Below, piece by piece: positions 1 through 40,034 of a DNA stretch of 40,034 bases. Position 1 is the first letter of the stretch. Every line of letters begins with the position of its first letter. Location: the NCBI GenBank assembly GCA_014730115.1, contig WJIU01000014.1:1-40034 (forward strand), read 5' to 3'. Position numbers and translations under genes: made by a program. This DNA comes from Microcaldota archaeon. Lineage in GTDB: Archaea > Micrarchaeota > Micrarchaeia > Anstonellales > Bilamarchaeaceae. Under the pieces are notes generated by a model. The model was not told where the DNA came from, did not search any database, and was given only the letters and a program-made list of their open reading frames with translations.

Positions 1-42
1 AGCTTGTCCATATCCTTTTTCGCTCTTTCCCTTGGCTCCATG

Positions 43-558
43 TCAGACCTCCTTGACCACTTCCCCGAAAGGCCTCCTGGGTGTCTGCTCCGGCTTTTTT
101 TCGCTGTATCCAAGAGGCACAATTGCCACCGGAACCTCACTGGATTCTGTGTTTACCTGGTAAGAAACCTCCAGGGGCTCAAATGCACCGACCCACACCG
201 AGCAGATGCCCTCGGCCCTGGCGGCCAGCTGGGCATAGGCAGCCGCTATGGTTGCATCCTGCAGTGCATACAGCTCCATTCCCCTCTGGCCGTAGCGCAT
301 CTCCGAGCGGCTCTTGTCTGCGCAGAAAACCAGGACTATGGGGGCCTTGGCAATAAACTGCTGGTCCAGAGCTGCCCTGGCGATGCCTTCCCTGGCCTCC
401 CTGCTGCGAACAACATAAATCCTGTAAGCCTGGAGGTTGCCTGCGGAAGGGGCCTGCAGCACTGCCCCCAGTATCCTGCGCAGCTTTTCATTCTCCACCT
501 CTTTTTCCAAAAAACTGCGGCAGGAGTGTCTCTCCTGTATTACATCGTAGAATTCCAT
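43..558 (-). CDS. Nitroreductase family protein
   Basis: 171-aa ORF; 'ERHSCRSFLEKEVENEKLRRILGAVLQAPSAGNLQAYRIYVV' matches the nitroreductase FMN-binding N-terminal pattern (R-SxRxF...APSAgNxQ). Confidence 0.88.
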   Translation of the reverse strand: MEFYDVIQERHSCRSFLEKEVENEKLRRILGAVLQAPSAGNLQAYRIYVVRSREAREGIARAALDQQFIAKAPIVLVFCADKSRSEMRYGQRGMELYALQDATIAAAYAQLAARAEGICSVWVGAFEPLEVSYQVNTESSEVPVAIVPLGYSEKKPEQTPRRPFGEVVKEV

Positions 559-663
559 GGATTAGGAAAGAAAGGAAAACTGTTAAAAACCGGTTCAGCA
601 GGGCGGGCTGAAGGAACCCGGGGTATATAAAGAATAAACAGGGAATCGGGTGACGGTGAAAGA

Positions 664-1095
664 ATGGTTTTTGGTATTGGAGAGGGAAGCATGGATTTGC
701 AGCTGGACAGAACCGATGTCAAATCAGGGGGCAGGATTACCGGAAAGCTTAAGCTGAATCTGAACAAGCCGAAAGAAGCCAAAGGCTTGTACGTCCGGCT
801 GATGGGCGAGAGAAGAGTAACCAGACGAGGAAAGAAACGCAAGGAAACCGTTTACAACTATGTCCAGCAGCTTGGGGGAGAGAAGACATACGAAAGCGGC
901 GAGTATACATTTGAACTGAAAGTGCCGGAAAAGACAGAGGTTGAAAAGAAGATGGGCGAGGGAATGGCAGGCGCAGTTGTCGGTGTGGCAAAAACGCTTG
1001 GGGTGTTGGAGCCGGTCAGGTATTATGTCAAGGCTAACCTTGATGTGCCAATGTCCCTTGATATCAGCAAAACAGTAGAAATAGCCGTTCTGTAA
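664..1095 (+). CDS. Arrestin-like / Spo0M-like beta-sandwich protein
   Basis: 143 aa, 'LDRTDVKSGGRITGKLKLNLNKPKEAKGLYVRLMGERR' resembles arrestin N-domain; upstream TATA (gtatataaag ~620) and GGTGA SD. Confidence 0.6.
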   Translation: MVFGIGEGSMDLQLDRTDVKSGGRITGKLKLNLNKPKEAKGLYVRLMGERRVTRRGKKRKETVYNYVQQLGGEKTYESGEYTFELKVPEKTEVEKKMGEGMAGAVVGVAKTLGVLEPVRYYVKANLDVPMSLDISKTVEIAVL

Positions 1096-1112
1096 AATTT
1101 TAGGAAGCATGA

Positions 1113-1230
1113 GTGTCAGCAGCAGTGCGCTTTCCCGCCAGGAAGGCAGTAATCACAACACCGTGAAGGGGCTTAACTTCTGAGTTCGGAATGAGTTCAG
1201 GTGTTTCCCCCTTCCTGTGACCGCTGACAT
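1113..1230 (-). rRNA. rrf: 5S ribosomal RNA
   Basis: Reverse complement contains CACCTGAACTCATTCCGAACTCAGAAGTTAAGC (universal 5S core); terminal helix TGTCAGC/GCTGACA pairs; TATA-like CTTTAAAAAT at 1251-1260 lies ~26 nt upstream of the 5' end. Confidence 0.93.
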
Positions 1231-1451
1231 CACCAACTTTGATAACAAGCATTTTTAAAGGTTCACAGGAAGTTTTTTGTGTGGAAAGAATGAAAACCGC
1301 GATTTTATCAAGAACCCTGAGCGAGTCCTGGAATTTTCTTATCAAGGAATGCCCTCTTGCTTTCAATTGAATACACCGCACGCTACGTGTACTGGAACAA
1401 GGCCGGGGCAAGATAATTGTTTTATAAATATAAGAAACAAAATGGGTAAAG

Positions 1452-2972
1452 ATGAAAATGTCAGAGAAAAAGCACATGCACTGGTCGGAAAGGCTTGCAG
1501 AGAGGGTAATCCAGGAAAAAAAGGAGCCCTATGTAATAACAGCAGGCATGACCACCTCCGGGCCGGTGCACTTCGGCACCCTTTGCGAATTCCTGTTCCC
1601 GTCGGCAATAAAGAAGGCGATTGAGAAGAAAGGGAAGGAATGCAAATACTACTTCATAGCCGACATCCTGGACGCCTTTGATTCGGTCCCCCTGGCAATG
1701 GAAGAGTACAGAAACCAGCTGGAGCCCCATCTGGGAAAACCTTTATGCAATGTGCCCGACCCTACCGGAGAAAGCAGAAGTTTCGGGGACCATTACCTTG
1801 ATGAGGCAACAGGGCTGATGGATAAATTTGATGTTGATGCGGAAGTTGTAAGAATCAATGAATACTATGCGGCCGGCAGGTTTGATGATTACGCCCGCTT
1901 CTTTCTGGAGCATGAGGGGGAGGCAAGAAAAATCGTGGAAAAAACCAGCGGGAAGGAGCAGAAAAAGGGCTGGTCTCCTCTCATGCCGGTATGCCAGAAC
2001 TGCGGCAGGATAGCCACCACCCGGGTGCTCTCCCATAAAGAAGATGAATATGAGTATGTGTGCGACCGGGATGTCAAGTATACTCATGGATGCGGCTACC
2101 GCGGAAAAAACAGCATTCAGGACCACCGGTACAAGATTGTCTGGAGGCTGCACTGGCCCGCCTGGAAGCAGATATTCAACAGCAGCATTGAAGGGGCCGG
2201 CATAGACCACCACACCAGAGGTGGCTCGGAAGACACCTGCAGGGCAATAACCCTTGACCTGATGAAAAAGGAGTACCACATCCCCTACCGTTACGGATTC
2301 ATCCTTTTCAGGGGAAAGAAGTATTCCAAGTCAAAGGGCCGGGGAATGGGCATCAGCGAGGTCATCAAGCTGGTGCCTCCGGAGATAATCAAGTACAAGC
2401 TTTTCAAGCCGGACCTGGAGGAAAACGTAGATATCAATCCCACCAGCGAGAAGATGCTCAAGACAATAGAGGATTTTGAAGGCGCGGCAGGGATTGACTC
2501 CCATTCTGATGTTTCCAGGTCTGAGCGGAAAAGGGCAATCGCCTTTTCACTGAGTACTGATGAAATGAAATGGGAGTCTCCATTCCTGGACATAACACTC
2601 TACTATCAGCTCTACGGCGACTGGGAAAAGGTCAGGGAAATGACCGGCGACAGGGAGGGGGTGGAATACCTTCGCCCTTATGTTGAGGAATGGGTTTCCC
2701 GGAATTACCTTCCTGATGTGTATCGCTTCAGCTACCGGCCTTCCGAGCCTTCCAAGCATGCAAAGGAATTCATTTCAGGCCTGGAGGGGGGCATGGAACC
2801 GCTTGACATCCACAATGCCGTCTTTGAATATGCAAAGTCCAATTCAATTCCGCCCAAGCAGCTTTTCGCTGAATTGTACCAGGCCCTTATCGGCAAGGAC
2901 CGGGGCCCGAAGATGGGAAAAATAATTCATGCTATAGGGATTGAAAGGCTGAAAAAAGACCTGGGGATATGA
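1452..2972 (+). CDS. lysS: Lysyl-tRNA synthetase, class I
   Basis: 506 aa; HIGH-like 'TSGPVHFGTLCE', KMSKS-like 'KYSKSKGRGMGI'; class I LysRS architecture. TATA 'tttataaata' (1421-1430) is ~26 nt upstream of ATG 1452. Confidence 0.95.
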   Translation: MKMSEKKHMHWSERLAERVIQEKKEPYVITAGMTTSGPVHFGTLCEFLFPSAIKKAIEKKGKECKYYFIADILDAFDSVPLAMEEYRNQLEPHLGKPLCNVPDPTGESRSFGDHYLDEATGLMDKFDVDAEVVRINEYYAAGRFDDYARFFLEHEGEARKIVEKTSGKEQKKGWSPLMPVCQNCGRIATTRVLSHKEDEYEYVCDRDVKYTHGCGYRGKNSIQDHRYKIVWRLHWPAWKQIFNSSIEGAGIDHHTRGGSEDTCRAITLDLMKKEYHIPYRYGFILFRGKKYSKSKGRGMGISEVIKLVPPEIIKYKLFKPDLEENVDINPTSEKMLKTIEDFEGAAGIDSHSDVSRSERKRAIAFSLSTDEMKWESPFLDITLYYQLYGDWEKVREMTGDREGVEYLRPYVEEWVSRNYLPDVYRFSYRPSEPSKHAKEFISGLEGGMEPLDIHNAVFEYAKSNSIPPKQLFAELYQALIGKDRGPKMGKIIHAIGIERLKKDLGI

Positions 2973-3583
2973 TGGCAACAACACTGAAGATTACGGATGA
3001 GGATTTTCAGGATGCAGTAGACATAGCATCAGTTCTGATGAAGTCAGAGGGGGTGGTAGCCTATCCCACTGACACTGTTTATGGAATAGGGGGGGATGCA
3101 ACCTCCGAAGAGGCGGTCAGGAAGGTGCACGCAATAAAGGAATCCGACCCTGAAAAGCCCATATCCATAATGGTTGCAGACTTTGGAGTGGTTGAATACT
3201 ACTGCGATACCGGGCTGTGGGAGGACATGATTCTGAGCAGATACCTTCCCGGCCCCTACACATTCATTCTCAAAAAGAAAAGGCCACTTCCTGCATCCAA
3301 ATCCGAAAAAATCGGGGTAAGGATGCCGTACTCCCGGTTCTGCCAGGGCCTGTGCAAAAGATTCGGCAGGCCAATCCTCACCACCAGTGCGAACCCTACC
3401 GGAAAAGAGCCTCCGGTAAGGTTTGAGCAGGTGGACACGGATATACTGGAACAAACAGACCTGGCAATAGACGGGGGGCCCACCAGGTACCTGTCCCATT
3501 CAATGGTAATTGACCTGGTGGAACGGAAACTAATCAGGAAAGGGGGGGAGAAAATAGACCTGGTGGAATTCCCTGAGCGCTAG
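2969..3583 (+). CDS. L-threonylcarbamoyladenylate synthase (Sua5/YciO/YrdC)
   Basis: 'GGVVAYPTDTVYGIGGDATSEEAVRKVHAIKESDPEKPISIMV' is the YrdC-domain signature (window reads EGVVAYPTDTVYGIGGDA); ATGA overlap with lysS. Confidence 0.94.
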   Translation: MMATTLKITDEDFQDAVDIASVLMKSEGVVAYPTDTVYGIGGDATSEEAVRKVHAIKESDPEKPISIMVADFGVVEYYCDTGLWEDMILSRYLPGPYTFILKKKRPLPASKSEKIGVRMPYSRFCQGLCKRFGRPILTTSANPTGKEPPVRFEQVDTDILEQTDLAIDGGPTRYLSHSMVIDLVERKLIRKGGEKIDLVEFPER

Positions 3584-4617
3584 AACCATTCATCCAGGCT
3601 CTTCTGGGAATTCCTTTCCCGTGTCTGCTCAATAACGTCATCCAGGGAGCTCTCCACCCGGTCTTCTGAAAAATCGTGCTTTTCCACCAGCAGCTCTGTT
3701 ACCGCCTCCCGGTCCACGTCTTTCCATTCAAGCTTGTCAACCGGCGTGTATGGCGGGTCAAGGAAAAGATTGAAGACAGCCTCTATGTCAACCTCAAACT
3801 GGTAGTCGTATTTTTCCTTTACATAGTCAATGAGTTCGTCAAGCGTTTCGACCTCTTTTGCGATTTTCAGGCCGGTCTTGGGCCCGACGCCCTTGATGCC
3901 TTCATTGAAATCAGTTCCGTCAAGCAGTCCGATGAAAATCAGCCCGGCGCGGCCTATCTCCAGGGTCTGGAGAGTTTCCTCCAGGCTTATGATTTCCGGC
4001 TCCACCATAACATATCGGTTCTGTCTGGGAACCTTTCGCCTCCCGGTTATGGAGAGGTTCCTTAGCAGATAGGGGGACCCGAACATTAGCGCGTCATAAT
4101 CCTGTGATGCGGTTGCATCGGCCAGGCCCTGCCGCACCATCATTGCGGCCTGAGCCTCGCCGTCCTGGGGAGCCTGGACAACAGGCAGCCCCAGGGCTTC
4201 CACAAGCTCCTTGCTCTCCTCCACCATCTCAGAAGTCAGCCTGGATGTGCCCTGGGCATATTTCCTTGCTTCTTCCAGTTTCTCCTCTTCCAGGGCTTCC
4301 TTCCATTTCTTTTTTGCGGTTTTCTTGGCCTCTGCCCTTTCCTCCAGGGTCTTTTCCTTGAATTCCGGGGCCTCCCCGTCAAAGACAAAAACCGGCCTCA
4401 GGCCATGCTCCATGAACCTGCAGGTCCGGTAGAAAAGCCCGGAAAGATGGGCAGTGATGTTGCCGCTGTAATCCATCAGGGGGGTGCCATCCTCCTGCCT
4501 AATGGATGCAAGAAACTGGTATAGCATATTAAAGGAATCAATAGCAACCTTTTTTCCGGACAGGGACTGGAGTGAAATTGTCTCTTTGACCGCCAGGTCG
4601 CCCAGGTCAACGCCCAT
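3580..4617 (-). CDS. fen: Flap endonuclease 1
   Basis: 345 aa; 'MGVDLGDL...KKVAIDSFNMLYQFL', 'VFDGEAPEFKEKTLEERAEAKKTA', 'APQDGEAQAA', 'GTDFNEGIKGVGPKTGLKI'; C-terminal PIP box 'QKSLDEWF'. Confidence 0.97.
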   Translation of the reverse strand: MGVDLGDLAVKETISLQSLSGKKVAIDSFNMLYQFLASIRQEDGTPLMDYSGNITAHLSGLFYRTCRFMEHGLRPVFVFDGEAPEFKEKTLEERAEAKKTAKKKWKEALEEEKLEEARKYAQGTSRLTSEMVEESKELVEALGLPVVQAPQDGEAQAAMMVRQGLADATASQDYDALMFGSPYLLRNLSITGRRKVPRQNRYVMVEPEIISLEETLQTLEIGRAGLIFIGLLDGTDFNEGIKGVGPKTGLKIAKEVETLDELIDYVKEKYDYQFEVDIEAVFNLFLDPPYTPVDKLEWKDVDREAVTELLVEKHDFSEDRVESSLDDVIEQTRERNSQKSLDEWF

Positions 4618-5081
4618 TATTTACCTCCCTCCAGCATGTCGCCGAGGGTCGGTGCCGAGAATTTCTTCTTTGCAGCGGCCGCCGAGGGGGCGGAGCTGGC
4701 CTCCACTTTTTCTATAAGCGTTATTCCCAGCTCCTTCTCGAGCTTTCTGGCAACCTCAATGGTGGGGGTCAGGCGGCTGGTTTCAATGCCGTGCAGATAG
4801 CTCTCCTTTTCGCTGATTCTTTCTGCAACCACTGCAATCGGAATCTTGGCTTTCTGCCTGGCTTCCCTGATTCTTTTGGCATAATCTTCCACCACCTCTT
4901 CGCTTGCCGCCATCGGGGATGGCGGAGGGGGGGCTTCCTTTGCCTGCTCCCCCTCATCAAAGCGGTGGATTATCTTGCCGCTTTTCATGCACCGTGCGCA
5001 GGCCAGCAGCTTGGCGCCTTCCAGAAGAATCTGGGCCCTAACCGGAGTTCTGCCGCAAATGTCACAGGATAATTCGGCCAT
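4617..5081 (-). CDS. Multiprotein bridging factor 1 (archaeal MBF1, Zn ribbon + HTH)
   Basis: 'CDICGR...CARCMKSG' zinc ribbon plus Xre-type HTH 'AVVAERISEKESYLHGIETSRLTPTIEVARKLEKELGITL'. Confidence 0.93.
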   Translation of the reverse strand: MAELSCDICGRTPVRAQILLEGAKLLACARCMKSGKIIHRFDEGEQAKEAPPPPSPMAASEEVVEDYAKRIREARQKAKIPIAVVAERISEKESYLHGIETSRLTPTIEVARKLEKELGITLIEKVEASSAPSAAAAKKKFSAPTLGDMLEGGK

Positions 5082-5102
5082 ATAAATTTCTATTAGTCCA
5101 TA

Positions 5103-5112
5103 GCTATAAAAA
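5103..5112. promoter_or_regulatory. Shared TATA element GCTATAAAAA between MBF1 (-) and M50 protease (+)
   Basis: Core TATAAAAA centred ~5108, about 27 nt from both ATG 5081 (-) and ATG 5135 (+). Confidence 0.6.
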
Positions 5113-5134
5113 TACCTAACCTCTTATTTCTTGC

Positions 5135-6280
5135 ATGATTTTGCTTCTGGCAATTGTTGCACTAGCCATAGGTGTATTTTATGGTGTTCTGCAGCTCGAT
5201 GTTCCCGGTGCGTGGAAGTTCGGGCTGGTTTTTATCGAGATGGTCATTGTGGGCAGGGTGCTCATCAAAAGATACAAGCTGCCATCCGAGCTCGGCATGA
5301 TTCTTTTGAAAAGCAGGATAGGCATTGAGCTGATTGAGAAGATGGCCAAAAACAAGCAGGCTTTCCACTTCATGACTGATGTCGGAAACATCCTTGCCTA
5401 CGGTCTCTCCAGCATGGTTATAATGAAAAGAAGCAACGCCGCCAGCCTCCTTGTTGGCCTTGTGCTCCTTGCATTCATATCCGTCCTGGTGGCCCCGTCC
5501 GCATTCCTTTTCCTGGTCCAGGTTATACAGATAGGGGCCACCGAAAAGTCGATAGCACTGCTCAGCGACAATCCTGACCTGGGGCTGCTTGCCATTTCCG
5601 CGGTGCTGCTTTTTGGAGGGCTGGCCTTTTTCATACTGTTCGGAATAATATTCTATGGCGGAACGATTTTGTATGCAGTAATCGAATCGCTCTTCCTGGG
5701 CGCGGATTCAATATCCCAGATAAGCCCGGGAGGCACATTTCTTCTGCCCGGCGTCAATCTTCCGCTGGTGGAAGGCATACTTGCCCTGCTTGCAGTGATA
5801 GTGGTTCATGAGGGCTGCCATTCAATCCTTACCAGGATTGCAAGGGTTCCTCTCCTTTCCTCTGGAATAGTGCTTTTCGGCATTATCCCGGTGGGTGCAT
5901 TCATAGAGCCGGACGAGGAAAAGCTTGCCAAGGTGAACGACTTAAAGCAGACACGGGTAATCATCGCGGGCCCCACCGCAAACCTCATTGCCAGCGTTGT
6001 GTTCTTCATCATTTTTGCAGGAATAGCCCTGCTGATAAACGGCAGCGGAATGCCGGAAGAGGGCATCCTGGCTGGTGTGGCGAGATTCACCTACATGACA
6101 CTGGGCCTGACATTCGCACTGAACTTCATAGTGGGCGCGATAAACCTTCTTCCGCTGCCAGTCTTTGACGGATTCAGGATATTTGACATTAATGTTAAGA
6201 ACAAGAGGATTGTGAACGCGCTGATGTACGTGACCCTGATTTTCTTTGTCCTGAATTTCCTGCCCTGGCTTTTCCGCTGA
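5135..6280 (+). CDS. Site-2-protease-like M50 membrane metalloprotease
   Basis: 381 aa multi-TM; 'VIVVHEGCHSILTRIA' (HExxH) and 'INLLPLPVFDGFRIFD' (NxxPxPxxDG). Confidence 0.9.
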   Translation: MILLLAIVALAIGVFYGVLQLDVPGAWKFGLVFIEMVIVGRVLIKRYKLPSELGMILLKSRIGIELIEKMAKNKQAFHFMTDVGNILAYGLSSMVIMKRSNAASLLVGLVLLAFISVLVAPSAFLFLVQVIQIGATEKSIALLSDNPDLGLLAISAVLLFGGLAFFILFGIIFYGGTILYAVIESLFLGADSISQISPGGTFLLPGVNLPLVEGILALLAVIVVHEGCHSILTRIARVPLLSSGIVLFGIIPVGAFIEPDEEKLAKVNDLKQTRVIIAGPTANLIASVVFFIIFAGIALLINGSGMPEEGILAGVARFTYMTLGLTFALNFIVGAINLLPLPVFDGFRIFDINVKNKRIVNALMYVTLIFFVLNFLPWLFR

Positions 6281-8024
6281 GCCTTTTCCTGCTCCTGAAC
6301 ACCGGCCCAAGCATCCTGTTCATAAAATAGCGTTTAATTTTCTTGGATTTCCTTTTTGGCTTTCGGAAAACCCGGGGCCTTTTTTGATTTTCTTTCTTTC
6401 TGTTTTTAGACGGGGATTTTACTGCTGCGGTCTTCTTTCTTGGCCTCTTCTTGTTTTTCGCAGGTTTTTGTGGCAGCATTTCCTTCGGGTTTTCCTTTTT
6501 TCTCTTTCTGGGAAGTTTTTTCTTCGGGCTTTCCGCCGGTTTTTCCAATGGTTTAATCAATCCTCTCTTTCTGGAAGTTTTCCTTCTTACAGTCCTTTTT
6601 TTCTCCGGTCTGCGGACCCTTCCTGAAGGCTTTTTCTTTTTTCTGTTCCGCTTTTTCCCTAACTTTGTTTTTTTTGTCTTCCCCATGGCCTTTTCCGATA
6701 TGGGATAACTTTCCCTTAAGGCATGCGCCCTGCTCTGGAAAACTGGGCTTTTGATTTTTGGTAATGAACTGCCAAAGCCTGAAACAGGAGGTTCTGGGGG
6801 CTTGGGCAGAACAGCTGGTTTTTCTGTGCTGGGCGTTTTCCTGTCCTTGTGCCCATTTTTGGATTTCCCGGACCCGACAACCACCGGTCGAAGAATAAGC
6901 GCCGGCTTAAAGCCTTCAGGATTTTTTATGAAGCAGAATGGCATTACAGCCTTAAGAAATTCCTGAACCGGCGGATTGACAATCAGGGGGTTGCGGCTGT
7001 CCTTCATGGGAAGGGGGGAATCAACTTTCCGGCAGGGGGCAGAAGGGGCCTTCCTGTTAACAGGCTTGTAATCCTCCAAAGGTACCTGCACTTTCACCTC
7101 ATCCTCGGCCCTGCCGTCGAACACCTTGATAAACATATAAGGAATTTTCAGGGAGGAGCCATCCATCGGAATCACCAGGGGACCCAAATCAGTGGGCATA
7201 AGAAGGCCCGCGCTGAAAAATGCCCTGGGCATTGACTGCAGCTTAATGGGCTCAACCTTTACTGCCTGGGGCTCGAACTGGGGGGCAGCAAACGATTGCG
7301 GCTTTGCAAAATGCTCCTTTACGGTTTTCATCTCCCCCCTCTCAATATCCAGAACCAGCACGCTGGTATCCGGCAGAACAAGCCTTTCGCTACGCATGCC
7401 GCCGTGAGCCCCCATGACCTCTTCTCTGGAAATGCTGCTGAGGCTGTGTTTTGCCAGCTCGGATAGTCTAATGCCTCCCGTGCCGGCATACATGGAATTC
7501 AAATCCTCCATGCTTACCGGGTCGGCATCGTAATCAACCAGAGAAATATGAATCGCCTCCGACCGCCCCTGGACATTTATCTCTTCCGCATTCGGAAAGA
7601 GAAGTTCGCCTTTGTTTCCAACTGCCAGCGGCACGCCTTTCTCTCCAAAGAAAAAGTGTATCCCCCCATTTGTTTTTTTGGAAAATTCCAGTGCTGTGCC
7701 TTTCACGGAATCAGAATCCTCAAACTGGGAAAAATCGGCTTCCAGAATCTTGGATGGCTCCCCCTTGACCAGGAGGTGACTGCCGATTTTTACTGCCACA
7801 ATTTCATAAGCATCCAGCCCCTTGTTGTATATCTTCGCTACTCCGCCCCCGTTATGCCTGGCAATTTTCTCTATGATTTCTCCCGCACTTGCACCGTCAG
7901 GCACCAAGGCCGAAAAGGTTTCTCCGTTCACGCAAACCGAGCGGCGGGCAAGCTGGTGAAGCGCAGGGATGCGGCTTCTGCTCTGGTTGATGGTGGATTT
8001 GGATGCCAGACGTCGTCCCGCCAT
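6195..8024 (-). CDS. Uncharacterised protein with Lys/Arg-rich histone-H1-like C-terminal tail
   Basis: 609-aa ORF starting 9 nt after thrS; last ~150 aa are 'KKTKLGKKRNRKKKKPSGRVRRPEKKRTVRRKTSRKRG...'. N-terminal ~350 aa not recognised. Confidence 0.75.
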   Translation of the reverse strand: MAGRRLASKSTINQSRSRIPALHQLARRSVCVNGETFSALVPDGASAGEIIEKIARHNGGGVAKIYNKGLDAYEIVAVKIGSHLLVKGEPSKILEADFSQFEDSDSVKGTALEFSKKTNGGIHFFFGEKGVPLAVGNKGELLFPNAEEINVQGRSEAIHISLVDYDADPVSMEDLNSMYAGTGGIRLSELAKHSLSSISREEVMGAHGGMRSERLVLPDTSVLVLDIERGEMKTVKEHFAKPQSFAAPQFEPQAVKVEPIKLQSMPRAFFSAGLLMPTDLGPLVIPMDGSSLKIPYMFIKVFDGRAEDEVKVQVPLEDYKPVNRKAPSAPCRKVDSPLPMKDSRNPLIVNPPVQEFLKAVMPFCFIKNPEGFKPALILRPVVVGSGKSKNGHKDRKTPSTEKPAVLPKPPEPPVSGFGSSLPKIKSPVFQSRAHALRESYPISEKAMGKTKKTKLGKKRNRKKKKPSGRVRRPEKKRTVRRKTSRKRGLIKPLEKPAESPKKKLPRKRKKENPKEMLPQKPAKNKKRPRKKTAAVKSPSKNRKKENQKRPRVFRKPKRKSKKIKRYFMNRMLGPVFRSRKRLSGKARAGNSGQRKSGSRTSARSQSSCS

Positions 8025-8033
8025 TTCAATCTC

Positions 8034-9905
8034 CTACAGTACCGGCCTCATTGAGAGCCTATCGGGAAGAGAGAGCTCTTCATACGGCTTGTCCCTGTTG
8101 CAATTCCCGATTTTTCTTGCCAGCTCTTCCAGTCCAATTTCCTTTTTCTCTCCGGTTTCCCTTACTGTCACCGACAGCTTACCAGATTCCATCTCCTTGT
8201 CTCCCACAACTGCAATGTAGGGAATCCATTCTTTCTGGGCCTCCCTGATTTTCTTGCCCAGGGGCTCGTCGCGGTCGTCAAAATCAGCCCTTATGTCATA
8301 ATGCCTGCACTGCTCCAGAAGTTTTGAAGCAAATGCCTTGTGGTCATCCCCCACCGGTATTATTCTCAGCTGGGTTGGGGAAAGCCATACCGGCAGCATG
8401 GCTTTTTTTCCGGCTTTCATGTCAAGAGCCTGTTTTTCCAGAAGGGCATAGATAACCCTTTCCGTGCTTCCGCTAATTGAAGCATGAAGGATAAGGGGCC
8501 TTTTCTTGCTTCCGTCGCTGTCCACAAAACTGATATCATAGGTGTCGGCATTCTCAACATCTATCTGCACTGTGGTCAGAGCACTGGCCTTGCTCATGGT
8601 GTCGACAAAATTGAATTCAAACTTGGTGATGAAATAGGCATACCTTTCCTTGAACATCTCCACAAGAATTGGCTTCCCCCCTTTCTTTACCATGTTAAGG
8701 TACCAATCCTTGTTTTCATTGAAAAAGTCCTCCTGAATCCTGAATCCCACTTCAGTTTCAAGACCAAGCTCCCGGTTCCACTTCAGGCCCATGTCATACT
8801 GCAGTTCGAATTCCCTTTTTGCCTGTTCAATATCAGCAGCGAATGTGTGCATATCGGGCATGGTAAAGGCCCTCAGCCGCTTAAGGCCGGCAAGCTCTCC
8901 TGACTGCTCCCTCCGGAAGCTGTAGCGGGTAAGCTCAAACATCTTGAGTGGAAGCACCTTGTGGGACATGACCATGTCATGGGCTATGAGGAACTGCCCG
9001 AAGCATGCGGCGAAGCGCAAAAACAGTTTTTTATCCTCACTCAAAACAACATACTGCCTTGCGGGAAACCGGTTCAGGTATTTCTTCAGTGTGGGGTGCT
9101 CGAAGTCATACATCAGAGGGGTTTCCACTTCCAGCGCACCGTGGCCCACGCACCAGTCAGTAATCATCCTGTCAAGTATCTTTTTCACCAGGCGGCCCTT
9201 GGGCAGTATCCTGAAATTTCCGGGGTCCGAGCCCGGCTCGTAATCAATCATGCCCTGCTCCTTCATCAGCCTGATATGGGGAGGCTCTTCCTCGTACGCC
9301 CTGACCTTCTCTGTTTCATAGGTGGCGAATTTCCTGAGGTTTTCACGGCCTTTGTAGTCAAACCTGTCCACATCATGAAGCTTGCCGTCCAGGCCCATTA
9401 TATAGAAACGGCTCTTAAGCTCGTTCTCCTTGCGCAGGCTTTTGGAGACTTCCTCCACCTCGCTTGGCTTGACGTCAACAGAGCCGGGCCCGTGGAACTC
9501 CCTGGAAAGCTCGGCAAGAGGATGGCCCTTGCATTTCAGGGTATAGCCCTTGTACCAGCCAAATGGGGAATGGTCCGCACTAAACCCCCTTTCCCTGAGC
9601 TTTTCCTCGCTTTTTTCAATAACCTTCTTTGCCACCTGGGGGGAAGACGGTTTGGAGGTGAGATGCACCAGGGGATAAAGAAGGATATTCCTGGTTTTTA
9701 CCTGCTCGGCAATGGTGGAGCTCTCCCCGACCAGACGGTCTGATGCGGTTTCCACATCTTCGTCGCCCTGCTCCACGGCTGAGAACACCACAAGAACCTC
9801 CTCAAACCGCCTGGGCTCTTCTGATTCAATTTTCTCTGCTTCCTTGATTGCCTTCTTTGTCGGTATAACCTCTATGTAATCAGCATGTATCGTAAGGATG
9901 CGCAT
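8034..9905 (-). CDS. thrS: Threonyl-tRNA synthetase, archaeal type with N-terminal editing domain
   Basis: 623 aa; 'MRILTIHADYIEV' archaeal editing domain start, class II motifs 'FAACFGQF', 'RLRAFTMPDMHTF', 'PLILHASISGSTERVIYALLE'. Confidence 0.96.
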   Translation of the reverse strand: MRILTIHADYIEVIPTKKAIKEAEKIESEEPRRFEEVLVVFSAVEQGDEDVETASDRLVGESSTIAEQVKTRNILLYPLVHLTSKPSSPQVAKKVIEKSEEKLRERGFSADHSPFGWYKGYTLKCKGHPLAELSREFHGPGSVDVKPSEVEEVSKSLRKENELKSRFYIMGLDGKLHDVDRFDYKGRENLRKFATYETEKVRAYEEEPPHIRLMKEQGMIDYEPGSDPGNFRILPKGRLVKKILDRMITDWCVGHGALEVETPLMYDFEHPTLKKYLNRFPARQYVVLSEDKKLFLRFAACFGQFLIAHDMVMSHKVLPLKMFELTRYSFRREQSGELAGLKRLRAFTMPDMHTFAADIEQAKREFELQYDMGLKWNRELGLETEVGFRIQEDFFNENKDWYLNMVKKGGKPILVEMFKERYAYFITKFEFNFVDTMSKASALTTVQIDVENADTYDISFVDSDGSKKRPLILHASISGSTERVIYALLEKQALDMKAGKKAMLPVWLSPTQLRIIPVGDDHKAFASKLLEQCRHYDIRADFDDRDEPLGKKIREAQKEWIPYIAVVGDKEMESGKLSVTVRETGEKKEIGLEELARKIGNCNRDKPYEELSLPDRLSMRPVL

Positions 9906-9966
9906 TATTACTACACCTCTCGGACAATACTGGCTGATATATGTTAAAAAGTTATTGCCGGCAGGA

Positions 9967-10467
9967 TTACTTTTGTTTTATATAATCGAAAACCCTGTGC
10001 CCCTTCTTAACTTTTACATAGTTTCTGATGAATGCCAGGAAAACCAGGGGCCTCTCAATTACCAGCCTTTTCCCTCTCCTTCTTGAGCCGAATCCCAGGC
10101 GGAGAAGCATCACCTGGTCCTGCTTGCTCATGTCTCCCAGGGACACGATTCCCTTCTCATCAACGTGGCCTACCGCATCAAAAAGACCGGCCAGGTAGTT
10201 GGCCGCATATTCGTTAAGATACTTGAATCTTTCCAGCTGCTCCTTTTCCACACACTGGAAAAATTTCCGGTAGGCTGAATGGTAGAAATAGGCCTTGTCC
10301 TCTTCGGTCAGAAGCTTGTCTGTTGTGGTGAGTTCCTTTTCAATTGCTTCGGTGGAGAAGGTTTCCAGCAGCTGCTCGTTTCCTTGGACTCCAACTCCCT
10401 CCGAAGTCCTGGCCTTTCTCCAGAGGCCAACGAGATATGCAAGTTCAGGGGTTAGTTTAATCTTCAT
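9967..10467 (-). CDS. LAGLIDADG-like domain protein (apparently catalytically degenerate)
   Basis: 166 aa; two motif-like helices 'PELAYLVGLWRKAR' and 'NYLAGLFDAVGHVD'. Confidence 0.6.
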   Translation of the reverse strand: MKIKLTPELAYLVGLWRKARTSEGVGVQGNEQLLETFSTEAIEKELTTTDKLLTEEDKAYFYHSAYRKFFQCVEKEQLERFKYLNEYAANYLAGLFDAVGHVDEKGIVSLGDMSKQDQVMLLRLGFGSRRRGKRLVIERPLVFLAFIRNYVKVKKGHRVFDYIKQK

Positions 10468-10495
10468 TTACAACCCTCCTGCAACACAGGACGAT

Positions 10496-10966
10496 TCAGG
10501 TTTTCAGTTTCTTTTTCTTTTTTTCCTTTTCCTTCTCGAATTTTACCGTCTTTTTCCTCGGCACTCCGATTTCCACCCTGCGGGCGCCGGAGATGAACTC
10601 ATTGATTTCCTCTGCCAGCAGCTCATCAAGCTGGGCCGAGAACCACCTTGCAACCTTTGCCGAGATATAGGCCCTCCGGAAGATTTCCGCAAGCTCCTCC
10701 CGCTCTGCCAGGGTAAAGGGCTCTTCATCCTCCGCTATTCTGGTTTCGGCATTCTGAAGAAGCTCGCCGAATCTCTGGACGTCCTCATCGCTTGCCCCCC
10801 CTGCACTCAGTGCAGAGAGAATGCCTTTTGACAGTATAGTATTCCTCTTGCCGGTCCGGGTAAGGAGGTTGTCCAGTTTCTTTAAATCTGCAGAACCCAG
10901 CCCACCTTTCTTTGCGGCTTCAATAACCCGCCTGGCAAACTGGAAAAAGGCACCTATGAATTTCAT
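10496..10966 (-). CDS. Hypothetical basic-tailed protein
   Basis: ORF continues to 10990 with a GTG start, but TATA (atatttaataaag ~10993-11003) supports ATG at 10966 ('MKFIGAFFQFARRVIEAAKKGG'). C-terminus KFEKEKEKKKKKLKT. Confidence 0.65.
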   Translation of the reverse strand: MKFIGAFFQFARRVIEAAKKGGLGSADLKKLDNLLTRTGKRNTILSKGILSALSAGGASDEDVQRFGELLQNAETRIAEDEEPFTLAEREELAEIFRRAYISAKVARWFSAQLDELLAEEINEFISGARRVEIGVPRKKTVKFEKEKEKKKKKLKT

Positions 10967-11090
10967 ATTCTCAGAAGTGATTGAGCACACATATTTAATA
11001 AAGTGTTATCTCCCTTTTCTGGAACTCCGCCACGGGGGTGAAACAGCCCAATCAACTAACTATTTAAACATCGGCGGTCAGAATACATCC

Positions 11091-12077
11091 ATGAAGTATC
11101 AGGTAGACGTAGGACACGTCAAAAAAATCCAGCGCTCCATATGGAACAACATAAAATCCACATTTTCTTTCCGGAAGGGCTACGGGGAGCCGGTCCCGGT
11201 TTACGGCCATTACGGCGGAATATTCAAATGCGGCGACGAGAACCTGGTAATCCATACTGACGGAGTGGGCACAAAGCTGCTCGTGGCCCAGTCTGTAGGC
11301 AGATACAATACCGTCGGCATTGACGCGGTGGCCATGTCTGTAAACGACATCCTGTGCGTAGGGGCAGAGCCCCTGGTTGGTGTGGACTACATAGCACTGG
11401 CTGAGGAGGATGACGTTTTGGTAGGCCAGATTATGGAAGGCCTGGTAAAGGGCGCAGAGGAAAGCAGCTGTGCCATAGTGGGGGGCGAAACAGCCATTAT
11501 TCCTGACATAGTAAAGGGGGGTGAAAAGCCTTTTGATTTGACTTTCACAGCCGTGGGCAGGATAAAAAAGATGATACTTGGCAACGAAATAGCCAAAGGC
11601 GACGTAATGGTGGGCCTGGAGAGCTCCGGCCTCCATTCCAATGGATACACCCTGGCCAGGAATGCCCTGGATTCCGGGGAATGGGGAGAGGAAATGCTTG
11701 TGCCCACCAGAATATATGCAAACCCCCTTCTGGAAACAATAGACGCCTGCGACGTCCACGGCATCGCCCACATCACCGGCGGGGCGTTTTCCAAGCTGAC
11801 CCGGCTCAACAAGGATGTGGGCTACCGTCTGGACAACCTTCCCGCCCCCAAGCCGATATTCAAGGCAATCCAGGAAAGGGTAAAAAGCGTAAAAGAAATG
11901 TACCGGACATTCAACATGGGGATTGGCATGGTTGTCGTGCTTCCGGAAGACCGTGCCGGTACTTTGATAAACATAGCGAAAAAGCACGGCATAGAGGCCG
12001 ACACAATAGGGAAAATAATTGAAAAGAAAGGAGTCTGGATGGATTACAGGGGCAAGGAAATGAATCTTTCCATCTAA
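11091..12077 (+). CDS. purM: Phosphoribosylformylglycinamidine cyclo-ligase (AIR synthetase)
   Basis: 'VIHTDGVGTKLLVAQ', 'VGIDAVAMSVNDILCVGAEPL', 'GLESSGLHSNGYTLAR', 'HITGGAFSKL'. Trimmed to ATG 11091, 26 nt after TATA 'tatttaaa' (11061-11068). Confidence 0.95.
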   Translation: MKYQVDVGHVKKIQRSIWNNIKSTFSFRKGYGEPVPVYGHYGGIFKCGDENLVIHTDGVGTKLLVAQSVGRYNTVGIDAVAMSVNDILCVGAEPLVGVDYIALAEEDDVLVGQIMEGLVKGAEESSCAIVGGETAIIPDIVKGGEKPFDLTFTAVGRIKKMILGNEIAKGDVMVGLESSGLHSNGYTLARNALDSGEWGEEMLVPTRIYANPLLETIDACDVHGIAHITGGAFSKLTRLNKDVGYRLDNLPAPKPIFKAIQERVKSVKEMYRTFNMGIGMVVVLPEDRAGTLINIAKKHGIEADTIGKIIEKKGVWMDYRGKEMNLSI

Positions 12078-12086
12078 GGTGAAATC

Positions 12087-12641
12087 ATGAGGACTTTTCT
12101 TCTGCTTGCCGGCATGCTCGTTCTTTACGGGTGCTGCATGACCCCGGAAACCTACCAGGACCTGAATTATACTTATACCATACCTGAAGACGACTCTTCC
12201 CCTGAACTGCCAATAACCGAGGATGAACAGCCTGAAGAGCAGACAGAAGAGGGGGAATATGTCCCGCCTGAGCCCGAGGAAAACAACACTGCAGAAACCA
12301 CCCAGACTGACTGTGCGACCATGACTCCGGACTGCGAATCCTGCCTTGCAAAAACCGGCTGCGGCTGGTGCAAGAGCAGCAATTCCTGCCTGCTCGGCGA
12401 TGAATCCGGGCCAGGGGTGAGTTCCTGTCCGGAAGGAAAGTGGACAGTTACTGTGCAGGGATGCAGCGTTGTTGAAGAGGGAGAGAGCTGCTCCGACATA
12501 ACCACATGCTCGGACTGCCTCAGCGGCACCGGCTGCAAATGGTGCATCCAGGGAACAAAATGCGTGCCGGAATCATCCCCGGAAGAATGCTTCGGCGGAT
12601 GGCTGACCGAATCCTACCAGTGTGCTTACGCATCAAGATGA
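12087..12641 (+). CDS. Predicted lipoprotein with two PSI-like cysteine-rich repeats
   Basis: Signal/lipobox-like 'MRTFLLLAGMLVLYGCCM'; 'CESCLAKTGCGWCKSSNSCL' and 'CSDCLSGTGCKWCIQGTKCV'; SD 'ggtgaaatc'. Confidence 0.75.
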   Translation: MRTFLLLAGMLVLYGCCMTPETYQDLNYTYTIPEDDSSPELPITEDEQPEEQTEEGEYVPPEPEENNTAETTQTDCATMTPDCESCLAKTGCGWCKSSNSCLLGDESGPGVSSCPEGKWTVTVQGCSVVEEGESCSDITTCSDCLSGTGCKWCIQGTKCVPESSPEECFGGWLTESYQCAYASR

Positions 12642-13253
12642 AACTACTTCTGCGGTGCCCCTTATTCCGTCCCATTGTTTTTTCCATTTCTTTATCTCAA
12701 TCCTTTTCTTGAAGAAAGGAGCATTGGCCACGAATGTCTCCCCTTCACCCCCTTCCAGGAAAAGGTGTATTGCCGGTTTGCTGGAATCAAGAAGCTTCTT
12801 CAGCGGCTCCCCAAGGAATTCAGGCCCCAGGCCTTCCGCGGACACTGCAGAAACATAGATTTCAAAATACTCAAGCATCTCTGCCATGGCTTCCTTGCCC
12901 TTGTGCCACAGAGGGGCGTATGTGGGTATTCCCAGCTCTTCGCCGATGGCATCGACTCTTCTGCGCTGGTATTCGCTTTCAACTGCCCCGGTAACTATCC
13001 CCTCTGAACCAATTTCGCTGATTCTGTTTCTCACTTTCTCTTTCCAGTCCTGCTCGGTCACTTTGACAGTGTGGATTTCCAGCCCCATTGCACCGGCCTG
13101 CCTTTCAGTCATATGGATATTCGGGTGGTGGAACATCATGGAGTATTCCGGGGGCCGGACGGTAAGCAGGACAGGCTCAAACCCCTGGGCCATTGCCCAG
13201 AAGGCTGCAAAAACACTGTCTTTTCCTCCGGAAAAAAGCACTGCAACCCGCAT
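12633..13253 (-). CDS. Diphthine--ammonia ligase family (Dph6-like PP-loop ATPase)
   Basis: PP-loop 'VLFSGGKDSVFA'; 'GIVTGAVESEYQRRRVDAIGEELGIPTYAPLWHK'; 'GEGETFVANAPFF'. Confidence 0.93.
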   Translation of the reverse strand: MRVAVLFSGGKDSVFAAFWAMAQGFEPVLLTVRPPEYSMMFHHPNIHMTERQAGAMGLEIHTVKVTEQDWKEKVRNRISEIGSEGIVTGAVESEYQRRRVDAIGEELGIPTYAPLWHKGKEAMAEMLEYFEIYVSAVSAEGLGPEFLGEPLKKLLDSSKPAIHLFLEGGEGETFVANAPFFKKRIEIKKWKKQWDGIRGTAEVVSS

Positions 13254-13285
13254 AAGGTTATAAGGGCTCCAAGCTTATTAAAAGC

Positions 13286-14041
13286 ATGATAAAGGCTGTT
13301 GTTTTTGACCTGGACGGAACACTTTACCGCGGCAGCCAGGCAATAAGAGGAGCACCGGATGCCCTGAAGAAACTTCGGGAAAATGGAGCCAGGGTTCTTT
13401 TTCTCACCAATGCGGCCACCAGGAGCAGGAAGGATGTTGCTGAAAAGCTCTGCTCCATGGGAATAAAGGCCGGGAAGGAAGAGGTTTACTGCAGCGCCTA
13501 TTTTCTGGCCAGGTATATCCGTGAGCACTATCCGGATAAAACAGTTTTCGTGGTCGGGGAAAGGGGAATGGCCGAAGAATTAGCTGAGGTCGGAATCAGG
13601 CATGTTGAAAGGGATGCAGGCATTGTCGCGGTAGGGCTGGATAGGCAGTTCACTTATGAAAAACTTGCACGGGCTCATGAAGAGCTTGGAAAGGGAGCCA
13701 TCCTGCTTGCCAGCAACAAGGACAGCACATTCCCCACTGAAAGGGGCTTCATGCCGGGGGCAGGCTCAATTGTTGCCTCTGTGGAAACTGCCTCCGGCAG
13801 AGAGGCGCATGTGGTCGGAAAGCCCAACTGCTTCGGGCTTGAAATAATCAAACAGGACCACAGGCTTGAAAACAAAGAAATCCTGGTGGTCGGGGACCGC
13901 ATTGAAACCGACATACTTTTTGCCAAAGAATGCGGGGCAAAATCAGTGCTGGTGATGAGCGGCGTGAGCAAAAAGAAAGACATCAGGAACATTGTCCCTG
14001 ATTACGTAATTGAATCGGTTGCAGAGTTCAGTCTCCCATGA
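13286..14041 (+). CDS. HAD superfamily phosphatase (NagD-like)
   Basis: 'AVVFDLDGTLYRGSQAIRGAPDAL', 'VLFLTNAATRSR', 'ILVVGDRIETDILFAKECGAKSVLVMSGV'. Confidence 0.92.
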   Translation: MIKAVVFDLDGTLYRGSQAIRGAPDALKKLRENGARVLFLTNAATRSRKDVAEKLCSMGIKAGKEEVYCSAYFLARYIREHYPDKTVFVVGERGMAEELAEVGIRHVERDAGIVAVGLDRQFTYEKLARAHEELGKGAILLASNKDSTFPTERGFMPGAGSIVASVETASGREAHVVGKPNCFGLEIIKQDHRLENKEILVVGDRIETDILFAKECGAKSVLVMSGVSKKKDIRNIVPDYVIESVAEFSLP

Positions 14042-14300
14042 TGTCCTTGAGGGTGTCGCTGGGAATTTCCTCTGAAAATATTGAATCGTCAAGATTCACG
14101 GCCGGACCTTCCCTTGGCTCCCCCTCTTTTCTGCTTTCAACCTGTTTTTCAACGATGTTGTAATTTACCTGTATTGTATTCCCGCAGTTGCTGCATATTC
14201 CGGCAAAAACAAGCTCTTTCAGCTCCAGGCCGCTGTTCAGCTGCACATATGCTTCCGTGCCGCAATTGGAACATTTTATATTTCTCCTAAAGTCGGTCAT
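14028..14300 (-). CDS. Small zinc-ribbon protein
   Basis: 90 aa with 'CSNCG...CSNCG' Cys pairs; TATA-like element ~25 nt upstream of start. Confidence 0.75.
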   Translation of the reverse strand: MTDFRRNIKCSNCGTEAYVQLNSGLELKELVFAGICSNCGNTIQVNYNIVEKQVESRKEGEPREGPAVNLDDSIFSEEIPSDTLKDIMGD

Positions 14301-14329
14301 AACTGCTCACCTCACCACATTATAGCATA

Positions 14330-14878
14330 CTAAATTATTATTCTTTGGTCGGTGACAATCTCATCCATCCTCTGGTCTTTTTTATGGGTTGGGAGCTTTT
14401 CCACCAGCTGGAAATCATAGCAGATGCCTATCCGGTAAGCGGAAGAAGTGGAAAGATAGTCATCATAATATCCTTTTCCATAGCCAATCCGGTGCATGCA
14501 TAAGCCAAAGGCGATGCCGGGTATTATGACCACCCGGGGAGGGCCTGGGGGAGGAATTTTTTTGGAAGGCTCCGGAATCCCGTATTTTCCTTTTTCAAGG
14601 TCGTGAAATGAAGTAAATTTGAAGAATTCAATGCGCTGGTTGGTGGCAGGAACAAGCACCTCTTTCCCAAGTTTCAGGGTTTCCTCAATCATTTTGTCGG
14701 TATCGGCCTCGCTTCCCTTGTGAAGATAGAATGCCACAATTTTTGCTTCCTTGAATCTGGGCCTGGAAGAAAGCCTTTTCCAAATTTCTCTGCTCAGCCT
14801 CTGCCGCTGTTCTGTAGTCAGGGATTCTCGTTCAGAGAGGACCCTTCTTCTGAGTTCAGCCTTGGCCTGGGAAACCAT
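14330..14878 (-). CDS. 5-formyltetrahydrofolate cyclo-ligase family protein
   Basis: 'KAELRRRVLSERESLT...IVAFYLHKGSEADT', 'PGIAFGLCMHRIGYGKGYYDDYL'. Confidence 0.93.
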   Translation of the reverse strand: MVSQAKAELRRRVLSERESLTTEQRQRLSREIWKRLSSRPRFKEAKIVAFYLHKGSEADTDKMIEETLKLGKEVLVPATNQRIEFFKFTSFHDLEKGKYGIPEPSKKIPPPGPPRVVIIPGIAFGLCMHRIGYGKGYYDDYLSTSSAYRIGICYDFQLVEKLPTHKKDQRMDEIVTDQRIII

Positions 14879-14896
14879 GAAGACTAATGAGCTGGA

Positions 14897-14910
14897 GATT
14901 TAATAAAATC
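14897..14910. promoter_or_regulatory. Shared near-palindromic TATA element GATTTAATAAAATC between divergent starts
   Basis: Centre ~14904 lies ~26 nt from both ATG 14878 (-) and ATG 14931 (+). Confidence 0.6.
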
Positions 14911-14930
14911 TTTCAGGGAACTACCATTTT

Positions 14931-15932
14931 ATGAGGGCAATTGAATTCACCGGCCAGTCAATAAGGATGATTGACCAGTCGCTGCTCCCCCACCGGGAGG
15001 AATGGATTGAACTAAGGAATGCGGGGGAGATTATTGATGCAATCAAGCGGATGAAGGTCCGGGGAGCGCCGGCAATAGGAGTGGCCGCCGCATACGCCCT
15101 TGCCCTGTCTGAAAATCCCGGGAAAGATGCGGAATGCCTGAAATCGGCAAGGCCCACTGCAGTGGAACTTTCCCACGCAGTGGATTTCATGCTGGGTGCA
15201 TGCCGGAACGGGATGGCATTGCCCCAGGCAGCCGCCAAATGGGAAGGCATGAACAGCAAAAGATGCAGGCTTGTGAGCGAGCACGGGTCATCTCTTGTCG
15301 GAAAGGGGCAGAGGATACTCACCCACTGCAACACCGGCTTTCTTGCAGCTAATGAGCATGGAACCGCGCTCGGCGCAATCAAAATGGCCCACGGACAGGG
15401 GAAGGGGGTATCCGTTTATGTTGACGAGACCAGGCCCCGGCTCCAGGGAGCCCTGACCAGCTGGGAGCTGCTTAAGCACGGGGTGCCGCACCAGGTGGTA
15501 TGCGACAGTGCAGCCGGATACCTAATGAAAAAGAATGAGATTGACCTGGTCATGGTAGGCGCCGACCGCATAGCCGCCAATGGAGACGCCGCCAACAAGA
15601 TTGGCACCTACACGCTTTCTGTCCTTGCCAGGGAAAACAGCATCCCGTTTTATGTGCTCGCCCCCCTGCCTTCATTTGACGCAGATATAAAAGCAGGGGA
15701 TGAAATAGAAGTGGAGGAAAGAAGCCAGAAAGAGGTTCTGGAAATCCGGGGAAAACGGGTTTACCCCCAGGGGAGTAGTGCAGAAAATCCTGCATTTGAT
15801 ATTACGCCGGCAGAAAACATCGCCGGGTTTGTATGCGAAAACGGAATATTCAGGAGCATTGATGAGTTATGGGAGAGTACCAGGGACCCAGATTCAGCGT
15901 CAGGAGAGTTGCTAAAGAGCTGCCTGAGATAG
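14931..15932 (+). CDS. mtnA: S-methyl-5-thioribose-1-phosphate isomerase (MtnA-like, eIF2B alpha fold)
   Basis: 'MKVRGAPAIGVAAAYALAL', 'ILTHCNTGFLA', 'VYVDETRPRLQGALTSWEL', 'VGADRIAANGDAANKIGTY'. Confidence 0.93.
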   Translation: MRAIEFTGQSIRMIDQSLLPHREEWIELRNAGEIIDAIKRMKVRGAPAIGVAAAYALALSENPGKDAECLKSARPTAVELSHAVDFMLGACRNGMALPQAAAKWEGMNSKRCRLVSEHGSSLVGKGQRILTHCNTGFLAANEHGTALGAIKMAHGQGKGVSVYVDETRPRLQGALTSWELLKHGVPHQVVCDSAAGYLMKKNEIDLVMVGADRIAANGDAANKIGTYTLSVLARENSIPFYVLAPLPSFDADIKAGDEIEVEERSQKEVLEIRGKRVYPQGSSAENPAFDITPAENIAGFVCENGIFRSIDELWESTRDPDSASGELLKSCLR

Positions 15933-16396
15933 AAACAAAGGAATTTCTGGAGCTGGACAGAAAGCTGGGGGATTTTCTTGAGCCAAAAGGAAACCAGGGC
16001 AACATGAGCATGAGGGTTCCCAACGGCTTTCTGATTAAACGGGCCGGAGCAAGGATGACTGAACTGGCGGGGGAGGATGTTTCCCTTGTGCTGGAGACAG
16101 GAATAGAGGTGGTGGCAGCGGGGGCGGTGCCGTCCTCGGAATCCATGCTGCACTACAGCATATACGGAACCGACCCTTATGCAAATCTTATACTCCATTT
16201 CCATGATGATGCAATGCTGGAGAGGTTTGAAGGTCCTGCGATAGGGCCCTTCCCCTATGGGAGCGTGGAGCTGGCTGAAGCTGCAGGAAGAATTGCAGAA
16301 TCAGAAAAGGTTTTCATGATAAGGGGGCATGGATTTGTCATTATTGCCAAAGGCGGGGATGAACTGGTAGAGAGGTTGAAAAAATGGAAGAGATAG
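15869..16396 (+). CDS. Class II aldolase/adducin family protein
   Basis: 'GNQGNMSMR', 'SSESMLHYSIYGTDPYANLILHFHDDAML', 'MIRGHGFVIIAKGGDEL' (metal-binding His pattern). Overlaps mtnA by 64 nt. Confidence 0.88.
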   Translation: MGEYQGPRFSVRRVAKELPEIETKEFLELDRKLGDFLEPKGNQGNMSMRVPNGFLIKRAGARMTELAGEDVSLVLETGIEVVAAGAVPSSESMLHYSIYGTDPYANLILHFHDDAMLERFEGPAIGPFPYGSVELAEAAGRIAESEKVFMIRGHGFVIIAKGGDELVERLKKWKR

Positions 16397-16950
16397 CTAG
16401 GTACATATTTGAGGCAGGCATGCTGAAAAGAGTGGCAAGAAGCGGATGGTGGGCCGAAAAAATAAAGCATCCCGAAAGTGCCGCAGACCACAGCTTCCGC
16501 ACTGCCATTGTAGCATTCATCATTGCAAGGATGGAAGGCTTTGACGAGGACCACGCAAGGAAAATCTGCACTGCCGCGGTTTTCCATGACATGCACGAGA
16601 CAAGACTGCTTGACCTTAACAAGATAACTCATCGTTATATCGAAGCAGGCAAAGAACTGGAACTCAGGGTAGAGAAAGAGCAGGCAGAGGAGCTCCCCGC
16701 CGGCATTAAAGAATCAGTGCTGCAAGTGCTGGAGCTTTCACAAGAGGAAAGGCAGGTACTGAAGGATGCTGACTATGTGGAATGTGCATTCCAGGCAAAA
16801 GAATACCTTGATACCGGACATGCAGGTACAGCCAACTGGATAAGAAACATCAAGGAAAGGGTCAGTACCGAAAGCGCAAAAAAGCTGGTAGAGCAGGCTG
16901 AAAAACAAGATTCCAATTCATGGTGGAAAGGCCTGAAAAAGCTTGATTAG
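16384..16950 (+). CDS. HD-domain phosphohydrolase (YfbR-like)
   Basis: 'PESAADHSFRTAIVAFIIA', 'AVFHDMHETRLLDLNKITHRY' (H...HD). Confidence 0.88.
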   Translation: MEEIARYIFEAGMLKRVARSGWWAEKIKHPESAADHSFRTAIVAFIIARMEGFDEDHARKICTAAVFHDMHETRLLDLNKITHRYIEAGKELELRVEKEQAEELPAGIKESVLQVLELSQEERQVLKDADYVECAFQAKEYLDTGHAGTANWIRNIKERVSTESAKKLVEQAEKQDSNSWWKGLKKLD

Positions 16951-16992
16951 CCCGGCTTCTTCACAATATTAGCTCTTCCCCTGCGGAATTTT

Positions 16993-17556
16993 TTATATGT
17001 CCAGACTGTTCAGCTCTGTAAGAATTAGGCTGAGCTTGGCATCTGAAAATTTTAAAAGCTGTTTCAGTTCTTTTTGTGACGCTCTTCTGTCAAAGCTATC
17101 CAGTGCCTCAAGAACGTGTTTTGCATCAGCACCCAATTCAAACTCTGCAGCTTTTTGTACCGGCTGGGTGGATTTGGAACTGAATCCGGAGTTCAGGCAG
17201 AGCCGGGAAAGAGCAGGAACAGCCATCAACGCAGCAAGAGCAGGTACTTCGGTGTTTTCATTGGGTCTAAGGGCGAGGTCCACCTGCTGGCCATCGTTGC
17301 CAACGAGAACGCTTTGCTGAGCATACAAAGCAGGCTCGCCATTTTCACCATATGAACTAGCAGAAGCAGGGTATTCACCTTCAGTCAGATATATGGGATA
17401 ACTGGCATTGCCAGTAACAGGCTGGTAGGAACAAGGTCCTGAAATCCGAATGGCTGTTTTGTTCAGCTTTTCGAGGCTATGGGAGTATATTTCACCATGG
17501 ATATAAGCTGCAGAGCATAAGCCAACAGGGAATATTTGAAAAACTAACCTGACAAT
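16993..17556 (-). CDS. Secreted/membrane-anchored protein with C-terminal winged-helix-like region; apparent ATT start
   Basis: The track lists only 16993..17328 (from a TTG). Manual translation shows the same frame open to a TAA upstream of 17583, giving I/M-VRLVFQIFPVGLCSAAYIHGEIYSHSLEKLNKTAIRISGPCSYQPVTGNASYPIYLTEGEYPASA..., i.e. a signal peptide plus domain. No ATG/GTG/TTG occurs in that stretch. Confidence 0.6.
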   Translation of the reverse strand: MVRLVFQIFPVGLCSAAYIHGEIYSHSLEKLNKTAIRISGPCSYQPVTGNASYPIYLTEGEYPASASSYGENGEPALYAQQSVLVGNDGQQVDLALRPNENTEVPALAALMAVPALSRLCLNSGFSSKSTQPVQKAAEFELGADAKHVLEALDSFDRRASQKELKQLLKFSDAKLSLILTELNSLDI

Positions 17557-17582
17557 GAAACAAAAGTAAAAGAGTAGAGAAA

Positions 17583-18653
17583 ATGGGGGTCCAGGAGAGG
17601 ATTAAGGAAATAGAAGAGGAAATTGCCCGTACGCAGGTCAACAAGGCCACGGAGTACCATCTGGGGGTGCTCAAGGCAAAGCTGGCCAAGCTCAGAAGGC
17701 AGCTTACCGCCCCAAAAAAAACCGGCGGAGGCGGAGGCTTTGAAACCAGGAAATCCGGCGATGCTACTGTGGTCATGATAGGGCTTCCAAGCGTGGGGAA
17801 GTCGACTCTCCTCAATGCAGTAACCGACGCAAAATCCGAGATTGCACACTACGCTTTCACAACTTTGAAATGCATTCCCGGAATAATGAGGTACAAGGAC
17901 GCCAAGATACAGGTCCTGGACCTTCCGGGGATTATTGAAGGGGCAAAGGACGGGAAAGGAAGGGGCAGGGAAATCATTTCAGTTGCAAGAAGCGCCGACC
18001 TGCTGCTCATGCTTGTAGAAGCAAGCAACCCCCGGCAGAAAGAGATTATTGAAAGCGAGCTGCACGGCTTCGGGATAAGGGTCAACCAGGACCCCCCAAA
18101 TGTATCAATCTCCAAGCTTTCCAAAGGGGGGGTGACTGTGCACAGCACCAGGAAAATTACAAAAATCAGCGAAAATGAAATCAAGGCAGCCATGAGCGAA
18201 TACCGGATTTTCAATGCCAACGTTGTGCTCCACGAAGACATAACCATCGACCAGTTCATTGATGTGCTGGAGGGGAACCGTGCCTATGTGCCTGGAATCT
18301 ATGTGCTCACCAAATGCGACCTTGTGCCCCAAAACAGGCTTCCGGAAGGCTACATAAAGATTTCAGCCGAAAAAGGCAGAGGGGTAGAAAAACTGAGAAG
18401 GGCAATCTACGAAAAGCTCAACCTCATGCACATCTATACCAAAAGGAAAGGAGAAAAGGCAGATTTGGAAGAGGCCCTGGTGGTGCGGCGGGGCACCACT
18501 GTGGGAGACGTATGTGAAAAGCTCCACCGGGACCTGAAAAAGAACTTCCGCTATGCACTGGTGTGGGGTAAAGGCGCCAAATATCCCGGGCAGCGGATAG
18601 GCATCGACCATGTTCTGCAGGAAGGAGACATAGTCCAGATTGTCAAGAGATAA
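17583..18653 (+). CDS. DRG/Rbg-family developmentally regulated GTP-binding protein (OBG + TGS)
   Basis: 'GLPSVGKSTLLNAVTDAKSEIAHYAFTTLKCIPGIMRY', 'LDLPGIIEGAKDGKGRG', C-terminal TGS-like 'ALVWGKGAKYPGQRIGIDHVLQEGDIVQIV'. Confidence 0.97.
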   Translation: MGVQERIKEIEEEIARTQVNKATEYHLGVLKAKLAKLRRQLTAPKKTGGGGGFETRKSGDATVVMIGLPSVGKSTLLNAVTDAKSEIAHYAFTTLKCIPGIMRYKDAKIQVLDLPGIIEGAKDGKGRGREIISVARSADLLLMLVEASNPRQKEIIESELHGFGIRVNQDPPNVSISKLSKGGVTVHSTRKITKISENEIKAAMSEYRIFNANVVLHEDITIDQFIDVLEGNRAYVPGIYVLTKCDLVPQNRLPEGYIKISAEKGRGVEKLRRAIYEKLNLMHIYTKRKGEKADLEEALVVRRGTTVGDVCEKLHRDLKKNFRYALVWGKGAKYPGQRIGIDHVLQEGDIVQIVKR

Positions 18654-18687
18654 ATAATTATTTAAGCGGAGGCTTCCTTTTTCCAGC

Positions 18688-18948
18688 ATGGCAGCCAAAG
18701 AGGAAATAGAAAAGGTAATTGACTGGTGCGAGAAAGTAAAGAAAGAGAGAAACAGGATTTATGTCATAGAAAGAAATCCCTTCAGGGGGGAAATCGACTG
18801 GATGAGAAGATTCCCCCTTATTGAAATTGACCGGCCCAAGGAAGTAGCATCAAAAAACAATCTGGTCTACGACTCCACCGTGAAACAGTTGTGGCAGTTT
18901 ATGAACGGAGACTGGCGGAAAATCGAGCCGGACATGAGAATAGCTTAA
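18688..18948 (+). CDS. Hypothetical small protein
   Basis: 86-aa ORF; TATA 'ttatttaagc' centred ~18662, 26 nt upstream of ATG. Confidence 0.65.
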   Translation: MAAKEEIEKVIDWCEKVKKERNRIYVIERNPFRGEIDWMRRFPLIEIDRPKEVASKNNLVYDSTVKQLWQFMNGDWRKIEPDMRIA

Positions 18949-18973
18949 AAAGAATTAAGAGGAAATCCATAGC

Positions 18974-21670
18974 ATGCAGCAGCAATCACTCGCAGGCCAG
19001 AAGGTGGCAGTAACATTGATTAGCCTGCAGAAAAACCGGGGCCTGTGGGGTGCGGTTCTTGTTTTCCTTGGGGCACTTTTCCTGCTGTCCGCAGTGCCTT
19101 TCTACCCTGTATTCCTAATCTTCCTCATGGCCGGCCTCTGCGGAGGCGTTGCATACCAAAAGCCGGGCATAGGCATAATAATCGGCGCAATTCTCGCCTT
19201 TCCTGCAATAATCTACCAGACCCCTGTTTTCGGGTGGTTTTACCTGCTGATAATGGTTGCATTCTTTTTCGAGGCTTTTGAAAACTGGAAAATAATATCG
19301 GTTCTGGAAGTCCTTATCCTTGCGCCGTTTGCATTTTCAGGCTTCCCCCTGGTCGGCTGGGTCTCCCTGGCAGGAATGGCAATTGGCGCGCTTTACTTCG
19401 GTTCCAAGAAAAGCGTCGTAATATCGGTCCCTTCAGTATTTCTGATACTGCTCTTATCTTCAATCTGGCTGGTGGAGAACACCGCCTATCTTCCGGTAAA
19501 AATGGAGCTTTATGAGCCGGGCAAGCCCGAGCTGCTGATTACCAAATCATCAGTCGGAATGGCCGGCTTTGGAAAGGCCCTTGGCACTGCATTCGGAAAC
19601 TTCGTGAGCCTGGAGAACATCCAGAAGATTGGCAGCTCCCTCGGGCTGGTCATGGAAAATGTCACCGAGCTTCTGCTCAGCGACTCCCTGATACTGCAGC
19701 TGCTTGGATGGGGGGTGGCCCTCTATCTGTTGGGCTTCCTTCCGCCCCGCATCAATCAGAGGCCCCAGCTTATGGCATCCCTGGCGCTGCTCATCCTTCT
19801 TCCGGTTTATTTCATTATTTCAGCAGTCTACGGCACCCCCTTCAGATTCGAGTTTGCCGGAGGAATAATATTCTCAATAGTCCTTTTGGGGCTCCTAGAA
19901 AGCTTTGGGGTGAGCATAAGCAGGGAATCGGAAATAACCAGAAAAGAAAAGATGAAGTCTTACGGCAAGTTCGGAATGGCGGACGTGTCCCTCACCGGGC
20001 CTGAAAAGGGGCTTGGGGATGTCGGGGGGTATCAGGACATAAAAGAGGAGCTCAGAAATGCGATTATGCTTCCGCTGGAGAAAAAGGAGATAGCATACAC
20101 CTACGGCATCAAGCCTCCTGCAGGCATTCTTCTTTTCGGGCCTCCCGGTACCGGCAAGACAATGCTCATGAGGGCTCTTGCCAAAGAGCTGAAATACAAC
20201 TTCATTGAAGTTAAATGTTCCCAGATTTTATCACAATGGTATGGCGAATCGGAAAAGAATGTGGCTGAAGTCTTTGACAATGCAAGAAAGAACGCCCCCA
20301 CCGTGCTTTTCTTTGATGAGATTGACGGGATTGCCAAGAAAAGAACCGCCGGCGGACTGGACCAGGTCGGCCCCAGGGTACTGAGCGAGCTCCTTCAGCA
20401 GATTGACGGGGCAAGCAAGGGAAAGGGCAGGAGCACAGTCATGGTAATCGGGGCAACCAACCTCCCCAACGAGCTGGACCCGGCAATCCTCAGGCCCGGC
20501 AGGCTGGACAAGATTATTTACATGCATCTCCCAGAATCTGAGGCAAGAAGGGAAATACTGAGAGTTCACTCCCAGGGCCTCCCGCTTGCTGATGACATTG
20601 ACTGGGACTACATTGTAAAGAAAACCGGCCGGTTCTCTGGTGCTGACCTGAAAAACGTGGTTGTGGAGGCAAAGAGGCTGGCTGCCAAGGAAGCCGCGGT
20701 CAAGGGCAAGGTGGTGCCCATCAGCAATGAGCATTTCATGAGAACGATTTCATCGGTGAAGCCCAGCACATCCCTGGCCCAGATTGATTCCTATGAGCAG
20801 TTCAGGCTTGACTTTGAGCGCCGGGTTGGCGGCATAGAAAAGAAGAAAGAGCTCAAGGAGAAGAAGGAGGGAATGGTAAAATGGGAGGATGTTGCAGGGC
20901 TGGAGGACGTCAAGCAGGCCATCCTTGAAGCCATTGAAATGCCGCTTCTGCACGAGGAAGAGATGAAGCAGTTCAACGTCCGGCCCAGCAAGGGAATCCT
21001 GCTGTTCGGGCCTCCCGGTACCGGCAAGACACTGATAGTCCGGGCTGCCGCCAACGAGCTCAATGCATCCTTCCAGGCCCTCAGCGCAGCAGAGGCCATG
21101 AAGAAGGGGTACACCCAGGCAGTAACAGTAATAAAAGAAACCTTCAACCGGGCAAGGGAAAACACCCCCGGCATCATATTCGTGGATGAGATAGAGACCT
21201 TCGCACCGGGGAGGGGCAGCGGAGGCTCTGCCGAAATAATCGGCCAGTTCCTTACTGAAATGGACGGTATGAAAAGCCAGAAGGGGGTTGTAGTGATTGC
21301 AGCCACCAACAAGCCCCGCCTTATGGATGCAGCCATAATGAGACCGGGGCGTTTCGACAAAATATTCTACATCCCCCCGCCTGATGAGCAGGGGAGAAAA
21401 GAGATATTCAGAATCCATCTGGGCAAGTTTGCAGAGGGAGTGGACCTGGACGAGGTGGCCAGGATTACCCCTGGATTCAGCGGTGCGGATATCGCATCGG
21501 TGTGCCAGAGCGCCAAGATGATGGCACTAAGGGCAAAGCTCGCGGGCAAGCCAGCCCCTGTAACCACTGAAACATTAATCAAAATAATAAAGAGAAGGAG
21601 GCCTTCAATCACCTCCCGGCTCCTGCAGGAGTACAAAAAATTCATGGAAGCCTATGGTGAAAGAAGATAG
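18974..21670 (+). CDS. Polytopic membrane protein with two AAA+ ATPase modules
   Basis: 898 aa; ~310 aa of predicted TM segments, then Walker A/B pairs 'GPPGTGKTMLM'/'VLFFDEIDG' and 'GPPGTGKTLIV'/'IIFVDEIET'; Arg-finger regions 'RPGRLDKIIY' and 'RPGRFDKIFY'. Confidence 0.93.
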   Translation: MQQQSLAGQKVAVTLISLQKNRGLWGAVLVFLGALFLLSAVPFYPVFLIFLMAGLCGGVAYQKPGIGIIIGAILAFPAIIYQTPVFGWFYLLIMVAFFFEAFENWKIISVLEVLILAPFAFSGFPLVGWVSLAGMAIGALYFGSKKSVVISVPSVFLILLLSSIWLVENTAYLPVKMELYEPGKPELLITKSSVGMAGFGKALGTAFGNFVSLENIQKIGSSLGLVMENVTELLLSDSLILQLLGWGVALYLLGFLPPRINQRPQLMASLALLILLPVYFIISAVYGTPFRFEFAGGIIFSIVLLGLLESFGVSISRESEITRKEKMKSYGKFGMADVSLTGPEKGLGDVGGYQDIKEELRNAIMLPLEKKEIAYTYGIKPPAGILLFGPPGTGKTMLMRALAKELKYNFIEVKCSQILSQWYGESEKNVAEVFDNARKNAPTVLFFDEIDGIAKKRTAGGLDQVGPRVLSELLQQIDGASKGKGRSTVMVIGATNLPNELDPAILRPGRLDKIIYMHLPESEARREILRVHSQGLPLADDIDWDYIVKKTGRFSGADLKNVVVEAKRLAAKEAAVKGKVVPISNEHFMRTISSVKPSTSLAQIDSYEQFRLDFERRVGGIEKKKELKEKKEGMVKWEDVAGLEDVKQAILEAIEMPLLHEEEMKQFNVRPSKGILLFGPPGTGKTLIVRAAANELNASFQALSAAEAMKKGYTQAVTVIKETFNRARENTPGIIFVDEIETFAPGRGSGGSAEIIGQFLTEMDGMKSQKGVVVIAATNKPRLMDAAIMRPGRFDKIFYIPPPDEQGRKEIFRIHLGKFAEGVDLDEVARITPGFSGADIASVCQSAKMMALRAKLAGKPAPVTTETLIKIIKRRRPSITSRLLQEYKKFMEAYGERR

Positions 21671-21674
21671 CATC

Positions 21675-23030
21675 TCAGAAAAACAGGTCCCTTTCCCCTT
21701 TTTCTATACGCTTCAGCCTTTTCTTTGTTTCATTTCTCCTGTCTTCATCCTCAATCCTTTCCAGCTCTGTCCGGATGGTTTTCTCCCCAAGCTCTTTCAT
21801 CTCAGGGCTGGCATAATCAAGCAGGAACTCCTTGAATGTGAGTATGGCGTTGGGATGGCAGAGAAAATGGATGTTGCCTTCCTTGGCCAGCTTCATGAAG
21901 GTTTCACCGGTCCTCTTGCTCCGGTAGCACGCAGTGCAGAAGCTGGGGAGCATCTGCTGCCTGCACATGCCCTGCAGGACTTCGTCAACAGAGCGGTGGT
22001 CGGAAAGCTCAAACTGCCGGTTCTGCCTTGTGGAATAGCCGCCGGGGGATGTCTTGGATGCTGCAGACGTCTGGGAAATGCCCATGGCAAACGCCTTTTC
22101 CCTTATTTCCGGGGGCTCCCTGGTGGACAGAATCATGCCGGTGTAAGGCACCGAGAGCCGGATGGCCGCTATGAGCTTCAGAAAATCCTGGTCAGAAACA
22201 GGGTGCTCGGGCCGGTAGTCCACAGAGGGGGCTGGCCTGAACCTGGGCACTGAGATGGTATGCGGCCCAACTCCGTGTGTTTCATCCATGTACCTGGCGT
22301 GGGACAAAAGGGAAAGCGCCTCAAACCTGTAATCATACAATCCGAAAAGCACGCCTATGCCGTAATCATCTATGCCGGCCCGAAATGCCCTCTCATGTGC
22401 AGTAATCTGCCTTTGGTAATCAGCCTTTGGCCCGTGGTGCAGTTTTTCATAGGTTTCCCGGTGATAGGTTTCCTGGAACAGCTGATAGGTTCCTATGCCA
22501 ATCTCCTTCAGCTTCCGGTAGTCCTCCCCGGTGGTCGCGGCGATGTTTACATTTACCCTTCTTATCTCCCCGTTTCCGGCCTTTGTTCTGTAGATTGTCC
22601 GGATGGAATCACATATGTAGTCAATGTCATTATCAGGATGCTCCCCCGCCTCCACCAGGATTCTCTTGTGGCCCATTCCGATTATGAGCCTGGTCTGCTC
22701 TGCAATCTGCTCCATGGTAAGCCGGATTCTTTTCAGCCCCCTGTTGCTGCAGTGGAAGCCGCAGTATTTGCAGTCGTTTACACAATAATCGGAAAGATAA
22801 AGCGGGGCAAAGAGCACCAGCCGGTTACCATATATCTCATTTTTCACTTTCCAGGCAGCATCAAACAGCTTCCGGAGCTGCTTCTCATCATGCATATTAA
22901 GGAGTGCAGCGCTCTCCTCCAGGGAAAGCCCTTTCTTACGGGCTGCCTTTGCAAGAATCTTATCAAGAAGCCGTTCATCCGGTGAAGGTGTGGAATCAAC
23001 CAAATTCTGAATTTTCTTTTCATCTATCAT
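21675..23030 (-). CDS. hydG: [FeFe]-hydrogenase H-cluster radical SAM maturase HydG
   Basis: 451 aa; 'IYGNRLVLFAPLYLSDYCVNDCKYCGF' (CX3CX2C) and C-terminal 'FCTACYRSKRTGETFMKLAKEGNIHFLCHPN' = CX2CX22C, the HydG auxiliary-cluster motif that distinguishes it from ThiH. Confidence 0.95.
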   Translation of the reverse strand: MIDEKKIQNLVDSTPSPDERLLDKILAKAARKKGLSLEESAALLNMHDEKQLRKLFDAAWKVKNEIYGNRLVLFAPLYLSDYCVNDCKYCGFHCSNRGLKRIRLTMEQIAEQTRLIIGMGHKRILVEAGEHPDNDIDYICDSIRTIYRTKAGNGEIRRVNVNIAATTGEDYRKLKEIGIGTYQLFQETYHRETYEKLHHGPKADYQRQITAHERAFRAGIDDYGIGVLFGLYDYRFEALSLLSHARYMDETHGVGPHTISVPRFRPAPSVDYRPEHPVSDQDFLKLIAAIRLSVPYTGMILSTREPPEIREKAFAMGISQTSAASKTSPGGYSTRQNRQFELSDHRSVDEVLQGMCRQQMLPSFCTACYRSKRTGETFMKLAKEGNIHFLCHPNAILTFKEFLLDYASPEMKELGEKTIRTELERIEDEDRRNETKKRLKRIEKGERDLFF

Positions 23031-23032
23031 GA

Positions 23033-24307
23033 TTAAACCCCCAGGTCAGTTGGTGCCCTCCCCAAAGAGCATAATAAGTCCAGGGTATTTTTGACTGTTT
23101 GCCCCAGGGCCTCATCTTTCGCCTTTCCGGGATAAAGGTCATAGGATTCCCTGAACCCGGGTGGGGTGGTGTTTATCATAAGGGAATTTCCGCCTGCAAG
23201 AAGGCCGGACCTTGCCGCCTCCGGAGCCAGGGTCTCCAAAGCGGTAGTCACAAGTATTTTTGATTCGTGGTCCACAAGCCTGCTCAGTGCAATTGTCTTA
23301 AGGACATCGTTAATTCCGGGCTTTCCTGCTGAAGCAAGGGGGGTGGCAGGATGGGGAACAAGCGGCCCGAAGGAATACATGTCAGGCTTCAGCGATTTTG
23401 TAAGAAGGATGTCTTTCACGATGTGCCGGCTGGTCTGCCCCGGAAGGCCGACCAGAAAGCCGGTTGCAACCACAAAGCCGGCATCCTTGAGATATTTAAT
23501 CAGGTCAACCCGGTCCTTCAGCTTTTTCCCGGGCCTCATCTTATGGTAAATAGTCTCGTCTGATGTCTCAAACCTGAGCAGGGCGCCGTAGGCCCCTGCA
23601 TCGTAAAGCCTGCGGTAGCATTCCCTGCTCCTTTCACCGACGCTCATGAAAATCAGGATGCCGTGCCTGCGGTGGATTTTGCTGGCAATCCCCGCCAGCA
23701 TGTCATCTGTATAAAAATCGTCTTCCCCTGACTGCAGGACCAGGGCCTTGAACCCCAGCTGCTCCACCGCATAATCAACCGTATCCATTATCTGCTCCTC
23801 CGACATCCGGTAGCGCCGGAGGCCCCTGTTGTTTCTCCGCAGGCCGCAGTAAAGGCAGTTGTTTTGGCAATAGCTTGAGAATTCAACAATCCCGTGGACA
23901 CAGCACGCATTTCCAAGCATTTCTTTGCGAATGCTGTTGGCTTCGGAATAAAGCATCTCAAGATTCTCTTCCGCTTCCAGCACTGCGGCCATTTCATTGA
24001 CAGCCAGGGTGCCGGTTTTCCGGGCTTTTTCAATTACCGGAGAAAGGGCGCCAAATCCGGAGCCGGGCCGGGAAAGGCCGGCATCAATATGCTTGAGCTC
24101 AAAGAAATGCTTTTTCCATTTTTCAAGAACAGGAAGGGCATCCTCTTCCGGTGCCTTGCCAACTACTACTCCCCCCTGTGCGTAAACATATTCCCCCGGC
24201 TGCACGTCCGCGTCAATCACCAGGGCCTGCTTGAGCTCCCCAAAATACTCCACAGTGGCTTTTCCGGAATCAACAGAAACCACTTTGCCGGGAATGGCAT
24301 AGCACAT
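23033..24307 (-). CDS. hydE: HypC/HupF-like domain fused to HydE radical SAM maturase
   Basis: 424 aa; N-terminal 'MCYAIPGKVVSVDSGKATVEYFGELKQALV...PGEYVYAQGGVVVGKAPEEDALPVLEKW' resembles HypC; C-terminal 'FSSYCQNNCLYCGLRRNNRGLRRYRMSEEQI' (CX3CX2C) is HydE. Confidence 0.92.
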   Translation of the reverse strand: MCYAIPGKVVSVDSGKATVEYFGELKQALVIDADVQPGEYVYAQGGVVVGKAPEEDALPVLEKWKKHFFELKHIDAGLSRPGSGFGALSPVIEKARKTGTLAVNEMAAVLEAEENLEMLYSEANSIRKEMLGNACCVHGIVEFSSYCQNNCLYCGLRRNNRGLRRYRMSEEQIMDTVDYAVEQLGFKALVLQSGEDDFYTDDMLAGIASKIHRRHGILIFMSVGERSRECYRRLYDAGAYGALLRFETSDETIYHKMRPGKKLKDRVDLIKYLKDAGFVVATGFLVGLPGQTSRHIVKDILLTKSLKPDMYSFGPLVPHPATPLASAGKPGINDVLKTIALSRLVDHESKILVTTALETLAPEAARSGLLAGGNSLMINTTPPGFRESYDLYPGKAKDEALGQTVKNTLDLLCSLGRAPTDLGV

Positions 24308-24337
24308 AACAGGAATTGGAAAAGGAAAAACATAAAA

Positions 24338-26356
24338 CTAGATAATGCCAAGGCTATGGGAAACTATCACTGCCGCAAACACCAGCGAGATTGTGTTTAC
24401 AACCTTAATCAGGGCGTTAAGTGCCGGTCCGGCAGTATCCTTGAGCGGGTCGCCCACGGTATCGCCCACTACTGCGGCCTTGTGGGCATCGCTGCCCTTT
24501 CCGCCGAAGTTGCCTTCCTCAATGTATTTTTTGGCATTGTCCCAGACTGCCCCGGCTGTGGTCATGGTCAGGGCAAGCATAAGGCCGCTGGCTATTACTC
24601 CGGCCAGAAGCCCCCCCAGCGCCTCAGGGCCGAACAAAAGCCCTACTGCAAGGGGCACCAGAACCGCAAGGGCTCCGGGCAGGGCCAGCTCCCTAAGGGC
24701 AGTGGCAGTTGAAATGTCCACGCATCTTGCATAATCAGCCCTGGCCTTGCCTTTCATAAGGCCCTTGATTTCCTTGAACTGCCTTCTCACTTCCTCCACA
24801 ATCTCAAATGCAGCCCTTCCCACTGCCAGCATCAGAAGGCTGGAGAACACAAACGGAAGAAGTGCGCCCACGAACAGGCCCACCACAACCGGGGTGTCCA
24901 GCAGGTTGATGGAAAGCAGCCTGGTTTCTTCCGAGTATGCCACGAACAGGGCCAGTGCGCCAAGTGCGGCACCGCCGATTGCATATCCTTTGGTGGTGGC
25001 CTTGGTGGTATTGCCCACTGCGTCCAGCGCATCAGTCGCCTTTCTGACCTTGGCTGAAAGCCCGGACATCTCTGCAATCCCGCCGGCATTGTCGGTTATT
25101 GGCCCATAGCTGTCAATCGCAATCACAATCCCGCTGAGGGAAAGCATCGCTGCTGCAGCCAGGCCGACACCGTAAAGGCCGGCAGCCTTGAATGAGATTA
25201 TTATGGCAACGATAATAATAAGCACCGGAAGAACGGTTGACTCCATGCCAATCGCTAGCCCGGAAATCAGGTTTGTAGCCGAGCCGGTCTTTGCTGCCTT
25301 TGCAACTTCCTTGACCAGGGAATGGTCGGTGGAAGTGTAATATTCGGATATCATGAACAGCAGCAGGGTTATTACTACGCCCACAATCACTGAAGTCAGC
25401 AGCGAAGTCGCAGGTATTGCCAGCTCCGGAAGTGCAGTGAAATAGACATAGCACCCGGCCAGCATGATTAAGGCGCTTACCATCATGGCCCGGTAGAATG
25501 CCGACATTATCTTCTTCACCGGCCCGACATTCACAAACAGCGAGCCGATGATTCCCGAAATTACTCCTATTGCTGCAACTGCCAGCGGAATCTCCACAAA
25601 TGCAAGGCTGCTCATGGTCAGTCCCAGAAGCATAGCTGCAATTACCGTCACCACGAAAGACTCGAACACGTCTGCCGCCATACCTGCACAGTCTCCCACG
25701 TTGTCTCCCACGTTGTCGGCTATGACTGCCGGGTTCCGGGGGTCATCCTCAGGTATCCCTGCCTCTATCTTCCCGACCAGGTCGGCGCCAACATCAGCCG
25801 CCTTGGTGTAGATTCCTCCCCCGACACGGGCAAACAGGGAAATAAGCGATGCGCCGAACCCATAGCCCACCAGAGGAGCCAGGACCTGGGAGGTTTCAGC
25901 ATAAATCCCGCTGTAATAAACGTAAAGCACAGCAACACCGATTATTCCAAGGCCGGCCAGTGCCATGCCGGTAACTGCCCCGCCCTTGAAAGCAACTCCG
26001 AGCGCAGGCTTCAGGCCTTTTTTGGCAGCCTCCGCAACTCTTACATTGCCTCTTACTGAAATCTGCATGCCCACATAGCCGGCAAGCGCAGAAGAAAGCA
26101 CCCCGACCAGAAAGGCCACCGCAGTGTTGAAGTTCACCACATAGGCAATAACCACGAACAGCACTACCACAATGGGGGCAAGAGTCTTGTACTGCCTGAA
26201 TAGGAAGGCATTGGCCCCTTCCTGAATCGCTTTTGCTATGTCCTGCATCTTGGAGTCTCCGGCAGGCTCGCGCATCACCCTGAAGGCCAGATAGGCAGCA
26301 TACAGCAAAGCAAGTATGCCAGCCCCTAAAGGCAAAGTAATTACATCGATAGCCAT
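24338..26356 (-). CDS. hppA: Membrane-bound proton-translocating pyrophosphatase (K+-independent type)
   Basis: 672 aa; 'DVGADLVGKIEAGIPEDDPRNPAVIADNVGDNVGDCAGMAADVFES', 'GNTTKATTKGYAIGGAALGAL', 'GDTVGDPLKDTAGPALN'. Confidence 0.97.
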   Translation of the reverse strand: MAIDVITLPLGAGILALLYAAYLAFRVMREPAGDSKMQDIAKAIQEGANAFLFRQYKTLAPIVVVLFVVIAYVVNFNTAVAFLVGVLSSALAGYVGMQISVRGNVRVAEAAKKGLKPALGVAFKGGAVTGMALAGLGIIGVAVLYVYYSGIYAETSQVLAPLVGYGFGASLISLFARVGGGIYTKAADVGADLVGKIEAGIPEDDPRNPAVIADNVGDNVGDCAGMAADVFESFVVTVIAAMLLGLTMSSLAFVEIPLAVAAIGVISGIIGSLFVNVGPVKKIMSAFYRAMMVSALIMLAGCYVYFTALPELAIPATSLLTSVIVGVVITLLLFMISEYYTSTDHSLVKEVAKAAKTGSATNLISGLAIGMESTVLPVLIIIVAIIISFKAAGLYGVGLAAAAMLSLSGIVIAIDSYGPITDNAGGIAEMSGLSAKVRKATDALDAVGNTTKATTKGYAIGGAALGALALFVAYSEETRLLSINLLDTPVVVGLFVGALLPFVFSSLLMLAVGRAAFEIVEEVRRQFKEIKGLMKGKARADYARCVDISTATALRELALPGALAVLVPLAVGLLFGPEALGGLLAGVIASGLMLALTMTTAGAVWDNAKKYIEEGNFGGKGSDAHKAAVVGDTVGDPLKDTAGPALNALIKVVNTISLVFAAVIVSHSLGII

Positions 26357-26417
26357 TGGTTCACCTTTTTTGAAAATTTGACCAGGAATCTAAAACAACT
26401 AAATATTTAAAAAGTAG

Positions 26418-26435
26418 GCGGGGAATTAAACCCGC
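26418..26435. repeat. Inverted repeat GCGGG-gaattaaa-CCCGC between divergent hppA/sepF promoters
   Basis: Read directly; flanked by AT-rich TATA-like elements at 26401-26414 and 26439-26449. Confidence 0.6.
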
Positions 26436-26499
26436 ACAGATTTAAAAACGGAATGTATCAAGAAATTGTGACGATAAAATATCTTCATGCAATGGTGAT

Positions 26500-26886
26500 T
26501 TGATGGGACTTTTTGACAAGATTTTAGGAGAAAAAAGTGAGCAAACCGAAGTGCCGGACCTGGAAGAACTCATGCAGTCTGAAGGAGACGTTGTAAGCCC
26601 TCCTGCGGATTTCTATGTAAAGCGGGTGGACCTTAGAAACGAGGGTGACGGAGAACTTGCAATGAATGAGCTTGCTTCAAAAAATATAATCATTCTCAAT
26701 GTGGTTCCTCTGTCAAAACAGCCGAAGAGACTGAAGGAAATCCTTTCCAAGCTTAAGATGCACTCCAACAAAACCAACGGGGATATTGCACTGCTAAGCA
26801 ACGACATGATAATCCTGACACCGACAAACGTAAAAATAGTCAAATCAAAGCCCAAGCCAAAGCGCTCCGGCACAGCTATTTCTTAA
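26500..26886 (+). CDS. sepF: Archaeal SepF-like cell division protein
   Basis: 'MGLFDKILGEK' N-terminal membrane-targeting helix; SepF-like beta domain 'VKRVDLRNEGDGELAMNELASKNIIILNVVPLSKQPKRLKEIL'; SD 'ggtgatttg' (ATG may be 26503). Confidence 0.88.
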   Translation: MMGLFDKILGEKSEQTEVPDLEELMQSEGDVVSPPADFYVKRVDLRNEGDGELAMNELASKNIIILNVVPLSKQPKRLKEILSKLKMHSNKTNGDIALLSNDMIILTPTNVKIVKSKPKPKRSGTAIS

Positions 26887-27581
26887 TTTTTATTATAAAT
26901 AAAAATCTCCCCAAACATCCTGTCCTGCCTTATGTCAATCTTATCCATCTGTACAAGGTGAAGAAGGCAGAGCAGGGTGTATACGGTTTTCTGAAGGTCC
27001 TGGCCGTCGGTCAACCCGGAAAACAGAGACCAGCCCTCGCTGTCGCTCTGGCTCCTGACCTCCATCAGCAGGCTTTCCATATCGTTTTCTATGTTCTGCT
27101 CAGGCAGCTCCAGGTCCACGGTTTCCACAATAGAGCCCCTGGGAACAGTCGTCCTTTCCGCTGACTCATACCTTATCGCCTTTTCCACCTCACTGATAAG
27201 CTCATCCAGGGTAACCTGCCTTTTGGGCGGTATCCTGGAGGCAAGGGTCAGCTCCGGGAGCTCGTCGGCGGAAACCGGGGGGGCCTCCTCCTCGGGAATG
27301 AAGTCAGGTATCTCCGACTGCTGGTTGCTCAGAAACCGGAGATAGTTGCTCTTGTATTTAAGAAGTATGGAAGCAGCCAGTATAACGTTGGCCTGGACAA
27401 TAAAGTTCATTTCCTCCATTTCCCTTACTTTCCTGATAAAGGCATCCGAGATATCCATGATGTCTATGTTCCAGGGGTCAAAGCTGCTGGAGGACATCAG
27501 CTCCAGCAGTATGTCTTTCCATGTTGGTTTGGAAACCACGGTCTCAAGTGTCGTGAAGGACTGGAACATCTGGTCTGCCAT
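26883..27581 (-). CDS. scpA: Segregation and condensation protein A (ScpA)
   Basis: 'DPWNIDIMDISDAFIRKVREMEEMNFIVQANVILAASILLKYKSNYL' is the ScpA N-terminal signature. Confidence 0.9.
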   Translation of the reverse strand: MADQMFQSFTTLETVVSKPTWKDILLELMSSSSFDPWNIDIMDISDAFIRKVREMEEMNFIVQANVILAASILLKYKSNYLRFLSNQQSEIPDFIPEEEAPPVSADELPELTLASRIPPKRQVTLDELISEVEKAIRYESAERTTVPRGSIVETVDLELPEQNIENDMESLLMEVRSQSDSEGWSLFSGLTDGQDLQKTVYTLLCLLHLVQMDKIDIRQDRMFGEIFIYNKN

Positions 27582-27638
27582 AATTATTTTTATACCTATT
27601 TATTTTATATACTTTGAGCCTTATGCTGATAATACCAG

Positions 27639-28793
27639 ATGGCAAAAGGCGGGTTGAATAGCATGGAAGTCAAAAAAACTGTAATCCTGGACGGCTCAGA
27701 GCCTCTTTCAAAGGTTTTGACAAATCTCGATGAGAATCCGGCGGTTATAATTACCAAAAAGGGAAAATATTATGGTATTATAGACCACCGCAGCGTAGGC
27801 GACGGCTTCAAAAAGCCGCATGAAACCCGGAGCGAAAAGGCAGTGGTCCGGCCGCCGGTCATTGTAGGAACCGCAAACATCCCCGAGCGGATTGGATACT
27901 TTCTGCAGGGCCATTTCAAGGCACTTCCCGTAGTGGATGAAAACCACAATGCAGTGGCGGTGACCACCAGGGTGGAGCTTCTCAAGGACCTGCTGAAGGA
28001 AAACATGGTACCAAAAGGCAGTGTCCGGGACATCATGAGCAAGCCTGTCTATACTATTGATGAGGAAAAAAAGATAGGCGGCCTTAAGAAGACACTGAAA
28101 ATCAGGAATGCCAGGAGGCTCATTGTAACAAGAAAGGGAAAGCCGGTAGGAGTTGTCTCTGATTTCGACATCGGGGAATGGAAGGACCGGCACAACCTGG
28201 CCGGCGGAAGAAAGGACGTGCACCTCTCCGAGCCGATTGATTTTGATGAAATGAGGATATCCGGCTTCCTCAGGCCGGACGTAACCCTGCTTCCAAGCAG
28301 CTCAACCCTTACCCAGGCGGCAAAAAAAATGATTGACAAAGAGGTGTCCAGGGTAATAATCACCTCCGAAGACAAACCGGCGGGAGTACTTTCAGCTCTG
28401 GACCTTTTCAAGTACCTCCACAGGATACTTGACGAAAAGATTACGCTCCAGATATCCGGCCTGGGCGAAGAAAACATAAGGTTCTATGGAAGAATCGAAG
28501 ATAAAATCGGCCATGTCCTGGACAAGTACCGCCGGAGCTTCAATATCAGGGACCCCAAGGTGCATGTAAAGGAGGACAAGAAGGCAGTCCGGGTAAATGT
28601 CATTTTCCTAACGGATGAGGGCCACATCTCCCTGAAAGGAGAAAGGGCAACCCTGAAGGAGACTGTGGACGAGCTTGCAGTTGAGCTTGACACAGTCCTG
28701 AACAAGAAAAAGGAGATGCGCAGGATTAAGCCGCGCGCACGGCGCTACGGCGGTGTAAGCGGCACTGATTACAGAAGGAGGGATAGAAGATGA
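27639..28793 (+). CDS. Multi-CBS-domain protein
   Basis: Several CBS-like units: 'NPAVIITKKGKYYGIIDHRSV', 'KALPVVDENHNAVAVTTRVEL', 'RRLIVTRKGKPVGVVSDFDI', 'SRVIITSEDKPAGVLSALDLF'. Confidence 0.92.
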   Translation: MAKGGLNSMEVKKTVILDGSEPLSKVLTNLDENPAVIITKKGKYYGIIDHRSVGDGFKKPHETRSEKAVVRPPVIVGTANIPERIGYFLQGHFKALPVVDENHNAVAVTTRVELLKDLLKENMVPKGSVRDIMSKPVYTIDEEKKIGGLKKTLKIRNARRLIVTRKGKPVGVVSDFDIGEWKDRHNLAGGRKDVHLSEPIDFDEMRISGFLRPDVTLLPSSSTLTQAAKKMIDKEVSRVIITSEDKPAGVLSALDLFKYLHRILDEKITLQISGLGEENIRFYGRIEDKIGHVLDKYRRSFNIRDPKVHVKEDKKAVRVNVIFLTDEGHISLKGERATLKETVDELAVELDTVLNKKKEMRRIKPRARRYGGVSGTDYRRRDRR

Positions 28794-29233
28794 ACGGACA
28801 GGTAAGTACTGAGCTTTTGGTAATAGTGGCATTGGTGCTGCTTATTTTTATCCCATTGCTTGTGCTTGTTTATTTCAAGGCAAACGAGGCCAACCAGCAG
28901 ATTGCATCATACCAGGCAGAGCTCTCTGTCTCAAGGATTGCGTCGCTGGCAAACTCGGTCGGGAGCCTGGGCACCAACACTTCAGTAACAACCGATGTGT
29001 TTCTTCCGCCCAATACTGTGGAGCTGCTGACTACCGGCAGTGCGCGGGGAGGGGAGGTTGTTTTACGCATGGAAACACCGCAGGGGCCCAGCGAGATTGT
29101 CGAGGTCGTGAAATACCCAATTACCAGCGCCGGACAGCTTGCTGATTCCACATCTGCAGGCGGATGGATGAGGATAAAGATAACCTCAAAATATGAAAAC
29201 GGACAGGCCAAGCTGGAAATCAAGAAGGTATAG
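28790..29233 (+). CDS. Class III signal peptide (type IV pilin-like) protein
   Basis: 'MNGQVSTELLVIVALVLLIFIPLLVLVYF': QxSxE pilin-like motif followed by a hydrophobic helix. Confidence 0.82.
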   Translation: MNGQVSTELLVIVALVLLIFIPLLVLVYFKANEANQQIASYQAELSVSRIASLANSVGSLGTNTSVTTDVFLPPNTVELLTTGSARGGEVVLRMETPQGPSEIVEVVKYPITSAGQLADSTSAGGWMRIKITSKYENGQAKLEIKKV

Positions 29234-29238
29234 GCTTT

Positions 29239-30429
29239 TCAGTCAAAGGAAAAGTCTGAGAACACAACCTTACCGTCTTTTATTACAGTGTGGGCCTTGC
29301 CCTTCAGCTTTTTTCCTTCGAACGGCGACCATTTGCATTTGGTATAAAGCCGGGAGCCGTCCACCTCCCATTCCTTTTTCAAATCCACTATGGTAACGTC
29401 GCCGGCATATCCTTTTTCCAGTTTTCCCTTGTTTTTGATGTTGAATGCCCTGGCAACGCCCTCGGTCATCCGCTGGGCGACCCATATCTTGTCCAGCAGC
29501 CCCCGGCTGCACGCAGTGAGCATCAGGGAAAGGCTGGTTTCCAGGCCGGGAAAGCCTGCTGCCCCGTTTTCCTTGTCTTCCACTGTGTGGGGGGCATGGT
29601 CCGTTGCTATGCATTCCACCCTCTCCAGGGCCTTCCACAGATAGATTCTTTTCTGCTCAGGCCTGAGAGGGGGGTATACCTTTGAGAACATGCCCAGCTT
29701 TTCTGTGTCCCTGCTGGAAAGAAACAGGTGATGGGGGGTAACCTCCACCGTGCATTTGGGGCATCTTGTTTTGAGAAGAACCTCCTTTTCAGTTGTCGCA
29801 TGGGCAATATGAACCCTGCGTCTTTTCTGGATGGCCAGTGAAACAACCCCTTCAGTTCTTTCGTAGGTCTGCTCCAGGTTCTTTTCAGGGTCCGGAGAAT
29901 CCCCGGCAGCATGCACAACCACGGGCCTCTCTGCGGGAAATTCCTGAAAGTGCCTCTCCAGGGAAGACGGATTGTCCAGCATCAGCTCACCAGTGGTTTT
30001 TCCAAGGTAAAGCTTCATGGAAACCGGGTCTGCTTTTTTCACTTCCTGGAAATTGCTGTCTGTGCCCCCGAAATGGAAAAGGACGTCGCAGAGCGCTTTT
30101 TCTTCAGCAAGGCGCCTTTTCTCCTCCAGCCTTTCCTTGGTAACCGTAGGCAGGGAATTGTTGGGCATGTCCATGACCGTGGTAAACCCCCCTGATATAG
30201 CCGCCATTGTGCCTGTCCTGAAATCCTCTTTTTGGGTGTCCCCCGGCTCCCGGAGATGGACGTGGGGGTCTATCAGCCCGGGAAGTACAAGCATGTGGTC
30301 TGCGTAAATCTTTCTTTCTGCGTCAAGGCCGTTGCCCACCTGGGTTATGGCGCCGCCTTCTATCTTTATGTCTTTTTTCTCGAAATGGCTGTTTACAAAA
30401 GCGGTGCCGTTCTTGATGACCAGCGACAT
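29239..30429 (-). CDS. pyrC: Dihydroorotase
   Basis: 'MLVLPGLIDPHVHLREPGDTQKEDFRTGTMAAISGGFTTVMDMPN', 'IATDHAPHTVEDK'. Trimmed to ATG 30429, ~26 nt from TATA 'GTTTTTAAGTA'. Confidence 0.93.
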   Translation of the reverse strand: MSLVIKNGTAFVNSHFEKKDIKIEGGAITQVGNGLDAERKIYADHMLVLPGLIDPHVHLREPGDTQKEDFRTGTMAAISGGFTTVMDMPNNSLPTVTKERLEEKRRLAEEKALCDVLFHFGGTDSNFQEVKKADPVSMKLYLGKTTGELMLDNPSSLERHFQEFPAERPVVVHAAGDSPDPEKNLEQTYERTEGVVSLAIQKRRRVHIAHATTEKEVLLKTRCPKCTVEVTPHHLFLSSRDTEKLGMFSKVYPPLRPEQKRIYLWKALERVECIATDHAPHTVEDKENGAAGFPGLETSLSLMLTACSRGLLDKIWVAQRMTEGVARAFNIKNKGKLEKGYAGDVTIVDLKKEWEVDGSRLYTKCKWSPFEGKKLKGKAHTVIKDGKVVFSDFSFD

Positions 30430-30458
30430 GGAAGGAATACAAAAATAATACTTAAAAA

Positions 30459-32198
30459 CTAGACTACCCTCCCCCGCTCGGTTACAAACACGATTGCGCG
30501 GAGGATGGACAGGGTAACATTCTTGATAATTCCGAGATAGAGCTTGGTGTACCACTGGTTCCTGCTCTTTATCGCATTAAGCAGGTCCCGGAATGCATCC
30601 CTCTCTCCGGCCCCCATCTTGCTCTCGGTAACCTTCTTATGCTCTTTTCCGTCGATTATTGTAATCTCCTCCTGCTTTCCTATCTGCTTGTTTGCCTGCT
30701 CGTACCATGGTGGAAGGGATGAGCGCTTCTTGGAAAGTGCTTTTACAAAATCCCCAAGACTGATTGACCTCTGCCTGACCTGTTTCTTGGCAATTTCCTC
30801 AGCTTCCTCCTTGGACATTCCGCTCTTGATAAGGCTCTGCATCCTTTTCTCTATGGACAGGAAGGCCTCCTTCCACGGGATTGTGGCCGCATTGTCCACT
30901 ATTGCCTTGTGGTCTGCGGAGGCATATCCCATTGTTGCAAGTCCGAGAAGTGTAAACGGAATGAATTTTGTTAGCGGCCTTTTCTTTGCATGCATTTTGA
31001 TAATTGCAACCCTTGAGCCGTAATCAGGCTCAGAGATGTATATTGTCTTGCTGAAACGTCCGGACCTTCTCAGGGCCGGGTCCACGTCCCAGGGAGCGTT
31101 GGTGGCTGCGATTATAAGCACGTTCTGGTTGTTCGCCTCCACACCGTCCATTTCATAAAGCATCTGATTGACTGCCATCTTCATGTACTGGGCACCCTCG
31201 CCCATATCCCTTCTGCCGCCGATAGCGTCAACTTCATCAAAGAACAGGATGCACGGGATGTTCTTTCTTGCAAGCTCAAACACTTTGTGGATGTTTTTCT
31301 CGGTATTGCCCACATACATGTCCAGCAGGTCGGACAGCTTGGCGTTGATGAAGCCTGCCCCGCATTCCCCTGCCGCTGCCTTTACAATGAATGTTTTGCC
31401 GCAGCCCGGAGGGCCGTACATCAGGATGCCGCCGCCTCCCAGCTTGCCGTACTTCCGGGCAAGCTCAGGGTTGGTCATCGGATAGACAACTGCCTCACGG
31501 ATTTCCTCCTTCATCTTGTCCATTCCGGCAACATCCTCAAAGTTCATGTCCGGCTTGGTGAGCATCTGGATGTCCGCGGCGGCGCCTTCCTTTCCCCCTC
31601 CCTTGCCCTCCTGGTCCTTCTTGGCCTTGGCGCTCTCCAGGTGGGTCTTGGCTTCGGCAAGCTCAGGGTTCAGTTCCAGTGCCTTTTCGTAATCATTGAC
31701 GGCATTGGAAAGCGAGCCTGCATACTCATAGGCAAGGCCCCTGAGATGGTAGGCCTCGGCAAAATCAGGCTTGAGCTTGAGCACCTTGCTGAAATCCTCC
31801 ACCGCCTTCTCATACTCCTCAATTGAGGCATAGGAAAGGCCGCGGTTGTAGTATGCCTTCAGATAGTTGGGATTCAGGCTTATGGCCTTGTCATAATCCT
31901 TTACCGCACTCTGGAAATCCTGCTTGCGGTAGAAGGCATCGCCCCGGTTGTTGTATATTATCGGGTTCTGGGGGTCGAGCTCCATTGATTTGGTGTAGTC
32001 GGAGATTGACTTGTCAAAGTTCTTCAGCTGATAGTAGGAAAGGGCCCGGTTGAAGTAGGCTTCCGAGAACACCGGATTCAGAAGAATTGCCATGTTGTAG
32101 TTCTCTATCGCCTTGTCGTAATCCCCCTTCTCGTAGTATTCATTCCCCATCTGATAGTATGTTTTGGCATCTGTGGGATTTGATTTTCGGCCTGCCAT
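30459..32198 (-). CDS. TPR-repeat / AAA+ ATPase fusion protein
   Basis: N-terminal ~5 TPRs ('AKTYYQMGNEYYEKGDYDKAIENYNMAILLNP...'), then AAA+ 'GPPGCGKTFIVKAAAGE', 'CILFFDEVDAIGGRRD'. Confidence 0.94.
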   Translation of the reverse strand: MAGRKSNPTDAKTYYQMGNEYYEKGDYDKAIENYNMAILLNPVFSEAYFNRALSYYQLKNFDKSISDYTKSMELDPQNPIIYNNRGDAFYRKQDFQSAVKDYDKAISLNPNYLKAYYNRGLSYASIEEYEKAVEDFSKVLKLKPDFAEAYHLRGLAYEYAGSLSNAVNDYEKALELNPELAEAKTHLESAKAKKDQEGKGGGKEGAAADIQMLTKPDMNFEDVAGMDKMKEEIREAVVYPMTNPELARKYGKLGGGGILMYGPPGCGKTFIVKAAAGECGAGFINAKLSDLLDMYVGNTEKNIHKVFELARKNIPCILFFDEVDAIGGRRDMGEGAQYMKMAVNQMLYEMDGVEANNQNVLIIAATNAPWDVDPALRRSGRFSKTIYISEPDYGSRVAIIKMHAKKRPLTKFIPFTLLGLATMGYASADHKAIVDNAATIPWKEAFLSIEKRMQSLIKSGMSKEEAEEIAKKQVRQRSISLGDFVKALSKKRSSLPPWYEQANKQIGKQEEITIIDGKEHKKVTESKMGAGERDAFRDLLNAIKSRNQWYTKLYLGIIKNVTLSILRAIVFVTERGRVV

Positions 32199-32250
32199 GA
32201 TAGGTCACTTTCGTATAATGTTATTTAAGGTACATTTTTAAGCCTTGCAA

Positions 32251-33468
32251 TCAGGCTTGCATTTCCATCCTTTCTTCTATGCGAAGCAGCTGGTTGTACT
32301 TCGCAGTCCTTTCGCCCCGTGCCGGAGCCCCGGTCTTAATCTGCCCCGCGTTTATTCCCACGCAGAAATCTGCTATGAACGGGTCCTCGGTTTCCCCGGA
32401 GCGGTGGCTGACCACGATTTTCTTGTCATGGTCCTTGCAGAATTTTGCGGCGTCCAGCGCCTCTGAAACCGTACCGACCTGATTCACCTTGAGCAGGAGG
32501 GCATCGATTGACTTTTCCGCAATGGCCTCTCTCAGCCTGGCCACATTGGTAACCACCAGGTCATCCCCCACTATCTGGACTTCGGGAAGGTTCTCCCTCA
32601 GGGTGGCAAATGCCCCGAAGCTTTCCTCATGGAAAGGGTCCTCGATGCTGGTGATGGGGTAGGACATTACCAGCTGTACAAAGTAATCAACAAGCTCATG
32701 CTCGGAAAGCTCTTTGTCGTCTATATGATAGGACCTCGTATTGGAATCATAGAAGGACGATGCGGCAGCATCAAGGGCAAGAGTGCAGCGGTAGCCGGTT
32801 TCCTCTATTGCCTTTACTATTGCATCGCAGGCCTGTCTGGTGTTGAGCATCGGAGGAACATAACCCCCCTCATCGCCTACACTGGTGGCGGCGTTTCCGT
32901 ATTTCTTTTCCAGCTGCTTTCCCAGGACATGGTAGATTTCGCTGGCCATGCGGAGGCGCTCGGAAAAGGAATCCGACTCAGGGATTATCATGAATTCCTG
33001 GATTGCAAGGTCATTGCCGGCATGCATTCCGCCGTTGATGATGTTGAACATGGCCTTGGGAAGGGTAGTGCCCCCCAGGTATTCATGGAGCATCTTGTTG
33101 TCTGCGGCAGATGCAGCCTTGAGAACAGCCATGGAGGTGGCAACCATGGCATTGGCGCCCAGGTTGCTTTTGTCCTTGGTCCCGTCCAGCTCCCGGAGCT
33201 TGCGGTCTATGGCATCCTGGTCGCTTACGTCCATTCCAAGAAGGGCCGGGGCAATGACTTTCCTGACGTTGTTGACTGCCTTCGTTACTCCTTTGCCCAG
33301 ATACCGGTTTCCGCCATCGCGCAGCTCAATGGCTTCGTGCCTGCCGGTTGATGCCCCGCTCGGTGCCGCAGAGCTTGCAAATGAAGTTTCAGTCATCACG
33401 TCTACTTCTACTGTGGGATTCCCCCTTGAGTCAAGAATTTCCCTTGCCCATAATGCCTTTATTCTCAT
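32251..33468 (-). CDS. eno: Enolase
   Basis: 'MRIKALWAREILDSRGNPTVEVDV', 'SGASTGRHEAIELRDG', 'VSHRSGETEDPFIADF'. Trimmed to ATG 33468, 26 nt from TATA 'CTGTATAAATC'. Confidence 0.97.
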   Translation of the reverse strand: MRIKALWAREILDSRGNPTVEVDVMTETSFASSAAPSGASTGRHEAIELRDGGNRYLGKGVTKAVNNVRKVIAPALLGMDVSDQDAIDRKLRELDGTKDKSNLGANAMVATSMAVLKAASAADNKMLHEYLGGTTLPKAMFNIINGGMHAGNDLAIQEFMIIPESDSFSERLRMASEIYHVLGKQLEKKYGNAATSVGDEGGYVPPMLNTRQACDAIVKAIEETGYRCTLALDAAASSFYDSNTRSYHIDDKELSEHELVDYFVQLVMSYPITSIEDPFHEESFGAFATLRENLPEVQIVGDDLVVTNVARLREAIAEKSIDALLLKVNQVGTVSEALDAAKFCKDHDKKIVVSHRSGETEDPFIADFCVGINAGQIKTGAPARGERTAKYNQLLRIEERMEMQA

Positions 33469-33548
33469 AAAATCATCCTTTCTTTTGAGATTTATACAGT
33501 AAGTTTTCCGGCTCAAACTTATTTAATTTGCGCAATAAAAGATGTGTG

Positions 33549-34478
33549 GTGGGCAAAATAGACAAACAATGTTCGTGCGGCAGGGATGCTGTGATATTCC
33601 TGCCCTATGCAAAAAGGCATCTCTGCGACCTGCATTTTTCCAGGATGTTTGAAAGGCGGGTGAAAAAAACATTCCGGGAAAGGGCAATGGCAAAGAAGGG
33701 GGAAAAGGTTGTTGTATCCCTGTCAGGGGGGAAGGACAGCTCAGTGCTGCTCTATTCCCTGAAACTGCTTCAGCAGGACCTTCCCATGGAGCTTGCCGCA
33801 CTCACGGTGGACGAAGGCATAGGAAGATACAGAAGCGCAGGCGTTGAAAATGCAAAAAGAGAATGCGAAAGGCTGGGCATTGAGCATCATATGGTTTCTT
33901 TTCAGGATGAAATTGGAAGCTCACTGGATGCAATCATGGAAAAAAGTTCCGTTAATACTCCCTGCAGCTATTGCGGGATAATCCGCAGGTATATCATAAA
34001 CCGGCAGGCCAGGAGGCTTGGGGCAGACAGGCTTGCAGTGGGCCACAACCTGGATGACACTGCCCAGACCATACTGATGAACATCATGAGGAATGAACCT
34101 CAGCGCCTTGCAAGGCTGGGAAGGCCGCTGGTAGATCATTCAATGCTTGTTCCCAGGATGCGGCCTCTGATGCGCTCTCCTGAAAATGAGATTGTTGCAT
34201 ATGCAAAGCTGAAGGGAATCGTTGTTCTGGAAAAGTCCTGCCCATACCAGCAGTTCGCCTACCGCCGCAGGGTCAGGGGCATGCTGGAGAGCATGGAGAA
34301 TGAGCATCCGGGGACAAAATTCAAAATCCTTAACAGCTTTCTCGAGATGGAGGAAATGCTTCACCGCAGCTATTCCGGGGATGCCACAATAGATGAATGC
34401 AGGGAATGCGGGGAGCCCTGCTCCCACGGGATTTGTAAATTCTGCTCTTTGATAACGCCGCTTTTAGGTAAGAGTTAA
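33549..34478 (+). CDS. tRNA 2-thiolation PP-loop ATPase (TtuA/Ncs6/CTU1 family)
   Basis: N-terminal Zn finger 'CSCGRDAVIFLPYAKRHLCDLHF', PP-loop 'VSLSGGKDSSVLLYSL', 'CSYCGIIRRYIIN', 'GHNLDDTAQTILMNI', C-terminal CxxC pairs. Track start is TTG 33528; GTG 33546/33549 fits TATA spacing better. Confidence 0.92.
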   Translation: MGKIDKQCSCGRDAVIFLPYAKRHLCDLHFSRMFERRVKKTFRERAMAKKGEKVVVSLSGGKDSSVLLYSLKLLQQDLPMELAALTVDEGIGRYRSAGVENAKRECERLGIEHHMVSFQDEIGSSLDAIMEKSSVNTPCSYCGIIRRYIINRQARRLGADRLAVGHNLDDTAQTILMNIMRNEPQRLARLGRPLVDHSMLVPRMRPLMRSPENEIVAYAKLKGIVVLEKSCPYQQFAYRRRVRGMLESMENEHPGTKFKILNSFLEMEEMLHRSYSGDATIDECRECGEPCSHGICKFCSLITPLLGKS

Positions 34479-34503
34479 TACGCTTTTCCTTTGAATTTGT
34501 ACC

Positions 34504-35289
34504 ATGGAGATTGTGTTTCTTGGCACCGGAGGGGGGCGAATCAACCTCATAAAGCAGGTCCGCGGAACCGGAGGCTTCAGGATAAACTCGCCCTCGGCCA
34601 ACATACATGTGGACCCCGGCCCCGGTGCACTTGTAGCCTCGGTCCGGCACAAGCAGAACCCCCTGCACCTGGACGCCATAATAGTTACCCACAACCATGT
34701 TGACCATGTAAGCGATGCTGAGGTGCTGGTTGAGGGGATGAGCAACTATGCACTCAAGAAGTACGGGGTGCTGATAGGCAGCAAAATGACCCTGGAGGGG
34801 GACAAGGACGGCGACAGGGGGATACGGGCCTGGCACCAGTCCAAGGCGCGTGAGGTGTATGCTGCGGAGCCGGGAGAGCGAAAAAGGTTTGAAACAAAAA
34901 AGGGCTCTTTTGAAATTGAGATTATTGGCTTGAAGCATGACGAGCCCACCACTTTTGGATTCAAGCTGTACCTGGACGGCATGGTGCTTGGCCATATATC
35001 AGACACTGAATACCTTAAACGGCTTGGAAAAGACTTCGGGGGATGCGACTGCCTGGTGGTAAACTGCATCAAACCGGAAGCAGACCGCTATCACGGCCAC
35101 CTGGAGGTTAAGGATGTTATTGAAATCCTGAAGGCCGCAAAGCCGGGAGCCTGCATAATAACCCACATGGGCATGAAGATGCTGAGGAAAGGCGCCTCGG
35201 CACAGGCGGAAAAAATCCAGAAAAAGACCGGAGTTAAAACAATAGCGGCAAAGGATGGCATGAAGTCCACAGTCACCAAAAAAGTATAG
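34504..35289 (+). CDS. Metallo-beta-lactamase-fold hydrolase
   Basis: 'MEIVFLGTGGGRINLIKQVRGTGGF', 'HVDPGPGAL', 'IIVTHNHVDHVSDAEVLVEGM', 'HISDTEYLKRL', 'CIITHMGMKML'. Confidence 0.9.
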   Translation: MEIVFLGTGGGRINLIKQVRGTGGFRINSPSANIHVDPGPGALVASVRHKQNPLHLDAIIVTHNHVDHVSDAEVLVEGMSNYALKKYGVLIGSKMTLEGDKDGDRGIRAWHQSKAREVYAAEPGERKRFETKKGSFEIEIIGLKHDEPTTFGFKLYLDGMVLGHISDTEYLKRLGKDFGGCDCLVVNCIKPEADRYHGHLEVKDVIEILKAAKPGACIITHMGMKMLRKGASAQAEKIQKKTGVKTIAAKDGMKSTVTKKV

Positions 35290-35300
35290 TTTATAAAAAG

Positions 35301-35337
35301 TTCAGAGAAATTAGAAAATCCTGCTAATTTCTGTGAA
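35301..35337 (+). terminator. Candidate terminator/attenuator hairpin after MBL gene
   Basis: TTCAGAGAAATTAG (35301-35314) / CTAATTTCTGTGAA (35324-35337): 13 of 14 positions pair, 9-nt loop, followed by TTTTcacaaTTTTTT. Confidence 0.5.
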
Positions 35338-35400
35338 TTTTCACAATTTTTTGGATAATAGATAGATTTATAATTAGGTTCAGGCATAATATACTATGGG

Positions 35401-36150
35401 GTGGTAGGAATGAGGAGGTTAAAAAACCAGGAAATGTCAGCGAATCCCGCAGACCTTAAAGACAAGCCTGCCAGAAAAAAAGGAATGCTCAATCGTTTCA
35501 AACGGGCTGCAGCCACTGGAGCCCTTGCTTTGGGGCTTGCCCTGGGTACGGCCCCGCTTGTTGTGCCTGCTGTTGCCCAGGCAAACCAGACTACCAGGGT
35601 TCTGGGCCAGGAAGTTCCCTTCGGAAGGCTGGACAGGACACTTCGTGAGATGGAGCAGGAGATGAATGAAATCGGCAGGGTGGACGAACACTTTCCTGAC
35701 GAGACATATGATTATTATTGGAGGGGAGTAGACGTCCCGGGCTTCAGAATCATAGTCAGCCTGCGCCCTGAAGGGGAGCACCGGAACAGGGTCACTGTGA
35801 GGTTCCCTGCAGAGCGGGAAACAAACCCTGATTTGGAAGGGCGCGACAGAGGGGCCAGAGGAATGGACATAGACCGGTTTGCAGGAATGGTTGAAGAGAT
35901 GACAGGCGGGCCGCTGGAAAGGGTAAAGATAATCACGAACAGCGGCACATTCAGAAGCGGGGGGGAGGATGTGCCATACACAAATGCATACATCCTTCCA
36001 GTCGATGACCAGGGAAGAGTGACCACAAGCCTTGGCGAAGGGCAGTACCTTGCATTCACTGTTACATACTGGGGCTCCAGAGTTGTGGGCTCTTCGGCAG
36101 TCATTGCAGAGCCTGACAATATAACCACGATGAGGGTGGCAAGCAGATAA
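35401..36150 (+). CDS. Hypothetical secreted or membrane-anchored protein
   Basis: Basic N-terminus then 'AAATGALALGLALGTAPLVVPAVAQA' signal-like segment with AxA; ATG may be 35410. Confidence 0.7.
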   Translation: MVGMRRLKNQEMSANPADLKDKPARKKGMLNRFKRAAATGALALGLALGTAPLVVPAVAQANQTTRVLGQEVPFGRLDRTLREMEQEMNEIGRVDEHFPDETYDYYWRGVDVPGFRIIVSLRPEGEHRNRVTVRFPAERETNPDLEGRDRGARGMDIDRFAGMVEEMTGGPLERVKIITNSGTFRSGGEDVPYTNAYILPVDDQGRVTTSLGEGQYLAFTVTYWGSRVVGSSAVIAEPDNITTMRVASR

Positions 36151-36181
36151 TGCTTTATATTTTCCTTTACTAATTATCTCC

Positions 36182-37102
36182 ATGACCAATGGAGAAGAAG
36201 CACCACCGGGAATGGTTGCCCAGATTGGACATGGACCAGAAGTGACCCCAAGAGTTGAGGTTGACACAGTTGGAGAGCAGAGCAGAGCTGTAGAAAACGC
36301 GCTTGAGTCCACAGAACTTTTGACTGCAACCGAACCTTTACAAAATACAGAGAGAAGAGAGCTCCTGGAAGCAGTTAGGATGGGGGATGAAAACGCCTTC
36401 AACCGCAGGATGGAAGAATACTCAAGTGCTCATGAGCAGCCGGGCCTGCTCGACAGGGTAAGATATGGTTTTGTGAGGTTTATTTATCTTGAAAAGCTCA
36501 GGACGACACAGGAAAGAAGAAGCCAGGAAGCCTTTTCAATAGAAGACCGGAGGCTGAGGGATGCATCAGTCAGTAGGGGCCTTTCCGACGTCAGCGATAC
36601 CGTCAGGGAAATGGGGAGGCTCAGTGAGGAGCATTCTGTAAGTTCCCTCAGCAGGGAGTCGCTAAGCAACATAGGAGAGAACCTTTCCCCGGAGCAGAGG
36701 GCAGACATGCTCAGGGCGGCAGCAGAGGCAGGGTTTCCGGCCAGCGCCATATTCAGCCTGGAGCAGGAGTGGGGCCTGGCTGAAGAGCCTGTCGATGAAG
36801 ACCAGCTCCCACCGGCCAGGGGAGCTGCAATGGGAATCCAAAGGGATATTCGTGGGCGCATTGAAGACCTGCTTAACAACTGGAGACAGGCCCAGGATGA
36901 GGAGTCCAAAAAACGTGCGGAAAAACAGCTGGAAAACCTGGTAGGGAGAGGCAATGCGGGGGAAGCCATAGACTTGCTGAGGCGCCATGGAAGCGAGGTT
37001 GACGATACAGTCAGAAAAATCCTGGAAACAGAAATGGCAGCCTCCAGGGACCTGCACCAGCACCGCCCTGAAAGAGTGGTTCCCTCCAGGCGTGGAGCAT
37101 AA
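36182..37102 (+). CDS. Hypothetical charged, helix-rich protein
   Basis: 306-aa ORF; TATA 'gctttatatttt' centred ~26 nt upstream of ATG; no recognised domain. Confidence 0.65.
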   Translation: MTNGEEAPPGMVAQIGHGPEVTPRVEVDTVGEQSRAVENALESTELLTATEPLQNTERRELLEAVRMGDENAFNRRMEEYSSAHEQPGLLDRVRYGFVRFIYLEKLRTTQERRSQEAFSIEDRRLRDASVSRGLSDVSDTVREMGRLSEEHSVSSLSRESLSNIGENLSPEQRADMLRAAAEAGFPASAIFSLEQEWGLAEEPVDEDQLPPARGAAMGIQRDIRGRIEDLLNNWRQAQDEESKKRAEKQLENLVGRGNAGEAIDLLRRHGSEVDDTVRKILETEMAASRDLHQHRPERVVPSRRGA

Positions 37103-37146
37103 TAACTTTTTTTAATTTATCAAGAATGAATTTGTCCTGATGCCTT

Positions 37147-39471
37147 ATGCTCCAGAAACGATATGACAGAAGCATTGAAGAGAAATGGCAGAAAGCCTGG
37201 AAGGAGGAAGGCAGCCACAATTTTGATGAGAGCGACACCGTCAGGCCTGTCTATTCCATAGACACGCCCCCGCCCTTCACAAGCGGGGAGTTTCACATGG
37301 GGCATGTGCTTTCTTACAGCTACTTTGATTTTGCCGCCCGCTACAAGAGGATGAGGGGATTCAATGTATACTATCCCCAGGGCTGGGACACCCAGGGCTT
37401 TCCAACTGAAGTAAGAGTTGAAAAGAAACACGGAAGGCTTCCTCCCGGAGAATTCAGGCAGAAATGCGTGGAATGGACAAAAGAAATGATTGCCAGGATG
37501 AAGCAGCAGATGGCAGAGATGGGATTCAGCCCTGACTGGCGCTACGAGTACCGGACCATGGACCCGGAATACCACAGAAAAGTCCAGCTTTCCCTAATCA
37601 AGATGTACGGCGATAAGTTGGTATACCGGGACAAGTATCCGGTCTACTGGTGCCCGAAGTGTCGCTCCGCAGTTGCAAAGGCCGAGCTTGATGAAGTGGA
37701 AAAGAACGGCACCCTCAACCATTTGAAGTTCACCGGCCCCAAAGGCGAAGATTTGGTTATTGCAACCACCCGGCCGGAGCTGCTCCATGCCTGTGAGGCG
37801 GTGCTTTTCAATCCCGAGGATGGGCGCTACAAGCACCTGGAAGGAAAAAAGGTCCGCACCCCCCTGGGAAAGGAGGTTCCTGTGTTTCCTGACAAGGAAG
37901 TGGACATGGGCTTCGGAAGCGGGCTGGTCATGGTGTGCACCTTCGGGGACAAGATGGATGTCATGTGGATGCACCGCTACGGCCTGCCAATCTACGAGGC
38001 AATAGACCCGGCCGGCAGAATGATAAATTCCGGAGGCCTTAACGGCTTAAAGGTGGAGGAAGCAAAAAAGAAAATTATTGAAAAGCTCAGGGAGGGGGGC
38101 AGCATACTGAAGCAGGAGCCCCTCAAGCAGATGGTAAAGGTGCACGACCGCTGCAATGGCCCGGTTGAGCTTATAGCCTCCATGCAGTGGTTTGCAGACA
38201 TAAAATCCACTGCAAGGCACATCAAGGCCCTCGCCGAAAAAATCCGGTGGGTGCCCTCATTCGGCATTTCGTACCTTATTGACTGGGTTGAGGGCGCGGA
38301 ATGGAACTGGGTGATTTCCAGGCAGAGGATTTTCGGAACCCCCTTGCCGTTTTATTTATGCGAATGCGGCAAAACCGTGGCTGCGGAAGAGGAAGAGCTG
38401 CCGTTTTATCCGGAAAGGGCCAGGCCCAGGAAATGTCCGGAATGCGGCAGTGGGATGACGCCTGAAAAAAGCACCTGCGACTGCTGGGTGGATTCCAGCA
38501 TCACCCCCCTGGTCATTTCCGGCTGGCCGGATGAAAAAAGAATGGAAAAATTCTACCCGGTGTCACTCCGCCCCCAGGGTGTGGAAATAGTGCGGACCTG
38601 GGCATTTTACACGATATTCCGGAGCGGGGTGGCGCTTACCAAGATGCCGCCGTTCAGGACGATTCTGCTCAACGGAAACGTCCTTGCTCCGGACGGCAAG
38701 AAGATGAGCAAAAGCCTGGGAAACATCATTTCCCCTGCCGAGCTTCTCAGAGACTATCCTACGGATGCAATAAGGCAATGGGCCGCCATGAGCGGTGCAA
38801 TGGCAAAAGACCGGCCTTTCAGCTATGAAGACATTAAATATTCCAAGAGCTTCCTCACCAAGGTCTGGAATTCAGCAAGGTTTGTGGAAAACCTGGGAAA
38901 ACCTGAAAAAGAGCCGGATGAGCTTTCCATGGTGGACAAATGGATACTTGGCAGGCTCAGTGAAACAGTTGAAGCTGTCACCGGGCACATGGAGGATTAT
39001 GAATATCATCAGGCAATGGGCAAAATCCACTCATTTTTCTGGCATGACTTCTGCGACCATTACCTGGAGTATGTAAAGCACAGGGTATACGGGGAAATGC
39101 CTTCCAAGGATGCGGCGCTCCACACCCTGCAGAGGGTCCTGAAGGATTCCCTGAGCCTCCTTGCTCCGGTTACGCCGCACATCAGCAGCGAGATTCAGGA
39201 GAGTTTATTCGGCAGGGTGGAGAGCCGCTGGCCAGCTCCAGGCGAGTTCTACAAAGAAGAAGTGAAAAAGGTGGAGGTGCTCAAGGAAATCGTGGGGCAG
39301 CTGAGGCAGTACAAGTCCAACAACAAGATGTCCCAGGGTGCGGAACTTGAGAAGGTCCGGCTGTCCCTTCCTGCGAAGATGGACCCGGAACTGGTTGACG
39401 GGCTGGGAAGAATAAGCAAAATAAAGAAAATTGAAACCGTTGAAGGAGAGTTCTCGGTCACTGTGGTATGA
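37147..39471 (+). CDS. valS: Valyl-tRNA synthetase (archaeal type)
   Basis: 'PPPFTSGEFHMGHVLSYSYFDFAARYKRMRGFNVYYPQGWDTQGFPTE', KMSKS 'DGKKMSKSLGN'. Confidence 0.94.
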   Translation: MLQKRYDRSIEEKWQKAWKEEGSHNFDESDTVRPVYSIDTPPPFTSGEFHMGHVLSYSYFDFAARYKRMRGFNVYYPQGWDTQGFPTEVRVEKKHGRLPPGEFRQKCVEWTKEMIARMKQQMAEMGFSPDWRYEYRTMDPEYHRKVQLSLIKMYGDKLVYRDKYPVYWCPKCRSAVAKAELDEVEKNGTLNHLKFTGPKGEDLVIATTRPELLHACEAVLFNPEDGRYKHLEGKKVRTPLGKEVPVFPDKEVDMGFGSGLVMVCTFGDKMDVMWMHRYGLPIYEAIDPAGRMINSGGLNGLKVEEAKKKIIEKLREGGSILKQEPLKQMVKVHDRCNGPVELIASMQWFADIKSTARHIKALAEKIRWVPSFGISYLIDWVEGAEWNWVISRQRIFGTPLPFYLCECGKTVAAEEEELPFYPERARPRKCPECGSGMTPEKSTCDCWVDSSITPLVISGWPDEKRMEKFYPVSLRPQGVEIVRTWAFYTIFRSGVALTKMPPFRTILLNGNVLAPDGKKMSKSLGNIISPAELLRDYPTDAIRQWAAMSGAMAKDRPFSYEDIKYSKSFLTKVWNSARFVENLGKPEKEPDELSMVDKWILGRLSETVEAVTGHMEDYEYHQAMGKIHSFFWHDFCDHYLEYVKHRVYGEMPSKDAALHTLQRVLKDSLSLLAPVTPHISSEIQESLFGRVESRWPAPGEFYKEEVKKVEVLKEIVGQLRQYKSNNKMSQGAELEKVRLSLPAKMDPELVDGLGRISKIKKIETVEGEFSVTVV

Positions 39472-39826
39472 TTCCGAACCATTCCGGGACGGTGAGCATG
39501 AAAGCCAGGTAGAACATTCCGAAAATCAGCAGGATTGCCATTGAGGAAACGGCAAATTCCTTGAGCTCCGGCCGGTTTTTGAAGTAATAGTAAGAGCCAC
39601 CCAGGAGTGCGGCCAGCAGGCGGAGTGGGGTATAATGCTCAAACGGCTCGTCATACCCCTGGAGAGTGCACTCGCATCCCTCCGGATAATTCTCCCTGAT
39701 ACAGTCAGAATTGCACTCTTCAATCCTCAAAACCGGAAAGATAAATGCAAACAGAACAAACACGAATACCATTAGCAAAGACGAAATTCCCACATGCAGC
39801 CAGACAATCTTCATTTTTTCCACCAT
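39458..39826 (-). CDS. Small membrane protein
   Basis: 122 aa, three hydrophobic segments; starts directly after the upstream stop (TAAATG). Confidence 0.65.
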   Translation of the reverse strand: MVEKMKIVWLHVGISSLLMVFVFVLFAFIFPVLRIEECNSDCIRENYPEGCECTLQGYDEPFEHYTPLRLLAALLGGSYYYFKNRPELKEFAVSSMAILLIFGMFYLAFMLTVPEWFGIIPQ

Positions 39827-40034
39827 TTATTCTGGTACGACCCTGCCCACTACCCTTCCGGATATGATATGGGAGTCCCCGCAGTCCGGGCCAAGCTCAG
39901 GAGCGCATACCCGGTAGGTGACATTGGCAGAAAACCTGCCGATTGTGTTTTCAGGAACAGGGTCTCCGGAAAGCTGGCCCTGGAACACTTCGGTCTCCCC
40001 GCTCAAAAGCTCAGCACCAGACTGGAAGCCGGAA
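39827..40034 (-). CDS. Partial CDS (C-terminal end) of an unidentified protein
   Basis: Open frame runs off the window edge: ...SGFQSGAELLSGETEVFQGQLSGDPVPENTIGRFSANVTYRVCAPELGPDCGDSHIISGRVVGRVVPE*. Confidence 0.6.
   Translation of the reverse strand, partial: SGFQSGAELLSGETEVFQGQLSGDPVPENTIGRFSANVTYRVCAPELGPDCGDSHIISGRVVGRVVPE

Follow-up and report, generated by a model that had tools for sequence, protein, structure and literature searches.

The window, the whole stretch of 40,034 nucleotides of archaeal DNA that was analysed, carries a gene in which a HypC domain is joined in frame to the radical SAM enzyme HydE, followed by hydG. The fusion is real, and its residues 1–62 are a HypC domain by both profile and fold. 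The gene pair is probably a maturation module for [NiFe] hydrogenase that is made of [FeFe]-type radical SAM enzymes and replaces HypCDEF. The parts belong to known families; what is new is their combination and the probable client. In a profiling study of 1,466 genomes from 2011, homologues of HydE and HydG occurred essentially only alongside HydF (PMC3226654), and the maturation of [NiFe] and of [FeFe] hydrogenases has been described as the work of distinct machineries (PMC6802093). Six Hyp proteins are regarded as necessary for the anaerobic synthesis of the [NiFe] cofactor, and where its CO ligand comes from is called the most pressing open question (PMC12134894). A HypC-HydE fusion is not named in any open-access paper that we found. 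If the transfer to a [NiFe] enzyme is true, it constitutes a new maturation route. Should its product go to a [NiFe] hydrogenase, the module would connect the two pathways, reveal an anaerobic source of CO for a [NiFe] site and offer two genes in place of HypCDEF for testing and engineering.

The fusion gene and its neighbour hydG

The reading frame begins with ATG-TGT (MCYAIPGK...) and continues without a break for 424 residues, as the initial annotation, which gave no strand, had correctly described; it lies on the minus strand (Table 1). The N-terminus had been called HypC-like, and profile and fold agree with this. The Pfam model HupF_HypC matches residues 1–62 with 37.2 bits (gathering cut-off 28.5), and residues 1–77 searched alone reach 41.5 bits; the NCBIfam HypC model (TIGR00074) gives the fusion 37 bits, under its cut-off of 48. 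The AlphaFold2 model of residues 1–77 (mean pLDDT 83) shows a barrel with a C-terminal helix, and a Foldseek search of the PDB with it returns HypC structures in all ten top places (best E 7e-6, TM 0.79). The remainder of the protein had been assigned to HydE with a CX3CX2C motif, and it is matched over residues 92–398 by the NCBIfam HydE equivalog TIGR03956 with 263.9 bits against a cut-off of 254.6. It contains C147, C151 and C154, and the core motifs QSGE, TT and LYPGK align with Thermotoga maritima HydE. The same model scores other fusions at 286.3 bits (G097, over the cut-off), 218.1 bits (G078) and 249.9 bits (G107), the last two under it. In a sequence comparison with solved structures, the closest were T. 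maritima HydE (E 1e-68) and Thermococcus kodakarensis HypC (E 1e-7). Among the Pfam models suggested earlier for checking the protein, HupF_HypC and Radical_SAM score over their cut-offs and BATS under its cut-off here.

Table 1. Coordinates of the fusion gene, of hydG and of their parts within the window.
Feature	Coordinates	Strand	Evidence
hypC-hydE fusion gene, 424 aa	23033..24307	minus	ORF, profile searches, full-length homologues
HypC domain (residues 1–66), MCYAIPG start, five-strand barrel and C-terminal helix	24110..24307	minus	PF01455, AF2 model, Foldseek
Cys2 codon, HypC iron-ligand position	24302..24304	minus	Cys2 invariant, start codon immediately 5'
Gln44 codon, in place of conserved HypC His (H51 in E. 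coli)	24176..24178	minus	alignment with T. kodakarensis HypC
Interdomain linker (residues 67–108), helix then variable	23984..24109	minus	alignment; low-confidence model
C136-V137-H138, invariant Cys-x-His just 5' of radical SAM motif	23894..23902	minus	alignment
HydE radical SAM domain (residues 142–299)	23411..23884	minus	PF04055, 71.9 bits
HydE CX3CX2C motif, C147, C151, C154	23846..23869	minus	sequence; invariant among 11 full-length fusions
BATS-like region (residues 316–395)	23123..23362	minus	under Pfam cut-off here, over it in homologues L153 and L154
hydG, 451 aa	21675..23030	minus	start 2 bases past fusion stop codon; TIGR03955
HydG CX3CX2C motif	22761..22784	minus	sequence
HydG C-terminal CX2CX22C motif (auxiliary cluster)	21858..21938	minus	kept in all complete HydGs compared

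The alignment with T. kodakarensis HypC confirms the earlier observation that Cys2 is kept and that a glutamine, Gln44, stands where HypC has its histidine. Both are invariant in the 11 full-length fusions, in which M1-C2-Y3-A4-I5-P6-G7, C136-V137-H138 and C147/C151/C154 do not vary either. Free HypC requires a cysteine directly behind the start codon, and Cys2 occupies this place in 12/12 fusions (one with a GTG start), the copy in genome G024 included. The AlphaFold model of the full-length protein, which was computed from a two-sequence alignment, has a mean pLDDT of 47, at which Cys2 is not placeable relative to the HydE barrel. Scans for sigma-70 promoters and terminators stayed at chance level. 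The downstream HydG reaches 549 bits with TIGR03955 (cut-off 312) and is canonical in every feature tested.

Occurrence of the fusion and two kinds of HydE locus

The searches covered 59 order-level relatives and then 301 genomes of the phylum; the genomes are MAGs with a completeness of 77–91%. Full-length fusions were found in 11 of the 301 genomes: that of the window (G000), G001, G005, G008, G010, G022, G078, G097, G107, G293 and G294. Two further copies are cut by a contig end (G024) or broken (G030), and the fusions are spread over four family codes (f1, f16, f19 and f26). The fusion proteins of the 10 other genomes are 45–66% identical to that of the window, and the nearest named relative is from a Candidatus Micrarchaeota MAG with 62% identity over the full length. 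The initial annotation had allowed for an assembly artefact; this, like a chance fusion, is ruled out by 11 full-length copies in independent genomes. A plasmid search yielded unfused HydEs only. A match in G108 (L155) was excluded as HydE, being weak (87 bits) and located among adenylating-enzyme-like genes. This HydE/PylB-like radical SAM protein (L155:7146-8162) lies amid paralogous phenylacetate-CoA-ligase-like genes, perhaps in a biosynthetic cluster.

The 16 intact HydE loci of the phylum fall into two kinds. In three of them, HydE, HydF and HydG stand together (E-F-G; G038, G076 and G279), and all three genomes have HydA and no [NiFe] large subunit; the other 13 are E-G loci, all in genomes with [NiFe] and without HydA. 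This sorting is perfect (P 0.002 given the margins). A HydE tree, calculated with the HypC columns removed and with bacterial and T. maritima HydEs included, separates the 13 [NiFe]-linked from 7 HydA-linked sequences with a support of 100/99, and the 11 fused HydEs lie on one side of a branch supported by 97/91. Nine HydE columns have no residue common to both sets, namely, in the numbering of the window protein, C135, C136, H138, G241, A281, S312, E358, S375 and I378; HydA-linked HydEs have Y, H or F at the position of C136 and Arg at that of H138. The HydG tree, however, shows no split by client; in it, the sequences from G078 and G097 cluster with archaeal HydGs that are linked to HydA. 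Since HydE splits by client and HydG does not, the step that has changed is that of HydE and not the production of CO and CN.

Two of the [NiFe]-linked E-G loci, in G054 and G058, have a HydE without a HypC domain. That these genomes manage without it, and that the His is Gln in all members, would fit a HypC domain that takes no part in iron chemistry and is just a barrel for docking or stabilisation. However, Cys2 and the whole of MCYAIPG are invariant, and the cysteine follows the start codon in every fusion as it does in free HypC, which makes this explanation extremely improbable.

Hydrogenases and maturases in the fusion genomes

All 12 fusion genomes, which are the 11 with a full-length copy and G024, encode a [NiFe] large subunit that passes the PF00374 cut-off, as opposed to 70/301 genomes of the phylum (hypergeometric P ~1e-8, uncorrected for relatedness), and the large subunits of all 12 contain the L1 (RxCGxCxxxH) and L2 (DPCxxC) motifs. 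The catalytic domain of HydA (PF02906) was detected in 0/12 fusion genomes, while the same model matches 40/301 genomes of the phylum. HydF over cut-off was found in none of the fusion genomes tested and, among the 59 order-level genomes, only in G038; matches under the cut-off were other GTPases. HypD gave no match whatever and HypF none over cut-off in the 59 order-level genomes, while the positive controls, methanogens for HypD, were detected. The HypF matches under cut-off were unrelated proteins that share acylphosphatase-, Sua5- or Kae1-like parts. These genome-wide searches for HypD, HypF and HydF refer to the order-level set, outside of which the distant fusion genomes G078, G097, G107, G293 and G294 lie. 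The genome search proposed earlier for the same fusion and for hydF, hydA and hypD thus returned further fusions together with a uniform lack of these three genes in the fusion genomes that each search covered, and the suspicion that HydF is missing proved right, hydG following the fusion directly.

The initial annotation had suggested that the HypC domain hands over the iron unit within the [FeFe] pathway. Put fully, the domain would stand in for HydF and pass the iron-carbonyl-cyanide unit to HydA, which is in keeping with HydE and HydG as dedicated [FeFe] maturases and with the missing HydF. A role in hand-over remains plausible, but the pathway does not: besides the lack of HydA and the consistent presence of [NiFe], those HydA-containing genomes that have HydE keep HydF too, and the HydE half of the fusion falls outside the HydA-linked branch. 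Moreover, the cluster of HydF is essential for the bridging ligand (PMC12752695), and a HypC barrel could not substitute for it. The [FeFe] reading is therefore largely refuted already, and we consider it very improbable.

Another explanation is that the module adds CO only, beside a Hyp-like pathway too divergent for profiles, with the cyanide coming from elsewhere. HydG produces CO, whose origin in anaerobic [NiFe] maturation is unknown (PMC12134894), but it produces cyanide too, the HypF matches amount to the shared parts described above, and HypD is absent from all 59 genomes although the controls were found; this explanation appears improbable. Free HypC over cut-off did not occur outside the fusions in the order-level search. 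Weak HypC matches in G015, G017, G041, G051 and G056 (20–24 bits) were rejected, as they are under cut-off and belong to frames of 216–274 aa that start inside the profile; presumably they are reductase barrels adjoining [NiFe] genes. HypA occurs in 3/59 order-level genomes, with no fusion genome among them, and it adjoins the [NiFe] genes in the distant fusion genome G294.

In the genome of the window, contig C7 (L073) encodes in a row a HycI protease, an antiporter-like subunit, a NuoB-like small subunit, the large subunit, a NuoH-like subunit and a ferredoxin. The large subunit has 386 aa, a C-terminal extension and the motifs RTCGICSQCH and DPCISCMER; overall it resembles NuoD/FpoD, but it has the four metal-binding cysteines that NuoD/FpoD are not known to have. 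From these sequence features, the cluster is predicted to be a group-4-like [NiFe] hydrogenase. Its small subunit (L073:7229-9295) harbours, at the cluster-cysteine motif GGC|NGC, an intein that carries a LAGLIDADG domain (Pfam Intein_splicing and LAGLIDADG_3), and the same gene in G005 is intein-free. Elsewhere in the phylum, short diverged HycI-like proteins (L163:5925-6317, L165:9529-9954, L152:1627-2010 and similar ones) stand beside group-3-like [NiFe] genes; they score under or near the Pfam cut-off and are probably the maturation protease of that clade. In G078, a [NiFe] large subunit, a HycI-like gene, the fusion and hydG share one contig of 8.5 kb, with the fusion about 3 kb from the large subunit. 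In G030, what is left of the fusion and of hydG is fragmentary, with large gaps inside (L069:840-2560), and the genome is without any hydrogenase match; this locus is a natural case of the joint loss of the module and [NiFe].

The proposed [NiFe] client has to be weighed against several observations. HydE is missing from the source genomes of 25 of the 39 [NiFe] large subunits in the comparison, and in the tree of all 39, HydE-positive and HydE-negative members are interleaved, which requires at least seven changes. At the order level, 28/59 genomes contain a [NiFe] large subunit over cut-off; HypD and HypF are missing from every one of them, and HydE is missing too from about 19 of the 28. 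That both modules are missing from most [NiFe]-positive genomes of the phylum is a serious gap and the main caveat: they may use another source, obtain the cofactor from elsewhere or contain unusual enzymes. Many such archaea are thought to be host-dwelling. In addition, the histidine that assists iron binding in HypC is lost, G054 and G058 have no HypC domain, and the module mostly does not adjoin hydrogenase genes.

The patchiness among the large subunits and the mostly missing linkage would also suit a module in which HydG and HypC-HydE make an Fe-CO/CN cofactor, either low-molecular or bound to protein, for another, unrecognised enzyme, with an indirect link to [NiFe] because both are retained in anaerobic, H2-using lineages. 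However, the co-occurrence in all 12 genomes, the physical linkage in G078 and the joint loss in G030 argue for a direct link, the [NiFe] large subunit is the sole known client of HypC, and HydA shows the same patchiness, so that we regard this alternative as unlikely. In 37 of the 40 HydA-positive genomes, the search for HydE gave no match at E 1e-20; most of their HydAs are short (~370–410 aa) and, judging by their sequences, are minimal [FeFe] hydrogenases without recognisable maturases. Although HydA depends on its cofactor, maturases are thus commonly absent in the phylum, and the objection from HydE-less [NiFe] genomes is weakened, as it is not a specific refutation of a [NiFe] client.

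Proposed route and comparison with known systems

Given genomes that combine a [NiFe] large subunit with a lack of HydF, HydA, HypD and HypF, the most economical interpretation is a transfer from HydG to HydE, to the HypC domain and to the [NiFe] apo-enzyme; the likely client is thus [NiFe] hydrogenase, which HypC naturally serves. HydG is known to convert tyrosine into a mononuclear Fe(CN)(CO)2 cysteine complex; HydE receives this complex directly, reduces it and turns it into the dimer destined for HydF (PMC12752695). HypC delivers Fe(CN)2CO to the large subunit of [NiFe] hydrogenases, and on the HypC-HypD scaffold the iron is bound by C2 and possibly by H51 (PMC12134894). In the proposed route, HydG, as its conserved motifs suggest, would split tyrosine and load iron with CO and CN, and the product may go directly to the HydE domain, like in the [FeFe] pathway. 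Since the active site of this HydE is altered, it would probably remodel the mononuclear unit and not dimerise it to a [2Fe] precursor. The HypC domain, by analogy with HypC elsewhere, would then take the unit through Cys2 and dock on the apo large subunit, and the HycI-type protease, whose gene is present beside the hydrogenase genes, would complete the maturation. The HydG product has two CO and one CN, whereas the [NiFe] site has one CO and two CN, so that a ligand exchange or an unusual ligand set is required; the exchange could take place at the new Cys-x-His, or the hydrogenase could have the unusual set. Arguments for and against are about evenly balanced for a second route to the [NiFe] iron in its full form, with tyrosine-derived CO and CN from HydG, delivery by HypC-HydE and complete replacement of HypCDEF, in which the hydrogenase might even carry Fe(CO)2(CN) instead of Fe(CO)(CN)2.

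Among known systems, the fusion shares with HypC/HybG/HupF (PF01455, TIGR00074) the Pfam match, the fold and the MC-x-x-x-P-G start with Cys2. It differs in being joined to HydE, in the exchange of His for Gln, in an order without the HypD partner and in a score under the NCBIfam cut-off. With T. maritima HydE and TIGR03956 it has in common the equivalog score, CX3CX2C and QSGE/TT/LYPGK; compared to the HydE of [FeFe] maturation, it forms a separate branch with nine diagnostic changes, has an extra N-terminal domain and belongs to a genome without HydF and HydA. HydG resembles Thermoanaerobacter italicus HydG and TIGR03955 in all features tested and differs solely in the genes around it in the genome, from which HydF and HydA are missing. 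The HypABCDEF system (PMC12134894) has the same likely client, a HypC-type carrier, a HycI-type protease and, in G294, HypA as well. However, HypD and HypF are missing in the order, and CO and CN would here derive from tyrosine via HydG, whereas HypABCDEF uses carbamoyl phosphate and its CO source is unknown (PMC12134894). As in HydEFG (PMC12752695), HydG and HydE are successive radical SAM steps, but in place of a system with the HydF scaffold and HydA, there is one to which a HypC domain has been added.
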